Below the pieces are notes generated by a model. The model did not search any database. It was given only the letters and a program-made list of their open reading frames with translations, and was not told the DNA's origin. DNA of 64,000 bases from Streptacidiphilus jiangxiensis (GTDB lineage Bacteria; Actinomycetota; Actinomycetes; Streptomycetales; Streptomycetaceae), in assembly GCF_900109465.1 (NCBI RefSeq), contig NZ_FOAZ01000008.1, positions 248,001 to 312,000 of the forward strand, given 5' to 3'. This document shows, in pieces, positions 1 through 64,000 of this stretch. Both the position numbers and the translations under genes were made by a program. The stretch's first letter is position 1. Each line of letters starts with the position of its first letter.

Positions 1-2
1 GT

Positions 3-872
3 TCACCCCGGCAGTCGGTAGACGCCCGGTGCGACGGGCTCCACGAGACCGTCCGTGACCAGACCGTCCAGGGCGCGCGCCCGCTGCACACCGTCCGGCC
101 AGACCGCGTCCAGCTGCGCCTGGGTCACCGTGCCGGGGACCTCCCGCAGCACCGCGAGCAGTTTGCCGCGCACCTGGCGGTCGGTCCCCTCGTAGCTCTG
201 CCCGCGTCGCGCGGGCCCCTCCCACGGCGGCGAGCCCGCCTGCCGCCACGCGCAGGCGCGCGCGATCGGGCAGCGCCCGCAGTCGGGCGTCCGCGCGGTG
301 CAGACCAGCGCGCCGAGCTCCATCACCGCGACCGCCCAGGTGGCCGCGGTCTCCGGGTCATTCGGCAGCAGCGTCGCCGCGGTGCGGCGCTCGGCCGCGG
401 TGGTCGCGTTCGCCGGGTACTCCTGGCCGGTGACGGCCCGCGCGAAGACCCGCCGCACGTTCGTGTCCAGCACCGCGTGCCGCTGACGGAACGCGAACGA
501 GGCCACGGCCGCGGCGGTGTACTCGCCCACCCCCGGCAGCGCGAGCAGGTGCGCGTGCTCGCGCGGGACCTCCCCGCCGTACTGCTCCGTGATCGCGGTC
601 GCGGCGGCGTGCAGGCGCAGCGCCCGGCGGGGGTAGCCCAGCCGCCCCCACGCGCGCACGGCCTCACCGGCCGCCTCCGCGGCGAGCGCCTGCGGCGTGG
701 GCCAACGGCGCAGCCACTCCTCGTAGACGGGGAGCACGCGCTTGACGGGGGTCTGCTGCAGCATGAACTCGCTGACCATCACGCCCCAGGGGGTGGCGTC
801 CTCACTCCGCCAGGGGAGGTCCCGCGCGGCAGTCGAGTACCAGGCGAGGACGGGGGAGTGGAGAGCGCTCAC
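3..872 (-). CDS. mutY: A/G-specific adenine DNA glycosylase MutY
   Basis: This base-excision repair enzyme removes adenine mispaired with 8-oxoguanine or guanine. The N-terminal SEFMLQQT carries the catalytic Glu. The helix-hairpin-helix reads LPGVGEYTAAAV and is followed by the catalytic Asp in DTNVRR. A 4Fe-4S loop follows with spacing C-x6-C-x2-C-x5-C (CTARTPDCGRCPIARAC). At 289 residues it matches the short actinobacterial form, with a brief C-terminal winged-helix-like tail in place of a long NUDIX-like domain. The start is GTG at 872. A large palindromic repeat lies between its start and the histidine-kinase stop upstream, so it is probably transcribed separately from the kinase. Confidence 0.95.
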   Translation of the reverse strand: MSALHSPVLAWYSTAARDLPWRSEDATPWGVMVSEFMLQQTPVKRVLPVYEEWLRRWPTPQALAAEAAGEAVRAWGRLGYPRRALRLHAAATAITEQYGGEVPREHAHLLALPGVGEYTAAAVASFAFRQRHAVLDTNVRRVFARAVTGQEYPANATTAAERRTAATLLPNDPETAATWAVAVMELGALVCTARTPDCGRCPIARACAWRQAGSPPWEGPARRGQSYEGTDRQVRGKLLAVLREVPGTVTQAQLDAVWPDGVQRARALDGLVTDGLVEPVAPGVYRLPG

Positions 873-882
873 GCAGCGAGCT

Positions 883-1013
883 TAGTTGCAACCCCCAGGG
901 GCGCGGGGAACTGCGCGAGAAACCCCCCGCTGCGGATGGTCCTGCGCGTTGAGGACCATCCGCACGTCGGTGGCTTGTCGCGCAGTTCCCCGCGCCCCTG
1001 GAGAGTGCAACTA
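883..1013. repeat. Nested palindromic repeat, copy 1 (terminator-like)
   Basis: Three nested perfect inverted repeats are visible. The outer pair is TAGTTGCA at 883-890 and TGCAACTA at 1006-1013. The middle pair is a 22-base arm (897-918, starting AGGGGCGCGGGG and ending TGCGCGA) and its exact complement at 978-999. The inner pair is TGCGGATGGTCCT at 931-943 against 952-964. The element sits just after the histidine-kinase gene, and its last triplet supplies that gene's TAG stop. Related copies start near 10229, 16550 and 42691. A transcription-termination role is inferred from position and hairpin potential; there is no U-tract. Confidence 0.85.
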
Positions 1014-2465
1014 CCTCACTGTTCGAAGCTGCAGCGTCTGGGTCAGCCAGTTGCGCTGGGTCGGCTCCGCGAAGGGCGTGCCGCTGAGCGGGAGGCGGAC
1101 CGTGAAGCGGGTGCCGTGGCCGCCCGGGGCGTCCGAGATGGACACGGATCCGCCGTGCAGGGCGGCCTGCTGGGCGACGAGGGTCAGGCCGAGACCCGAG
1201 CCGGGGCTGTCGGCCCCGCGGACGAAGCGCTCGAAAACCTCCGCGCGGCGAGCCGGGGGAATCCCCGGGCCCCGGTCGTCGACCGTCAGCACCGCGTCCT
1301 GGCCGAGCACGGCCATGCCCACCTCGACCCGGGCCGGCCGGCCCGGGAGGTGGCCGTGGACCGCCGCGTTGGTCAGCAGGTTGGTGACCATGATCTTCAG
1401 GCCGGGCTCCCAGGCCCGGACCCGTACGCCGTAGCCACCCGTGAAGCCCCACGACGCCTCAGGGCGGGCGCGGCCGACGGCCGCCACGCAGGAGTCGACC
1501 AGCTCGCCCAGGTCGACCTCGGTGAACGCGTCCGCCTCGACGAGATCGCCGCGCGCCAGCGTCCGCAGGGCGGTCAGCAGTTCCAGCAGCCGCCCGTGCT
1601 CCACGCGCAGATCGGTGACGACCTCCGCCCGTTCCCCGACCGGCAGGTCGGGGTGCGCGGCGAGGACGTCGAGATTGGTCTGCATGGACATCAGCGGGGT
1701 GCGCAGCTCGTGCGAGGCCGCGGAGGCGAAGGCGCGGGCGGTCTCCAGGGCCTCACCGGTGCGCGCGGCCTGTTCGTCGTAGCGGGCGAGGACGGTGCCG
1801 AGCGCACCCGCGAGTTCGTCGACCTCCGTGACACCGGAGCGTCGGTGCCGGAAGGCGTCCGCCCCGTCCCGCGGATCCAGTGCGGCGGCCTGCCCGGAGA
1901 GCGTGCGCAGCGAGCGTGTGGCGCGACGCGCCAGGGCCAGCGTCAGCAGGCCGGCCAGCGGGGCCGCGAGCAGCGCGGCCAGGAGGACGTTGGTGCGGAC
2001 CGTGGCGACCTGGGTGCTGACGGAGCTGTCCGGGGAGAAGACCCAGAGCGTCCCGCCCGCCGCCCGGCCGTCGAGCGAGACGCCGACCGCGCGGAAGCCC
2101 GGCAGGCTGACCGGCCTGCCGCTGGGCGGGGGCAGGGCGACCGCGGCGCCGGGCCGCGGGCCGCCCTCCAGGACCTGCTGGCCCTGCCGGTCGAAGACGA
2201 TCACGCCCGAGTCCAGTGCGGCGGACAGGACCTGCTTGTTGCGCGTGCGGGCGACTGCCGGGTGCCCGTTCAGGTCCGCGGACAGCACGGTCTGCACGTC
2301 CGGCTTGAGCGCCGCGGCCTGCGAGCGCAGCCGGTCGTTCTGCTGCTGGCGCAGGTCGTGCGTGACCAGCCCGATCAGCAGCGCGCCGAGCGCCAGCACC
2401 ACCAGCGGCACGGTGAGGCCGACCCACAGTGCCAGCCGCGTGGAGAGCTTCATCGCAGGCCTCAT
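1011..2465 (-). CDS. Two-component sensor histidine kinase
   Basis: This 484-residue membrane kinase is the partner of the response regulator immediately upstream. Residues about 10-34 and 158-180 are membrane helices flanking an extracytoplasmic sensor of about 120 residues. A HAMP linker follows. The H-box is SHELRTP with phosphoacceptor His252. The ATPase N-box reads LLTNAAVHG, and the G-boxes read DRGPGIP and GSGLGLTLV. The start chosen is ATG 2465, whose ATGA overlaps the regulator's TGA, implying translational coupling. The stop codon lies inside the palindromic repeat at 883-1013. The stimulus is not deducible from the sequence. Confidence 0.93.
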   Translation of the reverse strand: MRPAMKLSTRLALWVGLTVPLVVLALGALLIGLVTHDLRQQQNDRLRSQAAALKPDVQTVLSADLNGHPAVARTRNKQVLSAALDSGVIVFDRQGQQVLEGGPRPGAAVALPPPSGRPVSLPGFRAVGVSLDGRAAGGTLWVFSPDSSVSTQVATVRTNVLLAALLAAPLAGLLTLALARRATRSLRTLSGQAAALDPRDGADAFRHRRSGVTEVDELAGALGTVLARYDEQAARTGEALETARAFASAASHELRTPLMSMQTNLDVLAAHPDLPVGERAEVVTDLRVEHGRLLELLTALRTLARGDLVEADAFTEVDLGELVDSCVAAVGRARPEASWGFTGGYGVRVRAWEPGLKIMVTNLLTNAAVHGHLPGRPARVEVGMAVLGQDAVLTVDDRGPGIPPARRAEVFERFVRGADSPGSGLGLTLVAQQAALHGGSVSISDAPGGHGTRFTVRLPLSGTPFAEPTQRNWLTQTLQLRTVR

Positions 2466-3154
2466 CTGTTGGGTCCAGCCTCTCGCAGCACGAAGCCGAC
2501 ACCGCGCACGGTGTGGAGCAGGCGGGAGCGTCCGCCCTCCTCCAGCTTGCGCCGCAGGTAGCTGACGAAGGTGTCGACGGCGTCGGTGCGCACCTCGAAG
2601 TCGTAGCCCCAGACCCGGTCCAGCAACTGGTCGCGGGTGAGCACGATGCCGGGGTTGCGGACGAACTGCTCCAGCAGCGCGAACTCGCGGCGGGTCAGCC
2701 GCAGCTCGGTGCCGTCGCGGTACGCCTGGCGGGTGGTCGGGTTGACCACCACCGGGCCGGCCTGCAGCACCTCCGTCGGGGCGGGTGCGGGGCGTCGCCG
2801 CAGCAGGGCGTGCAGGCGAAGCACCAGCTCCTCCAGGGCGAAGGGCTTGATCAGGTAGTCGTCGGCGCCGGCCTGCAGGCCGGCGACGCGGTCGGCGAGC
2901 TCGTCCAGGGCCGAGAGCATCAGCACCGGCGTCTCGTCGCCGCCCGCCCGGATCCGGCGGCAGACCTCGATACCGGACAGGCCCGGCATCGACACGTCCA
3001 GCACCAGGACGTCCGGTGCGGCGGTCGCGACGAGGTCCAGTGCGACGGCGCCGTCGGCCGCGACGAGCACGGTGAACCCGCTCAGCCGCAGCCCGCGTTC
3101 CAGCGAGCGGCGGATCGCCGCGTCGTCGTCGACGACGAGCACGCGCCCCGACAT
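2462..3154 (-). CDS. OmpR/PhoB-family response regulator
   Basis: This 230-residue DNA-binding regulator is cognate to the overlapping histidine kinase. The receiver has the acidic triad DDD at 9-11, phosphoacceptor Asp53 in VLVLDVSM, and the conserved Lys in DYLIKPFA. A C-terminal winged helix follows, with motifs RREFALLEQF and VWGYDFEVRTDAVDT. I chose ATG 3154 because GGGAGG precedes it at proper spacing. The open frame extends about 50 residues further upstream, but that extension is low-complexity. The gene is divergent from the membrane protein at 3294, so the 140-base gap must hold both promoters. Confidence 0.93.
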   Translation of the reverse strand: MSGRVLVVDDDAAIRRSLERGLRLSGFTVLVAADGAVALDLVATAAPDVLVLDVSMPGLSGIEVCRRIRAGGDETPVLMLSALDELADRVAGLQAGADDYLIKPFALEELVLRLHALLRRRPAPAPTEVLQAGPVVVNPTTRQAYRDGTELRLTRREFALLEQFVRNPGIVLTRDQLLDRVWGYDFEVRTDAVDTFVSYLRRKLEEGGRSRLLHTVRGVGFVLREAGPNR

Positions 3155-3293
3155 AACGCCTCCCGGAGTAACGCCAGCCCGACGGCCCAGTACTGACCAC
3201 CAGTCGGCCGAACAGGACGATGATGTGAAAGAAGAAGCAGCAGGTACGGCGGTGTTGCACAGAGCAGGGGTGGAACTCTCGTAAGGTTTGCTC

Positions 3294-4151
3294 GTGCCTT
3301 CCTTGCGCAATCCTGTCGGACCACTGCCGGCGTCAATCTACTGGCGGCGCCGTCTCGTCGTGCTCGCGGCCCTCGGGGTCGTCGCCGTGCTGGTCTCCGT
3401 GCTGGCCTTCGGCGGTGGTGGTGGGGACCGGAAGGCCAACGCGGGCAGTACCGGAACGCCGGCGAGCTCGCTCACGCCCGGCCCGACGGGCCGCGGTGGG
3501 TCCAACGACGGTGCGACGGGTGGCAGCGGCGGTTCGGCGGCGCCGAGCACGGGTGCCTCCGGCTCCGGCGCCCCCACGGCGGCCCCCAGCGGCGCTCCCG
3601 TGGTGACCGGCGGCTCGGGCTCCAGCGGTACCGGCTCCAGCGGTACGGGCTCGACCGGCTCAGGCGGTTCGGGTTCCGGCGGGACGGGCACCGGCGGGGC
3701 GCTCACGCCGAACCAGTCCGGCACCCTGAACCTCCAGACCTGCGCGGCCACCGACCTCGACCTGTCGCTGACCAGCACCGCGCAGACCTACCGGCCCTCC
3801 CAGTTCCCGGCCTTCCAGCTGGGGATCACCAACACCAGCGGCTCCGCCTGCAAGGTGGACCTCGGGTCGAAGTCGGCGGTCCTCAGCATCACCTCGGACA
3901 CCGGCGCGCAGGTGTGGTCCTCCGGCAACTGCCCGAAGGACACCTCGGCCCAGTGGTACGCCGTCCCGGCGGCCGGGGACGGTCCGCTGACCGCCCTGTT
4001 CGGCTGGGGCCGGACGACCTCCAAGCCGGGCTGCACCCCGGGCAGCGGCGGCGGCAACGCCCCGGCCGGGACGTATGTCGCCCACATCGGCATCGGCGGT
4101 GTCTCGGCGCAGCCGCAGCACTGGTTCAAGCTCGCGCCGTTCGGCAGCTGA
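3294..4151 (+). CDS. Membrane-anchored Gly/Ser-rich protein of unknown function
   Basis: I do not recognise a named family. The protein has 285 residues from GTG 3294. A short cytoplasmic N-terminus is followed by one membrane helix (RRRLVVLAALGVVAVLVSVL, about residues 18-37). A linker of roughly 100 residues rich in Gly, Ser, Thr and Ala comes next. The C-terminal extracytoplasmic domain of about 140 residues contains four Cys (QTCAATDLDL, SACKVDL, GNCPKD, KPGCTPG), which suggests two disulfides. The fold looks beta-rich and may be Ig-like. It is divergent from the two-component operon, so a role in envelope sensing is possible but unproven. GTG 3294 is preferred over TTG 3288. Confidence 0.7.
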   Translation: MPSLRNPVGPLPASIYWRRRLVVLAALGVVAVLVSVLAFGGGGGDRKANAGSTGTPASSLTPGPTGRGGSNDGATGGSGGSAAPSTGASGSGAPTAAPSGAPVVTGGSGSSGTGSSGTGSTGSGGSGSGGTGTGGALTPNQSGTLNLQTCAATDLDLSLTSTAQTYRPSQFPAFQLGITNTSGSACKVDLGSKSAVLSITSDTGAQVWSSGNCPKDTSAQWYAVPAAGDGPLTALFGWGRTTSKPGCTPGSGGGNAPAGTYVAHIGIGGVSAQPQHWFKLAPFGS

Positions 4152-4246
4152 CGCCCGAGGGGTCCGACGCGGGCTCGCCCGAACGGGTGAGTCGTCAGAT
4201 TGTCCGGTATGTCTGGGCGGTGGGGTGAGCCGCGGGGACAGAAGCT

Positions 4247-5602
4247 GTGCCCATGGCGTCGCACCAGGCAAGCTCCGAACCCGCTCCACCGACCCCCACC
4301 CCGTCGGAGGCCCCGGGGGCGCTGGGGCTCAAGGCGGTGCTGCTCAGCCCCGGCTATCTGAAGCTGCTCGTCCTCGCCGTCGTGATCGGCGTCCCCGTCT
4401 CACTCGTGGCGTTCGGCTTCGTCGGTCTGGAGCACCAGCTCCAGCACTGGGTCTGGACGTCGGCCCCCCAGCAGCTCGGCTACGACCAGCCCCCGTGGTG
4501 GTGGCCGCTGCCGACGCTCGCGCTGGCCGGACTGCTGATCGCGCCGGTGCTGACCCGGATGACCGGACACGGCGGCCACCTGCCGGTCCGCGGCCTGGGC
4601 GGGCCACCTGTGCCGCCGAAGGCGCTGCCCTCGGTCGTCCTCGCCGCCCTGATCGCGCTGCCGCTCGGCGTCTCGCTCGGCCCGGAGGCGCCGCTGATGG
4701 CGCTGGGCGCCGGCCTGGCGCTGCTGGCCGTCGCCCAGGCCAAGCGCGACGCCCAGCCCAGCGTGGCGGGCATCGTCGGCACGGCGGGCTCCACCGCCGC
4801 CATCGCGACGATCTTCGGCAATCCGCTGGTCGGCTGCGTGATGGTGCTGGAGGCCGCCGGGCTGGGCGGCCCCCAGCTGCTGCTGCTCGTCGTCCCGTGC
4901 CTGCTGGCCAGCGGGATCGGCGCGGTCGTCTTCACCGGGTTCGGCCACTGGACCGGCCTCGGCATCGGCGCCCTGACCCTGCCGAGCCTGCCCACCAGCG
5001 GCGTCCCCGAGGCGACCGAGTTCCTGTGGAGCGTGCCCGTCGCGGCCCTGGTCGCGGTCGTGGTCGTGGGCGCGCAGTCGCTCGGCTGGAGCACCGCCCT
5101 GTTCACCCGTCGCCGGACGGGCCTGCGGGTGATCCTGTGCGCGGTCGCGGTCGGCGTCTGCATCGCCGCCTACGGCCTGTTCACCGGCCGATCGCCGGAG
5201 GAGGCCGCGCTCTCCGGCCAGGCCACCCTGGGGCAGCTGGCCGCCGACCCGCACGCCTGGGGCGTGGGCGCGCTGGTGCTCCTGGTCCTCTTCAAGGGCC
5301 TGGCCTGGGGCATCAGCCTCGGCTCGCTGCGCGGCGGGCCCATCTTCCCGGCGATCCTGATCGGTGCGGCGATCGGCATCGCCTGCTCCGGCCTGCCCGG
5401 CCTGGGCACGGCCTCCGGCCTCTCCATCGGGCTGGCCGCCTCCGGTGCGGCGATCACCGGGCTCCCGGTCACCGCGTCACTGCTGGCCATCCTGCTGGTC
5501 GGCGCGAACGCGGCGGACGCCGCCCCGCTGATGATCGTCTCCGCGGTGGTGAGCTTCGTGGTCGCCACCAAGCTCCGGCGCACCGCGCCCGATCTCGACT
5601 GA
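4247..5602 (+). CDS. ClC-family chloride channel/transporter
   Basis: This 451-residue integral membrane protein has the ClC layout of about ten to twelve hydrophobic helices. SLGPEAPLMALG corresponds to the family motif GxEGP that carries the gating Glu. RGGPIFPAILIGAAIG corresponds to the GxFxP motif. The first signature (GSGIP) is not clearly conserved, so transport selectivity is uncertain. The N-terminal 25 residues are Pro/Ser-rich and probably cytoplasmic. The start is GTG 4247, with GGGGAC eight bases upstream; ATG 4253 is an alternative. The gene converges on disA with only 8 bases between the two stops and no hairpin. Confidence 0.88.
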   Translation: MPMASHQASSEPAPPTPTPSEAPGALGLKAVLLSPGYLKLLVLAVVIGVPVSLVAFGFVGLEHQLQHWVWTSAPQQLGYDQPPWWWPLPTLALAGLLIAPVLTRMTGHGGHLPVRGLGGPPVPPKALPSVVLAALIALPLGVSLGPEAPLMALGAGLALLAVAQAKRDAQPSVAGIVGTAGSTAAIATIFGNPLVGCVMVLEAAGLGGPQLLLLVVPCLLASGIGAVVFTGFGHWTGLGIGALTLPSLPTSGVPEATEFLWSVPVAALVAVVVVGAQSLGWSTALFTRRRTGLRVILCAVAVGVCIAAYGLFTGRSPEEAALSGQATLGQLAADPHAWGVGALVLLVLFKGLAWGISLGSLRGGPIFPAILIGAAIGIACSGLPGLGTASGLSIGLAASGAAITGLPVTASLLAILLVGANAADAAPLMIVSAVVSFVVATKLRRTAPDLD

Positions 5603-5610
5603 ACCCCTGG

Positions 5611-6717
5611 TCAGACGTAGCGCTCCAGGATCGAGGACTCCGCGAGGCGGGAGAGCCCCTCGCGGACCGAGCGAGCCCGGGACTCGCCGACGCCCTCGAC
5701 CGTCTGCAGGTCGTCGATGCTGGCGGCGAGCAGCTTCTGCAGGCCGCCGAAGTGCTCGACCAGGCGCTCGATGACGGTGTTCGGCAGGCGCGGCACCTTG
5801 GCCAGCAGCCGGTAGCCGCGCGGACTGACCGCGGAGTCCAGCGCCTCGGGCGTGCCCGGGTAGCCGAGCGCCTTGGCGACCGTCTGGATCTCCAGCAGCT
5901 CGGAGTGGGTCAGCGCCTCCAGGTCCGTCAGCACGTCCTGGACGGTGCGGCCGCGCTTGGCGGCGCGCTCGGGGAAGTAGTCCCGCGCGACCAGCTCCCG
6001 GTCCGGCTCGACGCCCGCGATCAGCTCGTCCAGCTGGAGCGAGAGCAGTCGGCCGTCGGTGCCCAACTCCACCACGTAGCCCGCGATCTCACTGGCGATC
6101 AGGCGGACCATCTCCTGGCGCTGCGCCACCGCGGCGACGTCACGGACCGTCACCAGGTCCTCGATCTCCAGGGCGGAGAGCGTGCCGGAGACCTCGTCCA
6201 GGCGCAGCTTGTAGCGCTCCAGCGTGGCCAGCGCCTGGTTGGCGCGGGAGAGGATCGCGGCGGAGTCCTCGATGACGCGGCGGGCGCCGTTGACGTAGAG
6301 GGCGATCAGGCGCATCGACTGGCTGACCGAGACCACCGGGTAGCCGGTCTGCTTGTTGACCCGCTCGGCGGTGCGGTGTCGGGTGCCGGTCTCCTCGGTG
6401 GGGATGTCCGCGTCCGGGACCAGCTGCACGCCCGCGCGCACGATCTTGGTGATGTCCTTGTCGAGGACCACCGCGCCGTCGAGCTTGCACAGCTCGCGCA
6501 GGCGCGTCGCGGAGAACTCGACATCCAGCACGAAACCGCCGGTGCACAGGGACTCGACCTGCTTGTCGAAGCCCACGACGATGAGGCCGCCCGTTCGGCC
6601 GCGCAGCACGCGTTCGAGGCCGTCCCGCAGGGCGGTGCCGGGGGCGATGGCGCTGAGGGAAGCCCGGAGCAGGGCCTCCTCGCGGGAGGAACGATCCGCC
6701 CGGTCGTTGGCTGCCAC
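5611..6717 (-). CDS. disA: DNA integrity scanning protein DisA (diadenylate cyclase)
   Basis: DisA condenses two ATP into the second messenger cyclic di-AMP and couples this to scanning of DNA structures. The N-terminal DAC domain shows the catalytic DGA motif at residues 80-82 (CKLDGAVV) and the RHR motif at 113-115 (TRHRTAERV). A helical spine follows. The C-terminus has helix-hairpin-helix DNA-binding motifs ([19 protein letters not shown]). At 368 residues it is of normal length, and it starts with GTG 6717. It lies 162 bases downstream of radA on the same strand, a conserved neighbourhood in actinobacteria and firmicutes. Confidence 0.96.
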
Positions 6718-6879
6718 GGCGGCGACTCCTCCGGTGGGGTGCGGTGTGCGCGTACGAGTTTACCGGTGACCGCCTGTGAGTGTGCCCGGATATGACGGAG
6801 GTCGGGGAATCGCTGCTATTTCGTCACATCAGTCACGCTGGTCACAGGCCTCGTTTCGCATACCCACCCATCGGCCGTT

Positions 6880-8463
6880 CTACTCCGGTTCGATCTCCTC
6901 CCAGCCGGCCATCAGCTCGTCCGCGCTGTCGGGGATGTCGAGGTAGTTCGGCACCGCGCGCTGCCGCTCGTCCGTCAGGTCCACCCGGCCACGGCGGTTC
7001 TGTGCGCCGTCCGTGTCCCGCGTCTGACGCGGGGCGCGCCGGGCGGAGCCGCGCGTGTCGTCCCGGCTGCCCTCGCGGCTGCCGCGCCCCGGACGGCCCG
7101 GGATCGCCGCCAGCGCGTCGCCGATGGTGGCCACCTCGACCACACGCATGCCCTTGGGCACCTTGCCCGGCTCCGGCGGCACCAGCGCGTGCGTGAAGCC
7201 CAACCGGGCCGCCTCGGCCAGCCGCCGCTCCACGCCCGTCACCCGCCGCACCTCGCCCGCAAGCCCGACCTCGCCGATCGCCACCATCCCCTGCGGCAGC
7301 GGCGTGTCGGCGGCGGAGGAGGCCAGCGCCAGGGCGATCGCCAGATCCGCGGACGGCTCGGAGAGCTTCACCCCGCCGACGGTGGCGGCATAGATGTCCA
7401 TCTTGCCGAGCCGGACCCCGCCGTGGCGCTCCAGCATGGCCAGGATCATCGCGATCCGGGGCGAGTCCAGCCCCGAGGTGGCGCGGCGCGGCGAGGGGAT
7501 CACCGAATCCACCAGCAGCGCCTGCACCTCCGCGACCAGCGGCCGCCGCCCCTCCAGGGTGACGGTCAGGCAGGTGCCCGGCACGGGCTCCGCGCGCTTG
7601 GTGAGGAAGAGACCCGACGGGTCCGGCAGGCCCTCGATGCCGGAGTCGTGCAGCTCGAAGCAGCCCACCTCGTCCGTGGCGCCGTAACGGTTCTTGACGC
7701 CGCGGATCAGGCGCAGCCGGGCGTGCCGGTCACCCTCGAAGTGCAGCACCACGTCCACCAGGTGCTCCAGCAGGCGCGGCCCCGCGATCGCGCCCTCCTT
7801 GGTGACGTGGCCGACCAGCAGCGTCGACATGGCCCGGGTCTTCGACTCGCGGATCAGCGCGGCCGCGACCTCCCGGATCTGCGCGGGCCCGCCTGGCGCG
7901 CCGTCCAGCTCGGCGGAGGCCACCGTCTGCACCGAGTCCAGGATCAGCAGCGACGGCTGGACCTGCTGGATGTGCCCGAGCACCGCCGCCAGATCCGTCT
8001 CGGCGGCCAGGTAGAGGTGCGGGGAGAGGGCGTTGATCCGGTCCGCGCGCAGCCGGACCTGGCTCGCCGACTCCTCCCCGGTGATGTAGAGCGTGCGGTG
8101 CTGCGGGCCGGCCGCCTTGGCGGCGACGTCCAGCAGCAGCGTGGACTTGCCGACGCCGGGCTCCCCGGCCAGCAGCACCACGGCCCCGGGCACCAGCCCG
8201 CCGCCGAGCACCCGGTCCAACTCGTCGATGTTCGTCGCCCGGGAGGCCGCGACCGTCGCGTCCACCTGCCCGATCGGTCGGGCCGGCGTGGAGACCGGCC
8301 CGGCCGCCGTCGTTCGCACGGCCGGCGACCCGCCGACCTCCTCCACCGTGCCCCAGGCGTTGCACTCGGTGCACCGCCCCGTCCACTTCGGCGGCGTGGA
8401 GCCGCACTCGGTGCACCGGTAGGTGCTCCGAGGGGCTTTGGAGGAACTGGATCGCGCGGCCAT
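6880..8463 (-). CDS. radA: DNA repair protein RadA (Sms)
   Basis: RadA is a RecA-like, DnaB-type ATPase that promotes branch migration in recombinational repair. With ATG 8463 as start it has 527 residues. A C4 zinc finger uses Cys17, 20, 31 and 34. The Walker A is GEPGVGKST, the RadA-specific motif is KNRYG, and a Lon-protease-like C-terminal domain follows (GMVAIGEVGLAGEVRRV). A roughly 75-residue Arg/Asp-rich tail follows the Lon-like domain and extends beyond the E. coli protein. The open frame could start at TTG 8493, but the ATG places the zinc finger at the usual distance from the N-terminus. No strong Shine-Dalgarno is visible. Confidence 0.95.
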   Translation of the reverse strand: MAARSSSSKAPRSTYRCTECGSTPPKWTGRCTECNAWGTVEEVGGSPAVRTTAAGPVSTPARPIGQVDATVAASRATNIDELDRVLGGGLVPGAVVLLAGEPGVGKSTLLLDVAAKAAGPQHRTLYITGEESASQVRLRADRINALSPHLYLAAETDLAAVLGHIQQVQPSLLILDSVQTVASAELDGAPGGPAQIREVAAALIRESKTRAMSTLLVGHVTKEGAIAGPRLLEHLVDVVLHFEGDRHARLRLIRGVKNRYGATDEVGCFELHDSGIEGLPDPSGLFLTKRAEPVPGTCLTVTLEGRRPLVAEVQALLVDSVIPSPRRATSGLDSPRIAMILAMLERHGGVRLGKMDIYAATVGGVKLSEPSADLAIALALASSAADTPLPQGMVAIGEVGLAGEVRRVTGVERRLAEAARLGFTHALVPPEPGKVPKGMRVVEVATIGDALAAIPGRPGRGSREGSRDDTRGSARRAPRQTRDTDGAQNRRGRVDLTDERQRAVPNYLDIPDSADELMAGWEEIEPE

Positions 8464-8666
8464 GCGGGAGACGTTACCGGGGCCCACTGACAACGCCGGA
8501 CGGCCCGGTCACGCCACGGTTCATCCCGCGCGATCAGGTGATCGACATAGCGCGTATACCGACGTATCGCCGGGAGTCGGCGGCCGAGCTCGCCGCCTCA
8601 CCCGAAAGGATGGAAGGGGGGTGGCTTCCGGGGAGGGGGTGGCGTGCCGTCTCTACCGTCGGATGC

Positions 8667-10223
8667 GTGGAGACCCTGCAGGACCGACTCGCCGACGCGC
8701 TGTTCAGTTACAGCCTCTCGGTGCTGTGCGACCAGGACGAGGCCGTGGCCGCCGTGCGGCAGACGCGCCACCTGGCCGCGCGCCACCGTCGGCGGCTGCG
8801 GCGGCCGGAGTTGGAGCGGGCGTGGCTGTACGCGCTCGCCCGCTACGTCTGCCTGGTGCGGCTCGAGGAGCGGGCGCAGGCCGGCGCGCCCCGGCCGGCG
8901 GTGGCCCAGCCCGTGACGGCACAGCCCGTGACGGCGCAGCCCGGGACGGCACAGTCCGCCGCCGCGCGGTCGCGGCTGGCGCGGCTGGCCTGGCCGGAGG
9001 CGGCGGGCACGACGCCCGCCCAGCGCGAGGCGCTGGAGCTGGCCGGGCGGCACTCGCTGGAGACCGAGGAGATCGCCGCGGTCCTCGGCGTCCGGGTCGA
9101 GGCCGTCGGGCTGCTGCTCACCCAGGGCGTGTGCGAGGTGGAACGCACCGCCGCCGCGCTGGCCGTGCTCACGGCCGACGCCTGCCCCGAGCTCAGCCGT
9201 CTCGGCCGCGGTCGCGGCCCCGTCCTCGGCCGGGCGCTCCGCAACGAGCTGGTGCGCCACCTGGACGACTGCCCGACCTGCCGGGGCACGGCCGAGCGCG
9301 GCGCGGCGGAGGGCCCGTGGCCGGGCACCTTCCGCGCGGCCGGCTCGCTGCCGTTGGTGCACCTGCCTCGCGCTGCGCTGCGCGCCACCGCCTCGGCGCT
9401 GGAGGACGTCCCCGAGCCGCGCTTCGACCGCCGGGGCTTCGCGCAGCACGCCACGCCGGAGCGGGAGCAGGCCGCGGTGGTGCGGCAGCGGGCCGTCCTC
9501 GGCTCCGTCGCGGCGGCCGTGGTCGCCGGTCCGGTCGTCGCGATGTGGGCCGTGCACGCGGGCGGTGGCCCGAGCGTTCCGGCGGCGCAGGTCACCTCGG
9601 TCCGGGTCAGCGAGCCGCAGGCCTCGCCCTCGGCGCTGGCCGCGCAGCCAGGCCTCGCCGCGGCGACGCCGTCCGCAGGGGCGACGACGCAGGGCGGCGG
9701 CCACCTCGGCGAGAACATCGCCTTCACCGTGGCCTCGCCCTCGCCCTCGGCGTCGCCCTCTCCCGCGAGCGGCACGCCGGACGCGGGCGGACGCGGCGGC
9801 GGGCTGCAGAGCGGCCCCGGGGAGCTGCGGATCGGCGCGGCCCAGTCCGGTGACCGTACGGTGATCACCCTGACGAACGCCGGCGGCAGCCCCCTGCTGT
9901 GGACGGCGAGCACGAACGCGTCCTGGCTCCGCCTCAGCCGCGACGGTGGCACGCTCGCGCCGGGCGCGCAGTTGACCGTGCTGGTGAGCGTCGACGAGTC
10001 GGCCGCGCCCGCGGACCCGTGGTCGGCCCGCATCGTCTTCCAGCCCTCGGGCGCGGTGGTCACCCTCTCCGGCCCCGGCAACCGCCGCAGCGGCCCCAGC
10101 CCCAGCCCCTCGACCGCGTCGCCCACCCCGACCCCGACCCCGACGCCTACGCCGAGCCCGTCGCAGACCCCGTCCACGAGCCCGAGCGACAGCGCTTCGC
10201 CGACGCCGGTCGCTACACACTGA
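8667..10223 (+). CDS. Sigma-like / zinc-finger membrane protein with BACON-type domain
   Basis: This 518-residue protein starts at GTG 8667 and has an unusual fusion layout. Residues 1-75 resemble a reduced ECF sigma region 2. Residues about 105-165 resemble region 4 (TPAQREALELAGRHSLETEE). They are separated by a short AQPVTAQPGTAQ repeat. The zinc-binding signature HLDDCPTCR (H-x3-C-x2-C), typical of anti-sigma factors, comes next. One membrane helix (SVAAAVVAGPVVAMWAV) leads to an extracytoplasmic part with a BACON-like beta domain (SWLRLSRDGGTLAPGAQL) and a Ser/Thr/Pro tail. It could sense carbohydrate or wall outside the cell, but this is inference. The exact start is uncertain. Confidence 0.75.
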   Translation: METLQDRLADALFSYSLSVLCDQDEAVAAVRQTRHLAARHRRRLRRPELERAWLYALARYVCLVRLEERAQAGAPRPAVAQPVTAQPVTAQPGTAQSAAARSRLARLAWPEAAGTTPAQREALELAGRHSLETEEIAAVLGVRVEAVGLLLTQGVCEVERTAAALAVLTADACPELSRLGRGRGPVLGRALRNELVRHLDDCPTCRGTAERGAAEGPWPGTFRAAGSLPLVHLPRAALRATASALEDVPEPRFDRRGFAQHATPEREQAAVVRQRAVLGSVAAAVVAGPVVAMWAVHAGGGPSVPAAQVTSVRVSEPQASPSALAAQPGLAAATPSAGATTQGGGHLGENIAFTVASPSPSASPSPASGTPDAGGRGGGLQSGPGELRIGAAQSGDRTVITLTNAGGSPLLWTASTNASWLRLSRDGGTLAPGAQLTVLVSVDESAAPADPWSARIVFQPSGAVVTLSGPGNRRSGPSPSPSTASPTPTPTPTPTPSPSQTPSTSPSDSASPTPVATH

Positions 10224-10228
10224 GGGAC

Positions 10229-10360
10229 GTTGCACTCCGGCAGGGGCGCGAGGAACTGCGCGAGGAACCGACGGCGTGCGGATGGTCCTCAACGCGCAGG
10301 GCCATCCGAACAGGGTGGTTTCTCGCGCAGCTCCTCGCGCCCCTGGGGTGAGTGCAACTA
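10229..10360. repeat. Nested palindromic repeat, copy 2 (terminator-like)
   Basis: The outer arms are GTTGCACT at 10229-10236 and AGTGCAAC at 10351-10358. The 22-base arms at 10242-10263 and 10323-10344 differ from perfect complementarity at one position, which would be a G-U pair in RNA. The inner stem again contains CGGATGGTCC against GGGCCATCCG, the same inner sequence as copy 1. It separates convergent genes, and its edge contains the TAG stop of the minus-strand gene. It probably acts as a bidirectional terminator. Confidence 0.82.
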
Positions 10361-11182
10361 GAGGTCAGCCGGATGGGGAGCCACAGGGCTCGCCATGTGG
10401 CGAACGCAGTGCTCGACCAGGGCCGCGTACCCGGCCGGGCCCATCAGCTCGACGAGTTCCGCCCGGTAGCTCACGTACACGGGGTCCGCCCCGACGTGCG
10501 CGTCCGGGCTGCCCGTGCACCACCACTGCAGGTCGTGACCGCCGGGACCCCAGCCGCGGCGGTCGTACTCGCCGATGGTGACCTGGAGGTACCGGGTCTC
10601 GTCGGGGCGGTCGATCCAGTCGTAGCCACGGCGGATCGGCAGCTGCCAGCAGACGTCCGGCTTGGTCTCCAGCGGTTCGAGCCCCTCCGCCAGCGCCAGC
10701 GTGTGCAGCGCGCAGCCCTCGCCGCCGGCGAAGCCGGGGCGGTTGAGGAAGATGCACGCGCCGTCGACGCGGCGGGTGCGCTGCTCGCCGTCCTCGTCGG
10801 GTTCGCTGATGCCCTTGGGGCCGGTGCCCTGCTTGTGGAACTGCCAGGTCTCGGGGGTGAGCCGGGCCGCGTGGCCGAGGACGCGCTTCTGGTCGTCGTC
10901 GTCCGACCAGTGCGCGCCGAGGGTGCAGCAGCCGTCGCTCGCCCGCCCGGGGCGGATGCCGTGGCAGCCGCGGCCGAAGACGCAGGTCCAACGGGAGGTG
11001 AGCCAGGTCAGGTCGCACCTGAAGACCTGCTCGGCGTCGTCCGGGTCGGCGAACTCGACCCAGGCGCGCGGGAAGTCGAGGGGGACCTCGCGCTTGCGCG
11101 CGGCCTTGGCCGCCTTCTTCGCGGCCTTCTCGGCCGCCTTCACCTCGGCGGTGCTGCTGATCGTCACGTCCACTGCTGCCAC
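10358..11182 (-). CDS. Conserved cysteine-rich cytosolic protein, function unknown
   Basis: I do not recognise a characterised family. The 274-residue product from GTG 11182 begins with a Lys/Ala-rich helix ([18 protein letters not shown]). A Cys-rich segment follows ([14 protein letters not shown], then [10 protein letters not shown]), with further Cys in [28 protein letters not shown] and LVEHCVRH. The spacing resembles the metal- or cluster-binding Cys groups of YkgJ/DUF3109-type proteins, but I cannot confirm that. There is no signal peptide or membrane helix. The stop codon lies in repeat copy 2. Longer starts up to 11227 are open but look non-conserved. Confidence 0.75.
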
Positions 11183-11326
11183 CCGTACAGCGTATGCCGA
11201 GGCGCAGGGGGGAGCGTGGGGGGACACTCGGGCGGCGCATGGGCGCTCGGCCGGGTGGATGAATCGCTCCCGTCCGCCGGTGCTGTCGTCTGGGCTCAGG
11301 GAGATGTCGGGCGCATCCTGCCGTTC

Positions 11327-14300
11327 ATGGTGAAAGCGTGTAGATCAGCTTATCTGGCTTCAATTCTGACGGCCTGTCTGCTATTCGGAAGCGGAGTCGC
11401 CGGTCCCGCCGTGGGCGCGGCACACGCCGACGAGTTCACCGTCTCCCAGGACACGATGCGCACCGGGTGGGACCCGAACGAGCCGGGCCTCACTCCCGCC
11501 CAGGTGAGCAGCTCGCAGTTCGGCCTGCAGTTCTCGACGGCCGTGAACGGGCAGGTCTACGCGCAGCCGCTGGTCGTCGGCGGCACCGTGGTCACCGCCA
11601 CCGAGAACGCCGAGGTCTACGGCATCGACGCGGCCACCGGGGCCGTGCACTGGAGCAAGTCGCTGGGCACGCCCTGGCCGGCGAGCGCGATCGGCTGCGG
11701 CGACCTCGTGCCCAACTTCGGCGTGACCAGCACGCCCGTCTACGACCCGGCGACCAACGCGGTCTACGTCAGCGACAAGGTGGACAGCCCGGACAGCGCG
11801 CACCCGGCCTACTTCCTGCACGCGCTGAACCCCGCCACGGGCGCGGAGCGCTCCGGCTGGCCGGTGAGGATCCAGGGTGCGCCCGGCAACGACCCGACCC
11901 GGCCCTTCGACGCCTTCCACGAGAACCAGCGTGCGGGCCTGCTGCTGCTCGGCGGCAAGATCTACATCGGCTACGGCTCGCACTGCGACATCAACCCCTA
12001 CCGCGGCTTCGTGGTGAGCGTCGACACCGGCACCCGCGGCGTGAAGCTGTGGACGACCGAGAACTCCGCCTCCAACGGCATGTCCGGCGTCTGGGGCGCC
12101 GGCGGCGGCCTGGTCTCCGACGGACCGGGCCGCATCTTCCTGTCCACCGGCAACGGCGTGACCCCGCCCGCGCACACCGGCACCAACCCGCCGGGGCAGC
12201 TCTCGGAGTCCGTGGTCCGGCTGGGCCTCAACAGCGACGGCTCGATGCACGCCCAGGACTTCTTCAGTCCGGCCAACGCGCCCACCCTGGACCAGAACGA
12301 CACCGACCTCGGCTCCGGCGGCCCGCTCGCGCTGCCCGCCACCCCGTTCGGCGCGAGCACCGCGCACCCGCACCTGCTGGTCGAGGTCGGCAAGGACGGC
12401 CGGGTCTTCCTGCTGGACCGCGACAACCTGGGCGGCCGCAAGCAGGGCAGCGGCGGCGGCGACGCCGTGCTCGGGATCACCGGTCCGTTCCAGGGCGTCT
12501 GGGGCCACCCGGCCGCCTACGGCGGCGGTGGTGGCTACGTCTACGAGATCGGCTCCAACGGCCCGCTGCGCGCCCTCGCCTTCGGACTGAACGCGCAGGG
12601 CAACCCGGAGCTGCGCTCCGCCGGGGCCAGCGCCGCGACCTTCGGTTACACCTCCGGCTCCCCGGTGATCACCTCCGACGGCACCAAGACCGGCAGCGCC
12701 ACCGTCTGGGCCGAGTACGCCGGCGGCCCGACCGGCGCCAACGCCGAGCTGCGCGCCTACGACGCGATCCCGAGCGGCGGCTCGATGCGCCTGCTGTTCT
12801 CCGCGCCGATCGGCCACGCCTCCAAGTTCGCCGTCCCCGCGACCAGCGGCGGCCGCGTCTACGTCGGGACCCGCGACGGGCGCCTGATGGCCTTCGGCTT
12901 CCCGGCCGGCGCCGCGCTCCAGGGCCCCGCCACCGACTTCGGCCAGGTGCCGGTCGGTTCGACCAAGACGCTCAGCCTGACCGTCAAGGCCAGCCGCCCG
13001 GTCAAGATCACTGCGGTGACCACCACGGCGGGCGGCCCGTTCACGGCCACCCCCGGCACGCTGCCCAAGTCCGTCGCGGGCGGCGGGACCTTCACCGTCC
13101 CGATCGCCTTCTCGCCGACCGCCGCCGGACCGACCAGCGGCCAGGTGACCTTCACGACCGACTTCGGCACCTTCTCGTTCGGGCTCACCGGCTACGGCAC
13201 CCACCCGGGCTTCACCGCCTTCCCGCCCGCTCTCGACTTCGGCCAGGTGCCCACCGGCTCCAGCCAGACCCTGGGCGTCAGCTTCACCAACACCGGCACC
13301 TCGCCGGAGACGGTCACCGCCGTCAGCGCGCCCGGCAGCCCCTTCTCCGCGCCCGATCTGGCCGCCGCGAACGGCACCACGGTCCAGCCGCAGCAGTCCG
13401 TGAGCATCAACGTCACCTACGCGCCGACCGTCGCCTCCAGCGCCGACACCGGCTCGCTGTCGGTGACCGGACCCGACGGCACCGCGACCGTCTCGCTCAC
13501 CGGCAGCGCCGTCACCGGCGCCCCGCACCTGTCCATCACGCCGACCACCACCGCCTTCGGCAGCGTCGCGGTCGGCACCTCCAGGACACTGACCTTCGAC
13601 ATCGCCAACACCGGCAACATCCCGCTGACCGTCACCAAGGCCGCACCGCCGGCCGCGCCCTTCCAGGTCAGCAACCCCATCAGCGAGGGTCAGGTGCTGG
13701 CCCCCGGCGAGGTCGTCCACCAGGGCGTCACCTTCTCGCCCACGGCCACCGGCAGCTTCAGCGGTGTCTACCAGATCACCGGCAACGACGGGCAGGGCCC
13801 CCAGAACGAGACGGTGACCGGCACCGGCACCGCGCCCGGCAGCGGCATCACCGTCCCGGACCCCACCGCGGGCGGCTGGCAGCTCAACGGCACGGCCCAG
13901 ATCAGCGGCACCGACCTGGACCTGACGCAGGCCCAGAACAACCAGGCGGGCTCCGCGGTCTTCCCGGTGCCGGTGCTGACCGACGGCCTGAAGGCGAGCT
14001 TCACCTCCGTCATCGGCGGCGGCTCCGGCGCGGACGGTCTCGCCCTCGCCTTCCTCGACCCGGCCAAGGTCACCCCGAAGTCGCTCGGGCAGTCCGGCTA
14101 CGGCCTCGGCTTCGCACCGCTGCCCGGCGTCGCCGTCGCGCTGGACACCTACAGGACGGCGACCAACCCGAGCAACAACTTCGTCGGCATCACCACCGGT
14201 CTCTCCACCACCGCCAAGGGGTTGACCTGGGCGGCCACCAGCACGGCCGTCCCGGCGCTGCGCAGCGGTCCGCACGCCGTCACCGTCGCGGTCACCGGGC

Positions 14301-15040
14301 ACACGGTGGTCGTCACCGTCGACGGCAAGCAGGCGCTGTCCACCTCCGTGGCCTCGCTGCCGCCCACGGCGTACCTGGCCTTCACCGGCGGCACCGGCGG
14401 GCTCAACGACATCCACACCGTCCGCGGCGCCACCATCACCGCCCGCTCCTACGCCGTCCCGCCGCCCGGCCCCAACGGCTGGGTCACCAACGGCAGTGCG
14501 ACCATGAGCGGGACCACCCTGGTGCTCACCCCGGCCAAGGCCGGCCAGACCGGCTCGGCCTTCCAGTCCACCGCCGTCCCCTCCGGCGCGCTCTCGGCGA
14601 GCTTCACCGCCACCATCGGCGGCGGCTCCGGCGCGGACGGCATGACCTTCGCGATGCTCGACTCGAGCAAGAGCACCGCGAAGGCCCTCGGCACCGGCGG
14701 CGCGGGCCTCGGCTGGCTCGGCCTGCCCGGGGTCGCGGTGGCGCTGGACACGCACAAGAACGCCAACAACCCGTCCGGCAACTTCGTCGCGGTCACCGTC
14801 TCCGCCAGCAACGGCAACCTGGTCTGGTCCTCGACCTCCAGCGCGATCCCGAACCTGCGCGGCGGGCCGGTCGCGGTCACCGTCACCGTCTCCGGCGGCA
14901 AGGTGCTCGTGTCCGTGGCCGGCAAGCAGGTGATCAGCGCCTCCGTGCCGGTGCCGCCCAACGTCCTGGTCGGCTTCACCGCAGGGACCGGCTCGCTGAC
15001 CGACAGCCACGCCGTCAGCGGCGTTACGATCGGATACTGA
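11327..15040 (+). CDS. Large secreted beta-propeller / ASH-repeat / lectin-like protein
   Basis: This is a 1237-residue exported protein with a signal peptide of about 35 residues ending near AAHADE. Residues about 37-520 are repeated strand motifs of a PQQ-type propeller ([33 protein letters not shown]). Three Ig-like ASPM-SPD2-Hydin modules follow at about 530-840, each starting with a [10 protein letters not shown]-type segment. Two homologous domains of about 190 residues with L-type lectin features close the protein ([35 protein letters not shown]). The architecture suggests adhesion or glycan binding at the cell surface. No enzymatic residues are assigned. ATG 11327 was chosen because it gives the signal peptide; the Shine-Dalgarno is weak. 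Confidence 0.85.
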
Positions 15041-15060
15041 GGGGCCTGGAGGCCGTCATC

Positions 15061-15555
15061 ATGCGCAGAACCACCGCCGCGGCACCGCTGGTGGCCGCAG
15101 CGATCGTCCCACTGCTCGTGGGCGCCGCAGCCTGCGACACCCCCGACGCACCGCGCGCCGCAGCGCCTGCGGCCGCGCCGAGCGGGCCCTACACCGTCGG
15201 GGTCATCGACACCGACAACCAGGGCCGGGTCTTCACCGACCCGAACTTCCTCGTGCTCTACCACGACGACGGCGACAACCCGGCCGCGGGCAGGTTCGCC
15301 TGCACCGTCGCCTGCCTGAAGCTGTATCACCCGCTCCTGGTGCAGCCCGGGGCCACGCTGCGGATGCCGCCCGGCGTCCTCGGCACGCTCGGATCGGTCG
15401 TCCGCCCCGACGGCTTCGGGGACCAGGTGACGGTCGACGGTGTCGCCGTCTACACCTTCAGCGGCGACCAACCCGGCCTCACCGGCGGGCTGACCGCCTC
15501 CTGGCACGCCGTCCCGGCGCCCGTACGCCTGCCCGGCCCGTCCGGGAGCGGCTGA
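15061..15555 (+). CDS. Lipoprotein with secreted-repeat (Lipoprotein_15-like) domain
   Basis: The product is a 164-residue predicted lipoprotein with a signal sequence ending in lipobox GAAAC (Cys25). The mature domain resembles the actinobacterial secreted-repeat family of unknown function. The core motif is [17 protein letters not shown] followed by VYTFSGD and SWHAVP. Two Cys in [13 protein letters not shown] could form a disulfide or bind metal. It starts 20 bases after the large secreted lectin-like protein on the same strand, so the two are probably cotranscribed and may act together at the cell surface. The function is unknown. Confidence 0.8.
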
Positions 15556-15614
15556 ACCACTCGTGCTGCCGCGCGTCTGACCAGGGCGCGCGGCATCGCG
15601 TAGCGTGGACCCTT

Positions 15615-16544
15615 ATGCGACTAGGCGTTCTCGACGTGGGATCCAACACCGTCCACTTCCTCGTGGTGGACGCGCACCCGGGTGCGGCACCGCTGCCCGC
15701 GTACTCCCACAAGATCGAACTGCGCCTGGCCGAGCTGCTCGAAGCCGACGGGTCCATCCGCGAGGACGGCGTCCGCCAGTTGGTCGAGATGGTCTCCTCC
15801 TCCCTGCGCATCGCCGAGGACAAGGGCGTCGAGGAGGTCCTTCCCTTCGCCACCAGCGCGGTGCGCGAGGCCGCGAACGGCGAGGGCGTGCTCAAGCGCG
15901 TCCAGGACGAGACCGGCGTCGAACTGCGCGTGCTGTCCGGCGGCGACGAGGCCCGGCTGACCTTCCTGGCGGCCCGGCGCTGGTACGGCTGGTCCAGCGG
16001 CCGACTGCTGCTGCTGGACATCGGCGGCGGCTCCCTGGAGATCGCCTGCGGCCTCGACGAGGAGCCCGACACCGCGGTCTCCCTCCCGCTCGGCGCGGGC
16101 CGGTTGACGGCGGCGTGGCTCCCGGGCGACCCGCCGGCAGCGGACCGCGTCCGGGAGCTGCGCCGCCACGTCCGGGCGGAGATCGCCCGCACGGTCGCCG
16201 AGGTCTCCCGGCTCGGCCCGCCCGACCACGTGGTCGGCACCTCCAAGACCTTCAAGCAGCTCGCCCGGATCACGGGCGCCGCCCGCGAGTCCGACGGCCC
16301 CCTCGTCCCGCGCAAGCTGCCGCGCAGCGCGCTGGAGGACTGGGTCCCGCGTCTGGCTGCGATGTCCGCGGACCAGCGGGTTCTGCTGCCCGGGGTCTCC
16401 GCCGGCCGGGCTCGCCAGCTCCTGGCCGGCGCGCTGGTCGCCGAGGCGGCGATGGACCTGTACCGCGTGGACGAGCTGGACATCTGCCCCTGGGCCCTGC
16501 GCGAGGGGATCATCCTCCGCCGACTGGACAAGCTCTCCGGGTGA
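15615..16544 (+). CDS. Ppx/GppA family exopolyphosphatase / (p)ppGpp phosphohydrolase
   Basis: This 309-residue member of the ASKHA superfamily opens with the phosphate-binding loop [18 protein letters not shown]. The second phosphate motif is [16 protein letters not shown]. The length matches short two-domain actinobacterial Ppx proteins, which hydrolyse short-chain polyphosphate or act on guanosine pentaphosphate. Which substrate applies cannot be read from the sequence. Palindromic repeat copy 3 begins 5 bases after its stop, so transcription probably ends there. Confidence 0.9.
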
Positions 16545-16549
16545 CCCGC

Positions 16550-16653
16550 AGGGGCGCGAGGAACTGCGCGAGAAACCACTGACGAGCGAATGGCGCTGCG
16601 CGGTGAGGTCCATCTGCTCATCAGTGGTCGGTCGCGCGGTTCCTCGCGCCCCT
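16550..16653. repeat. Nested palindromic repeat, copy 3 (terminator-like)
   Basis: The 22-base arms lie at 16550-16571 (AGGGGCGCGAGG...TGCGCGA) and 16632-16653, with one wobble mismatch. The inner stem differs from copies 1 and 2: ACCACTGACGAGCGAATGG pairs imperfectly with CCATCTGCTCATCAGTGGT. The outer TTGCA arms of copies 1 and 2 are absent. It follows the ppx-like gene directly and precedes the TIM-barrel gene on the same strand. Conservation of the arms with divergence of the core suggests that the 22-base arm is the functional part. Confidence 0.8.
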
Positions 16654-16703
16654 GAGGTGGTCGCCACCTGAGGACCGTGCACAAGGGTCCCTAAGCTGTA
16701 TCC

Positions 16704-17549
16704 GTGGCGAAAGAGTCGTGCATTGTCGTGCCGAGGGCGAAGGTCGCGCTGTCCACGGCCTCCGTCTACCCGGAGAACACCGCCGCCGCGTTCGAGATCG
16801 CAGGGCGGCTCGGGTACGACGGGGTCGAGGTCATGGTGTGGACCGACCCGGTCAGCCAGGACATCGAGGCACTGCGGCGGCTCTCCGACTACCACCAGGT
16901 GCCGATCCTGGCGGTGCACGCGCCCTGCCTGCTGATCACCCAGCGCGTGTGGGGCACCGATCCGTGGCAGAAGCTGGAGCGGGCCCGCACCGCCGCCGAG
17001 AAGCTCGGCGCGAGCACCGTCGTCGTGCACCCGCCGTTCCGGTGGCAGCGCCAGTACGCGCGGGAGTTCGTGCGCGGCATCTGGCAGATGGCGAACGAGA
17101 CGGACGTCCGCTTCGCCGTGGAGAACATGTACCCCTGGCGCTACCGCGACCGCGAGGTCGCCGCCTACGCACCGGACTGGGATCCGACCGCGGAGGACTA
17201 CCGCCACTTCACCATCGACCTCTCCCACGTCGCCACCTCCCGGGCCGACGCCCTCGCCATGCTGGATCGGATGGGGGACCGCCTGGGGCACGTGCACCTC
17301 GCGGACGGCTCCGGCTCCGCCAAGGACGAGCACCTGATCCCGGGGCGCGGGACGCAGCCCTGCGCGGAGCTGCTGGAGCGGCTGGCGCGCACCGGCTTCG
17401 CCGGGCACGTGGTGCTGGAGGTCAACACCCGGCGTTCGCCCGGGCCCGTCGAACGGGAGGCCGACCTCGCGGAGGCGCTCGCGTTCACCCGGCTCAACCT
17501 GGCGACGGCCGCTCGCATGCCGGACAGCGTGTCCGATGGGCGGGCATGA
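16704..17549 (+). CDS. Sugar-phosphate isomerase/epimerase-like TIM-barrel protein
   Basis: This 281-residue protein belongs to the xylose-isomerase-like / AP-endonuclease-2 TIM-barrel superfamily. Diagnostic strands carry metal-ligand residues: [10 protein letters not shown] near the N-terminus, [41 protein letters not shown] and [10 protein letters not shown]. The metal site is intact, so it is probably an enzyme. Substrate specificity cannot be inferred. GTG 16704 is the start. The gene stops about 40 bases before the ilvD start on the same strand. Confidence 0.85.
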
Positions 17550-17589
17550 GGGCGTAGGCTCGATCGCACGAGAGAAGGAGTTGGTCCAC

Positions 17590-19440
17590 GTGCCGCAGCT
17601 GAGGTCCCGCACGGTCACCCACGGTCGCAACATGGCGGGCGCGCGCGCTCTCATGCGCGCCTCCGGTGTAGCAAGCGAGGACATCGGCAAGCCGATCATC
17701 GCGGTGGCGAACTCCTTCACCGAGTTCGTGCCCGGCCACACCCACCTGGCCCCGGTCGGCCGGATCGTCTCCGAGGCCATCAAGGCCGCCGGCGCCGTGC
17801 CGCGCGAGTTCAACACCATCGCCGTCGACGACGGCATCGCGATGGGCCACGGCGGCATGCTCTACTCGCTGCCCTCGCGCGACCTGATCGCGGACAGCGT
17901 CGAGTACATGGTCGAGGCGCACTGCGCGGACGCGCTGATCTGCATCTCCAACTGCGACAAGATCACCCCGGGCATGCTGATGGCCGCGCTGCGGCTCAAC
18001 ATCCCGACCGTCTTCGTCTCCGGCGGCCCGATGGAGGCCGGCCGGGCCGTGCTCGTCGACGGCACCGTCCGCAAGCTGGACCTGATCAACGCCATCGCGG
18101 ACGCGGTCAACGAGAACGTCTCCGACGAGGACATCCGCCGCATCGAGGAGAACGCCTGCCCGACCTGCGGCTCGTGTTCGGGCATGTTCACCGCCAACTC
18201 GATGAACTGCCTGACCGAGGCCATCGGCCTGTCGCTGCCGGGCAACGGCTCCGTGCTGGCCACCCACACCGCCCGCCGCGCCCTGTACGAGGACGCCGGC
18301 CGCACGGTCGTGGAGCTGACGCAGCGCTACTACGAGCAGGACGACGCGTCCGTGCTGCCGCGCTCGATCGCGACCAAGGCCGCGTTCGAGAACGCGATGG
18401 CGCTGGACATCGCGATGGGCGGCTCCACCAACACGATCCTGCACCTGCTGGCCGCCGCGCAGGAGGCCGAGGTGGACTTCACCGTCCACGACATCGACCG
18501 GCTCTCCCGCCACGTGCCGTGCCTGGCCAAGGTCGCCCCGAACGTCGCGCCGACCACGACCTACTACATGGAGGACGTGCACCGCGCCGGTGGCATCCCC
18601 GCCATCCTGGGCGAGCTGTACCGCGGCGGTCTGCTCAACGAGGACGTCCACACCGTCCACTCCGCCTCGATCGAGGAGTGGCTGAAGACCTGGGACGTGC
18701 GCGCGGGCTCCCCGTCCGACGCGGCCGTCGAGCTGTGGCACGCCGCCCCCGGTGGGCAGCGCTCCGCCACCGCCTTCTCCCAGTCCGAGCGCTGGGAGAC
18801 CCTGGACACCGACGCGGCGGGCGGCTGCATCCGCTCCGTCGAGCACGCCTACAGCCAGGACGGCGGCCTCGCCGTCCTGCACGGCAACCTCGCGGCCGAC
18901 GGCTGCGTGGTCAAGACGGCCGGCGTCGACGAGTCCATCTGGACCTTCGAGGGCCCGGCCGTGGTCTGCGAGTCGCAGGACGAGGCCGTCGAGAAGATCC
19001 TGAACAAGCAGGTCAAGGAGGGCGACGTCGTCGTCATCCGCTACGAGGGCCCCAAGGGCGGCCCCGGCATGCAGGAGATGCTCTACCCGACCTCCTTCCT
19101 CAAGGGCCGGGGTCTGGGCAAGGCCTGCGCGCTGATCACCGACGGGCGCTTCTCCGGCGGCACCAGCGGCCTGTCCATCGGCCACGTCTCGCCCGAGGCG
19201 GCCTCCGGTGGCATCATCGCGCTGGCCCGCGACGGCGACCGGATCCGGATCGACATCCCGAACCGGGGCGTCGAGCTGCTGGTCCCCGAGGAGGAGCTGG
19301 CCGCCCGCCGCACCGAGCTGGGCGGTGTCTACGCGCCGAAGAACCGCGAGCGCAAGGTCTCGGCCGCGCTGCGCGCCTACGCGGCGATGGCCACCAGCGC
19401 CGACAAGGGCGCCGTGCGCGACGTCACCAAGCTGGGCTGA
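17590..19440 (+). CDS. ilvD: Dihydroxy-acid dehydratase IlvD
   Basis: IlvD performs the penultimate step of valine and isoleucine synthesis, dehydrating dihydroxyacids to 2-keto acids. With GTG 17590, preceded by AGAAGGAG at good spacing, the protein has 616 residues, the family's usual length. Cluster-ligand and active-site segments are present: [32 protein letters not shown] and the C-terminal [20 protein letters not shown]. The open frame extends 18 codons upstream to 17536, overlapping the preceding gene, but that start lacks a ribosome site. No leader peptide or riboswitch is visible. Confidence 0.97.
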
Positions 19441-19475
19441 CGGGTTCGCACCCGCTCTCCCCGCATAATCGAAGA

Positions 19476-19997
19476 ATGTCCGAAGGAAACCCCTCCGCCA
19501 CTTCGTCCGTCGAGGCGCCGTCCCTCCGCTGGTTCGGCACGACCTGGGTGGACCGGGGCCCCGACTACTGGCTGCGCCGTGTCGCTGTGAGTGTCGGCGC
19601 CCTGGTCGCGGCCGTGGCGGGGGGTTTCCTCATGCGCCTGGCCGTACAGGGCGTCATCATCGCCAAGACCGGCTCGTTCATCGAGATCGTGCTGATCCTG
19701 GCCATCGCGGTCTGCAGCTGCGTCGGCGCGCTGCGCACCTGGAACGTGCTGACCCAGGGCAAGGAGTCGCTCTCCGGTTGGATGGCCGACGACAAGTCGA
19801 TCAGCGTGATGCTGATCGTCGGCTTCGTCGGCTTCGTCGGCTCGCTGGTGGCGTACTTCCTGCGCAGCCTCGTCGAGGCCCCGGGCGAGGGCGTCGCGCG
19901 CACCCGCTACGAGCTGGCCGTGGCCGCGGCCGCCCGCCGCAAGGCCGCACCGAAGGCGGGCGCGAAGGCGGGCGCGAAAGCCCGGCGCAGGCGCTGA
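19476..19997 (+). CDS. Small integral membrane protein, function unknown
   Basis: The 173-residue product starts at ATG 19476, 35 bases after ilvD. It contains three predicted membrane helices (VSVGALVAAVAGGFLMRL, FIEIVLILAIAVCSCVGAL and VMLIVGFVGFVGSLVAYFL). A highly basic C-terminus of repeated AGAKAGAKARRRR type is probably cytoplasmic. I do not recognise a family. It is likely cotranscribed with ilvD. It converges with the next minus-strand gene, with one base between stop codons and no terminator hairpin. Confidence 0.72.
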   Translation: MSEGNPSATSSVEAPSLRWFGTTWVDRGPDYWLRRVAVSVGALVAAVAGGFLMRLAVQGVIIAKTGSFIEIVLILAIAVCSCVGALRTWNVLTQGKESLSGWMADDKSISVMLIVGFVGFVGSLVAYFLRSLVEAPGEGVARTRYELAVAAAARRKAAPKAGAKAGAKARRRR

Positions 19998-19998
19998 C

Positions 19999-21069
19999 TC
20001 ACGGCTGCCGGACGTTCTGGCACCGGCCCGCCGACTGCCCCGGTGAGGGCAGGGGCTGGGCCGTGTCGTAGGGATCGACGGCGGGCCCCGAGCCGAGCCC
20101 GTCCCCCGGGGTGGTCGGGAAAGCCGGGTTGAGGTAGCCGTCGATCAGGGCGCAGCTGTCGTTCGCGGTGTACCCGTTCGTCGGGCTCACGTAGAGGTGC
20201 GCGGTGTCGACCACTGAGTGCGCCGGGCCGTGGAAGACGAAGTCCAGCACCCGGCGGGCGACCACCCGGACCACGGCGGAGCCGTTCGGCGCCTGCCGGG
20301 CCGCGTAGACGAAGTCGACGTCGGCGTGCACCGTCATGCCGCCGGTCCCGTCCGGGGACGCGGTGAGGGTGCCGCGGACCTTCACCACCTGACCCACCGG
20401 GCGCACCTTCGCCGGGTTGAAGCGGCTCAGCCACATGACGGGGTCGTCGTAGCGGCTCGGACGGACGAGCGCCCCGGCCAGCAGTCGGCGCGGCTCGGAT
20501 GCCAGCATGTCCAGCACCGGCTGGGCCGAGCCGCCGCCGAGGATCTGCGGATTGAGGTAGGCGACGACGAGGTAGAGCCGTGCCTCGGCCAGGTCCTGGC
20601 CGACCGTTGCCGCGGAGAGGTTCCCGACGGGCTTCGCGGGTGGCAGCACGATGCCGTCCGCGTTGTCGGACCACGAGGCGGCCGGGCTGCCGGCGAAGGG
20701 TGCGGCGAGCGACGGCACGTCCGCGCCGGACGCGGAGGGTGCGGTGCCACCGGCTGTCGGCGCGTGCCGGGGAAGCCGGCCCAGCAGCCCGGAGAGGGCC
20801 AGGGCGCCGATGGCCAGGGCGGAGGCGAGCAGCACCGCGACCAGCCTCGGTACCCGCCACCGCTTCTGCTGCCGCGGTGCCTGCTGCTCCGGCAGGCTCC
20901 AGCGGCGCCCGCCCGGATCGACGGGCGGTGCGTCCCGCCACTGCGCACCGAGCATCCGCGCCCGCGCCGACGCCTCCTTCTGCGCGGCTCCGCGCACGAA
21001 CTCCTCGTTCAGCTCCAGCCCGTCGAGCGGGTCAGGATCCGCCGCTCCGTCACCCGTGATGTCCCCCAT
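19999..21069 (-). CDS. Membrane-anchored extracytoplasmic protein, tandem paralog A
   Basis: This 356-residue protein begins with an acidic cytoplasmic segment containing NEEFVRGAAQKEASARARML. One membrane helix follows (VAVLLASALAIGALALSGLL, about residues 78-97). A Pro/Ser/Ala linker leads to an extracytoplasmic domain of about 230 residues that ends with two Cys (NDSCALIDGYL and GRCQN). It is paralogous along its length to the gene immediately upstream (21126-22217). No known catalytic motif is visible. The gap between the pair is 56 bases, so they form one transcription unit. Confidence 0.78.
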   Translation of the reverse strand: MGDITGDGAADPDPLDGLELNEEFVRGAAQKEASARARMLGAQWRDAPPVDPGGRRWSLPEQQAPRQQKRWRVPRLVAVLLASALAIGALALSGLLGRLPRHAPTAGGTAPSASGADVPSLAAPFAGSPAASWSDNADGIVLPPAKPVGNLSAATVGQDLAEARLYLVVAYLNPQILGGGSAQPVLDMLASEPRRLLAGALVRPSRYDDPVMWLSRFNPAKVRPVGQVVKVRGTLTASPDGTGGMTVHADVDFVYAARQAPNGSAVVRVVARRVLDFVFHGPAHSVVDTAHLYVSPTNGYTANDSCALIDGYLNPAFPTTPGDGLGSGPAVDPYDTAQPLPSPGQSAGRCQNVRQP

Positions 21070-21125
21070 GGCGCCGCAGTATGGGCGCGACGGTCCAAGA
21101 GGTGAAGCAGCGTGCGCGGCTCAGC

Positions 21126-22217
21126 TCAGGACCGGCTGTCCTGGCTGCACTTGGATCTGCCGTCGGGCAGCTTCGACATGTCGTACGGGTCGATCGGGCT
21201 GCCGCTCGGGGCGGGGCCGGCCGCCGCGGTGCTGGAGGGGTCCGCGGTCTGGAAGTACGGGATCAGGTATCCCTGGGTGAACCCGCAGAGCTGGTCACCG
21301 GTGAACCCGTCGATGTTCTCGATCCAGACCGTGCCGGACGGCCCGGTCTGGAAGCGGTACGGGTCGTAGAAGCGGAAGGTCAGGATCCTGCGGGCGATCG
21401 TCCGCTCCACCTCGGTCCCGCCGACCGGGTGCGAGGCGTAGACGAAGGCGAAGTCGGTGCGGACGCGGAGGCCGTTGTCGCCGTCACCGGAGAGCGAGAC
21501 CGTGCCCTGGACGCGCACGTCGTCGAGCGGGACGGCGGCCTTCGGGTCGAAGCGGCTCACGATCATGATCCCGTCCGCGCCGGGAGCGGGGTGGTCGACG
21601 AGCTTGTGCGCCCACGAGGGGTTGGCGACCAGATCCAGGGCGGGCTGCGGGTAGCCGCCGGCCAGCGTCTTCGGGTCCAGGAACGCGGCCACCAGGTAGT
21701 CCTTGACCAGCTGCTCGTCCTTGGCCACCGTGCTCGTCGAGAAGATGCCGACCGGCTTCGCCGCCGGCAGGGCGATGCCGGCCGCGCCGGAGGGCCATTT
21801 GTCGGCCGGCGAGCCGACGAAGGGGTGCCGCAGGTCCGGGGTCTGGTCCGCGTAGGGAGTGGGCGGCGCCGCCGTCGGGCTGGCGGTGAGCGGGGGAGCG
21901 ACGCTCGGCTGCGCCGCCGCCGTGCCCGGCGCCTTGTCGTAGAGCCAGTCGTGCACCTTGGCGGCGTTCAGCCCGACCGCGATCAGGCCCGCCGCGAGCA
22001 GCACGAACAGTGGCGCCTGCCACCGCACCTTGCGGCGGCGCTTGATCGGGACGACCGGAGCCCGCCAGGCGGTGTCCTGCGGTGGCTGCTTCTTCCACCG
22101 CGAGGCAAGCATGCGGGAGCGGGCGGACGCCTCCTTGTGCTCGGCGGAGCTGACGAAGTCCTCGTCGAGCACAAGGTTCTCGAACGGGTCTTCGGGCTGG
22201 TCGTCGATCTTCGGCAC
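21126..22217 (-). CDS. Membrane-anchored extracytoplasmic protein, tandem paralog B
   Basis: The 363-residue product is the paralog of the downstream gene. It shares the N-terminal block LDEDFVSSAEHKEASARSRML, a basic stop-transfer run (IKRRRKVRW) and one membrane helix. The extracytoplasmic domain shares GSPADKWPSGAAGIALPAAKPVG with GSPAASWSDNADGIVLPPAKPVG of paralog A, and also ends with paired Cys. The start is GTG 22217. The pair probably arose by tandem duplication. I cannot assign a function; I believe similar pairs occur in other Streptomyces near ilvD, but that is from memory. Confidence 0.78.
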   Translation of the reverse strand: MPKIDDQPEDPFENLVLDEDFVSSAEHKEASARSRMLASRWKKQPPQDTAWRAPVVPIKRRRKVRWQAPLFVLLAAGLIAVGLNAAKVHDWLYDKAPGTAAAQPSVAPPLTASPTAAPPTPYADQTPDLRHPFVGSPADKWPSGAAGIALPAAKPVGIFSTSTVAKDEQLVKDYLVAAFLDPKTLAGGYPQPALDLVANPSWAHKLVDHPAPGADGIMIVSRFDPKAAVPLDDVRVQGTVSLSGDGDNGLRVRTDFAFVYASHPVGGTEVERTIARRILTFRFYDPYRFQTGPSGTVWIENIDGFTGDQLCGFTQGYLIPYFQTADPSSTAAAGPAPSGSPIDPYDMSKLPDGRSKCSQDSRS

Positions 22218-22344
22218 CGCGCCAGTATGGCCAGTGCGAAACCTCTGCCCCGGAGGGATCGGTTAGGAATTCGGCAAGAGCGAGCGCGTCGTGCGCCCTT
22301 CTGTGCCGGTCGCCCCTAATGTCCCGCCGGCCGGTCCCGTCGGT

Positions 22345-22800
22345 TCAGCTCCCCGCGCGCTTGCGGGCGCCCGCGACGCTGCTGACCACGCCGACCACCG
22401 CGTACAGCAGGGCGGCGTGCCACAGGCCCGTCCAAATGCTCGCGAACAGGCCACTGGAGCTCAGGAAGTACTGCGTCAGCGTGTTCGTCACCGCCAGCGC
22501 GGCCGCGGGCGCGCCCGCCGCCTGCCACGGGTGCTCCTGCGCCCAGCGGCGCACGCGGTGGTCCCCGCCCTTCCGCTGGGCGGCCGCGCCGGCGCCGCCG
22601 ACCAGGAAGAAGAGGAAGAGGCCGATACTGGCCGGGCCCGCCAGGATGCCCAGCGACCAGTGCAGGGTGATCAGGTCGATGCCGACGGCTGCCCCGGCAC
22701 CCACCAGACCGACGACACCCGCTGTACGCCACGGCCCACGTGAGGCCGAGGCCACGGCCAGCGTGCCGGATTCGCGCGGGCTGATCTCACTACGACTCAT
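22345..22800 (-). CDS. Small multi-pass membrane protein, function unknown
   Basis: The product has 151 residues from ATG 22800. It has four hydrophobic segments: AGVVGLVGAGAAVGIDL, LGILAGPASIGLFLFFLVGGA, a weaker one around AAGAPAAALAVTNTL, and FASIWTGLWHAALLYAVVGVV. The N-terminus is Ser/Arg-rich and the tail is basic. GGAAG lies just before the chosen start. No family is recognised. It is divergent from the proline dehydrogenase gene, with about 136 bases between starts. Confidence 0.68.
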   Translation of the reverse strand: MSRSEISPRESGTLAVASASRGPWRTAGVVGLVGAGAAVGIDLITLHWSLGILAGPASIGLFLFFLVGGAGAAAQRKGGDHRVRRWAQEHPWQAAGAPAAALAVTNTLTQYFLSSSGLFASIWTGLWHAALLYAVVGVVSSVAGARKRAGS

Positions 22801-22936
22801 GCTTCCACGGTGCTCCTGACCGGCGGCAGAAGCCATAGGGGACGTCCCTGAGTTTGCCCCTAGTCCACCCCATGGCCGGGCCTCGTCCGCGCGGAGGATC
22901 AGCCCCTTCCACGCGGTCGCCGCCTAAGCTGACGCC

Positions 22937-23866
22937 ATGCTGACCCGTCGCCTCCTGCTCGCCGCCGCCGACAGTCCGCAGGCCCGACGGGCGGTGCTGG
23001 CCGCGCCCGGAGGGCGGGCCGTGGTGGCCCGCTTCGTGGCGGGCGAGACCAGGGCCGACGCGGTGGTGACCACCGACAGCCTGGTCGCCCGCGGCCTCGC
23101 GGTCACCCTGGACCACCTCGGCGAGGACACCCTCGACGAGGCTGCGGCCACGACCGTCGCCGACGAGTACCTCGGACTCCTCGGAGCGCTGGAACGGGCC
23201 GGCCTCGCCGGGCGCGCGGAGGTCTCGGTCAAGCTGTCCGCGCTCGGCTCCGGCCTCGGCGCCGACGGCCCAGCCCTGGCCCGCACCCACCTGCGCGCCG
23301 TCTGCGCCGCCGCCGACGCGGCCGGCACCAGTGTCACCGTCGACATGGAGGACCACGCCGCCACCGAGGCCACCCTCGCCGCCGTCGCCGAACTGCGCGC
23401 CGACCACCCCACCCTCGGGGTCGTGCTCCAGGCCTACCTGCGCCGCACCGAGTCCGACTGCCGGGAACTGCTCGGCAGCGGCTCCCGGGTCCGCCTGGTC
23501 AAGGGCGCCTACGCGGAGCCGGACGACGTCGCCTTCCGCGACCGCGCCGAGGTCGACCGCTGCTACGTGCGCTGCCTGCGGCTGCTGATGGAGGGTCAGG
23601 GCTATCCGATGGTCGCCACCCACGACCCGCGCCTGATCGAGATCGCCGGCGTCCTCGCGGTCCGCGCCGGGCGCCCGCAGGACAGCTACGAGTTCCAGAT
23701 GCTCTACGGCGTCCGCGCCGACGAGCAGCGCCGCCTGGCGGACGCGGGCGAGACGGTGCGCGTCTACGTTCCCTACGGCACCGACTGGTACGCCTACTTC
23801 ATGCGCCGCCTCGCCGAACGCCCCGCCAACCTGGGCTTCTTCGCCCGCGCGCTCGTCGGTCACTGA
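22937..23866 (+). CDS. Proline dehydrogenase (monofunctional, FAD-dependent)
   Basis: This 309-residue enzyme oxidises proline to pyrroline-5-carboxylate, passing electrons to FAD and the respiratory chain. Family strands are visible in order: VSVKLSALG, TVDMEDHAATE, GVVLQAYLRRTESDC, RLVKGAYAEPDD, VATHDPRLIE, YEFQMLYGVR and RVYVPYGTDWYAYFMRRLAERPAN (listed as motifs). It lacks the P5C-dehydrogenase half of PutA, as is usual in actinobacteria. It lies 58 bases upstream of proC, which encodes the reductase that makes proline from the same intermediate. Confidence 0.93.
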   Translation: MLTRRLLLAAADSPQARRAVLAAPGGRAVVARFVAGETRADAVVTTDSLVARGLAVTLDHLGEDTLDEAAATTVADEYLGLLGALERAGLAGRAEVSVKLSALGSGLGADGPALARTHLRAVCAAADAAGTSVTVDMEDHAATEATLAAVAELRADHPTLGVVLQAYLRRTESDCRELLGSGSRVRLVKGAYAEPDDVAFRDRAEVDRCYVRCLRLLMEGQGYPMVATHDPRLIEIAGVLAVRAGRPQDSYEFQMLYGVRADEQRRLADAGETVRVYVPYGTDWYAYFMRRLAERPANLGFFARALVGH

Positions 23867-23924
23867 CCTGCCCGCGTTTCGGACGCTCCCGCGCCCGGCG
23901 CGCGCCCGGTGCGACACTGGCCCC

Positions 23925-24734
23925 ATGACGCAACGAGTCGCCGTCCTCGGTACCGGAAAGATCGGCGAGGCCCTGGTCTCCGGCCTGCTGCGCGCGGGCA
24001 AGTCCCCGGCCGACGTGCTGGTCACCGCCCGCCGCCCCGAGCGGGCGCAGGAGCTGCGCGAGCGCCACGGCGTCGAGGCCGTGACCAACGAGGAGGCGGC
24101 CAAGGCCGCCGACACGTTGATCCTCACCGTGAAGCCGCAGGACATGGGCACGCTGCTGGACGAGCTCGCGCCCGCGATCCCGGCCGACCGCCTGGTGATC
24201 TCCGGCGCGGCCGGCGTCCCCACCTCCTGGTTCGAGGAGCGCCTCGCGCCCGGCACGCCCGTGGTCCGCGTCATGACCAACACGCCCGTCCTCGTCGACG
24301 AGGCCATGAGCGTCATCTCGGCCGGCTCCCACGCCACCGAGGAGCACCTGCTCCGCACCGAGGAGATCTTCCGCCAGGTCGGCAAGACGCTGCGGGTCCC
24401 GGAGTCCCAGCAGGACGCGGCCACCGCGCTCTCCGGCTCGGGCCCCGCCTACTTCTTCTACCTCGTCGAGGCGATGACCGACGCCGGCATCCTGCTCGGC
24501 CTGCCGCGCGCGGTCGCCCACGACCTCATCGTCCAGGCCGCCGTCGGCGCCTCGGTGATGCTGCGCGACTCCGGCGAGCACCCGGTCAAGCTCCGCGAGG
24601 CGGTCACCTCCCCGGCCGGCACGACGATCTCCGCGATCCGCGAGCTGGAGAACCACGGCGTCCGCGCGGCCCTGCTGAGCGCGCTGGAGGCGGCGCGCAA
24701 CCGCTCCCAGGAGCTGGCCTCCGGCGGCAAGTAG
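23925..24734 (+). CDS. proC: Pyrroline-5-carboxylate reductase ProC
   Basis: ProC reduces pyrroline-5-carboxylate to proline with NAD(P)H. The 269-residue product has an N-terminal Rossmann motif (VLGTGKIGEALVSGLLRAGK). The C-terminal helical dimer domain carries the signature ATALSGSGPAYFFYLVEAM and PAGTTISAIRELE. The length is normal. Its stop lies next to the HAD gene start, so these genes form an operon with the upstream proline dehydrogenase. The pairing of a catabolic and a biosynthetic enzyme for the same step is notable. Confidence 0.95.
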   Translation: MTQRVAVLGTGKIGEALVSGLLRAGKSPADVLVTARRPERAQELRERHGVEAVTNEEAAKAADTLILTVKPQDMGTLLDELAPAIPADRLVISGAAGVPTSWFEERLAPGTPVVRVMTNTPVLVDEAMSVISAGSHATEEHLLRTEEIFRQVGKTLRVPESQQDAATALSGSGPAYFFYLVEAMTDAGILLGLPRAVAHDLIVQAAVGASVMLRDSGEHPVKLREAVTSPAGTTISAIRELENHGVRAALLSALEAARNRSQELASGGK

Positions 24735-24735
24735 G

Positions 24736-25389
24736 GTGGACCGGGTGCTGCGATACGACCTGGTGATCTTCGACAACGACGGCGTGCTCGTCGACAGCGA
24801 GCCGCTGTCCAACCGCCTGCTGGCCGACTACCTGACCGAGCTCGGTTACCCGACCACCATCGAGGACTCCTACCGGGACTTCATGGGCGCGGCGGCCCAC
24901 ACCGTCCACGACGTCATCGCCGAGCGGTACGACGGCGCGCGGCTGCCGTCGACCTTCGACGAGGACTTCCACGGCCTGGTCTTCGCCTCGTTCCGCGAGC
25001 AGTTGACGCCCGTCGCCGGTGCGGCGGAGCTGCTGGCCTTCGTGCAGGAACGTTTGCCCTACTGCGTCGCCTCCTCCGCGCACCACGAGTGGATCCGCAC
25101 CGCCCACGAGGTGACCGGGCTCAGCCCGTTCTTCCGCGACGACCAGCTCTTCAGCGCCCAGGACGTGGGCCGCGGCAAGCCCGCGCCCGACCTGTTCCTG
25201 CACGCGGCGGCGAAGATGGGCGTGGCGCCCGAGCGCTGCGTCGTCATCGAGGACAGCCCCTTGGGCGTCGCCGCCGCGCGGGCGGCGGGCATGGACGTCT
25301 ACGGCTACGCCGCGCTGACGCCGCGCGAGCGGCTGGCGGGGGCGACGGGGATCATCGACGACCTGGGCCGGATCCGGGCCCTGCTGTAG
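24736..25389 (+). CDS. HAD-superfamily phosphatase (beta-phosphoglucomutase-like)
   Basis: This 217-residue cytosolic hydrolase has HAD motif I as FDNDGVLVDSE with nucleophile and acid Asp. A helical cap domain follows. Motif II is in VASSAHHEW, the motif III Lys is in GRGKPAPDLF, and motif IV is VVIEDSPLGVAAA. The features match phosphoglycolate phosphatase or beta-phosphoglucomutase relatives. The substrate is not predictable. It starts at GTG 24736, one base after proC, with GTG 24745 as an alternative. A perfect hairpin at 25401-25419 follows it. Confidence 0.88.
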   Translation: MDRVLRYDLVIFDNDGVLVDSEPLSNRLLADYLTELGYPTTIEDSYRDFMGAAAHTVHDVIAERYDGARLPSTFDEDFHGLVFASFREQLTPVAGAAELLAFVQERLPYCVASSAHHEWIRTAHEVTGLSPFFRDDQLFSAQDVGRGKPAPDLFLHAAAKMGVAPERCVVIEDSPLGVAAARAAGMDVYGYAALTPRERLAGATGIIDDLGRIRALL

Positions 25390-25400
25390 CGGCAACCGGC

Positions 25401-25419
25401 AGGGGCGCGAGGCGCCCCT
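25401..25419. terminator. Bidirectional hairpin between convergent genes
   Basis: AGGGGCGC-GAG-GCGCCCCT is a perfect 8-base stem with a 3-base loop between two convergent stop codons. It overlaps the TAG stop of the minus-strand M23-like gene (25418-25420). The arm AGGGGCGC is the outer part of the 22-base arm of the four larger palindromes, so this looks like a minimal member of the same family. Confidence 0.72.
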
Positions 25420-26899
25420 AAAGGTCCGCGACGGTGACGCGCCTGCCTCGGTGCAGGTCGCCCCGGGTCTCGGTGAGGCGGAAGGGGAGCCCGAGCCCGA
25501 CGCTGCTCTCCGCGCGCAGCCGCAGGGACGGTTCCGGCCCGGCCGCGCTGTTGCCCACCGAGCCGATCGGGGTGCCGACCGCGACGTGCTGGCCGCGTCG
25601 GACCAGGACGGAGTCCTCGCGCAGGCCGCTGAGGACGACGACGCCGCGGTCGGTGCCGATACGGACGTGGTTGCCGTCCGGGTGGTTCGCCGAGGCGGCG
25701 AGCGGGGGGTGGTCGGGCAGGCCGTCCACCGCGGCCAGGATCACGCCGTCGACCGGACTGACGACGGGGTGGCCGAAGACGGCGTAGCGCTCGTTCGTCG
25801 CCGGGGCCAGCCCGAGCGCGCGGCGGCCGCGCCACTGGGGGCCCTCACCGAGCTGGACCAGGTCGACCGCGTAGCGGGCGCTGCGGTCGCCGCCGGGGGA
25901 GAGGGAGGCGTCGGCGTGCCGGTTGACCGCGGGGCCGCCGGCCTCGCTGCAGACGAAGGTGCCGCCGCGCAGCGGCGAGCGCAGCTGGAGCGGGTGCGCG
26001 GTCGGCGCGCCGGGGACCGGACGGGACCGCTGCCAGGTCCACGCCGCCAGGCCCGCCACGCCGACGAACAGGCCCAGTTCGGGCAGGCCCGGCAGGCCCC
26101 AGCCGAGGCCGGAGCCCAGCACGTGGCCGAAGGCCAGCACCGCGACGACGGCCGGGGCCACCGGCAGCGAACGGAACCACGGCGGCAGCGCCCACGTCGG
26201 CGCGGTCCGCAGCACGTACCAGGCGAAGGCGGGCGTCTGGGCCAGGATCAGCAGCCAGCCCGTGGCGCTGCCGGTCAGCCAAGGGAACGTCAGCTCCGCC
26301 GCCGTCGCCGCCGCGTAGGCGAGCACGAGGCGCTGGAGCCGCACCACCGCGGCCGGCTTCGGTCCGGAGGCGACGGCGGGCGCGACGACGGCCGTCGGCA
26401 CGGAGACGGGCGCAGCGACCGGCACGGCGACCGGCGGGGCCACCGGCGGGGCGACCGGCACGGGCTGCGGCCGGGGTTCCGGCTGGGGCTTCGGCTGGGG
26501 CTTCGGCGCCAGGTCGAGCGTCGGGGCCTCGCTGCGCGGCACGGGGACGGTCGTCCGCGCGGCAGAGCGGGCCGTCAGCGCGCCGGGGCCGGTGACGAAG
26601 GAGGCCAGGCGGCCGGCCTCGTCCAGGCGGGCCCAGACCAGCTCCGCGCCGGCCGCGAAGACCAGCAGGTGCAGGTCCTTCTGCCGCCGCACCTGACGGA
26701 GCTCGCCGTGGCGCTCGCGCAGCACGTCCACCGACTCCTGCAGCCGGTGCACCGGCACGCGTTCCAGCAGCCGCTCGCTGATCAGCGTCGGGGCCACCTC
26801 CGCCGCGCCGAACAGCGCCAGCAGTGCCTGCGCGACCGGGTCCGCCGCCCCCTGGGCGCGGCCGGGCGAACGGAGACGGAGACGCGTAGCCATACCCAT
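25418..26899 (-). CDS. Membrane protein with C-terminal diverged M23 (LytM-like) domain
   Basis: The 493-residue product starts at ATG 26899; ATG 26893 is possible. A cytoplasmic N-terminal region of about 110 residues is followed by a Pro-rich repeat (PKPQPKPQPEPRPQPVP). Four or five hydrophobic segments span about residues 205-310. The C-terminal domain of about 170 residues aligns with M23 endopeptidase folds (VNRHADASLSPGGDRSARYAVDLV, NHVRIGTDRG). The catalytic HxH of M23 is replaced by PSLRLRAES, so hydrolase activity is doubtful. It may be a regulatory or binding domain for cell wall. The N-terminal region shows no recognised family. Confidence 0.75.
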   Translation of the reverse strand: MGMATRLRLRSPGRAQGAADPVAQALLALFGAAEVAPTLISERLLERVPVHRLQESVDVLRERHGELRQVRRQKDLHLLVFAAGAELVWARLDEAGRLASFVTGPGALTARSAARTTVPVPRSEAPTLDLAPKPQPKPQPEPRPQPVPVAPPVAPPVAVPVAAPVSVPTAVVAPAVASGPKPAAVVRLQRLVLAYAAATAAELTFPWLTGSATGWLLILAQTPAFAWYVLRTAPTWALPPWFRSLPVAPAVVAVLAFGHVLGSGLGWGLPGLPELGLFVGVAGLAAWTWQRSRPVPGAPTAHPLQLRSPLRGGTFVCSEAGGPAVNRHADASLSPGGDRSARYAVDLVQLGEGPQWRGRRALGLAPATNERYAVFGHPVVSPVDGVILAAVDGLPDHPPLAASANHPDGNHVRIGTDRGVVVLSGLREDSVLVRRGQHVAVGTPIGSVGNSAAGPEPSLRLRAESSVGLGLPFRLTETRGDLHRGRRVTVADL

Positions 26900-27082
26900 G
26901 CACCCAACCGTAGGGTTTCCGGACCGTTCTGCCCCGGAACGACGTGGTTCGGCACGGGTTGCCTTTCGAGTGGCCTTCGGATCGGTTCCAAAAGGTGAGC
27001 AATCCTCGGACGGGGGTTCCGCTGCCGCCCGTGAGTCCGTACGCTCGCGCCAACCTGTTCGGATACCGGCCGGTAGGAAACC

Positions 27083-28291
27083 ATGACGCCCAGCGAGATC
27101 ACCCCCAGACTGCGGCAAGCGCGCAGCGCCCTGCTGTTCAGCTATGTCGCCCAGGGCGCGGTCTTCGCGCTGCTGGTGACCCGCATTCCGGGCATCCAGA
27201 CGCAGTACAAGATCAGCGACGGCATGCTGCCGATCTTCCTGGCGGCCGTGCCGATCCTGGCGGGTGTCGGCTCCATCTCCATGGAGCACGTGGTCAAGAA
27301 GACCTCGCCGCGTGCCGTGCTGCGGGTCGTCCAGCCGCTGGTCTGCCTCACCCTGCTCGGGGTCGGTCTCGGCGACCAGATGTGGGAGGCGGCCGTCGCG
27401 CTCGCCGCCTTCGGCCTCGCCGTCGGCGGTCTGGACGCCAGCCAGGCCATGTCCGCGGTCGCCCTGCAGCACCGCTACGGGCGCGAGCGCAGCATCATGC
27501 AGGCGTTCTACGCCGCGTTCAGCCTCGGCGGCATCATCGGCGCCTCGCTGGCCTGGACCCAGGTCCACTTCAAGCTGAGCCTGCTCACCATGTTCGGCAG
27601 CGTCGGCGTCGTCGTGGCGCTCTCCGTGCTGGTGGCAGGCCGTTGGTACGCGGGCCCGGAGGAGCTCGGCCGGGCCGTCGAGGAGGCCACCGAGGCCGCC
27701 AACCGCTCCATCCCGTGGAAGCCGCTGCTGCCGCTCTGCCTCGCCATGTGCGTCGCCTACATCGGCGACGCCACCGTCTCCAACTGGGCCGCGAAGTACC
27801 TGCAGGAAGGCCTGCACAGCTCCGACCAGATGACCACCGTCCCGTACAACGCGTACATGGTCGTCATGCTCGTCGGCCGCCTGCTCGGCGACTCCCGCGT
27901 GCAGAGCTGGGGCAGCGTCCGCACCGTCCGTCTCGGCGCCGCGGTCTGCGCGCTCGGCTTCCTGCTGGTCGCCGTCTCGCCCGGCGCCTGGATCGCGGTG
28001 GCCGCGTTCGCCGTCGTCGGCCTCGGCATCTCCGTGATCGTCCCACAGGTCTTCGCCGCCGGCGGCCGCCTGTTCCCGAAGGACTCCGACGCCGCGGTGG
28101 CCCGCCTCAACATCTTCAACTACGTCGGCTTCCTCGTCGGCGCCCCGCTGGTCGGCGGGCTGGCCGGGGCCATGGGCTACCGGATCGCCATGCTGGTGCC
28201 GATGGTCCTGATCCTCGCCGTCTTCGCCGTCAGCAAGGCGTTCGGGCCGAGCGCGGTGCAGCAGCCGGCGGCCGATACCGTGGCGGTATGA
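27083..28291 (+). CDS. MFS transporter
   Basis: This 402-residue integral membrane protein has twelve predicted helices in two six-helix halves. The loop between helices 2 and 3 reads EHVVKKTSPRAVLR, and the second half has VVMLVGRLLGDSRVQ. It resembles actinobacterial MFS proteins of uncharacterised substrate. GGTAGGAAACC precedes ATG 27083. Its TGA overlaps the ATG of the AcuC-like gene (ATGA), so the two are translationally coupled. The 183-base gap upstream is shared with the divergent M23-like gene. Confidence 0.88.
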   Translation: MTPSEITPRLRQARSALLFSYVAQGAVFALLVTRIPGIQTQYKISDGMLPIFLAAVPILAGVGSISMEHVVKKTSPRAVLRVVQPLVCLTLLGVGLGDQMWEAAVALAAFGLAVGGLDASQAMSAVALQHRYGRERSIMQAFYAAFSLGGIIGASLAWTQVHFKLSLLTMFGSVGVVVALSVLVAGRWYAGPEELGRAVEEATEAANRSIPWKPLLPLCLAMCVAYIGDATVSNWAAKYLQEGLHSSDQMTTVPYNAYMVVMLVGRLLGDSRVQSWGSVRTVRLGAAVCALGFLLVAVSPGAWIAVAAFAVVGLGISVIVPQVFAAGGRLFPKDSDAAVARLNIFNYVGFLVGAPLVGGLAGAMGYRIAMLVPMVLILAVFAVSKAFGPSAVQQPAADTVAV

Positions 28292-29448
28292 CCGTCACGC
28301 GGCTGTTCTGGGACGACGCCCTCACGACGTACGACTTCGGGCCGGGCCATCCGATGGACCCGGTCCGGCTCCGGCTCACCATGGACCTGGTCCGGGCGTT
28401 CGGTCTCGACGCCCGCCCCGGGGTGCGGGTGCTGGCGGCGCCGGCCGCCGGGGAGTCGACGCTGGGCCTGGTGCACGAGCCCGGCTACATCGCGGCGGTC
28501 GAGGCGGTCGCCGCGACGGGCATCCCCAACCCGGCCCGGGGCCTCGGCACCGAGGACAACCCCGCGTTCGCGGCCATCCACGCCGCCTCCGCGCTGATCG
28601 CCGGCCAGTCCGTGGCCGGCGCCGAGGCCGTCTGGGCCGAGGGCGGGCACGCGGTCAACTTCGCCGGCGGCCTCCACCACGCGATGCCCGGCCAGGCCTC
28701 CGGGTTCTGCGTCTACAACGACGCCGCCCTCGCCATCGCCCGCCTGCTCGAGCTCGGCGCCGAGCGCGTCGTCTACGTCGACGTCGACGTCCACCACGGC
28801 GACGGCGTCGAGAAGGTCTTCTGGAACGACCCCCGCGTCCTCACCATCTCGCTCCACGAGCACCCGCGCACGCTCTTCCCGCAGACCGGCTGGCCCGAGG
28901 AGACCGGCGGCGCGGCCGGCTACGCGGTCAACGTCGCGCTCCCCGCCGGGACGGGCGACGCGGGCTGGCTGCGGGCCTTCCATGCGATCGTCCCGCAGCT
29001 GGTGGCGGAGTTCCGCCCCCAGGTGATCGTCTCCCAGCACGGCGCCGACACCCACATCGAGGACCCGCTCGCGCACCTCGCCATCAGTCTCGACGCGCAA
29101 CGCGCCGTCATGGCCTCGATCCGCGAGCTGGCGGCGGAGCACGCGGACGACCGCTGGCTCGCCCTCGGCGGAGGCGGCTACGCGGTGGTGGACGTGGTGC
29201 CCCGCTCCTGGACCCACCTGGTCGCCCTCTCGGCCGGGCAGCCGATCGCGCCGGAGACCGAGACGCCGGAGTCCTGGCGCGCGGAGGTCCGGGCGCTGAC
29301 CCGCGCCACCGCCCCACAGCGGATGACGGACGGCTTCGCCGCGACCTGGAAGGACTTCGACGCCGGCTACGACCCGGCGGACCGCGTCGACCAGGCGATC
29401 CTCGCCACCCGTAAGGCGGTCTTCCCGCACCACGGCCTGTTGCTGTGA
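28288..29448 (+). CDS. acuC: AcuC-like deacetylase (histone deacetylase superfamily)
   Basis: This 386-residue zinc-dependent deacetylase is similar to AcuC, which in Bacillus deacetylates acetyl-CoA synthetase. Active-site segments are present: GGLHHAMPGQASGFCVYND (catalytic His pair), YVDVDVHHGDGVEKVF (zinc Asp and His) and SQHGADTH (zinc Asp), followed by a GGGGY loop. It is in a coupled operon with the MFS gene upstream and a phosphatase-like gene 3 bases downstream. Membership in the superfamily is secure; the acetyl-CoA synthetase target is inference from AcuC. Confidence 0.9.
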   Translation: MTVTRLFWDDALTTYDFGPGHPMDPVRLRLTMDLVRAFGLDARPGVRVLAAPAAGESTLGLVHEPGYIAAVEAVAATGIPNPARGLGTEDNPAFAAIHAASALIAGQSVAGAEAVWAEGGHAVNFAGGLHHAMPGQASGFCVYNDAALAIARLLELGAERVVYVDVDVHHGDGVEKVFWNDPRVLTISLHEHPRTLFPQTGWPEETGGAAGYAVNVALPAGTGDAGWLRAFHAIVPQLVAEFRPQVIVSQHGADTHIEDPLAHLAISLDAQRAVMASIRELAAEHADDRWLALGGGGYAVVDVVPRSWTHLVALSAGQPIAPETETPESWRAEVRALTRATAPQRMTDGFAATWKDFDAGYDPADRVDQAILATRKAVFPHHGLLL

Positions 29449-29451
29449 CCT

Positions 29452-30300
29452 ATGGGCATGGCCCTGAGCAGAGACCGACTGATCTCCCATCTCCTGACCA
29501 CCCGCCTCGCCGGTGACGTCGCCACCTCCCGCGAGTGGAACCTGCGCAACTACGCCCGGTTCGCGCGGCGGGACCCGGATGTGCTGTTCGGCCTGGATCC
29601 CCTCGGGGCCTGGACCGAGGCCGAGCTGCTGGCCCTGATGGCCCGCCGCTGCGGCGTGAGTCCGGACCGGTACCACCGGCAGGGGCAGGACACCATCGAC
29701 CCCGAGCTCACCGCCGACGCGCTGGAACGCCTCGCCGAGGTCCTGGGCGAGACCGCGGCAGCCAAGGGCGGCGTCCTGCTCGGCACGGGCCACCCGTCCC
29801 GCCTGCTGCGGATGTACGACGCCTTCGGGCGTGCACTGCGCGCGGCCGGGTGCGCCATGCGTACGCCCGCGCGTGGGGCGCGCTTCACGATGCACACGCC
29901 GGAGGGTCCGCGCCGTCGTGGCCTTGACTACCGCAGGCACGTCGGCGTGCTCGTGGTGTATGAAGGGCCCGCGTCAAACAACCAGAACGAAGCCCGCCGT
30001 TCCACCGGCGAACCCACGCACACGCACTCCCCGCAGCCCGTCCGGATCGCCCTCGCCGCCCTGGCCGAGAGCGGCGAAACCCCGCCTGACCTGGTCATCG
30101 GCGACCACGGATGGATCTGTGGGGCCGGTCGTCTCGGCGTGCCCGCGGCCGGCTTCGCCGACAGCAACGACCCGGCCGTCTTCGTCGCGGAGGAGGAGGG
30201 GCAGGTCGCGGTGTCCGTGCCGATCGACGACGGACTGCGTCCGGACTGCTACAGACTGCCGACTGCCTACGTACTGCAACTGGCTGGTCTGTCTCAGTAA
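29452..30300 (+). CDS. Conserved phosphatase-like protein, substrate unknown
   Basis: The 282-residue cytosolic protein is conserved in Streptomyces and, as I recall, annotated only as a phosphatase. Visible blocks include LLGTGHPSRLLRMYDAFGRA, then PDLVIGDHGWICGAGRLG and the Asp-rich FADSNDPAVFV. Classical HAD, PAP2 or PPM motifs are not obvious, so catalytic chemistry cannot be assigned from sequence alone. The start is ATG 29452 (or 29458), 3 bases after the acuC stop, and the gene ends a three-gene operon. Confidence 0.7.
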   Translation: MGMALSRDRLISHLLTTRLAGDVATSREWNLRNYARFARRDPDVLFGLDPLGAWTEAELLALMARRCGVSPDRYHRQGQDTIDPELTADALERLAEVLGETAAAKGGVLLGTGHPSRLLRMYDAFGRALRAAGCAMRTPARGARFTMHTPEGPRRRGLDYRRHVGVLVVYEGPASNNQNEARRSTGEPTHTHSPQPVRIALAALAESGETPPDLVIGDHGWICGAGRLGVPAAGFADSNDPAVFVAEEEGQVAVSVPIDDGLRPDCYRLPTAYVLQLAGLSQ

Positions 30301-30425
30301 TCCCGGGGTGCTTCTCCCCCTTCCCACCCGTACCACCCGCAACTACTCTGGGGATACGCGTGTGCTGGCTTAAGTCACCGGAGGGGAAGCCGGTGCCCGT
30401 CACACGGAGAAGGTGCGGTGTTGTC

Positions 30426-30635
30426 ATGGCGTCTGGAGAGCGGCCTCTGAACGAGGTCAACTTCCTCACCGTGGCGGAAGTCGCCTCGGTGATGCGAGTG
30501 TCGAAGATGACCGTGTACCGCCTGGTGCACAGCAGCGAGTTGCCCGCCATCCGGGTCGGGCGGTCGTTCCGGGTACCCGAACAGGCGGTGCACGACTACC
30601 TCCGCGACTCCTACGTGGGACGGGAGACCGCGTAG
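30426..30635 (+). CDS. bdtA: BdtA-like excisionase-type helix-turn-helix protein
   Basis: The 69-residue DNA-binding protein consists almost entirely of a MerR/excisionase-type HTH (NFLTVAEVASVMRVSKMTVY, then RVGRSFRVPEQAVHDYL). It resembles S. coelicolor BdtA, reported as a target of the developmental repressor BldD, and is related to BldC. GGAGAAGG lies about 12 bases before ATG 30426. The position, with bS22 and an epimerase downstream, matches the streptomycete order as I remember it. No confident BldD box was found by eye in the 125-base upstream gap. The symbol is by homology only. Confidence 0.75.
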   Translation: MASGERPLNEVNFLTVAEVASVMRVSKMTVYRLVHSSELPAIRVGRSFRVPEQAVHDYLRDSYVGRETA

Positions 30636-30662
30636 GAACCGACAGCACGACCCCGCGAGAAG

Positions 30663-30704
30663 TTCGGCCCGGCGCCCGCTCCACGTGGCGGCTGTCGGGC
30701 CGAA
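30663..30704. terminator. Hairpin after bdtA
   Basis: TTCGGCCCG at 30663-30671 pairs perfectly with CGGGCCGAA at 30696-30704 across a 24-base loop that can itself fold. It follows the bdtA stop by 27 bases and precedes the separate bS22 gene. There is no U-tract, as is common for streptomycete terminators. Confidence 0.55.
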
Positions 30705-30803
30705 TTACGTTTCGCGGGGAGATTTCGGTAGTCTGTTGGCCTCCATCAATCGTTTGGACCCGGTTGCCCGCACTCGCGGGTTAGTCCAGTGAGTGAGGTT
30801 CCC

Positions 30804-30902
30804 ATGGGTTCCGTCATCAAGAAGCGCCGCAAGCGTATGGCCAAGAAGAAGCACCGCAAGCTTCTCAAGCGCACGCGCGTCCAGCGTCGCAACAAGAAGT
30901 AA
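30804..30902 (+). CDS. Ribosomal protein bS22 (AURKAIP1/COX24-type, 32 aa)
   Basis: This tiny, extremely basic protein begins [16 protein letters not shown] and ends RVQRRNKK, with 32 residues in total. It matches the actinobacterial small-subunit protein bS22, which mycobacterial ribosome structures show bound near the decoding region. The start ATG 30804 has GTGAGG upstream, and the stop is TAA. It is easily missed by gene callers because of its size. A strong terminator follows at 30930-30972, so it forms its own transcription unit. Confidence 0.9.
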
Positions 30903-30929
30903 CACCACTCGGCCACGCCGAAGGTGTCC

Positions 30930-30972
30930 AGCCGCCCGCACCGACAGTACTGTCTGGTGCGGGCGGCTTTTC
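30930..30972 (+). terminator. Rho-independent terminator after bS22
   Basis: AGCCGCCCGCACC at 30930-30942 pairs with GGTGCGGGCGGCT at 30956-30968. The loop can add GACAG/CTGTC pairs, and TTTT follows directly. This is the most classical intrinsic terminator in the window. It lies 28 bases after the bS22 stop and before the epimerase gene. Confidence 0.85.
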
Positions 30973-31014
30973 CATGTCGGTCGTGAGGGATCTGTCGTGA
31001 GGGGCTGAGGCGCC

Positions 31015-32082
31015 GTGGGGAACGTCGTACTGGTCACCGGGGTGGGCCGACACCTGGGCAGTCGCTTCGCTCAGGTCATCAGAGACCAGCCCGGCGTCGA
31101 CCTCGTCGTGGGCGTCGACGTGCAGCCGCCCTCCCGTCCGATCGGGGGCGCCGCGCCCTACACCTTCGTCGGCGCCGACATCCGCCGGCCCGTCGTGGCC
31201 CGGGTGATAGCCGACCACGGCGTGACCACCGTGGTGCACCTCAACGTCAGCACCACCACCCTGGGCTCCACCAGCCGCGGCGCGGTCAAGGAGACCAACG
31301 TCATCGGCACCATGCAGCTGCTCGCGGCCGTGCAGAAGGCACCCAGCGTCAGGCGGCTCGTGGTGAAGTCCACGACCAGCGTCTACGGCTCCGCGCCGCG
31401 CGACCCGGCCGTCTTCCAGGAGCGGATGCAGCCCAAGGTGCTGCCGACGGGCGGCTTCGCCAAGGACGCCGTCGAGGTCGAGGGCTACGTCCGCGGCTTC
31501 TCCCGACGTCGGCCCGACGTCGCCGTCGGCGTGCTGCGCTTCGCCAACATCCTCGGCCCCGACGCGGACACGCCCCTCAACGAGTACTTCGCACTGCCGG
31601 TGCTGCCCACCGTCCTCGGCTTCGACCCCCGGCTGCAGTTCGTCCACGAGGACGACGCCGTGGAGACGCTGCGGCTGGCCGCGCTCGACCCGCGGCGCGG
31701 CACCACCAACAGCGGCACCTTCAACGTGGCCGGGGACGGCGTCATGCTGCTCTCCCAGGCCGCGCGACGGCTCGGCAAGCCGACGGTGCCGATGCTGCTC
31801 CAGGCGGTCAGCTTCATGGCGGGCCTGGCCCGCCGCACCGGCGTGCTGGACTTCTCCCCGGAGCAGCTGCGCCTGCTGACGCACGGACGGGTCGTCGACA
31901 CCACGCAGCTGCGGGAGACCTTCGGTTACACCCCCGCCTACACCACCGAGCAGGCGCTCGCCTGCCTCGCCGCGGCACAGGGCCCCGGTCTGCTGCCGCC
32001 CGCGCGGGTGGCCGCGTGGACCGACCGGGTCGCCCGGACGCTGCAGGTGACGCCAGAGACGATCGAGAGGACGCAGGGATGA
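31015..32082 (+). CDS. NAD-dependent epimerase/dehydratase (extended SDR)
   Basis: The 355-residue protein has a Rossmann N-terminus (VVLVTGVGRHLGSRFAQVI). The catalytic-region strand VVKSTTSVYGSAP carries the Ser and Tyr, but the canonical YxxxK is not intact (DAVEVEGYV follows). The C-terminal half continues the SDR fold (VLRFANILGPDADTPLNEYF). It is probably an epimerase-like protein with altered chemistry. Its TGA overlaps the ATG of the acyltransferase gene (ATGA), indicating coupled expression and a possible shared lipid- or sugar-related role. Confidence 0.83.
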   Translation: MGNVVLVTGVGRHLGSRFAQVIRDQPGVDLVVGVDVQPPSRPIGGAAPYTFVGADIRRPVVARVIADHGVTTVVHLNVSTTTLGSTSRGAVKETNVIGTMQLLAAVQKAPSVRRLVVKSTTSVYGSAPRDPAVFQERMQPKVLPTGGFAKDAVEVEGYVRGFSRRRPDVAVGVLRFANILGPDADTPLNEYFALPVLPTVLGFDPRLQFVHEDDAVETLRLAALDPRRGTTNSGTFNVAGDGVMLLSQAARRLGKPTVPMLLQAVSFMAGLARRTGVLDFSPEQLRLLTHGRVVDTTQLRETFGYTPAYTTEQALACLAAAQGPGLLPPARVAAWTDRVARTLQVTPETIERTQG

Positions 32083-33143
32083 GCTCGGCCCGGGAGCAGG
32101 CTTGGCGCGAGGAGCGCGAGGCCAAGGTCATCCCCATCACCAAGCACCGCGGCGCGACCGTGCCGCACCCCGCCGAAGCGCCCGAGGGGTCCGAAGCGCC
32201 CGAGGGGTCCGCGGGGCCCGCCACCCCCCACGCCGCCGAGGCGGTCGCGCAGGCCGTCGGGAACGCGCTGTCCGGGCCGCTCGGCGGGATCGCCGGCCGA
32301 CTGCTCGGCAACGGCTGGGAGCAGCGCGCCGCCAACGGTCTCGCCTTCCTGCGGCGGCGCCTCACCGGCGACTACGAGATCGACGAGTTCGGCTTCGACC
32401 AGGAGCTGACCGAGCAGGTCTTCCTCTCCCTGATGCGCCCGATCGCGGACAGGTACTTCCGGGTCGAGGTGCGCGGCGCGGAACACCTGCCGGCCGAGGG
32501 CGGGGCGCTGGTGGTCGCGAACCACTCCGGTGTGCTGCCGCTCGACGCACTGATGACGCAGGTCGCGATCCACGACCACGCCGGTCGGCATCTGCGCATG
32601 CTCGCCGCGGACCTGGTCTTCGTGCTCCCCGGCGCGGGCGAGCTGGCCCGCAAGGCCGGGCACACGCTGGCCTGCAACGAGGACGCGCAGCGGCTGCTGG
32701 AGAACGGCGAGATCGTCGGCGTCTGGCCGGAGGGGTTCAAGGGCATCGGCAAGCCCTTCGCGGACCGGTACAAGCTCCAGCGCTTCGGTCGAGGCGGCTT
32801 CGTCTCCTCCGCGCTGCGGGCCGGGGTGCCGATCGTGCCGTGCTCGATCGTGGGCGCGGAGGAGATCTACCCCATGATCGGCAACGCGAAGACGCTGGCC
32901 CGGCTGCTGGGGCTGCCGTACGTGCCGATCACGCCCACGTTCCCCTGGCTAGGCCCGCTGGGTGCGCTGCCGCTGCCGACCAAGTGGGTGATCCAGTTCG
33001 GCGAGCCGATCCACACGGACGCCTACCCGCCGGAGGCGGCGGACGACCCGATGCTGATGTTCAACCTGACCGACCAGGTCCGCGAGACCGTCCAGCACAC
33101 GCTCTACCGGATGCTGGTGCAGCGCCGCTCGGTGTTCTTCTGA
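32079..33143 (+). CDS. PlsC-like lysophospholipid/glycerol acyltransferase
   Basis: The 354-residue product has an N-terminal Pro/Glu region with a duplicated EGSEAPEGS. An acyltransferase domain follows from about residue 120. The His/Asp motif reads NHSGVLPLD, so the spacing is H-x6-D where classical PlsC has H-x4-D. I recall a similar pattern in mycobacterial relatives. Motif III is GVWPEGFKG and motif IV is VPIVPCSIVGAEE. It probably acylates a lysolipid or glycerol phosphate at the membrane. It is translationally coupled to the upstream SDR and ends at a strong hairpin. Confidence 0.85.
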   Translation: MSSAREQAWREEREAKVIPITKHRGATVPHPAEAPEGSEAPEGSAGPATPHAAEAVAQAVGNALSGPLGGIAGRLLGNGWEQRAANGLAFLRRRLTGDYEIDEFGFDQELTEQVFLSLMRPIADRYFRVEVRGAEHLPAEGGALVVANHSGVLPLDALMTQVAIHDHAGRHLRMLAADLVFVLPGAGELARKAGHTLACNEDAQRLLENGEIVGVWPEGFKGIGKPFADRYKLQRFGRGGFVSSALRAGVPIVPCSIVGAEEIYPMIGNAKTLARLLGLPYVPITPTFPWLGPLGALPLPTKWVIQFGEPIHTDAYPPEAADDPMLMFNLTDQVRETVQHTLYRMLVQRRSVFF

Positions 33144-33150
33144 CATGGGT

Positions 33151-33180
33151 GAGGGGTGCGGGGCGGACCCCGCACCCCTC
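33151..33180. terminator. Bidirectional hairpin between acyltransferase and rsbN
   Basis: GAGGGGTGCGGGG at 33151-33163 pairs perfectly with CCCCGCACCCCTC at 33168-33180 around a CGGA loop. The 13-base stem lies between convergent stop codons (33143 and 33187) and can terminate both transcripts. Confidence 0.8.
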
Positions 33181-33186
33181 AAGAAG

Positions 33187-34377
33187 CTAGCTGCCCGAGA
33201 CCCCGATCCCGATACCCGGCAGCAAGCCCCCGACCAAAGGGGGGATCGTCAGGCCGGTGCCTCCCGAGCCGGACGGCGACGCGCTCGGTGCGGTGGACGG
33301 GGCCGAGGACGGCGTGGAGCCACCGAGCAGGCCGCCGACGCTGCCGAGGCCGCTGCCGCCGACGAGGCTGCCCGTGCCGGAGGTGGTCTGCCCGGACGGG
33401 GCGGACGACGGCGAGGCGCCGCTCGGCATGGCGCCCGTGCCCGACGTGGTCGGTCCGGAGGGCGCGTTCACGTTCCCCGAGGCGGACGGGGAGGCGGAGC
33501 CGCCACCGCCGTCCGGCGAGGTGGCCGACGCGCCGCCCGACTGGGCGGGCAGCAGCGGGGTGACCTCCTGCCTTATCCCGGAGAGCAGGCCGCGCACCTG
33601 CGTGGCCACCGGGTCGAGCTGGTCCGGCAGTTGCGGCTCGATCCGGTCCAGCGCCTGGCTCTGCACGGCGGCGAAGCCGGCCAACTGCCGGAGCGGGGCC
33701 AGCGAGTGGCTGCGCAGGTAGATCGCGTTGAGGAGGTCGCGGCCGCGCTTGCCCTCGGCGTCCATGTCGGACAGGGCACGGTCGAGGTCCGCGATCGTCT
33801 GCGGGCTGAGCCCGTGGGAGGCCCCGGCTCCGCCGCGGTTCATCAGCTGCTGGGCCTCGCCCATGCGGGTGGAGGCCTCGTCGAGCAGCAGCCTGCCGCG
33901 CTCCTCGTCCGTCCCGGCGAGGTTGAACCGCCACTCCTCCAGGCCGCGCTTCATCCCGTAGAGGGAGTCCCCGGGCAGGGAGTTCGTGGCGGCGGCGGCG
34001 ACGCCGCCGAGCGTGCCCAGCGCCATCATCGAGGCCAGACCGCCCACGGCGAGCCGGCGGCCCCAGCGGGTGGACGGCCACAGCGCCGCGGGGCGTACCG
34101 CGCGGTGGGAGCCGCGGCGGGAGCGCTGGGCGGGCACCGCGGCGGCGCCACCGCCGCCGGCGAAGGCGCGCTCGAACTCGGCGACCAGCAGCGCGCGTTG
34201 TGTGAGCCGTACCTGCGGGTCCAGGCTCGGCCCGGACACGGTGGCCAGGGTGGTCACCATGGCGAGCATATGGTCGTACTGTCCCTCGCCGGGCTCTTCG
34301 TCGAACCGGGCCTCCCGGGCATCCACGGCGTCGGCGAAGGCTCTCGCCCGACGGAACTCCAGCACGTTCGCTGTCAT
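33187..34377 (-). CDS. rsbN: RsbN, membrane anti-sigma factor of BldN
   Basis: RsbN binds and restrains sigma BldN until aerial hyphae form. The 396-residue product has a cytoplasmic N-terminal sigma-binding part (VLEFRRARAFADAVDARE). One membrane helix follows (RLAVGGLASMMALGTLGGVAAAA). The extracytoplasmic DUF5667-like helical domain reads NSLPGDSLYGMKRGLEEW, and a long Ser/Pro/Gly tail ends the protein. ATG 34377 is chosen because AGAGGAGG sits 9 bases before it; GTG 34386 would overlap that site. It lies directly downstream of bldN, as in S. coelicolor and S. venezuelae. A BldN-type promoter lies upstream. Confidence 0.92.
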   Translation of the reverse strand: MTANVLEFRRARAFADAVDAREARFDEEPGEGQYDHMLAMVTTLATVSGPSLDPQVRLTQRALLVAEFERAFAGGGGAAAVPAQRSRRGSHRAVRPAALWPSTRWGRRLAVGGLASMMALGTLGGVAAAATNSLPGDSLYGMKRGLEEWRFNLAGTDEERGRLLLDEASTRMGEAQQLMNRGGAGASHGLSPQTIADLDRALSDMDAEGKRGRDLLNAIYLRSHSLAPLRQLAGFAAVQSQALDRIEPQLPDQLDPVATQVRGLLSGIRQEVTPLLPAQSGGASATSPDGGGGSASPSASGNVNAPSGPTTSGTGAMPSGASPSSAPSGQTTSGTGSLVGGSGLGSVGGLLGGSTPSSAPSTAPSASPSGSGGTGLTIPPLVGGLLPGIGIGVSGS

Positions 34378-34493
34378 GGGCAGCACCTCCTCTCGACGTT
34401 ATCGACTGTTCGGCCGATCGGCAGGTTGCACCGTCGCGCCACGATCCACCCGAAAGGGTGAAGCAGTTCCCGGAATTGGGCCTTGCATCCTGC

Positions 34494-34521
34494 GCAACGA
34501 TTGTGAGAGGGGAGGGTTACG
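34494..34521 (-). promoter_or_regulatory. Sigma BldN-type promoter of rsbN
   Basis: On the minus strand CGTAAC (34521-34516) and CGTTGC (34499-34494) are separated by exactly 16 bases. This agrees with my recollection of the sigma BldN consensus (CGTAAC, N16, CGTTGA). rsbN is a known BldN target, so BldN drives its own antagonist. The predicted start site leaves a leader of about 110 bases before ATG 34377. Confidence 0.65.
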
Positions 34522-34542
34522 CACTCGGCCGTACCCGACCGT

Positions 34543-35337
34543 CTACCGCGCATCGCTGGGCAGCAGCCGGGCGAGGGTTCGGACGGCGCGGTACTGCAGG
34601 GTCTTGATCGCGCCCTCGTTCTTGCCCATGATCCGGGCCGTCTCCGCGACCGAAAGCCCTTGCAGGAAGCGGAGTGTGACGCACTCCTGCTGCTGCGGGT
34701 TGAGCCGCCGTACGGCCTCCAGCAGGGCCGCGTTGGAGAGCGACTCCAGCACGGAGTCCTCCGGGCTCGGCTCGACCTGGTTGGAGTCCAGCATCTCGCC
34801 GGTGGTGACCTCCAGCCGGAAGCGGCTGGACTTGAAGTGGTCGGCCACCAGGTTCCGCGCGATGGTCACGAGCCAGGCGCCGAAGTCGCGGCCCTGCCAG
34901 GTGAAGGTGCCGATGCGGCGCAGCGCGCGCAGGAAGGTCTCGCTGGTCAGGTCCTCGGCCGTGGCCCGGCCGCCGACCCGGTAGTAGATGTAGCGGTAGA
35001 CCGTGTCGGCGTAGTGGTCGTACAGCTGGCCGAAGGCCTCGCCGTCGCCGTCCTGGGCCCGTTCGACCAGGGCCATGATCGGGTTGCCCGCCGGGCTCTC
35101 CCAGCCGGAGCCCGCCCCGCTGCTCGTCCCGGCGCTCGTCCCGGTGGTGCCGCCCGTGCGCGCGCCCGCGGCCGCCGTGGTCCTGGTGCGCAGCACGACG
35201 GGCGTCGGCAGCGGCGCGAGAGGCGCGACGACCGGGCCGCCCGCGACCGCGAGGAGGGGGGCCGGGAGCAGCTGCTCCTGGCGCACCAGGCTGCGCAGCA
35301 GGGCCAGGCCGGCGTCGTTCCGGACGTGTGGGTACAC
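34543..35337 (-). CDS. bldN: BldN, developmental ECF sigma factor with pro-sequence
   Basis: BldN directs transcription of chaplin, rodlin and bldM genes during aerial growth. The 264-residue product from GTG 35337 (GGGAG upstream) has an N-terminal extension of about 90 residues beginning MYPHVRNDAGLALLRSL. In S. coelicolor an equivalent pro-sequence is removed proteolytically. Region 2 reads AFGQLYDHYADTVYRYIYYR and AEDLTSETFLRALRRI. Region 4 reads RRLNPQQQECVTLRFLQGLS and ETARIMGKNEGAIKTLQYRA. The sigma part is nearly identical to S. coelicolor BldN as I remember it. The middle of the pro-sequence is rich in Thr and Gly and is poorly conserved. Confidence 0.95.
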   Translation of the reverse strand: MYPHVRNDAGLALLRSLVRQEQLLPAPLLAVAGGPVVAPLAPLPTPVVLRTRTTAAAGARTGGTTGTSAGTSSGAGSGWESPAGNPIMALVERAQDGDGEAFGQLYDHYADTVYRYIYYRVGGRATAEDLTSETFLRALRRIGTFTWQGRDFGAWLVTIARNLVADHFKSSRFRLEVTTGEMLDSNQVEPSPEDSVLESLSNAALLEAVRRLNPQQQECVTLRFLQGLSVAETARIMGKNEGAIKTLQYRAVRTLARLLPSDAR

Positions 35338-35706
35338 GGGACTCCCAGAGGCAGGACTGTGACGTGCAGGGTGGGGACCGCTGCACGAGGATAACGCTTC
35401 GTGCAACAACAGCTACACCCTGTTGCCAAATTCACCGCTTCAGTCACATCCGTTACCCCTCAGTGGCAGAATGTGACCGACTATGCCCCGGTCAGTTGGC
35501 GTCCGGTTGGTCGGAGTTGACGCGTGCCGGGCCGGGGCTGACCGGATCACGGGGCGTTCCCGGGCGCGCGGCAAGAGAATCCCGCGCAACTGCGCGAGCA
35601 GCGACCGGTCAGAACCGGTCAGTTGGCATGCAGGGCGCTCACCGCGCCGAAAGCGCGGTGCGACGCCCGGCCCGGTGGTTCGGTTCGGCGTCGCCCGGCG
35701 CTCGGT
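35338..35706 (-). promoter_or_regulatory. bldN upstream intergenic region (369 bases)
   Basis: This stretch separates bldN from the HAD phosphatase stop on the same strand and must hold the bldN promoter. It includes two GTGAC/GTCAC-type half sites (TCAGTCACATCCGTTACCCC and AATGTGACCG) within 35440-35490. These could be parts of regulator sites such as BldD boxes, but none fits the 15-base BldD palindrome well. No coding region is supported here. The exact promoter is not determinable by eye. Confidence 0.5.
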
Positions 35707-36573
35707 TCAGCGGTGCCGGTTGCGGTAGAGGGCGACGGCCGCGGCCGTGCCGCCCGCCGCCGCACCGAGGCCGGCCGCGGCCGGGATGCCGACCCGGGCC
35801 GCCTTGCGGCCGGTGCGGAAGTCGCGCACCCGCCAGCCGTTGCGCCGGGCGTGGCGCCGCAGTTCGGCGTCCGGGTTGATCACGTACGGGTAACCGACGA
35901 GGGAGAGCATCGGGATGTCGTTGGCCGAGTCGCTGTAGGCCGCGCAGCGGGCCAGGTCCAGCTCCTCGCGGGCGGCCAGCGCCTTGACCGCCTCGGCCTT
36001 CGCGGGGCCGTGCAGCGGCTCGCCGACCAGGCGGCCCGTGTAGACGCCGTCGATGGTCTCCGCGACGGTACCGAGCGCACCGGTCATGCCGAGCCTGGCC
36101 GCGATGACCCGGGCCGCCTCCTGCGGTGCCGCGGTCACCAGCCAGACCCGCTGGCCCGCCTCCAGGTGCATCTGCACCAGTGCGCGCGTGCCCGGCCAGA
36201 TCTTCTCGGCCATGAACTCGTCGAAGACGTCCTCGCAGATCGCCTCCAGGTCCGCCGCGCGGTGGCCCTGCACGATGGACAGGGCGCTCTCCTTGGCGTC
36301 CGCCATGTGCCCGGCGTTCTCCGCGCCGTGCAGCCGGAAGTAGGCCTGCTGCCAGGCGAAGCGGGCCAGTTCGCGGCTGGAGAAGAACTTGCGTTTGTAC
36401 AGGCCCCGGCCCAGGTAGAAGATGGCCGCGCCCTGCATGATCGTGTTGTCGCAGTCGAAGAACGCGCCCGCGGCGGGGTCGACCGACAGCTCGCCGCCGG
36501 GTCGGTCCTGCTCCGCGGCTGCCTCCGCGGACGCTTCGCCCGCGAGTCGCGTGGTGTTCCGCTGCCTGGCCAT
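35707..36573 (-). CDS. HAD-IB family phosphatase (SerB-like) with C-terminal membrane helix
   Basis: The 288-residue product contains HAD motif I FFDCDNTIMQG (DxDxT). The helical cap, motif II in WLVTAAPQEAARVIA, the motif III Lys in GPAKAEAVKAL and motif IV AAYSDSANDIPML are all present. A hydrophobic Ala/Gly segment near the C-terminus (GIPAAAGLGAAAGGTAAAVAL) may anchor it in the membrane. Relatives act on phosphoserine or lysophosphatidic-type substrates. The position just upstream of bldN is conserved in Streptomyces, as I recall. It is divergent from the glutaredoxin-like gene. Confidence 0.87.
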   Translation of the reverse strand: MARQRNTTRLAGEASAEAAAEQDRPGGELSVDPAAGAFFDCDNTIMQGAAIFYLGRGLYKRKFFSSRELARFAWQQAYFRLHGAENAGHMADAKESALSIVQGHRAADLEAICEDVFDEFMAEKIWPGTRALVQMHLEAGQRVWLVTAAPQEAARVIAARLGMTGALGTVAETIDGVYTGRLVGEPLHGPAKAEAVKALAAREELDLARCAAYSDSANDIPMLSLVGYPYVINPDAELRRHARRNGWRVRDFRTGRKAARVGIPAAAGLGAAAGGTAAAVALYRNRHR

Positions 36574-36667
36574 GCCGCGAGCATAGCCAGATACCGGCCG
36601 GAAACCTGTATCCGCAGCGTGGAGGAGCAGTTAACTCTGTGCGCCCCGTGAGGTCCAGAATGGCTGC

Positions 36668-36946
36668 ATGGCTCCTCTTCTTCCGCGTCGTAGTACCAAG
36701 CAGCCCGCCGACCATGTCGTGACGCTGATCGGCAAGCCCGACTGCCACCTGTGCGAGGACGCCCGCGCGGTGGTCCTGCGGCTCTCCGAGGAGCTGGGCT
36801 TCGCCGTCGAGGAGCTGAACATCAACGAGGACAAGGAGCTGTTCCGCACGTACTGGGAGCAGATCCCGGTCACGTTGATCGACGGCAGGCAGCACGACTT
36901 CTGGAAGGTCGACCCCGCGCGCCTGCGAAAGGCACTGGGCGCATAA
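36668..36946 (+). CDS. Glutaredoxin-like (DUF836) thiol protein
   Basis: The 92-residue cytosolic protein has a thioredoxin fold with CxxC active site (IGKPDCHLCEDA) and the cis-Pro strand QIPVTLIDG. It resembles the glutaredoxin-like family found beside redox and haem genes in actinobacteria. It may reduce disulfides or mixed thiols. It lies upstream of the rex operon, with the exonuclease gene between. Confidence 0.87.
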   Translation: MAPLLPRRSTKQPADHVVTLIGKPDCHLCEDARAVVLRLSEELGFAVEELNINEDKELFRTYWEQIPVTLIDGRQHDFWKVDPARLRKALGA

Positions 36947-37082
36947 CGATTGGGACCACAGCCGATCACAGCCGGAAGATATGTCCGGTTCACCCCGTTG
37001 TAATGGGTTAGCCATGCGCCGTTAGTGCGCTTACCATCGAGGGGTTTTGTGCCGTGGGGGGACGATCCGGAAGGAGCCTCCC

Positions 37083-37811
37083 GTGCAGCCCCCGACCACG
37101 ACGCCACCCCCTCGCGGGTTCGCGGTCGTGGACGTGGAGGCGAGTGGGCGCAGCCCCTGGCGGCACCGTGTGGTGGAGGTCGGCGTCGTGCTCCTCGACT
37201 ACCCGCTGCTGCGCGTCGAGGCCGAGTTCAGCACCCTGATCGACCCGGGCGGCCCGGTCGGCCCGACCGCCGTGCATCGCATCGCCCAGGAGCAGGTGGT
37301 GGGCGCCCCCGACTTCCGCGAGATCGCCCCGCACCTGTCCGACCTGCTGCGCGGCCGGATCCTGGTCGGCCATCATGTCCGCTGCGACCTGGGCTTCCTG
37401 GTACGGGAGTTCGCGCGGATCGGGGTGGCCGTGCCGGAGATGCCCACGCTGTGCACGATGGCGCTCACCGAGCGTGTCCTCGGTGAGCAGCTCCCCGGCC
37501 GCTCCCTCGGCGCCTGCACCGCCGCCTTCGGGCTGCCCGACTTCCCCGCGCACACCGCCCTCGGTGACGCCCGCGCGACCGCGCGCCTGCTGCGCTGCTG
37601 TCTCGGCACCCCGGCCGGCGGGGTCGAACCGGTGCGGGCGATGGTGGAGGGGGCCCAGCGCACGGCGTGGCCCAAGCTGCGCCGCCGGGCGGACGTGGTG
37701 CGCACGCAGAATCGTTCCGCTGTCGTCGCGCCCGGTGCGTACGGCGTACCGTGCGCCGTACCGTACGGCGTTCCGGCCCAGGGTCCGGCGGCTCGGGGGG
37801 AATGGGCGTGA
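37083..37811 (+). CDS. DnaQ-like 3'-5' exonuclease domain protein
   Basis: The 242-residue product from GTG 37083 (GGAAGGAGCC upstream) has the three exonuclease motifs: ExoI VVDVEASG (DxE), ExoII VGHHVRCDLGFLVREF and ExoIII HTALGDARATARLL (H-x4-D). The first 175 residues are the catalytic domain. The C-terminus is basic and ends in a low-complexity YGVPCAVPYGVPAQG repeat encoded by near-palindromic GTAC-rich DNA. It is related to the polymerase III epsilon proofreading subunit but free-standing; a repair role is likely. Confidence 0.87.
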   Translation: MQPPTTTPPPRGFAVVDVEASGRSPWRHRVVEVGVVLLDYPLLRVEAEFSTLIDPGGPVGPTAVHRIAQEQVVGAPDFREIAPHLSDLLRGRILVGHHVRCDLGFLVREFARIGVAVPEMPTLCTMALTERVLGEQLPGRSLGACTAAFGLPDFPAHTALGDARATARLLRCCLGTPAGGVEPVRAMVEGAQRTAWPKLRRRADVVRTQNRSAVVAPGAYGVPCAVPYGVPAQGPAARGEWA

Positions 37812-37848
37812 TGCGTGTCACTCCTGCCGGACAAAACGGACACCATCT

Positions 37849-37866
37849 TTGTGCACGCGTTCACAA
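37849..37866. promoter_or_regulatory. Rex operator (ROP)
   Basis: TTGTGCACGCGTTCACAA is a near-perfect match to the Rex consensus TGTGAACGNNTTCACA, with a single change in the left half. It lies 47 bases upstream of the rex start. Rex binds such sites when NADH is low and releases them at a high NADH/NAD ratio, so the rex-hemACD operon is predicted to be autoregulated by redox state. Confidence 0.92.
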
Positions 37867-37912
37867 AGACATAGCCTGGCGTTCGCAGCCCAGCTTCACC
37901 CTCAGGAGCACC

Positions 37913-38692
37913 GTGGCAACTGGCCGATCCACTCAGAACAACCCCAACGCTGCCGCGTCCAACCGCCGCAGCCGGGGTCGGGGCATCCCCGATGCGACGG
38001 TCGCCCGGCTGCCGCTGTACCTCCGCGCGCTCACCGCCCTGTCCGAGCGCTCGGTCCCCACCGTCTCCTCCGAGGAGCTGGCCGCCGCGGCCGGCGTCAA
38101 CTCCGCGAAGCTGCGCAAGGACTTCTCCTACCTCGGCTCCTACGGCACCCGGGGCGTCGGCTACGACGTCGAGTACCTCGTCTACCAGATCTCCCGCGAG
38201 CTGGGCCTGACCCAGGACTGGCCCGTGGTCATCGTCGGCATCGGAAACCTCGGCCACGCCCTCGCCAACTACGGCGGGTTCGCCTCCCGCGGCTTCCGCG
38301 TCGCCGCCCTGCTCGACGCCGACGCCGCGCTCAGCGGCCAGCTCGTCGCGGGCCTCCCGGTGCGCCACACCGACGAGATGGAGGAGATCGTCCGCTCCGA
38401 GCGGGTCTCCATCGGCGTCATCACCACCCCGCCCGGCGCCGCCCAGCAGGTCTGCGACCGCCTGGTCGCGGCCGGTGTCACCAGCATCCTCAACTTCGCG
38501 CCGACCGTGCTGAACGTGCCCGACGGCGTCGACGTGCGCAAGGTCGACCTCTCCATCGAACTGCAGATCCTCGCCTTCCACGAGCAGCGCAAGGCCGGCG
38601 ACGACCTGGACGACGCCGACCAAGAGGTCCCTGCCACCCCGTCCGCCGCAGTAGTCTCCGAGGGCACCGAACTCGAGGAGGCGGCGGGATGA
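37913..38692 (+). CDS. rex: Redox-sensing transcriptional repressor Rex
   Basis: Rex senses the NADH/NAD ratio and represses respiratory and haem genes. The 259-residue product starts at GTG 37913 with AGGAG upstream. The N-terminal winged helix includes TVSSEELAAAAGVNSAKLRK and DFSYLGSYGTRGVGYDV. The Rossmann domain has VVIVGIGNLGHALANY, and the C-terminal swapped helix is present (VDLSIELQILAFHEQRK). The acidic tail is longer than in many homologs. Its TGA overlaps the hemA ATG, and a Rex operator precedes it. Confidence 0.97.
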   Translation: MATGRSTQNNPNAAASNRRSRGRGIPDATVARLPLYLRALTALSERSVPTVSSEELAAAAGVNSAKLRKDFSYLGSYGTRGVGYDVEYLVYQISRELGLTQDWPVVIVGIGNLGHALANYGGFASRGFRVAALLDADAALSGQLVAGLPVRHTDEMEEIVRSERVSIGVITTPPGAAQQVCDRLVAAGVTSILNFAPTVLNVPDGVDVRKVDLSIELQILAFHEQRKAGDDLDDADQEVPATPSAAVVSEGTELEEAAG

Positions 38693-39996
38693 GTCTGCTG
38701 GTCGTGGGACTGAGCCACCGCAGCGCACCGGTCGGCCTGCTGGAGCGGGCCGCGCTGACGGGACACCAGCCGTCCCGGCTGCTGCACGCCGCCGCCGCGG
38801 CGACGCCGGTGGCCGAGGCGGCCCTGCTGAACACCTGCAACCGCATCGAGCTCTACGCCGACGTGGACAAGTTCCACGCGGGCGTCGCCGAGCTGTCCAC
38901 GCTCCTCGCCGAGCACTCCGGCGTCGCCCTGGACGAGCTCACCGCGCACCTCTACGTGCACTACGAGGACCGCGCCGTGCACCACCTCTTCTCGGTGGCC
39001 TGCGGCCTGGACTCGATGGTCGTCGGCGAGGGCCAGATCCTCGGCCAGCTGCGCGACGCGCTGCACCTGGCCCAGGACCAGCACACCGCCGCCCGTGGCC
39101 TCAACGAGCTGTTCCAGCAGGCCCTGCGGGTCGGCAAGCGGGCCCACAGCGAGACCGCGATCGACAAGGCCGGCCAGACCCTGGTCACCTTCGGCCTGGA
39201 GCAGATCGCCGCCGTCGCCGGGCCCGTCGCGGAACGCAGAGCCCTGGTCGTCGGCGCCGGCTCGATGAGCTCGCTCGCCGCCGCCACCCTTGCCCGCGAG
39301 GGCGTGGCCGAACTGGTCATCGCCAACCGCACGCAGAAGAAGGCGGAGCGCCTCGCCGAACAGCTCGGCGGTCGGGCCGTCCCCTTCGACGAGGTCGGCG
39401 CGGCGCTCGCCGAGGCCGACGTCGTCATCTCCTGTACCGGGGCGGCCGGGATCGTGCTGACCGCAGAGGACCTCGCCCTGGCCGCCGACAAGCGCAGCGC
39501 CTTCGCCGGCCCGCTGTCCGTGCTCGACCTGGCCATGCCCCGCGACGTCGACCCGGCCGCGCACGCCCTGCCCGGTGTCCACCTGGTCGACCTGGAGACC
39601 CTCGCCACCGCCGCCCAGCACGCCGACTCCGGCGCCCTCGACGTCGACGCGGTCCGCCGTATCGTCGCCGACGAGGTCGACGCCTTCGGCGCCGCCCAGC
39701 GCGCGGCCGCGATCACGCCGACCGTCGTCGCCCTGCGCGCCATGGCCACCGAGCTGGTCAACACCGAGCTGGAGCGCCTCGACGGACGCCTCCCCGGCCT
39801 GGACACGCGCACCCGCGCGGAGATCCAGCAGACCGTCCGCCGCGTCGTGGACAAGCTGCTCCACCAGCCGACCGTCCGCGTCAAGCAGCTGGCCGGGGAA
39901 CCCGGCGGCGCCTCCTACGCCGAGGCGCTGCGCGAACTGTTCGACCTCGATCCCATGGCCGTTGAGGCCGTCAGCACTACCAGGATGATCTCATGA
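38689..39996 (+). CDS. hemA: Glutamyl-tRNA reductase HemA
   Basis: HemA reduces glutamyl-tRNA to glutamate-1-semialdehyde, the first committed step of tetrapyrrole synthesis by the C5 route. The 435-residue product has catalytic Cys50 in LLNTCNRIELY. VVGEGQILGQLRDA follows, then the NADPH-binding RALVVGAGSMSSLAAATL with IANRTQKKAE. A C-terminal dimerisation helix completes the protein. ATG 38689 overlaps the rex stop (ATGA), and its own stop overlaps hemC in the same way. Its position in the Rex operon links haem supply to redox state. Confidence 0.97.
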   Translation: MSLLVVGLSHRSAPVGLLERAALTGHQPSRLLHAAAAATPVAEAALLNTCNRIELYADVDKFHAGVAELSTLLAEHSGVALDELTAHLYVHYEDRAVHHLFSVACGLDSMVVGEGQILGQLRDALHLAQDQHTAARGLNELFQQALRVGKRAHSETAIDKAGQTLVTFGLEQIAAVAGPVAERRALVVGAGSMSSLAAATLAREGVAELVIANRTQKKAERLAEQLGGRAVPFDEVGAALAEADVVISCTGAAGIVLTAEDLALAADKRSAFAGPLSVLDLAMPRDVDPAAHALPGVHLVDLETLATAAQHADSGALDVDAVRRIVADEVDAFGAAQRAAAITPTVVALRAMATELVNTELERLDGRLPGLDTRTRAEIQQTVRRVVDKLLHQPTVRVKQLAGEPGGASYAEALRELFDLDPMAVEAVSTTRMIS

Positions 39997-40994
39997 CGGG
40001 TCAGACGGGCACGGGTGTGCCCCCATCCTCCGGAAGCCTCCCCACCGAAGAGCTCCCCCCGTTGCGGCTCGGCACCAGGCGCAGCGCGCTGGCGATGGCC
40101 CAGTCCGGCATGGTCGCCGAGGCCGTCGCCGCGGCGACCGGCCGCCGCGTCGAGCTGGTCGAGATCACCACCTACGGCGACACCTCCCGCGAGGCCCTCG
40201 CCCAGATCGGCGGCACCGGCGTCTTCGTCTCCGCGTTGCGCGACGCGCTGCTCGCCGGGACCATCGACCTCGCCGTGCACTCTCTCAAGGACCTGCCCAC
40301 CGCCGCGCCCGAGGGCCTCGTCCTCGCCGCGGTCCCGCTGCGTGAGGACCCGCGCGACGCGCTCGTCGCGCGCGACGGGCTGACCCTGGCCGAGCTGCTG
40401 GAGAAGGGCGACCCGCTCCACCCGGCCCGCATAGGCACGGGCTCCCCGCGCCGGATGGCACAGCTCCACGCCTGGGCGTCCGCCTCGGGCCTGGCCGTCG
40501 AGACCGTCGCGATCCGCGGCAACGTCGACACCCGGATCGGCTACGTCCGCTCCGGCGAGCTCGACGGCGTGATCCTCGCCGCCGCCGGCCTGAACCGGCT
40601 CGGCCGCCTCGCCGAGGCGACCGAGGTCATCGACACCGACGTGATGCTGCCCGCCCCCGGCCAGGGCGCCCTCGCCATCGAGTGCTCCGCGGCCAACCCC
40701 GAGCTGGCGGCCGCCCTGGCCGTCCTCGACGACGCGCCCACCCGGGCCGCCGTCACCGCCGAGCGCGCGCTGCTGGCCGCGCTGGAGGCCGGCTGCTCCG
40801 CGCCGGTCGGCGCGCTAGCCACCACCCAGGCCGACGAACTCGCCCTGCGGGCCGTCGTCGGCACCGTCGACGGTGCCACCGTCGTGCAGATGTCCACCAC
40901 CGGCGACGACGCCCCCGACGAGCTGGGACGCGGCCTCGCCGCACGCCTGCTCGCCGCCGGCGCGGCCGGCCTCATGGGGGAGCGAGCCAAGTGA
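39993..40994 (+). CDS. hemC: Porphobilinogen deaminase HemC
   Basis: HemC polymerises four porphobilinogens into hydroxymethylbilane. The 333-residue product shows LRLGTRRSALAMAQSG, IDLAVHSLKDLPT and RRMAQLHAW. The dipyrromethane cofactor attaches at the Cys in LEAGCSAPVGA. An N-terminal Ser/Pro extension of about 15 residues precedes the fold. It overlaps hemA and hemD by four bases each (ATGA, GTGA). Confidence 0.96.
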   Translation: MTGQTGTGVPPSSGSLPTEELPPLRLGTRRSALAMAQSGMVAEAVAAATGRRVELVEITTYGDTSREALAQIGGTGVFVSALRDALLAGTIDLAVHSLKDLPTAAPEGLVLAAVPLREDPRDALVARDGLTLAELLEKGDPLHPARIGTGSPRRMAQLHAWASASGLAVETVAIRGNVDTRIGYVRSGELDGVILAAAGLNRLGRLAEATEVIDTDVMLPAPGQGALAIECSAANPELAAALAVLDDAPTRAAVTAERALLAALEAGCSAPVGALATTQADELALRAVVGTVDGATVVQMSTTGDDAPDELGRGLAARLLAAGAAGLMGERAK

Positions 40995-42673
40995 GCCCCA
41001 CCGCCAGTCCCGACACCCCGCGCCGTCCCGTCGGCCAGGTCACCTTCCTGGGTGCCGGCCCCGGTGACCCCGGCCTGTTGACGCTGCGCGCGGTGGAGGT
41101 GCTCGCCTCGGCCGACGTGCTGGTGGCCGACCCGCTCACCGCCGCGGCCGTGCGCGCCCACTGCCCCGCGCAGGTCGAGGTGCACCAGGCCGCCGACGCC
41201 TCCGACGCCTTCGTCCTCGACGAGGGCGGCGTGCTGGGCGGCGACGGCGGCGCCGCGGTCTCCCGCTTCTTCGGCGCCGTCCGCGGTGGCAAGCACGTCG
41301 TCCGCACCGTCGACGGCGACCCGGGCCTCGACGGCCGGGCCGCCGAGGAGATGCTGGCCTGCGCCCAGGCGCACGTCCCCTTCCAGGTCGTGCCCGGCGT
41401 CGCCCAGTCCGTCGGTGTCCCCGCCTACGCCGGTGTGCCGCTGCGCGCGGGCGCGCAGGGCGCGGACGTCCGCTTCGTCGACTGCGGCGGCCTGCTGGCG
41501 GAGTCGGTCTGGGCCGACCTCGGCGCCTGCGAGTCGACGCTCGTCGTCCGCACGGTCCTCGGCTCCGTCCCGGCCTCCGCCGCCGCGCTGGTCACCCACG
41601 GCCGCAAGCCCGAGACGCCCGTCTCGATCACGCTGGAGGGCACCACGACCCGCCAGCGCACCTGGTGCGGCACGCTCGGCACGATCGCGGCCGAGCTGAA
41701 GGCGGCCAAGGTGCTGCCGTCGCCGGTCTCGGCCCCGGTGGACCCGGCGAGCAACGTGATAGTCGTCGTCGGCGAGCAGGTCGAGCGCCGCGCGGAGCTG
41801 TCCTGGTTCGAGACGAAGCCGCTGTTCGGCTGGAACATCCTCGTCCCGCGGACGAAGGACCAGGCCGGCGCGCTCAGCGACCAGCTGCGCGGCTACGGCG
41901 CCGTCCCGAGCGAGGTGCCGACCATCGCGGTCGAGCCGCCGCGCACCCCGCAGCAGATGGAACGCGCCATCAAGGGCCTGGTGACCGGCCGTTACGAGTG
42001 GATCGCGTTCACCTCGGTCAACGCGGTCAAGGCCGTGCGCGAGAAGTTCGAGGAGTACGGGCTCGACGCCCGGGCCTTCGCCGGCATCAAGGTCGCGGCG
42101 GTCGGCGAGACCACCGCGCAGGCCCTGGTCGACTTCGGCGTGAAGCCGGACCTGGTGCCGAGCGGCGAGCAGAGCGCGGCCGGCCTGCTGGACGACTGGC
42201 CGCCGTACGACCCGGTCTTCGACCCGATCGACCGGGTGCTGCTGCCGCGCGCGGACATCGCCACGGAGACGCTGGTCGCCGGCCTGGTCGAGCTCGGCTG
42301 GGAGGTCGACGACGTCACGGCCTACCGCACCGTCCGCGCGGCGCCGCCGCCGGCGGAGACCCGCGAGGCGATCAAGGGCGGCGGCTTCGACGCGGTGATC
42401 TTCACCTCGTCCTCGACCGTCCGCAACCTGGTCGGCATCGCGGGCAAGCCGCACAACGTGACCGTGATCGCCTGCATCGGCCCCGCGACGGCCAAGACCG
42501 CCGAGGAGCACGGGCTCCGCGTGGACGTTCTCGCCCCGGCCCCCTCGGTCCACGCGCTGGCGGAGGCCCTGGCCGAGTTCGGCGGCGCGCGCCGCGACGC
42601 GGCGCTGGAGGCGGGCGAGCCGGTCTACCGGCCCTCCGAGCGGCGGCCCGGGTCGCGTCGGAAGGCGCGTTAG
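40991..42673 (+). CDS. hemD: Fused uroporphyrinogen methyltransferase-like / uroporphyrinogen-III synthase
   Basis: The 560-residue protein joins two domains. Residues about 15-255 resemble the SUMT/CobA class of SAM methyltransferases (VTFLGAGPGDPGLLTLRAVE, DGDPGLDGRAAEEM, VVPGVAQSVGVPAYAG). Residues about 275-545 are uroporphyrinogen-III synthase (NILVPRTKDQAGALSDQL, WIAFTSVNAVKAVRE, VIFTSSSTVRNL, ACIGPATAKTAEEHG). Such fusions are standard in actinobacteria. The expected SUMT block (GGDPFVFGRGGEE) is altered to DGDPGLDGRAAEE, so methyltransferase activity may be reduced. GTG 40991 overlaps the hemC stop. Palindromic repeat copy 4 follows. Confidence 0.92.
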   Translation: MSPTASPDTPRRPVGQVTFLGAGPGDPGLLTLRAVEVLASADVLVADPLTAAAVRAHCPAQVEVHQAADASDAFVLDEGGVLGGDGGAAVSRFFGAVRGGKHVVRTVDGDPGLDGRAAEEMLACAQAHVPFQVVPGVAQSVGVPAYAGVPLRAGAQGADVRFVDCGGLLAESVWADLGACESTLVVRTVLGSVPASAAALVTHGRKPETPVSITLEGTTTRQRTWCGTLGTIAAELKAAKVLPSPVSAPVDPASNVIVVVGEQVERRAELSWFETKPLFGWNILVPRTKDQAGALSDQLRGYGAVPSEVPTIAVEPPRTPQQMERAIKGLVTGRYEWIAFTSVNAVKAVREKFEEYGLDARAFAGIKVAAVGETTAQALVDFGVKPDLVPSGEQSAAGLLDDWPPYDPVFDPIDRVLLPRADIATETLVAGLVELGWEVDDVTAYRTVRAAPPPAETREAIKGGGFDAVIFTSSSTVRNLVGIAGKPHNVTVIACIGPATAKTAEEHGLRVDVLAPAPSVHALAEALAEFGGARRDAALEAGEPVYRPSERRPGSRRKAR

Positions 42674-42690
42674 CCTTTGGGCTGAGGGAA

Positions 42691-42774
42691 GTTGCACTGT
42701 TCAGGGGCGCGGGGAGCTGCGCGAGCGACCGTCTACGTCGGTAGAGGGCTGAGCGCGCAGTTCCCCGCGCCCCT
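42691..42774. repeat. Nested palindromic repeat, copy 4 (between hemD and hemB)
   Basis: The left arm is 42703-42724 (AGGGGCGCGGGG...TGCGCGA) and the right arm is 42753-42774, with two mismatches. GTTGCACT precedes at 42691-42698, as in copy 2, but a matching right outer arm is lost. The inner loop is shorter (28 bases). It lies between hemD and hemB on the same strand and is the only copy inside a functional gene block, so it may attenuate rather than end transcription. Confidence 0.78.
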
Positions 42775-42814
42775 GGGTGGTTGCCTGGCTGAACGATCAG
42801 AAGAAGGCGCAGCA

Positions 42815-43801
42815 ATGGGAATCGAGAGTCCGTACATCCGCCCGCGACGACTGCGTGCGACTCCCGCCGTGCGGCGGCTGGTCGCCGAGACGCGTCTGCA
42901 CCCCGCCGAGCTGATCATGCCGATGTTCGTGCGCGAGGGCATCACCGAGCCGATCCCGGTGAGCTCCATGCCCGGCGTGGTCCAGCACACCCGTGACACC
43001 CTGAAGAAGGCCGCCAACGAGGCCGCTGCCGCGGGCGTCGGCGGCATCATGCTGTTCGGCGTCCCGGCCGTGCAGGACGCGGTCGGCTCCGAGGGCACCA
43101 ACCCGGACGGGATCCTGCAGCAGGCGATCCGCGACGTCGTCGCGGAGGTCGGCGACCAGGTCGTGGTCATGTCGGACCTGTGCCTGGACGAGTACACCGA
43201 CCACGGTCACTGTGGCGTCCTTGCCGCGGACGGCAGCGTCGACAACGACGCGACCCTGCTCCGCTATGCGGAGATGGCGCGGGTGCAGGCCGACGCCGGG
43301 GTCCACATGGTCGGCCCGTCGGGCATGATGGACGGTCAGGTCGCGGTCGTCCGTGAGGCGTTGGACGAGGCGGGGCACCAGGACGTGTCGATCCTCGCCT
43401 ACACCGCGAAGTACGCGTCCGCGTTCTTCGGGCCGTTCCGCGAGGCCGTCGGCTCCTCACTCAAGGGCGACCGCAAGTCCTACCAGCAGGACCCGGCCAA
43501 CGCCCGGGAGTCGCTGCGCGAGCTGGAGTTGGACGTTGCCGAGGGTGCGGACCTGGTGATGGTCAAGCCCGCGATGGCCTACCTGGACGTGCTGCGCCAG
43601 CTGGCCGACCACAGCCCGGTGCCGGTCGCGGCCTACCAGGTGTCCGGCGAGTACGCGATGGTCGAGGCCGCCGCGGCCAACGGCTGGATCGACCGGGACC
43701 GGATGATCCTGGAGACCCTCACCTCGATCCGCCGCGCCGGCGCCGGGCAGATCCTCACCTACTGGGGCACCGAGGTGGCTCAGTGGCTCCGAAACAGTTG
43801 A
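42815..43801 (+). CDS. hemB: Delta-aminolevulinic acid dehydratase (porphobilinogen synthase) HemB
   Basis: HemB condenses two aminolevulinates to porphobilinogen. The 328-residue product contains the metal-binding segment [15 protein letters not shown]. The two Schiff-base Lys regions are [14 protein letters not shown] and [14 protein letters not shown] 42815 is preceded by GAAGAAGG. It lies 141 bases after hemD with repeat copy 4 between, and ends at a strong bidirectional terminator before the rodlin cluster. Confidence 0.96.
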
Positions 43802-43843
43802 CCCCAGCGTTGCACAACGGCTGATGCAATCCTGAACAACCAA

Positions 43844-43878
43844 GCAGGGCCCGGGAGTCGGAGACTCCCGGGCCCTGC
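43844..43878. terminator. Strong hairpin between hemB and the rodlin cluster
   Basis: GCAGGGCCCGGGAGTC at 43844-43859 pairs perfectly with GACTCCCGGGCCCTGC at 43863-43878 around a GGA loop. The 16-base stem separates the convergent hemB and rodlin genes. It is the most stable simple hairpin in the window. Confidence 0.88.
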
Positions 43879-43909
43879 TTCGTGGAACTCTTGAGGGTCA
43901 GGGTAAAGC

Positions 43910-44251
43910 TCAGCCGATCAGGTGCGAGGCCGCGCCGTCGCCCGTGGACTGGGTGGCCTGGCCGACGTTGCAGACCTGGTGGAGCTGCTGGTTGCCGACC
44001 GGGACATCCACCTGGACCGGAACCAGCAGGCCGACCTGCACGTGGTGGATCTCGGGCAGGCAGATGTTCGGGTTGTCCAGGAAGTGGAAGTTGGGGCTGT
44101 CGTTGCCCCACGTCCCGGTGACGTTGGTGCCGCCGGCGCCCTGGGTCGACACGGCGGAGCCGTCCGCGTCGCCGATGGCGGAGGCGGGCGTCGCCGTGGC
44201 GGCGATCGCGGCGGCCGCGACGCCGGCGTAGGCGAGAGCCTTCTTCAGCAT
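43910..44251 (-). CDS. Rodlin-like secreted surface protein 1
   Basis: Rodlins organise chaplin fibrils into the rodlet layer of aerial hyphae and spores. The 113-residue product starts MLKKALAYAGVAAAAIA and has a signal peptide ending in ASA followed by IGDADG, like RdlA/RdlB (AIGDD). The mature part has conserved WGNDSPNFHFLDNPNICLPE, a second Cys in QVCNVGQ, and ends GDGAASHLIG, matching the rodlin AHLL region. Assignment is by motif alignment from memory. It is one of three tandem paralogs. Confidence 0.75.
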   Translation of the reverse strand: MLKKALAYAGVAAAAIAATATPASAIGDADGSAVSTQGAGGTNVTGTWGNDSPNFHFLDNPNICLPEIHHVQVGLLVPVQVDVPVGNQQLHQVCNVGQATQSTGDGAASHLIG

Positions 44252-44319
44252 GGGGTGGTTCTCGTTTCTTTCCGACGAGGTGAGGCGGGACCCGCCGATC
44301 GGTGGACGATCGGGAGAGG

Positions 44320-44658
44320 TCAGCCGATCAGGTGGCTCAGCGGAGCGTCACCGAAGGTCTGCGTGGTCTGGCCGACGTTGCAGATCTGGTGGCCCTGCTG
44401 GTTGAGGACCGGGACGTCGACCTGGACCGGCACGACGCCGACCTGGACGTGGTGGACCTCGGGGAGGCAGACGTTCGGGTTGTCCGCGGTGTGGAAGTTC
44501 GGGCTGCCGTTGCCCCAGGTGCCGGTGACGTCGGTGCCGCCCGCGCCCTGGGTCGAGTAGGCCGCGCCGTCGCCGTCGCCGATGGCGAAGGAGGTGCCGG
44601 TGGACATGGCGAGCGCGGTGGCGGCGAGGCCGGCGGCGGCCAGGGACTTCTTGATCAC
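44320..44658 (-). CDS. Rodlin-like secreted surface protein 2
   Basis: The 112-residue paralog starts at GTG 44658 with AGGAG upstream (MIKKSLAAAGLAATALAM). The signal peptide ends near SFA before IGDGDG. The mature segment reads TADNPNVCLPEVHHVQVG, then VPVQVDVPVLNQQGHQICNV, ending PLSHLIG. It is the most diverged of the three in the loop before the C-terminus (TQTFGDAPLS). It lies 68 bases upstream of rodlin 1, with no hairpin between. Confidence 0.74.
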   Translation of the reverse strand: MIKKSLAAAGLAATALAMSTGTSFAIGDGDGAAYSTQGAGGTDVTGTWGNGSPNFHTADNPNVCLPEVHHVQVGVVPVQVDVPVLNQQGHQICNVGQTTQTFGDAPLSHLIG

Positions 44659-44722
44659 GGGATTTCTCCTGGTGAGTTGGTTCAGATCAGTCAGGGGGTA
44701 CTGCGGGCACTGCTGCGGGCTG

Positions 44723-45061
44723 TCAGCCGATCAGGTGCGAGGCCACGCCGTCACCCGTGGACTGGGTGGCCTGGCCGACGTTGCAGGTCTGGTGCAGCTG
44801 CTGGTTGCCGATCGGCACGTCCGCCTGGACCGGCACGAGGCCGACCTGGACGTGGTGGATCTCGGGCAGGCAGATGTTCGGGTTGTCCAGGAAGTGGAAG
44901 TTCGGGCTGTCGTCACCCCAGGTGCCGGTGACGTTGGTGCCGCCCGGGCCTTCCACGGAGCTGGCCATGCCGTCCGCGTTGCCGATGGCCATCGCGGGGG
45001 TGACCGTCGCCGCGAAAGCGGCCACTGCGACTCCGACACCGGCAAAGGACTTCTTGAGCAT
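44723..45061 (-). CDS. Rodlin-like secreted surface protein 3
   Basis: The 112-residue paralog starts at ATG 45061 (MLKKSFAGVGVAVAAFA), with the signal peptide ending near AMA before IGNADG. It shares FHFLDNPNICLPEIHHVQVG and TGDGVASHLIG with rodlin 1 and is probably a recent duplicate. It is the first gene of the minus-strand trio. A possible BldN-type promoter lies 50-80 bases upstream (45112-45140). Confidence 0.75.
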   Translation of the reverse strand: MLKKSFAGVGVAVAAFAATVTPAMAIGNADGMASSVEGPGGTNVTGTWGDDSPNFHFLDNPNICLPEIHHVQVGLVPVQADVPIGNQQLHQTCNVGQATQSTGDGVASHLIG

Positions 45062-45111
45062 TGCTGCGCGCCTTTCTGAACACCTATCAATCCGTCGTGC
45101 TGGCACACAAA

Positions 45112-45140
45112 CCAACGAGAGTGATGGCGTCGGGGTTGCG
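45112..45140 (-). promoter_or_regulatory. Possible sigma BldN promoter of the rodlin trio
   Basis: On the minus strand CGCAAC (45140-45135) and CGTTGG (45117-45112) are separated by 17 bases. This resembles the rsbN promoter (CGTAAC, N16, CGTTGC), with one base more spacing and one mismatch in the -35. It lies 51 bases upstream of rodlin 3. Rodlin genes are known BldN targets, but the match is imperfect. Confidence 0.35.
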
Positions 45141-45328
45141 ACTCCGATCGAGGGAATCCGGCAACTGCCGTGCATGACCGGGACTCACTCACAAGGAGGA
45201 AATTCGCGGGCGACGGAGGGAAATGTGGCGGGGTCACTGCTCCGTACGGGTGGAATATCGAAAACTCCACTCCTGCAACGCTGTTGAATCGCCCCCAACC
45301 CATGCCCAGAAGAGGAATGAGCGTCACC

Positions 45329-46018
45329 ATGAACAAGTCCCTCCGCGGAACGGCCGTCGCCCTGGCCGTCTGCGCGGCGCCGGTCCTGGCCGCGGTGAGC
45401 GCGACCAGCGCCCAGGCGGAGCCGCTCTCGCCGCAGCAGCAGGAGGCGCTGGAGCAGAGCGTCGGCCGGATGGACGTGCCCTTCGGCGTTCCCCTGGGCA
45501 CGTTGGTGCAGCACGTCACCGGGCACCACTCCGACAGCGGTCTGACGGGCAGCGTCCCCGCCATGCCGCTCCAGCCGCCGGTGCAGGGTCACGACCAGCA
45601 CTCCCTGATCCCGGACCCGCTGCTGCCCTCGCTCGGCTCCACTGACCGCACGCCGCAGTTGGGCCTGACCGCGCCCATGCCCTCCGCCGACGGCACCGTC
45701 CACGACGGCGGGACCCGGCTGGCCGTCCCGGCCGCGCCGCTCAAGGCCGTCAGCGCCGCGCTCGGCGTCGGTCACCCGGTGACGTACGAGGGGCGCTCGA
45801 TGCCGGCCCACACGCTGCCCTACGAGGCGCCGACGACCAACACGCAGCTGCCGCAGCTGGACCTGACCCGGCTCCAGCCGGAGGTCACCCCGCCGCAGCT
45901 GCAGGGCGCGCCCGGCGGACAGCTCTCGCTCGACCAGCGCACCCCGGACGCCAACCTCATCGCGCCGGTGCAGGACATGGTCGCCAGCGCCAAGGGCGCC
46001 CTCGGCGCCGCGGGGTAG
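45329..46018 (+). CDS. Secreted protein of unknown function in the rodlin/chaplin cluster
   Basis: The 229-residue product from ATG 45329 (AGAGGA 12 bases upstream) has a clear signal peptide (MNKSLRGTAVALAVCAAPVL, cleavage near AQA). The mature chain has low complexity and is rich in Pro, Leu, Gln and Thr. It contains repeated LPQLDLTRLQPE-type blocks and no Cys. No catalytic motif is seen and no family is recognised. It is divergent from the rodlin trio and may be a matrix or sheath component of aerial hyphae, which is inference from position. Confidence 0.7.
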   Translation: MNKSLRGTAVALAVCAAPVLAAVSATSAQAEPLSPQQQEALEQSVGRMDVPFGVPLGTLVQHVTGHHSDSGLTGSVPAMPLQPPVQGHDQHSLIPDPLLPSLGSTDRTPQLGLTAPMPSADGTVHDGGTRLAVPAAPLKAVSAALGVGHPVTYEGRSMPAHTLPYEAPTTNTQLPQLDLTRLQPEVTPPQLQGAPGGQLSLDQRTPDANLIAPVQDMVASAKGALGAAG

Positions 46019-46027
46019 GGACAAAAA

Positions 46028-46071
46028 TCCGCCGGTCCTGCCGAAGGAGGAGTCGAGGCAGGACCGGCGGA
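46028..46071. terminator. Hairpin between two convergent secreted-protein genes
   Basis: TCCGCCGGTCCTGCC at 46028-46042 pairs perfectly with GGCAGGACCGGCGGA at 46057-46071 around a 14-base loop. AAAAA precedes it on the plus strand, so a U-tract would follow in the minus-strand transcript. It separates convergent genes ending at 46018 and 46116. Confidence 0.82.
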
Positions 46072-46115
46072 GGCTTGTGCGGCTGGAGGTCTGTGCGGCT
46101 GGAGGTCTGTGCGGC

Positions 46116-46499
46116 TCAGCCCGGGAGCAGGCCTGCGGCGGCGCCGCCGATGACCGGCAGGCTGCCGAGGCCGCCGCCGTTGCTGAGGCCGGAGGTGACC
46201 GGTGCCGTCGAGACCGGCGCGCCGTGGTCGGGCTTGAGGGCGACGCCGTTGTTCAGCGGGTCGGCCGCGGAGTTGGCGAGCGGGTCGAGGCGGAAGTCCT
46301 TCGCGGGGCGCACCACGCTCGGCACGGCGCCGGTCAGCCCGGCGAGGGCGGGGCCGGCGGCGATCGGCTGGAGCGCCGCGTTCGGCTGCGCGCCGCTGGT
46401 CGTCGCGGCGGTGCCGGCCGCGGAGGCGGGCGTCGCGGCGACGAGGCCGGCGACGGACAGGACGAGGGTGCCGAGGGCCGCTGCCCGGGACGTGTTCAT
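46116..46499 (-). CDS. Small secreted protein of unknown function in the chaplin cluster
   Basis: The 127-residue product has a signal peptide (MNTSRAAALGTLVLSVAGLV, cleavage near ASA). A short mature chain rich in Ala, Gly, Pro and Leu follows (NSAADPLNNGVALKPDHGAP). It has no Cys and no chaplin domain. I do not recognise a family. It lies just downstream of the first chaplin on the same strand, so coexpression during aerial growth is plausible. Confidence 0.62.
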   Translation of the reverse strand: MNTSRAAALGTLVLSVAGLVAATPASAAGTAATTSGAQPNAALQPIAAGPALAGLTGAVPSVVRPAKDFRLDPLANSAADPLNNGVALKPDHGAPVSTAPVTSGLSNGGGLGSLPVIGGAAAGLLPG

Positions 46500-46632
46500 G
46501 GGTGGTGGTCTCGATCCAGTCGGGGCGCTGCAAGTCGAGGCGAGGTGGTCGGGGGCGCGCCACAGCCCCCCGCGCGCTCAGGGCACGGGGGACGGCGACG
46601 CGCCGCCTGCTGGGTGAGGGGCAGCAGGACGG

Positions 46633-46881
46633 TCAGCAGGGCACGTTCTCGCACTTGTTGCCGAACGCCGGGTTGAGGGCGCCGATCACGTTGACGGAGT
46701 TGCCACAGAGGTTGACCGGGATGTGCACCGGGACCTGGATCAGGTTGCCGGAGATGAAGCCGGGCGAGTTGGCCGCGGTGCCGTTCGCGGTGGAGTCCGC
46801 GGAGGCGGCGCCCGCGGCGCCCAGCAGCAGACCGGCGGAGGCGGCTGCGGAGACCGCGGCGATGGTCTTGACCTTGGACAC
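46633..46881 (-). CDS. Short chaplin 1
   Basis: Chaplins are secreted amyloid-forming surfactants that coat aerial hyphae. The 82-residue product from GTG 46881 (AGGAG upstream) has a signal peptide ending SADS. One chaplin domain follows: ANSPGFISGNLIQVPVHIPV, then NLCGNSVNVIGALNPAFGNKC. The conserved Cys pair is present, and an extra C-terminal Cys (ENVPC) is unusual. It lacks a sortase signal, so it belongs to the short ChpD-H class. Confidence 0.92.
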   Translation of the reverse strand: MSKVKTIAAVSAAASAGLLLGAAGAASADSTANGTAANSPGFISGNLIQVPVHIPVNLCGNSVNVIGALNPAFGNKCENVPC

Positions 46882-46949
46882 GATCAAACTCCTGTCTGGA
46901 ATACCGGAACGCCGAAAAGGGGTGGAGGGGAGCCCGAGCGGGCTCCGGC

Positions 46950-47189
46950 TCACTTGTTGACGCAGTGGTTGCCGAACGCCGGGTTCAGGGCGCCGATCAC
47001 GTTGACGGAGAGGCCGCAGGCGTTGACCGGGACGTGGACCGGGACCTGGATCTCGTTGCCGCTGATCGCGCCGGGGGAGTTGGCGGCGGTGCCGTTCGCG
47101 GACGAGTCGGCGGCGGCGATGCCCGCGCCGGCGACGGAGACGGCAGCGGCGGCGGCGCCGAGGGCGGCGGCCTTGAGGACCTTGCTCAT
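46950..47189 (-). CDS. Short chaplin 2
   Basis: The 79-residue product from ATG 47189 has a signal peptide (MSKVLKAAALGAAAAAVSVA) ending near AAADS. A single chaplin domain follows with both Cys (NACGLSVNVIGALNPAFGNHC) and terminal VNK. The motif SGNEIQVPVHVPVN is typical. A hairpin at 47231-47259 lies upstream, closing the previous gene, so this gene probably has its own promoter in the short gap. Confidence 0.92.
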   Translation of the reverse strand: MSKVLKAAALGAAAAAVSVAGAGIAAADSSANGTAANSPGAISGNEIQVPVHVPVNACGLSVNVIGALNPAFGNHCVNK

Positions 47190-47230
47190 GATGCGGATTC
47201 CTTCGGGATGAAAGTGGGTGCTTCGACGAA

Positions 47231-47259
47231 GGGCCCGGCCGCGGTGCGCGGCCGGGCCC
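47231..47259 (-). terminator. Hairpin between chaplins 3 and 2
   Basis: GGGCCCGGCCGC at 47231-47242 pairs perfectly with GCGGCCGGGCCC at 47248-47259 around GGTGC. It lies 20 bases after the chaplin 3 stop on the same strand and should end that transcript. Confidence 0.72.
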
Positions 47260-47278
47260 CACTGCTGCGAGGGGAGGA

Positions 47279-47521
47279 TCAGCCCTCGTTGACGCAGTGG
47301 TTGCCGAACGCGGGGTTCAGCAGGGCGATCACGTTGACGGTGTTGCCGCAGACGTTGACCGGGACGTGGACCGGAACCTGGATCAGGTTGCCGGACAGGA
47401 AGCCCGGGGAGTTGGCGGCGGTGCCCTGCGCGGTGGAGCTGGCGGCGGCGACGCCGCCACCGGCGGCGAGCAGACCGGCGGCGGCCACGGTGACCAGGAG
47501 GCCACGCTTGGTGTTCAGCAT
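47279..47521 (-). CDS. Short chaplin 3
   Basis: The 80-residue product has a signal peptide (MLNTKRGLLVTVAAAGLLAA) and a chaplin domain with both Cys (NVCGNTVNVIALLNPAFGNHC), ending VNEG. It resembles ChpH-type short chaplins, which are secreted and assemble through beta-sheet stacking. It is divergent from the Cys-less chaplin, with 336 bases between start codons. Confidence 0.92.
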   Translation of the reverse strand: MLNTKRGLLVTVAAAGLLAAGGGVAAASSTAQGTAANSPGFLSGNLIQVPVHVPVNVCGNTVNVIALLNPAFGNHCVNEG

Positions 47522-47857
47522 GGGAGTGTCCTCTCTCGTGAGAATCGGTGGATCGAAGATCTCGGGATCGGCGGACCGGACCGGCCTCGCACGCTCCTTC
47601 CCGGAGCGGCGGCCGTTGGCCCGCCGTGTTCATCCGGACTTTCCAACGACCCGTCGTCCGCCAGGACATGGGTCAACTTCAGCTCCACTCGAATGGGCGC
47701 ATGTTCGGGCGAATCCACCGACCGGGTGAATGTCGAAAGGGGCAAGTGACGGCCGGGAAATGGCCTCGTTGGGCGTGTTGCCTGCGGTTCGGTAATCGCG
47801 GGCCCCACGGCCGGCCCGTCCGGCGGTGCGGTCCATTCGTGTGAGGAAACGAGAGTC
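47522..47857. promoter_or_regulatory. Divergent chaplin promoter region (336 bases)
   Basis: This gap holds the promoters of chaplin 3 (minus) and the ChpE-like gene (plus). A candidate plus-strand BldN promoter is AGTGAC at 47745-47750 and CGTTGG at 47767-47772 with 16-base spacing, giving a leader of about 80 bases. The spacing fits rsbN, but the -35 has two mismatches. A minus-strand CGTTGG lies at 47648-47643 without a good -35. No coding region is supported here. Confidence 0.4.
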
Positions 47858-48103
47858 ATGACGAACGTCCTGAAGGGCGCCCTGGTCGCGTCCGCCGCTG
47901 TCGGTGCTGTCGTCGCCGCCGGTACCGGTGCCGCCTTCGCCAGCTCCCACGCCTGCGGCGACGCCTCCAACTCCCCGGGTGCGGTCAGCGGCAACGAGGC
48001 GCAGGTCCCGGTCCACGTCCCGGTCAACGTGGTGGGCGACTCCGTGAACGTGATCGGCCTGCTGAACCCGGCCTTCGGCAACCACGGTGCCAACGTCGGC
48101 TGA
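47858..48103 (+). CDS. ChpE-like short chaplin lacking the conserved Cys pair
   Basis: The 81-residue product has a signal peptide (MTNVLKGALVASAAVGAVVA, cleavage near AFASS). Its chaplin domain has Val and Gly in place of the two Cys (NVVGDSVNVIGLLNPAFGNHG), as in S. coelicolor ChpE. A single Cys occurs before the domain (SHACGDASNSPG). ChpE is essential with ChpH for the minimal chaplin set. It is the only plus-strand chaplin here. A terminator follows at 48121-48155. Confidence 0.9.
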   Translation: MTNVLKGALVASAAVGAVVAAGTGAAFASSHACGDASNSPGAVSGNEAQVPVHVPVNVVGDSVNVIGLLNPAFGNHGANVG

Positions 48104-48120
48104 TTCGGCCGCGCACACGG

Positions 48121-48155
48121 ATCGGCCCTGCTCCATGCTCGGGAGCAGGGCCGAT
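48121..48155 (+). terminator. Hairpin after the ChpE-like gene
   Basis: ATCGGCCCTGCTCC at 48121-48134 pairs with GGAGCAGGGCCGAT at 48142-48155 around a 7-base loop, followed by TCGTATTAT. The 14-base perfect stem lies 18 bases after the stop. Confidence 0.85.
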
Positions 48156-48226
48156 TCGTATTATCGGGGGTGACGACGCGTCAGGCCGAGCGCGCGTCGC
48201 GCCCTTCGCGGGGGAGGGGGCTGCCG

Positions 48227-48568
48227 TCAATCGCAGTCCTGGTCCTGGTCGGGCGCCGCCATGTCGTCATCGTCGTGGTGCCACCAGTGGTGGTGCCAGG
48301 CCATCGTGTGGCCTCCGTCGCCGACCTCCTCGCCGTTGCTGCACCGGTTGCCGAAGGCCGGGTTCAGTGCGCCGACGACGTTGACGGTGTTGCCGCAGAG
48401 GTTGATGTCGGCGTCCACCGGCACCTGGATCAGGTTGCCCGAGAGGAAGCCCGGCGAGTTGGAGACGGAACCGACGGCGTTCGCGTCGGCACTCGCCATC
48501 CCGCAGGCGGCGAGCACCAGGCCCGCCGCGAGGACCCCGGCGGCTGCCAGCCGAGAGGGCATGCGCAT
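48227..48568 (-). CDS. Atypical chaplin with lipobox and His/Asp-rich tail
   Basis: The 113-residue product starts at ATG 48568 (AAGGAG upstream). Its signal sequence includes LVLAACG, a plausible lipobox with Cys22, and also a normal SADA cleavage site. The chaplin domain is intact (NSPGFLSGNLIQVPV, NLCGNTVNVVGALNPAFGNRC), although VDADINL replaces the usual VHVPVNV. About 40 residues follow, which short chaplins lack, including HHHWWHHDDDD and a terminal DQDQDCD. The tail could bind metal or a charged surface. Function is unknown; the domain assignment is secure. Confidence 0.88.
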   Translation of the reverse strand: MRMPSRLAAAGVLAAGLVLAACGMASADANAVGSVSNSPGFLSGNLIQVPVDADINLCGNTVNVVGALNPAFGNRCSNGEEVGDGGHTMAWHHHWWHHDDDDMAAPDQDQDCD

Positions 48569-48776
48569 GCTTGCTCCTTTTGCTGTGGTCGGGGGCGCCG
48601 GACCTGCTCGCGCTCCGGTCGCCCTACGTGTTCACAGCTTCACTGTGCGCTTATATTCCAGCCGCTCCCGGGCGGCGCGACGCCAAGTCGCCCGTCCGGA
48701 CGCGTACCGGACGCGTAGTGGACGCGGGTTGGACGCGTACCCCCGGGCGCGGGGAGGCGGGGGGCCGGTGGCGATA

Positions 48777-49298
48777 ATGCCTTCCATGCGTCACCGTTCC
48801 CGCGCCGCGATCGCGCTTCCCGTCCTGGCCCTGTCCGCCGCGCTCGCGCTGTCCGGCTGCTCCAGTGGCGGGGTGCAGCGGGAGCTGCCGGGGGCGGCGC
48901 AGTCCTCGTCCTCGACCGGCGCCGACGGCACCGACTTCTCGGTGACCAGCCGCAATGTCGATCTGAAGATCATCAAGGCCGCGGTCCACCTCGGTGCCTC
49001 GGGTGGTGCGCAGCTGGAGATGGGGGTCACCAACGCCGGGCCGGTGACCGAGCACCTCGCGGTCGTCGCGGTGGAGGGCAAGCGGGCCACTCTCCAGGGG
49101 GCGCCCGCGACCAACCCGCTGTCGGTCGCCGGCGTGCTGATCGCCTCGGGTTCGACCGCCTCGTTCGGCGCCGCGAACGGTCCGAGGGTGGTGCTGACGA
49201 ACGGTGCCGCCCTGAAGGTGGGCGGCACCGTCCCGGTGATGCTGCAGTTCGGCGTCGCGGGGATGGTCAGGATCGACGTCCCCGTCCTGGCCGACTGA
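48777..49298 (+). CDS. Predicted lipoprotein, function unknown
   Basis: The 173-residue product from ATG 48777 (or 48786) has a lipoprotein signal ending LALSGCSSGG. The mature domain is beta-rich and begins FSVTSRNVDLKIIKAAVHLG. It resembles actinobacterial lipoproteins distantly related to PCuAC-type copper chaperones, but the Met/His copper ligands are not visible. It is probably an envelope protein. It converges with the chitinase gene, with 9 bases between stops. Confidence 0.72.
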   Translation: MPSMRHRSRAAIALPVLALSAALALSGCSSGGVQRELPGAAQSSSSTGADGTDFSVTSRNVDLKIIKAAVHLGASGGAQLEMGVTNAGPVTEHLAVVAVEGKRATLQGAPATNPLSVAGVLIASGSTASFGAANGPRVVLTNGAALKVGGTVPVMLQFGVAGMVRIDVPVLAD

Positions 49299-49307
49299 TC
49301 GCGCGGG

Positions 49308-51050
49308 TCAGGCGACGCTGAAGTCGTCCGCGTAGACGTTGCCCTGGCCGTACCAGCCGTGCACGTACACGGTGACCGTGCCGCTGCTGCCGGTGGTGAA
49401 GTGCACCGTCAGTTGGTTCCAGCTGGTGCCGCTCGACCAGATGCTGGCCGTCGCGCCGCCGCTCACGCCGATGTAGGCGTACGGGCCCTGGACCCAGCCG
49501 GTCAGCGTGTAGGCGTGGTTGGGCTGGAGCGTGACGGTCTGGTCGCACTCACCGGTCGCGGACGAGCTCGGCACCACGGCGAGCGCGTGGCTGCCGCTGT
49601 GGACCGGGGTGGACACGACGGAGCTGCCGGACTGGCAGGTCCACGGGCTCAGGCTGCCGGTCTCGAAGCCGCCGTTGACCAGGCTGCCGCCCCCGCCCCC
49701 GCCGCCCGTGCCGGTGACGGTGAGCGAGTAGGTGGCGCTGTGGCTGCCGGAGGCCGCCGTACCGGTGACGGTGATCGGGTAGGTCCCGGCGGCGACGGAG
49801 GAGCCGACGGTCGCGGTGAGCGTGCTGGAGCCGCCGGCGGTGACCGAGGCCGGGCTGAGGGCGAGGCTGACGCCGGACGGCGCGCCGCTCGCACTCAGGG
49901 CGACCGACTGCGCGCTGCCGGAGGTCACGGCCGTGGAGACGGTGGCCGTCGCCGAGGCGCCCTGGGCCACGGAGGCCGAGGCGGGGCTGAGGCTCAGCGA
50001 GAAGTCGTTCTGGGTCTGCCCGCCGCCACCGCTGGTGAACGGCTCCATGGCGTGGCTGAAGTCCCAGGTGTTCTGGCTGATGCCGGAGCAGGTGTCGGAG
50101 CCGCCGGTGCCGGGGCAGCCGCCGTTGTCGCGCTCCAGCGCCCAGAACGAGAGCTCGGCCACGCCCTTGCCGGTGGCCCAGCTCTCGACGTTGGCGGCGT
50201 CGGCCACGGTGGTGGTCTCGGCGGCGCCGTAGTCGTCGATGCCCGGCATCATCGTGATGCCGACCATGTTCCACAGCTGCGCGGCCGTCTTGGACGGGTA
50301 GAGCGAGGCGAGCTGGCCCTCCAGGCCGGTGGCCGCGTTCTCCGCGTCGGTGCCCATCTCGTGGGTGGCGCCGTCGTAGTAGTCGAAGGTCATGATGTTG
50401 ACCACGTCGACGCGGGCGTTGTTGGTCACCGCGTTCTTCAGCACCGCCAGCCCGCTGGAGGCGAGGCCGCTCGTGGTCGTCGGCAGCGTGTAGGAGAACT
50501 GCACGGTGCGGCCGTTGGCCGCGGCCCAGCTCTCCACCTGTGCGATCGCCTTGTTGCGGCGGTCGATCCCGGCGGTGTTCGTCAGCGAGTTGTCCTCGGT
50601 GTCGAGGTCGATCCGGGTCACGTTGTAGGTGGTGATCACCGACTCGTACGCCGCGGCGATGGAGTTCACGTTGGTGCAGCTGTCGGCGATCTCGGTGCCG
50701 CCGTTGTCGGCGGTGTAGCCGCCGAAGGACGGGACGACGTCGCCGCCGCCCGCCTGGATCGAGGAGATCGAGCTGCCGAACGTGGCGGAGCTGATCGGCT
50801 GACTGGTGGAGCCGTTCCAGTAGGCGGTGCACGAGCCCTTGGTGGCGGCTTGCAGGAAGGCCATGCTCAGGTACTTGTTGCCCGAGGCGGACGCGAGCGT
50901 CGCCGGGTCGTCGCTGCTGTACGCCTCGAAGTAGGGCGAGAAGACGTGGGCGGGGAGCGCGGTGCCTGCCGCGTGTGCCGTGGGGGCGGCGAAGACGGCC
51001 AGGCCCGCGCCGAGCAGCGCGGTACTGAGCAGGGCACGGACTGATCTCAT
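49308..51050 (-). CDS. Secreted GH18 chitinase with C-terminal carbohydrate-binding domain
   Basis: The 580-residue exported enzyme starts at ATG 51050 with GGGAG upstream, and its signal peptide ends near AHAAG. The GH18 catalytic DxDxE appears in RIDLDTEDN. The barrel strand [12 protein letters not shown] and [12 protein letters not shown] are also typical. An Ig-like module follows ([17 protein letters not shown]). A CBM of CenC type closes the protein ([16 protein letters not shown]). It should hydrolyse chitin outside the cell. A DasR-type site in its promoter supports chitin-linked control. Confidence 0.88.
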
Positions 51051-51102
51051 GCAGGACTCCCGTGGGGTGGAGTGGTGCGTGAAACGTGTCTGGACCCCGC
51101 CA

Positions 51103-51131
51103 ATGATTGGTCTGGACCATATAACTGTCAA
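51103..51131 (-). promoter_or_regulatory. Chitinase promoter
   Basis: On the minus strand TTGACA (51131-51126) is followed 17 bases later by AATCAT (51108-51103), a weak -10. The leader to ATG 51050 would be about 45 bases. The spacer contains the DasR-type palindrome, so a bound repressor would block RNA polymerase. Confidence 0.5.
51108..51119. promoter_or_regulatory. dre (DasR-responsive) site
   Basis: TGGTCTGGACCA differs at one central base from the DasR core TGGTCTAGACCA found upstream of Streptomyces chitinase genes. A weaker second copy, GTGTCTGGACCCC, lies at about 51086-51098, recalling the direct repeats of known chitinase promoters. DasR releases such sites when glucosamine-6-phosphate accumulates. 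Confidence 0.75.
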
Positions 51132-51132
51132 G

Positions 51133-51144
51133 ACTGTTAACAGT
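51133..51144. promoter_or_regulatory. ACTGTTAACAGT palindrome upstream of the chitinase
   Basis: A perfect 12-base palindrome lies just upstream of the chitinase -35, with related AACTGT immediately on its left. It is AT-rich against a GC-rich background. Its position suits an activator site, but I cannot name the protein. Confidence 0.4.
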
Positions 51145-51237
51145 TAAGAGTGTTGCCAATTGCTGTGACCTGCCGCGCCCCGCTCACCCGTCGCCGCTTG
51201 ACCCTGACACAGTGGGAGACCTGTCACTGGAGGAGTC

Positions 51238-52062
51238 ATGTTCACCATCGGAGACTTCGCCCGCCTGGGCCAGGTGTCGATCCGCATGCTGCGGCACTAC
51301 GACACACTGGGCCTGCTGCGCCCTGCCCGCGTCGACCCGTGGACCGGCTACCGGTACTACGAGGCCGCCCAGCTGTCCCGACTCAACCGCGTCATCGCCC
51401 TCAAGGACCTCGGCTTCAGCCTCGAACAGGTCGGCGAGGTCCTGGACGCGAAGGTCGGGACGGAGGAGCTGCGCGGCATGCTGCGCCTGCGGCAGGCCGA
51501 GCTGGCCGAGTCCGTCGCCCTGGCGACGGCCCGCCTGGCCCAGGTCGAGACGAGGCTCCGGACCATCGAGAGGGAGGGGCTCATGCCCACCGACGAGGTC
51601 GTCCTCAAGTCCCTGGCCGCCGCGCGCGTGGCCGTCGCCACCGGCCTGGCCCGCAGCTTCGACCCGCGCCACATCGGCCCCGTGATCGGGCCGCTCTACC
51701 GCGCGCTGCACGAGCGGCTCGACACCCTCGGGGTGCCGGTGACCGGCCCCGACATCGCCTGGTACGAGCCCGAGGGCGACGGCGCCCTGGGCGAGGGCAT
51801 CACCGTCCACGCCGGCATCACCGTGTCGGTGGAGCCCGGTTCCGTCCCCGGCCTCGACGTGGTCGAGATCCCGGCCGTCGAGCGCGCGGCGACGATCGTC
51901 CACCACGGCTCGATGGACCGCGTCCTCGGCACGGTCCAGACCCTCGCCCGCTGGATCGAGACCTCCGGCGAGGAGGCCGACCGCCTCGGCCGCGAGCTGT
52001 ACCTCCAGTCCTGCGGCCCGCAGGAGGAGTGGGTGACCGAGATCCAGTGGCCGCTGCGGTAG
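51238..52062 (+). CDS. MerR-family regulator with GyrI-like effector domain (BmrR type)
   Basis: The 274-residue product has an N-terminal MerR HTH (MFTIGDFARLGQVSIRMLRH, with YDTLGLLRPARVDPWTGYRYY) and a coiled-coil dimer helix. The C-terminal effector-binding domain is of GyrI/SOUL-like type. Such regulators bind hydrophobic drugs and twist promoters with long spacers. GGAGGAG precedes ATG 51238. A TTGACC at 51198-51203 upstream resembles a MerR -35, but the dyad following it is degenerate. It is divergent from the chitinase; no obvious target gene is coupled. Confidence 0.9.
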   Translation: MFTIGDFARLGQVSIRMLRHYDTLGLLRPARVDPWTGYRYYEAAQLSRLNRVIALKDLGFSLEQVGEVLDAKVGTEELRGMLRLRQAELAESVALATARLAQVETRLRTIEREGLMPTDEVVLKSLAAARVAVATGLARSFDPRHIGPVIGPLYRALHERLDTLGVPVTGPDIAWYEPEGDGALGEGITVHAGITVSVEPGSVPGLDVVEIPAVERAATIVHHGSMDRVLGTVQTLARWIETSGEEADRLGRELYLQSCGPQEEWVTEIQWPLR

Positions 52063-52088
52063 CCACCTCCCTGCGGTCAACGCACCTG

Positions 52089-52106
52089 GTGCCGTGGCCA
52101 CGGCAC
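52089..52106. terminator. Perfect palindrome between convergent genes
   Basis: GTGCCGTGGCCACGGCAC is a perfect 18-base palindrome between the MerR stop (52062) and the LMF-type gene. It touches that gene's stop codon (52106-52108). It can form a short hairpin on either strand; a terminator role is inferred. Confidence 0.45.
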
Positions 52107-53497
52107 TAGCGGTGCCGCGACAGCGTCCGGTGGTAGGGGCCGACCGGCTCCCGGTGCCACCAGGCGCCCGTGGCACGCCGCTCCTCCCGGGTGGTGAAGC
52201 GGTAGCGGTACAACGTGGCCCGGACGTGCGCGGGGGGCACGTCCGGGAACGGGTTGCCGTCGCGGCGCAGCAGCCGCAGCGTCGCGCGGTCCCCGTCCAG
52301 CAGTTTGCGCAGCAGCGGCGTCAACCACCCACGCGCGTAGCCCGGGTTGAGCGCGGCGAACCACATCAGCCAGTCCAGGCGCAGGTGGTAGGGCGCGAAC
52401 TGCCGCGGCCGGCGCCGCAGTGGGCCGGGCTTGCCCTTGAACCCGTACGCGAGCCAGGTCTCGCCGTCCGCGCTGCCCTCCAGCTCCACCTCGTGCCGTA
52501 GCCGCGTCACGCTGCCGAACGCCCCGTAGGTGTTCACCAGGTGCAGCGAGTCGAAGGACGCGTTCATCAGCTGCCGCGAGGAGAGCAGGTTCCGCGCGGG
52601 GCGGTAGCTGAGCACCAGCACCAGCACGGCGTAGGCGAGGACCAGGACCGCGAACCAGACCGGCGTCGGCGGGTGGCCGGGTCGCGTCCCGTTGCTCACC
52701 GCACTCAGCGCCAGCGTGATCGTCAGCCAGTTCAGCCAGGCGAAGTTGCCGGACAGCACCAGCCACAGCTGCGTCACCACGATCAGCCCGGCCGCCACCG
52801 TCGCCCCCGGCTGCGGCAGGAACAGCGCCACCGGCGCGCCCAGCTGCACGACGTGGTTGGCGCCGGCCTCTACCCGGTGCAGCGGGCGCGGCAGGCGGTG
52901 GAACCACCAGCTGAACGGGCCCGGCATGGGCTGCGTCTCGTGGTGGTAGTACAGGCAGGTCAGCTCGCGCCAGCAGCGGTCGCCGCGCAGCTTGATCAGC
53001 CCGGCGCCGACCTCGACCCGGAACAGCAGCCAGCGGATCAGCAGCAGCGTGGTGACCGGCGGGGCGACGCGGTCGTTGCCGAGGAACACCGCGAGCGCGC
53101 CCGTCTCCAGCAGCAGCGACTCCCAACCGAAGGAGTACCAGGTCTGCCCGACGTTGACGATCGACAGGTACAGCCCCCACAGCAGCGCCCACAGCGCCAT
53201 CCCCGCACCCAGTGGCACCCTGTCCGCCGCCCCGGCGGCCACCGCCGCCGCCAGCGCGCAGCCCGTCCAGGCGACGGCGGCGAAGAGGCGGTCCGAGTAG
53301 CGCCAGTGGAACAGTGACGGCGCCTCCCGGAAGCGCCGCCGCGCCAGGAAGCGGGGGATCGGCGTCAGCCCGTGCTCGCCCAGCAGGGCCCGACCCTGCC
53401 GCGCGGCGGTCAGGAAGCCGACCAGGTAGACGCCCGCCAGGGCCCGCTGGAACAGCAGCCTGCCCAGCCAGTCACCGGACGCGTCCAACCACCGCAT
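52106..53497 (-). CDS. Lipase maturation factor (LMF) family membrane protein
   Basis: The 463-residue multi-pass membrane protein begins MRWLDASGDWLGRLLFQRAL, matching the LMF N-terminus. Further family blocks are IPRFLARRRFREAPSLFHW, NVGQTWYSFGWESLLLE, LIKLRGDRCWRELTCL and YYHHETQPMPGPFSW. The C-terminal soluble domain has RFAPYHLRLDWLMWF-type motifs (QFAPYHLRLDWLMWFAALNP). In animals LMF1 helps fold lipases in the ER; the bacterial role is unknown. I chose ATG 53497 by family alignment, although the frame is open to 53614. Confidence 0.88.
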   Translation of the reverse strand: MRWLDASGDWLGRLLFQRALAGVYLVGFLTAARQGRALLGEHGLTPIPRFLARRRFREAPSLFHWRYSDRLFAAVAWTGCALAAAVAAGAADRVPLGAGMALWALLWGLYLSIVNVGQTWYSFGWESLLLETGALAVFLGNDRVAPPVTTLLLIRWLLFRVEVGAGLIKLRGDRCWRELTCLYYHHETQPMPGPFSWWFHRLPRPLHRVEAGANHVVQLGAPVALFLPQPGATVAAGLIVVTQLWLVLSGNFAWLNWLTITLALSAVSNGTRPGHPPTPVWFAVLVLAYAVLVLVLSYRPARNLLSSRQLMNASFDSLHLVNTYGAFGSVTRLRHEVELEGSADGETWLAYGFKGKPGPLRRRPRQFAPYHLRLDWLMWFAALNPGYARGWLTPLLRKLLDGDRATLRLLRRDGNPFPDVPPAHVRATLYRYRFTTREERRATGAWWHREPVGPYHRTLSRHR

Positions 53498-53715
53498 GGC
53501 TTCACCATGCACCCGATCACCGCCCGCGCGCTCACCGACGCCGCCGGGCATTCCTGATGCAGGGTCATCGGGCGCCGTGCTAACGTCCGTTCCATGCATC
53601 TCTCCGGGCCGCACTAGACCGAGCGCCGACGCCGCGTCGCTGATCGCTGACAGACGCGTGCGCGCCTCGTCGTCCCGCAGTGCGCCCTTTCCCTTTTCCT
53701 GCCTGGAGAGCTCCC

Positions 53716-55020
53716 ATGTCCCGCCCCGCCAAGGGCGGCGCCTCGCTGCGCGCCGTCCTCGCCCTGCCGCATGCCCGCGGCCTCCTGCTCGCCGGCGCCC
53801 TGGCCCGGCTTCCCTACGGCCTGCTGCCGCTGCCGCTGCTGCTCGCCCTGTGCGACGCGTCCGGCACCCACGGCGCCCACGGCTCTGCCTCCTATGCCCT
53901 CGCCGGCACCGCCGTGGGAGCGTTCTCGCTGGTCACCGCGGTTCTCGGCCCCTACAGGGCGCGGCTCGCGGAGCGCCGACCGGCGACGCTGCCCTGGTTC
54001 GCGGCGGGGTTCGCCGCGCTGCTCGGCACCGTCGCACTGCTGTCCGCCGCCCACACCGGATGGGTCGCGGACCTGCTCGCGCCCGTCGCGGGCCTGCTCG
54101 CCCCGCCCGTCGGGCCCCTGGTCCGCGCCCGCTGGTCGGTGCTCACCCGGGACGACGCCCAGCGGCAGGCCGCGCTCAGCCTGGACGCCGCCTGCGAGTC
54201 GACGGTCTTCGCGCTCGGCCCGGCCCTGGCCGGCGCGCTGCTCGCGGCCCTGCCGGGAGCGGCCGTGCTGGGCCTGGCCGCGGCCTGCTTCGGCGCGGGC
54301 TTCCTGACCCTGGCGGCCGTCTTCCGCCACCTGCCCGCACCGCCGGTGCCGGCACCCGCCGCCGACGGCACGGGCCCCGCGCGCGTGCCACTGCGTTCGG
54401 GCGCCTTCGCCTCCGTCCTGCTCGCCGTCCTCGCCGTCGGGGCCTCGCTGGCGCTGGCGGAGCTGGCGGCCGTCGCAGCCTGGGGCGCGGGCGTGGCGGG
54501 CCCGCTGCTGGCGCTCTGCTCCGTCGGCGGCGTCCTGGGCGGCCTCGGCTACGGTCGCCGCGCCTGGCGCGGTCCGGCGCAGCGGCGGCTGACGCTGCTG
54601 GCCGTCGGGGCCGCGGCCTGCCAGGCGCTGTCCGCGCTGCTCTTCGTTCCCGGCGGGGCCGCCGTGGGTCTCTTCCTGGGCGGCGCGGCCGCGGACTGCG
54701 CCCTGATCACCGCCTACCTGCTGGTCGAGGAGCTGGTCCCGGCCGGTGCCCGCACCGAGGGCGGCGCCTGGGTCAACACCGCCTACAACCTCGGTGTGGC
54801 CGGCGGCTCCGGTCTGGCGGGCCTGCTGCTCGCGGCCCCGTCCGGCGCCCGGGGGCTCTTCGGCTGCGGCGCGCTGCTGCTCCTGGCCGTCCTGGTGCCG
54901 CGTGCCGTGCTCACCCGTCGCAGGCCGGTGCCGGCCCCCTCCGAGACCCCCTCCGAGACCCCCTCCGAGACCCCCTCCGAGACCCCCGGCGTGACCCCGG
55001 TCACCGCCGCGCAGCTCTGA
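53716..55020 (+). CDS. MFS transporter (multidrug-type)
   Basis: The 434-residue product starts at ATG 53716 with GGAGAG upstream. It has about twelve hydrophobic helices, with the helix 2-3 loop near LGPYRARLAERRP and a matching half after residue 230. The C-terminus is hydrophilic and contains a SETPSETPSETPSETPG repeat. The substrate is unknown; actinobacterial relatives are annotated as drug or sugar efflux proteins. The Ala/Leu-rich helices are normal for the genome. Confidence 0.87.
   Translation: MSRPAKGGASLRAVLALPHARGLLLAGALARLPYGLLPLPLLLALCDASGTHGAHGSASYALAGTAVGAFSLVTAVLGPYRARLAERRPATLPWFAAGFAALLGTVALLSAAHTGWVADLLAPVAGLLAPPVGPLVRARWSVLTRDDAQRQAALSLDAACESTVFALGPALAGALLAALPGAAVLGLAAACFGAGFLTLAAVFRHLPAPPVPAPAADGTGPARVPLRSGAFASVLLAVLAVGASLALAELAAVAAWGAGVAGPLLALCSVGGVLGGLGYGRRAWRGPAQRRLTLLAVGAAACQALSALLFVPGGAAVGLFLGGAAADCALITAYLLVEELVPAGARTEGGAWVNTAYNLGVAGGSGLAGLLLAAPSGARGLFGCGALLLLAVLVPRAVLTRRRPVPAPSETPSETPSETPSETPGVTPVTAAQL
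54943..54990 (+). repeat. Tandem 12-base repeat encoding SETP
   Basis: Four near-identical 12-base units (CCCTCCGAGACC) encode the SETP repeat at the C-terminus of the MFS protein. Such repeats vary in copy number through replication slippage. The reading frame is preserved. Confidence 0.8.
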
Positions 55021-55443
55021 CCGCTTCCGGCGGTCGCCGGGGAGGGGCGTGACGGGGCTCACCGCACCCCGCTCGCGCCCGTCCCCGCGGGCGGAGCCAC
55101 GGCGGCGGGTCGGAGGCTCTGTAGAGCCGATTCGGGGTATTCCCGACCGAGTTGAGTGGTCTGTACGGGATGCCCTTCTCTGCTGTGGTTTGGACCACTT
55201 GGGGCCGAAGGTCCTTGCCCCGGCCGCCGACGTCGTGTGAACGTGGAAATCGTTCAGCGGAAAGCGGCAGCAACCCAGCGCCGCCCGGCGGATCAGCCCC
55301 GCGAACGCCTCGACCCGTGAGCCCGCAGCGCGTGTGTGCGCCGGGTGCGTCGAGAAGCCACCAGCGCCCCGAGCGGCTCCCTGCTGCCCGCCCGCCCTGT
55401 TCCCGGGCGGGCAGCCTGCTGCCGCCATGACTTCTGGAGTGAC
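55021..55443 (+). promoter_or_regulatory. Structured 5' leader of the transglycosylase gene (candidate riboswitch or attenuator)
   Basis: This 423-base non-coding stretch precedes the SLT gene. Stems visible include TGAACG/CGTTCA (about 55238-55256), GCGGC/GCCGC and CTCGACCC/GGGT-GCG-TCGAG. A strong late hairpin, CTGCCCGCCCG at 55384-55394 against CGGGCGGGCAG at 55404-55414, lies 30 bases before the start codon. Streptomyces cell-wall hydrolase genes (rpfA, swl genes) are reported to have conserved leaders, and rpfA a cyclic di-AMP (ydaO) riboswitch. The usual ydaO signature strings were not found by eye, so the class is unassigned. Confidence 0.5.
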
Positions 55444-56235
55444 ATGCGTCTCGACCTTCCGCGTACCCGTACCCGCCTCGGCGCCGGCGTCCTGATGGCG
55501 TCCTGTGTCGCCGCCTCCGCCGTGCTCGCCGGCCAGCACGCGACGCCCGCCGAGGCAGCCACGCACATGACCACGGTGGCCGACCGAATACCGGCCCAGG
55601 ACGCCGCCCAGGTGAGCGCGCTGCTGGCCGGGGCGAAGCCGGCCGAGGCCGCCAAGGCCACCGAGTCCGCTCCGGTCGAGCTGAGCAAGCTGCCGACCAC
55701 GGCGAAGCCCGCTGCGGACCAGGCCGCCCAGGTCGACGTCAGCAAGCTGCTGGGCGGAGCCAAGGCCGCCGAGGAGAAGAAGGCCGCCGAGGACAAGAAG
55801 GCTGCCGAGGCGAAGCAGGCTGCCGAGGCGAAGCAGGCCGAGGAGAAGAAGCAGGCCGAGGCGAAGAAGGCCGCCGCGTCCGCCAAGCCCGCCGAGAAGA
55901 CCTACGCGAACAACCTCGACGGCTGGATCGCCCAGGCCCGCGACATCCTCGCCGCCCACGGCGACAAGGTCCCCTCCGCCGCCTCCATCCACGCCCGCGC
56001 GCTGACGGAGTCCTCCGGCAACCCGAAGGCCGAGAACCACTGGGACGGCAACCAGGCCCTCTACGGCGGCACCTACGGCCTGATCCAGACCATCAAGCCG
56101 ACCTTCGCCTCCTACTCCCTGCCCGGCCACAAGGACATCCTCAACCCGGTCGACAACATCATCGCGGGCGTCCGCTACGCCAACGACCGCTACGGCTCCT
56201 TCGAGACCGTCGCCTACGGCAAGCAGGGCTACTGA
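55444..56235 (+). CDS. Secreted SLT-domain lytic transglycosylase-like protein
   Basis: The 263-residue product starts at ATG 55444 with GGAG upstream, and its signal peptide ends near AEAA. A charged Ala/Lys/Glu helix of about 50 residues follows (AEEKKAAEDKKAAEAKQAAE). The C-terminal domain of about 110 residues has the catalytic Glu in HARALTESSGNPKAEN, then GGTYGLIQTIKPTF and NIIAGVRYANDRYG. It resembles Streptomyces Swl-type hydrolases, which cut peptidoglycan during growth and germination. It lacks a LysM domain; the long helix may span the wall. Confidence 0.88.
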   Translation: MRLDLPRTRTRLGAGVLMASCVAASAVLAGQHATPAEAATHMTTVADRIPAQDAAQVSALLAGAKPAEAAKATESAPVELSKLPTTAKPAADQAAQVDVSKLLGGAKAAEEKKAAEDKKAAEAKQAAEAKQAEEKKQAEAKKAAASAKPAEKTYANNLDGWIAQARDILAAHGDKVPSAASIHARALTESSGNPKAENHWDGNQALYGGTYGLIQTIKPTFASYSLPGHKDILNPVDNIIAGVRYANDRYGSFETVAYGKQGY

Positions 56236-56317
56236 CCCGCAGGAACACCCCCGAACACCCCCCAACCCTTTCCCTCGCTCGTTCGTGTGAGGTGATGTAG
56301 GGGCAAGGGAGGGACGA

Positions 56318-56875
56318 GTGGCCGAGTGGTCCGAACTGCTCGCGGAGCTGGTGGAAGCCCGCGGCACAGAACTGAACCGATACGGGTTCCTGCTCTGCGG
56401 CAACCGCAGTGAGGGAGCCGATCTGTTCCAGGACGCGCTGGTCCGCGTCTTCACCCATCCGAAGGGTGGCTGGACGGTCCGGGACGTGGAGGGGTACGTC
56501 CGCCGGACCATGCTCAACCGCTACCTCGACCAGTACCGCCGCGCGCAGCGGCTGCGCCTGCTGCTGCCGCGCCTGAGCGGCGGTCCGCAGGCCGAGGTGG
56601 TGCCGGACCACGGCGAGGGCGCCGACCGGCGCCTGGACCTGCTCGCCGCGCTCGACACGCTGACGCCGCGCCAACGCGTCTGCGTCGTCCTGCGGTTCTA
56701 CGAGGACCTGACGGTGGCCCAGGTGGCGCACCGGATGCGGTTGAGTGAGGGCACCGTCAAGCGGCACCTCAGCGACGCCTCCTCCCGCCTGTCGGCCCGT
56801 CTGTCCGCCCGCATGTCGGCCGGCTGGTCCGGTCTCGAGGGCCCCGCACACGTCAGCACGGGAGGGAACCGGTGA
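56318..56875 (+). CDS. ECF sigma factor (SigE family)
   Basis: The 185-residue product from GTG 56318 has region 2 motifs (TELNRYGFLLCGNRSEGADL, FQDALVRVF) and YVRRTMLNRYLDQYRR. Region 4 reads LTPRQRVCVVLRFYEDLTVA followed by AHRMRLSEGTVKRHLSDA. It belongs to the SigE-like actinobacterial group (TIGR02983 type). Its TGA overlaps the GTG of the next gene (GTGA), a membrane protein that is probably its partner. The tail has a repeated SARLSARMSA run. Confidence 0.9.
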   Translation: MAEWSELLAELVEARGTELNRYGFLLCGNRSEGADLFQDALVRVFTHPKGGWTVRDVEGYVRRTMLNRYLDQYRRAQRLRLLLPRLSGGPQAEVVPDHGEGADRRLDLLAALDTLTPRQRVCVVLRFYEDLTVAQVAHRMRLSEGTVKRHLSDASSRLSARLSARMSAGWSGLEGPAHVSTGGNR

Positions 56876-58146
56876 ACGAGCAACCCATCGGGGACGGACT
56901 GCGGGAACTCGCCGAGCTCGCGGGGCCGCACCAGGTCGACCTGCACCACATCGGCGACCGGATCCGGCGCCGCCGCCGCACCCGCCGCGCGCTCGCCTCC
57001 GGCGTCGCCGTGGCCCTCGTCGTCGCCGGCGGCTGGCTACTGCCCGGCCTGGTCTCGGGCGGCGCGGGCAGCAGCGTCGTGCCCGCCGCGCCGCCCAGCC
57101 CCGTCGCGCCCCTCCCGTCGGGTGGCGCGCAGGGCAGCCTGCCGCTGCCCACCCCGCAGAAGCTCGACCCGGAGGCGCAGCAGGTGGCCGCGATCTTCCG
57201 GCACGTCCTGGCGTCCGCGGTGTCGGGCAAGCTCACCGTCCTCGCTGGTGTGGGCCTGCACGACAAGGGATCCGCGACCCCGCTCGGCAGTGGTCTGTTC
57301 GAGCCCGGAGTCTCGGGGCTGTACGACGACGGTCACGGGGTGTCCGCGGTCTGGGCCGACCTCAGCCGTTGGAGCAAGCCCGACACCACCGTGTTCCCGT
57401 ACGCCTGCAAGGCCCAGCCCGGTGTGCCGTTCGGGAGCAAGTGCCAGGTGGTGCACCTGACCGGCGGCGGCGTGGTCGGCATCGAGCAGATGCCCGCCGA
57501 GGGGAACTCCAGCGCCCTCTGGACCGCGACCTACGCGGCCCCCGACGGGGCCCGGGTGGTGATCCAGGAGGAGAACGCGCCCGGCGACAAGGGCTACACC
57601 CCCACCCGCGCCGAGCCCCCGTTCGACGCCGCCCAGCTCCAGCGGATGGTGACCAGCCCGCTCTGGAACCCCCAGCTGGACGCGATCCCCCGCAGCGGCG
57701 GCCAGAGCAACAACGTCGACACCCCGTTCGGCCCGGACGGCATCGGTGCGATCTTCTACCGCCTCATCCCGTCCGGCTTCGCCATCTCCGGGGCCAAGGG
57801 CGCGGAGAACCCGATGATGGGCAACACCATGGTGCTGACCGACGCCCAGGGCAAGGGCAGCGTCTACGGGTGGGAGAGCATCGGCGGGCCCACCGTCCAG
57901 CAGGGCTACCCGAACGCGACCCGCCTGTCCGACGGATCCTGGCTCGGCTCCAAGCAGGTCCCCGGCCAGGGTGGCGGGGGAACCGAGCAGTACTGGGTCG
58001 CCGTGCAGCGCGGCAACACCGAGATCGTCGTGGTCGCCCTCAACAGCGTCGGCCTGGACGGCCCGCGCAGCCGCGCCACCCCGGTGCTCACGATCGACCA
58101 GCTCACCGCCATCGCCGAGAGCCCCACCTGGGGGTCGGGCACCTGA
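56872..58146 (+). CDS. Membrane protein, probable regulator of the adjacent ECF sigma factor
   Basis: The 424-residue product starts at GTG 56872, overlapping the sigma gene stop. A cytoplasmic N-terminus of about 40 residues (GLRELAELAGPHQVDLHHIG) is followed by a basic cluster and one membrane helix (ALASGVAVALVVAGGWLLPG). A long extracytoplasmic domain follows with two Cys (PYACKAQPG and GSKCQVV). It lacks the HxxxCxxC zinc motif of classical anti-sigma factors. The anti-sigma role is inferred only from coupling and topology. Confidence 0.75.
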   Translation: MNEQPIGDGLRELAELAGPHQVDLHHIGDRIRRRRRTRRALASGVAVALVVAGGWLLPGLVSGGAGSSVVPAAPPSPVAPLPSGGAQGSLPLPTPQKLDPEAQQVAAIFRHVLASAVSGKLTVLAGVGLHDKGSATPLGSGLFEPGVSGLYDDGHGVSAVWADLSRWSKPDTTVFPYACKAQPGVPFGSKCQVVHLTGGGVVGIEQMPAEGNSSALWTATYAAPDGARVVIQEENAPGDKGYTPTRAEPPFDAAQLQRMVTSPLWNPQLDAIPRSGGQSNNVDTPFGPDGIGAIFYRLIPSGFAISGAKGAENPMMGNTMVLTDAQGKGSVYGWESIGGPTVQQGYPNATRLSDGSWLGSKQVPGQGGGGTEQYWVAVQRGNTEIVVVALNSVGLDGPRSRATPVLTIDQLTAIAESPTWGSGT

Positions 58147-58169
58147 TCCACCGTCCGCCATGGCGTTGC

Positions 58170-58200
58170 TTGACCATGACGCAGCGTCATGGCGGAGACT
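58170..58200 (+). promoter_or_regulatory. MerR-type promoter/operator of the MerR-methyltransferase gene
   Basis: TTGACC at 58170-58175 and GAGACT at 58195-58200 are separated by 19 bases, the long spacer typical of MerR-controlled promoters. The spacer contains a perfect 19-base palindrome (CCATGACGC-A-GCGTCATGG, 58174-58192). The predicted start site falls near GTG 58208, so the mRNA is probably leaderless. Confidence 0.85.
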
Positions 58201-58207
58201 CGGGCAC

Positions 58208-59323
58208 GTGGAACAGCACCTGACCGTGGGGCGCGCCGCCGAGCTGGCCGGTGTCAGCGTCCGGACGCTGCATCACTACGACCGGATCGGCCTCGTGCGG
58301 CCGTCCGCGCGGACCGCCGTCGGCTACCGGGCCTACTCGGCGGCCGACGTGGAGCGGCTGCGCGAGGTGCTCGGCTACCGACGGCTGGGCTTCGGACTGC
58401 GCGAGATCGCCGATCTCGTCGACGACCCGGCCACCGACGCGGTCGCGCACCTGCGCCGACTGCGTGGCCTGATGCTGGAGCAGCGCGACCGCGCCGACGC
58501 CCTGGCAGCGGCCATCGACCGGGAGCTCAAGGCCCGGGCCATGGGGATCACCTCGACGCCGGAGGAGCAACTCAAAGTGTTCGGAGCGCAGTTGTACGAC
58601 ACCATCGGATCCGCCTACCCGGCGACGCGGCGCACCGACCCGCGGATCGCCGCGCGTATCCGGGACGCTCTCGGCGACGCCCGCACCGTGCTCAACGTAG
58701 GCGCGGGCACCGGCTCCTACGAGCCCCCGGACCGCGAGGTCACCGCGGTGGAGCCGTCGGCCGTGATGCGGGCCCTGCGCCCGGCGGGCGCCGCGCCGTG
58801 CGTGGCCGCCTCGGCGGGCAGCCTCCCGTTCGCGGACCGGTCCTTCGACGCGGCGATGGCCGTCAGCACCGTCCACCACTGGCCCGACCCGGCCGCCGGG
58901 CTGCGCGAACTGCGACGCGTGGCCCGCCGCGTGGTGGTGCTCACCTATGACGCCGGCACCCCCGGCTGGCTCGACCGCTTCTGGCTCAGCCGCGACTACC
59001 TGCCGGAGTTCGCCGAGCTCCTCGTCGACTGGCCCTCCCTCGCCGACCTGGCCCAGGCCGTCGGCGGCCGCGCGGAGCCGGTCCTCGTCCCGTGGGACTG
59101 CGCCGACGGCTTCTTCGAGGCCTACTGGCGCCGCCCCGAGGCCTACCTGGACGAGGCCGTCCGCCGCGCGGTCTCGGTGTGGACCAGGGTCGGCCCGGAG
59201 GCCGAACAGCGCGCCGTCTCCCTGCTCCACGAGGACCTCGACTCCGGCCGCTGGGCCGAACGCAACCGCGACCTCCTCGCCCTCGACGCCGCCGAGCTGG
59301 GCCTGCGCCTCATCGTCGCCTGA
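58208..59323 (+). CDS. MerR regulator fused to a SAM-dependent methyltransferase
   Basis: The 371-residue product from GTG 58208 has a MerR HTH at about 5-75 (LTVGRAAELAGVSVRTLHHY, VGYRAYSAADVERLREVLGY) and a coiled coil to about 120. A class I methyltransferase domain follows at about 135-300. Its SAM-binding motif I is TVLNVGAGTGSYEPP, then TAVEPSAVM, AASAGSLPFADRSFDAAMAV and HHWPDPAAGLRELRRV. The fusion is continuous in one frame. It may be a regulator that uses the methyltransferase fold to sense or modify a ligand, such as a toxic small molecule. The operator upstream indicates autoregulation. Confidence 0.88.
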   Translation: MEQHLTVGRAAELAGVSVRTLHHYDRIGLVRPSARTAVGYRAYSAADVERLREVLGYRRLGFGLREIADLVDDPATDAVAHLRRLRGLMLEQRDRADALAAAIDRELKARAMGITSTPEEQLKVFGAQLYDTIGSAYPATRRTDPRIAARIRDALGDARTVLNVGAGTGSYEPPDREVTAVEPSAVMRALRPAGAAPCVAASAGSLPFADRSFDAAMAVSTVHHWPDPAAGLRELRRVARRVVVLTYDAGTPGWLDRFWLSRDYLPEFAELLVDWPSLADLAQAVGGRAEPVLVPWDCADGFFEAYWRRPEAYLDEAVRRAVSVWTRVGPEAEQRAVSLLHEDLDSGRWAERNRDLLALDAAELGLRLIVA

Positions 59324-59344
59324 GGCGGTCGGGTCCGTCCGGGC

Positions 59345-59375
59345 TTGTGCTGGAGTGGACTCCAGCACCTAGCGT
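59345..59375 (+). promoter_or_regulatory. MerR-type promoter/operator of the MerR-AKR operon
   Basis: TTGTGC at 59345-59350 and TAGCGT at 59370-59375 have 19-base spacing. A perfect inverted repeat (GTGCTGGAGT-GG-ACTCCAGCAC, 59347-59368) fills the spacer. The start codon GTG 59383 lies about 8 bases after the -10, so the transcript is probably leaderless. Confidence 0.87.
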
Positions 59376-59382
59376 CGTCCCC

Positions 59383-59859
59383 GTGACAGCGACGACTGCT
59401 ACTGCGGCTACTACGGCGACCACGGCGACCACGGCGACTCTGGGCATATCCGAGGTGGCCGAGACGACCGGCCTGAGCGTGGACACCCTGCGCTGGTACG
59501 AGCGCGAGGGACTCTTCCCCCGCGTGGAGCGGGACCCGAACCGGCGCCGCCGCTACACCGCGCGGCATGTCCGCCTGCTGCAGATGCTGGTGCGGCTGCG
59601 GCGTACGGGGATGCCGACGAAGGAGGTCCGACAGTTCAGCCGGCTGCTGGGCGAGGGCCCGTCCACCCACCCCGAGCGCCTCGCGATGCTGGCCGCGCAC
59701 CGCGACCGGATCGTGGCCCAACTGGCGGAGCTGCAGGGCGACCTGGCCGTGCTGGACGAGAAGGTCGCGCTCTATCGCCAGCTCATCGCCCAGGGCTTGG
59801 ACTGCAACGGCGCACCCTCGACTGTCACCGACGCCGACCTCGACACCGTGGAGTTCTGA
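59383..59859 (+). CDS. MerR-family transcriptional regulator
   Basis: The 158-residue product from GTG 59383 begins with a low-complexity Ala/Thr stretch (TATTATAATTATTATTATLG) encoded by an ACGGCG-type repeat. The MerR HTH follows (ISEVAETTGLSVDTLRWYER, then EGLFPRVERDPNRRRRY). A dimerisation helix and a short C-terminus with one Cys (LDCNGAPS) complete it. It shares one base with the next gene (TGATG), forming an operon with an aldo-keto reductase. Related regulators pair with dehydrogenases in aldehyde or carbonyl stress. Confidence 0.9.
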   Translation: MTATTATAATTATTATTATLGISEVAETTGLSVDTLRWYEREGLFPRVERDPNRRRRYTARHVRLLQMLVRLRRTGMPTKEVRQFSRLLGEGPSTHPERLAMLAAHRDRIVAQLAELQGDLAVLDEKVALYRQLIAQGLDCNGAPSTVTDADLDTVEF

Positions 59860-60908
59860 TGCAACACCGCCCGCTCGGCCGCACCGGCATCTCCGTCAGC
59901 AAGTTCGCCCTCGGCACGCTGCACTTCGGTGCGTGGGGCAACCCCGACCACGACGCCGCCGCCCGGATGATCCACACGGCCCTCGACGCGGGCATCAACC
60001 TCGTGGACACGGCCGACCAGTACTCCTCCGGTGAGTCCGAGGAGATCGTCGGCAAGGCGATCCGGGGACGTCGCGACGAGGTCGTGCTCGCGACCAAGGG
60101 GCACTTCCCGCTCCGCCTCGGCAAGGACGGCGACCCCAACCTCCGGGGAAACTCCCGCCGTTGGCTGACCCGCGCGGTCGAGGACAGCCTGCGCCGACTC
60201 GGCACCGACCGTATCGACCTCTACCAGGTGCACCGGCCCGACCCCGCGACCGACATCGACGAGACGCTCTCGGTGCTGTCCGACCTGGTCCGAGCGGGCA
60301 AGATCATGGCGATCGGCACCTCCGGCTTCCCCGCCGAGCAGCTCGTCGAGGCCCAGTGGGTCGCCGACCGGCGCCACCACGTCCCCTTCCACACCGAGCA
60401 GCCCCCGTACTCCGTCTTCGTCCGCGGCATCGAGGCGGACGTGCTGCCGACCGCCCAGAAGCACGGGCTCGGGGTGCTCACCTGGAGTCCGCTCAACAGC
60501 GGCTGGCTGACCGGGAAGTTCCGGCACGGCCAGGAGATCGAGATGACGCCGTTCCGCCGCGTGGTCTCGCACAAGTTCGACCTCGACCTCCCCGGCAACC
60601 GGCGCAAGCTCGACGCCGTCGAGGAGTTGGCGACCGTGGCGGACGAGGCGGGCGTCCCGCTCACCCACCTGGCCCTCGCCTTCGCGGCGACCCATCCGGC
60701 GGTCACCTCGGTGATCCTCGGCCCCCGCACCGAGGCCCACCTCACCGACCAACTCGCGGCGGCCGACCTGCGCCTCGACGACGACGTCCTCGACCGCATC
60801 GACGCCATCGTCCCGCCGGGCACCACCCTCAACCCGGCCGACGCCGACCACACCCGCCCCGCCCTCGCCGACCCCGACCTGCGCCGCCGCCCCCCGCACC
60901 GCCGCTGA
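59859..60908 (+). CDS. Aldo-keto reductase
   Basis: The 349-residue TIM-barrel NADPH-dependent oxidoreductase begins MQHRPLGRTGISVSKFALGT. The catalytic tetrad is visible: Asp and Tyr in LVDTADQYSSGESEE, Lys in VVLATKGHF and His in DLYQVHRPDP. The cofactor loop reads SVILGPRTEAHL. It is translationally coupled to the MerR gene and probably detoxifies aldehydes or ketones sensed by that regulator; the substrate is unknown. The His/Arg/Pro-rich tail is not part of the fold. Confidence 0.92.
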   Translation: MQHRPLGRTGISVSKFALGTLHFGAWGNPDHDAAARMIHTALDAGINLVDTADQYSSGESEEIVGKAIRGRRDEVVLATKGHFPLRLGKDGDPNLRGNSRRWLTRAVEDSLRRLGTDRIDLYQVHRPDPATDIDETLSVLSDLVRAGKIMAIGTSGFPAEQLVEAQWVADRRHHVPFHTEQPPYSVFVRGIEADVLPTAQKHGLGVLTWSPLNSGWLTGKFRHGQEIEMTPFRRVVSHKFDLDLPGNRRKLDAVEELATVADEAGVPLTHLALAFAATHPAVTSVILGPRTEAHLTDQLAAADLRLDDDVLDRIDAIVPPGTTLNPADADHTRPALADPDLRRRPPHRR

Positions 60909-61246
60909 GCGGTGCGGGCGCGGACGCCCCGTCAGGCACGCCAGGCGTGCGTCAGGGACGCGGCGACGGCGACCCGGTCTTCGTGGTCCCGCAGACCAGG
61001 ATGCCGTTGATCTGCTTGCAGTCGCCGTTCTGCGGAGGCGTCGAGACCTGTCCCGGCCCCGGCCGCCGCGGCACCATGGTGTGCGGATCGGCGGGCCGCG
61101 TGGCCCGATGGGGGTGAGCCGCGTCTTCCGGGCGACCTCGGGCTGGGTCGACGCGTCATCGCGCATCCGCGCGAGACGGGTCTCGAATGTTGCCGCCCTG
61201 GCAGCCGCTGACCTTGCCTGTCAGTGCCCGCGAGCATGCTGTTCCC
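60909..61246. other. 338-base region between AKR and hydrolase genes
   Basis: The only coding candidate here is a short minus-strand frame at 60952-61077 (listed separately). CAGGCACGCC and GGCGTGCG form a small imperfect hairpin just after the AKR gene (about 60933-60950). The promoter of the hydrolase at 61247 should lie near 61150-61240, but no clear -10/-35 is visible. Confidence 0.4.
60952..61077 (-). CDS. Possible small ORF or gene remnant (41 aa)
   Basis: The frame from ATG 61077 ends GDCKQINGILVCGTTKTG and then SPSPRP. It contains two Cys spaced like a disulfide loop and looks more protein-like than its neighbours. No ribosome site is obvious. It may be the C-terminal remnant of a secreted protein, since the frame is open upstream to a stop near 61175. 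Evidence is weak and rests on composition only. Confidence 0.25.
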   Translation of the reverse strand: MVPRRPGPGQVSTPPQNGDCKQINGILVCGTTKTGSPSPRP

Positions 61247-62044
61247 ATGACCCTACGGATATCGGGTGAGGCCCCCGCTGAGCCGTCGAGAGCCTGCCTG
61301 GATGTGGATGGGAGGCGCTTGTCGTTCCTCGACTTCGGAGGCTCGGGGCGTGTGCTGCTCGCCTTGCACGGCCACTTCGACGAAGGCCGCACGTTTACCC
61401 GCCTGGCCGAGGAGTTGCCGTCCGACTGGCGGGTGATCGCGCTGGACCAGCGCGGGCACGGATTCTCGGACCGGACGGACGACTACTCCCGCGAGGGCTA
61501 CGTCGACGATGCACTGAGGTTGCTGGATCATCTCGGCGTCGGCCCGGTCGTCGTGCTCGGCCATTCGCTGGGGGGTGTGAACGCCTATCAGCTCGCCGCT
61601 CGCCGACCACATCGCGTTGAGGCCCTGATCATCGAGGACATCGGGGTCGAACTGGATCACGACCTCTCGTTCTGTCTTGCCTGGCCGCGGCGGGTGGCGA
61701 CGCGATCCGGTCTGATCGAACGGCTCGGTGACTCGGCTCGCTACCTCATGGGTGCCGTACGTGAGTTCCCTGACGGGTGGGGCTTGGCGTTCAGCCCGGA
61801 GGACATGGTCCGCTCCGGGGGCCAACAGGTCGGCGACCACTGGAGCGACTGGCTGGCCACCGACTGTCCGGCCCTGCTCGTCCGGGGCACCAAGAGTGAC
61901 ATCCTCGGATCAGCCGAGGCCACGGCGATGGTGCGACGTCGCCCCGGAACGCGCTTGGTTGAGCTCCCGACCGGCCATACCGTTCATGCGACCGACCCTG
62001 CCGGGTTCATCGACGTCGTCCGTGATTTTCTGGAGTCACTCTGA
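61247..62044 (+). CDS. Alpha/beta hydrolase
   Basis: The 265-residue product from ATG 61247 has the oxyanion motif LALHGHFDEG and nucleophile elbow VVLGHSLGGVNAY. Acid Asp and catalytic His (LPTGHTVHATDP) are near the C-terminus. The frame is open 20 codons upstream, but that part is not family-like. Its GC3 appears slightly lower than surrounding genes (codons such as GTT, GAT and CGT), hinting at recent acquisition. The substrate is unknown. It overlaps the AraC gene's 3' end by 9 bases in convergent orientation. Confidence 0.85.
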   Translation: MTLRISGEAPAEPSRACLDVDGRRLSFLDFGGSGRVLLALHGHFDEGRTFTRLAEELPSDWRVIALDQRGHGFSDRTDDYSREGYVDDALRLLDHLGVGPVVVLGHSLGGVNAYQLAARRPHRVEALIIEDIGVELDHDLSFCLAWPRRVATRSGLIERLGDSARYLMGAVREFPDGWGLAFSPEDMVRSGGQQVGDHWSDWLATDCPALLVRGTKSDILGSAEATAMVRRRPGTRLVELPTGHTVHATDPAGFIDVVRDFLESL

Positions 62045-62857
62045 ATCCGCGCCATGGGCCCCGGCCTGCCTGACCCGGTAGCGGCCCGGGGTCGTTCCGA
62101 CGACGTCGGTGAACGCGGCGATGAAACTGCTCGGGTTGGCCCAGCCGCAGGCGTAGGCGGTTCGAATGGTGTCGTGGCCGTCGGCGAGGAGCACGAGCGC
62201 GCGGTGGATGCGCAGTTGCGTGCGCCACTCGTAGAAGGTCATGCCGAGTTCGTTGCGGAACAGCCGACTGAGGGTGCGGGTGCTGGCCCCGATCATCGTC
62301 CCGAGTTCGGCCAGCGTGGCGTTGTCTGCGGGGTTCTCGTGCAGCAGGCGGGCAAGGGCCTGGAGTCGGTCGTCCTGAGGCTCGGGCAGGTGCAGCGGCT
62401 GTTCGTCTGCTTCGCGGAGTTCGTCCACGAGAACCCGCAGCAGGCGAGCGCGCGCGGAGCGGCTGTAGCCAGGCGCGGCGTTGTCGTCGTTGTGGGGGCC
62501 GGTCAGGGCGAGCAGGACCTCGCGGGCGAGGCCGGAGGCCAGGAACACGGCGGGGTGGTCCGGTACGAGCCGGGCGAGGGACGGTGCGAGAAAGACGATG
62601 CGCATGTCGGTGTCGCCGTGGGCGCGGTGGTGGTGCGTGAACCCGGCGGGGGTCCAGGCGACTCGGTTGGCCGGAACGATCGACGTGCCGCGCTCGGTGT
62701 GAACCGCCAGGACGCCGCTGGCCGCGTAGACCAGGTGTCCGCGCGGGTGCGACTGCGTCGCGCTCGCCTCGCCGGAAGGCCACAGGTGGCGCCCGCCGGA
62801 AGGCCACACGTGCGAGGTCACACCGGCGGTCCGAGAAGGTTGGCGGCGAACGGGCAT
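62036..62857 (-). CDS. AraC-family transcriptional regulator
   Basis: The 273-residue product from ATG 62857 has an N-terminal cupin-like sensor domain (HPRGHLVYAASGVLAVHTER, NRVAWTPAGFTHHHRAHGD). The C-terminal double HTH includes NATLAELGTMIGASTRTLSR and IRTAYACGWANPSSFIAAF. His residues in the cupin may bind metal or ligand. The frame is open to 63019. It is divergent from the second hydrolase (63010) and convergent with the first, and could regulate either. Confidence 0.88.
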   Translation of the reverse strand: MPVRRQPSRTAGVTSHVWPSGGRHLWPSGEASATQSHPRGHLVYAASGVLAVHTERGTSIVPANRVAWTPAGFTHHHRAHGDTDMRIVFLAPSLARLVPDHPAVFLASGLAREVLLALTGPHNDDNAAPGYSRSARARLLRVLVDELREADEQPLHLPEPQDDRLQALARLLHENPADNATLAELGTMIGASTRTLSRLFRNELGMTFYEWRTQLRIHRALVLLADGHDTIRTAYACGWANPSSFIAAFTDVVGTTPGRYRVRQAGAHGADSE

Positions 62858-63009
62858 CAGTTGGCATCCTAACGGTGGCACGCCACACTCCGGTCCGGTG
62901 AGACTTCCTCGTGTGGAGCGGTCGCCGGTGGCGCAGCGCGGCCGGCCGCACCGCAGCTCATCGGGGCAGCATGCCTCGGTGGCCCGGACTGAGGGAGCAG
63001 GGGGAACGC

Positions 63010-63720
63010 ATGGCTGCATTCATTCTCGTGCCCGGTGCCTGGCACGGCGCCTGGGCCTTTGAGGCGGTGGTTCCGCTGCTGGAACGCGCCGGACACACCG
63101 TTCACGCCCTGACCCTGACCGGCCTGCGGCCCGAGGACGACGATGCGACGGTCGCGACCACCAACCTCGACACGCACGCCGACGATGTGTTGCAGCTGCT
63201 CGATCGCGCCCGCATCACCGACGCGACGCTGGTCGGCCACAGCTACGGCGGGATGGTGATTGCGGCCGCCGCCGACCGCTCCGGCGGCCGGGTCTCCCGG
63301 CTGGTGCATCTCGACGCCTACGTGCCGCGCGACGGCGAGTCGTGCTGGTCGTCGACGAGCGAGGGGTACCGGGCGGCGTTCGTCGCCGGTGCGGCGCGCA
63401 CCGGTCACGCCGTCCAGCCGCCGATCGGCGGCGACCCCCGCCGGCGGCCCCATCCCCTCGCCTCGCTCCTGCAGGCGATCCGGCTCACCGGCGCTTTCGC
63501 CCAGGTGCCGCGTCGGGAGTTCGTCTACTGCTCAGGGTGGGAGGACCGGACGCCGTTCGCCGACCTCCGCAGTCGGCTCCAAGCCGATCCGGGGTGGCAG
63601 GTCCATGAGCTCCCGACCGTCCACAACGCCATGCGTGAGGACCCGGAGGCGGTCGCCGCGCTCCTGCTCGGCGAATCCGTCGCGGATGCGTCGACGCAGG
63701 GACGTGCGGCGCGCATCTGA
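63010..63720 (+). CDS. Alpha/beta hydrolase (esterase/methylesterase-like)
   Basis: The 236-residue product starts at ATG 63010 with GGGGGAA upstream. It opens FILVPGAWHGAWAFEAVVPL, the typical start of the plant-type methylesterase / hydroxynitrile lyase-like group. The nucleophile elbow is TLVGHSYGGMVIAA, the acid Asp lies in the C-terminal third, and the catalytic His is in ELPTVHNAMREDP. It is divergent from the AraC regulator, a common regulator-target arrangement. The substrate is unknown. Confidence 0.88.
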   Translation: MAAFILVPGAWHGAWAFEAVVPLLERAGHTVHALTLTGLRPEDDDATVATTNLDTHADDVLQLLDRARITDATLVGHSYGGMVIAAAADRSGGRVSRLVHLDAYVPRDGESCWSSTSEGYRAAFVAGAARTGHAVQPPIGGDPRRRPHPLASLLQAIRLTGAFAQVPRREFVYCSGWEDRTPFADLRSRLQADPGWQVHELPTVHNAMREDPEAVAALLLGESVADASTQGRAARI

Positions 63721-63820
63721 GAGGGCGTCAAGTCCACCTGGTCAGAGACCTCGGCCAGGCGGGCCAGGCGGCTGAGCGCGGGGCCTTCGCCACCGGCCCG
63801 TGCCCCCCCCGATCCCCGGC

Positions 63821-64000
63821 TCAGGGCCACATCAGGCAGTACAGCTGGTGTCCCGCGTCGTGCAGCCGGTTCGCGAAGTCCTGCCACTCGTGCAGCATCT
63901 GGTAGATCACGAACGCGTCCCGCGGCCCGCGGCGGTCGGGGACGGTGGACCAGATGAAGGCCGCCGTGCCGAGCTCCGCCTCGTCCGCCTTGAGCAGCGG
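63821..64000 (-). CDS. C-terminal part of an unrecognised gene, cut by the window edge
   Basis: The minus-strand frame enters at 64000 and ends at TGA 63823-63821, giving 59 residues. It includes GTAAFIWSTVPDRRGPRD, then FVIYQMLHEWQDFANRLHDA and terminal QLYCLMWP. The composition and aromatic residues look like a real cytosolic protein. No family is recognised. The start lies outside the window. Confidence 0.65.
   Translation of the reverse strand, partial: PLLKADEAELGTAAFIWSTVPDRRGPRDAFVIYQMLHEWQDFANRLHDAGHQLYCLMWP

Follow-up and report, generated by a model that had tools for sequence, protein, structure and literature searches.

A short Streptacidiphilus chaplin with a polar, cysteine-tipped tail, and a sequence-defined variant class of cysteine-tipped chaplins

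A short chaplin of Streptacidiphilus jiangxiensis was found to extend into a polar, His/Trp/Asp-rich tail bearing a third Cys at its C-terminal tip, and this Cys is the one fixed residue of the tail across 14 Streptacidiphilus genomes, including that of the window (the whole 64,000-nucleotide stretch of DNA that was analyzed). Streptacidiphilus comprises soil bacteria related to Streptomyces, and chaplins are small water-repellent coat proteins. In a wider comparison within the family Streptomycetaceae, chaplins with a conserved Cys at the C-terminal tip constitute, as judged by sequence, a variant class of chaplins, which is the broader finding of this analysis. The reading favored here, to which slightly less than an even chance is given, is that the protein is a secreted short chaplin whose polar tail offers its terminal Cys for an intermolecular disulfide with other chaplins of the cluster, thereby cross-linking or tethering the layer.

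Table 1. Features of the tailed chaplin gene and of the neighboring chaplin genes in the window
Feature	Position	Strand	Basis or remark
Tailed chaplin gene, 113 aa	48227..48568	-	ORF translation; stop at 48227-48229
Chaplin domain, residues 23-78, core Cys C58 and C76	48335..48502	-	PF03777 match
Ribosome-binding-like AAGGAG	48574..48579	-	5 nt upstream of ATG
Lipobox-like L19-A20-A21-C22	48503..48514	-	Read from translation
Type I signal-peptidase-like A25-S26-A27 before D28	48488..48496	-	Kept with or without the lipobox Cys
Polar His/Trp/Asp tail, residues 79-113, 35 aa	48230..48334	-	No confident predicted structure
Third, C-terminal Cys C112 in the D-C-[DNC] tail end	48233..48235	-	14/14 orthologs
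Divergent ChpE-like chaplin, one unpaired Cys (HAC-GD), lacking both core Cys	47858..48103	+	Cluster reading
Ordinary short chaplin, two core Cys	47279..47521	-	Cluster reading
Ordinary short chaplin, two core Cys	46950..47189	-	Cluster reading
Short chaplin ending ENVPC, third Cys as last residue, GTG start	46633..46881	-	Cluster reading

Gene and domain architecture

The N-terminal part of the translated protein begins MRMPSRLAAAGVLAAGLVLAACGMASADANAV, and its signal region contains GLVLAACGMASADA. As read from the sequence, a putative signal peptide consisting of an Arg-containing n-region, a hydrophobic stretch and an ASA-D site precedes a complete chaplin domain, which scores 83.3 bits against PF03777 (curated cut-off 21); by this match and by its signal-then-domain layout, the protein is a chaplin. 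PF03777 is the sole Pfam match of all 14 members of protein alignment A1, in which C58 and C76 are invariant. The original prediction of a complete chaplin domain followed by an unusual His/Trp/Asp tail was confirmed by ORF translation, the PF03777 match and the orthologs. AlphaFold2, applied to alignment A1, returned a mean pLDDT of 43.9, with a signal helix only and pLDDT below 50 for residues 25-113, and no relative was found among solved structures.

The ribosome-binding-like AAGGAG recurs in 10 of the 12 aligned upstream regions of tailed-chaplin orthologs. No sigma-BldN-like site was conspicuous upstream of three cluster genes: when their upstream regions were scored with a sigma-BldN consensus, shuffled sequences scored as good or better in 200/200 cases for the tailed gene, in 177/200 for the short chaplin gene at 47279-47521 and in 52/200 for the ChpE-like gene. 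No sigma-70-like promoter was detected at 48100-48850, and the sole terminator-like site in this interval sits upstream of the tailed gene.

The tail and its terminal cysteine

The tail, GEEVGDGGHTMAWHHHWWHHDDDDMAAPDQDQDCD, contains WHHHWWHHDDDD and DQDQDCD. Its densest 20-residue stretch holds 14 His, Trp and Asp residues, and the next best site reaches 10 among 103,051 overlapping 20-residue segments covering six frames of the whole window. Since this density is unmatched in the window and the orthologs keep the tail, its composition is not a product of chance.

A tailed ortholog is present in the same cluster in 14/14 Streptacidiphilus genomes, among them S. neutrinimicus NBRC 100921 (G008), S. 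melanogenes NBRC 103184 (G006) and S. anmyonensis NBRC 103185 (G010), and in 12 of them as an intact frame. The original prediction had called for a search for similar tails among homologs and would have been contradicted by their absence from all orthologs, whereas every Streptacidiphilus ortholog proved to be tailed. The tailed chaplin of G007 (L144) has a locally shifted stretch and that of G013 (L145) is split over two frames, reflecting either decay or sequencing error.

The tail ends in DCD in eight genomes, in DCN in two and in DCC in four, and C112, which had not been singled out originally, belongs to this end motif. In the 12 intact orthologs the tail spans 30-67 aa, with 4-9 His, 1-4 Trp, 6-16 acidic (Asp and Glu) and 0-4 basic (Lys and Arg) residues. 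What is kept is this composition together with the D-C-[DNC] end, while the positions of His, Asp and Trp are not conserved. The nonsynonymous rate (dN) of the tail exceeds that of the core in 8/9 ortholog pairs, with many indels, the alignments of such tails being uncertain, and there is no support for purifying selection acting on the whole tail sequence. Because composition and the end motif alone are kept, the pattern favors a flexible spacer whose end is functional and argues against a metal site of fixed geometry; a conserved terminal Cys combined with unfixed His, Asp and Trp positions points to a thiol function rather than to metal.

Cysteine-tipped chaplins beyond Streptacidiphilus

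A total of 297 Streptomycetaceae genomes were searched with a pattern composed of a chaplin end, no more than about 11 tail residues and Cys-stop. It matched 57 genomes, but the matches in G004 and G097 all lie out of frame or past a stop. In-frame matches were obtained in 13/14 Streptacidiphilus genomes (the 14th, G004, has a Cys-ended gene read from the cluster) and in 42/70 genomes of genus g14, to which Kitasatospora sp. DSM 101779 belongs (L081 and G077 encode the same protein). None was found in frame in 153 genomes of g9, the largest genus and presumably Streptomyces (one match out of frame), or in 60 genomes of the other 14 genera; the last two tallies were counted by hand and that of g14 by script. 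With 14 further g14 genomes whose longer tails were read directly (G026, plus five, plus eight), Cys-tipped chaplins occur in at least 56/70 genomes of this genus; in the remaining 14, one chaplin was read, that of G222, which ends DDDD without Cys. Typical g14 ends are HPKPADDC, HHHDDDC and PPVDEDC, as well as ..DDC, ..DEDC and ..HHDDDC.

For a survey of C-termini, 340 distinct chaplin ORFs were collected by similarity to the query, which makes the collection no census, and frames running off a locus were omitted. A loose chaplin motif was used both here and in reading the clusters, so as to include DADIN-type cores; 46/340 ORFs exceeded 190 aa and were dropped from the survey, and a sortase expression removed none. 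Among the collected chaplins within this length limit, Cys lies within the last three residues in 0/14 from g9 and in 3/69 from records named Streptomyces, the exceptions being S. fildesensis (L045), NRRL B-24484 (L082, whose protein is identical to that of G080 in g14) and L086, where the end is irregular. A tail Cys is present in 5/10 distinct g6 chaplins collected, the others having been read without Cys; in loci of five g6 genomes the tail ends are DDCDH, KDDCK or HDHCK, and the g6 genome G084 encodes the same chaplin as S. fildesensis (L045, L202). One g15 chaplin ends DCTC.

Many of the collected family chaplins have a polar tail, and those of the Streptomyces type often end in GYGG, GYGH or basic residues. 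The initial view that no chaplin class has a tail or a lipobox of this kind was too strong, considering that polar tails occur in many chaplins of the family and that Cys-tipped ones are usual in g14. In another genus, a chaplin at L013:1111-1746 (-) has a sorting-like end after a very long His/Arg tract.

The chaplin cluster and the odd cysteines of its members

Within the cluster (Table 1), the Cys-ended short chaplin forms a second paralog that ends in Cys-stop in 14/14 Streptacidiphilus genomes (VPC, APC in four, KPC, PGC in three, DNC in three, QDC and PDC). All 29 other non-ChpE-like short chaplins recognized in the 14 clusters contain exactly two Cys. The lone Cys of the ChpE-like chaplin in the window lies near the mature N-terminus and is placed differently in three other genomes. 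Across the genus, a single Cys is found in the ChpE-like chaplin of 10 genomes (HAC-GD in seven; just before SPG in three), two Cys in that of three genomes and none in that of one; the lone Cys occupies two different places in two clades.

Single-Cys ChpE-like chaplins coincide with single-Cys tails in 10/10 genomes, and those with zero or two Cys coincide with DCC tails in 4/4. A tree was built from three other chaplins of the cluster, with Cys masked in two of them and the three main clades starred, and on it the DCC group corresponds to one change (support 99/98). Because DCC is a single change, the 10-versus-4 contrast is only suggestive, a hint at a partner that counts as one event and not as ten.

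Away from the cluster, the S. jiangxiensis genome encodes a further His-rich tailed chaplin that ends DDCG and has no lipobox Cys; Cys-tipped, His-rich tailed chaplins of this kind are located at L031:1214-1570 (+) and L034:1262-1606 (+), in this genome and in G008. Near the cluster lie three tandem divergent rodlin relatives (43910-44251, 44320-44658 and 44723-45061, all on the minus strand), which match NCBIfam rodlin_AB at 38-43 bits (E 1.3e-9 to 3.4e-11), short of its curated threshold of 75, and have no Pfam match.

The lipobox and possible lipidation

The lipobox consensus is [LVI][ASTVI][GAS]C following an n- and an h-region, and LAAC22 of the tailed chaplin fits it. In the orthologs, this position is Cys in five genomes (G000, G002, G006, G008 and G010), Ala in seven and Thr in two. 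On the tree described above, the five Cys genomes need one change (support 74/79), a pattern consistent with one late gain. The membrane anchoring put forward in the original prediction stands in part: the lipobox is real and lipidation is possible in five species, but anchoring cannot be general, because the lipobox Cys occurs in only 5/14 orthologs and the ASA-D type I site in 14/14. The lipobox is thus confined to five of the 14 genomes, where it may have a function.

For S. jiangxiensis itself, a chaplin lipidated at C22 and seated on the membrane, with its tail reaching the wall to nucleate or hold fibrils, is considered somewhat unlikely. It would accord with LAAC, LSAC or LGAC, which in the five species follows a short n-region with Arg and a long hydrophobic stretch, and with a loose lipobox expression that matches just seven of the 340 collected chaplin ORFs, five of them these orthologs. 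However, nine of the 14 orthologs lack the Cys, a single change on the tree accounts for its distribution, the type I site is retained throughout, and the signal sequences of the five hardly differ, which makes retention of the Cys among them of little informative value.

Metal binding, polar brush or thiol

Two further readings concern the tail. In the first, which is decidedly unlikely, the His/Asp cluster and the terminal Cys would bind Zn, Cu or Ni for storage, sensing or the bridging of chaplins. The counts of His, acidic and basic residues in the 12 intact orthologs would suit such a role, and His and Asp are also found in many of the short g14 tails; yet, except for the acidic residue that precedes the Cys, no His or Asp position is fixed, His is missing altogether from several Cys-tipped tails (VELPPPPADDC; ENAPC), and chaplin metal binding was not found as a topic among the papers listed by one literature search. 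In the second, equally improbable, the tail would be just a polar brush, or a pH-responsive spacer with His residues that become charged in acidic soil; it would leave one face of the layer wet or soluble, and the terminal Cys would be incidental. This would explain why composition is kept and sequence is not, and Streptomyces-type chaplins do have Cys-free polar tails that often end in GYG[GH]. Were the residue incidental, however, a tail that changes this fast should have lost it somewhere, whereas the terminal Cys is present in 14/14 tailed orthologs and in 14/14 copies of the second paralog. Read-through or a frame error of a normal chaplin is ruled out, the tail and its end motif being conserved in the genus, as is sortase anchoring of the tailed chaplin, which has no sortase signal.

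For the favored thiol cross-link, we infer the following arrangement. As in other chaplins, the core would become part of the hydrophobic amyloid sheath that covers hyphae and spores, and the flexible polar tail would stay in the wet, wall-facing space, presenting its C-terminal Cys. Since the core Cys are thought to pair with each other, the terminal Cys would be left free for an intermolecular disulfide, for which the unpaired Cys of the ChpE-like neighbor, the last residue of the Cys-ended paralog or a second copy of the protein itself are candidate partners. The putative disulfide would cross-link or tether the coat layer, and in the subclade of five species the added lipobox may also hold the tailed chaplin in the membrane. 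In the accessible text of PMC5618241, chaplins are described as secreted proteins with two core Cys that are suggested to form a pair, and the layer into which they assemble is amphipathic with its hydrophilic side toward the wall.

The cross-link is supported by the retention of the terminal Cys in every ortholog although tail length and sequence change fast, and by the recurrence of Cys-tipped ends in the second cluster paralog and in g14; the ChpE-like contrast, counted as one event, and the precedent of the BslA CxC motif also speak for it. Counting against it, all g9 (Streptomyces-type) chaplins read here have no terminal Cys, and the DCC tails of four genomes could self-pair or bind metal. 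The available part of PMC5618249 reports that ChpF fibrils form in vitro without a disulfide, which also counts against the cross-link, and that a Cys change in ChpH disturbed fibril assembly in vivo; this effect, set against the disulfide-free fibrils, still allows the coat in vivo to have a covalent component. By analogy with BslA, a film protein of Bacillus biofilms, the tail Cys suggests that Streptacidiphilus coat proteins may be chemically linked to one another. A more far-reaching proposal, which is unlikely as it stands, would have the chaplin layer of Streptacidiphilus and Kitasatospora held by a dedicated thiol system, in which specific disulfides of polar-tailed and Cys-ended chaplins, in Streptacidiphilus partly with the unpaired Cys of the ChpE-like protein, yield a covalently tethered coat under redox control, in addition to sortase anchoring, the tailed member also being a lipoprotein in one subclade.

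Significance

According to the excerpted text of a review (PMC5618241), whether chaplins contribute differently to the layer is still largely unknown. A third Cys conserved in defined paralogs would offer a testable division of labor among the many chaplins, and the tail Cys might serve as a redox handle on water repellence, in parallel to BslA. One branch of the family usually has this Cys, which was not found by pattern in the Streptomyces-type genus. Cys-tipped chaplins were not described in the titles and abstract openings of the chaplin literature searched, a scope that most subscription papers fall outside.

Comparison with known systems

Like the tailed chaplin, the short chaplins ChpD-H of Streptomyces coelicolor have a signal peptide, one PF03777 domain and, except for ChpE, two core Cys; to our knowledge, none of them has a tail Cys. 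They measure about 55 aa and are essentially the chaplin domain, as given in the consulted section of PMC5618241, whereas the tailed chaplin adds a 35-aa, Cys-tipped tail. The long chaplins ChpA-C likewise combine chaplin sequence with a C-terminal extension, which in their case tethers the layer, but according to the same partial source (PMC5618241) they possess two chaplin domains and end in a sortase signal. The tailed chaplin has one PF03777 stretch, and its tail ends in DQDQDCD. The polar-tailed Streptomyces chaplins, many ending in GYG[GH], share a single domain followed by a polar His/Asp/Gly tail and differ in having no terminal Cys.

BslA of Bacillus subtilis, which belongs to another protein family than the chaplins, is likewise a secreted, hydrophobic film protein with a Cys-bearing C-terminal extension, and the tailed chaplin would resemble it in function if the disulfide reading is right. 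It has two C-terminal Cys (CxC) and reported disulfide oligomers (PMC7615278, in part); this motif makes the dimers and tetramers needed for biofilm hydrophobicity (PMC7615278 and PMC5618241, as far as their accessible text goes) and is not needed for film strength (accessible text of PMC7615278). The feature that the tailed chaplins share with BslA, a conserved C-terminal Cys in a film protein, is found in all 14 orthologs.
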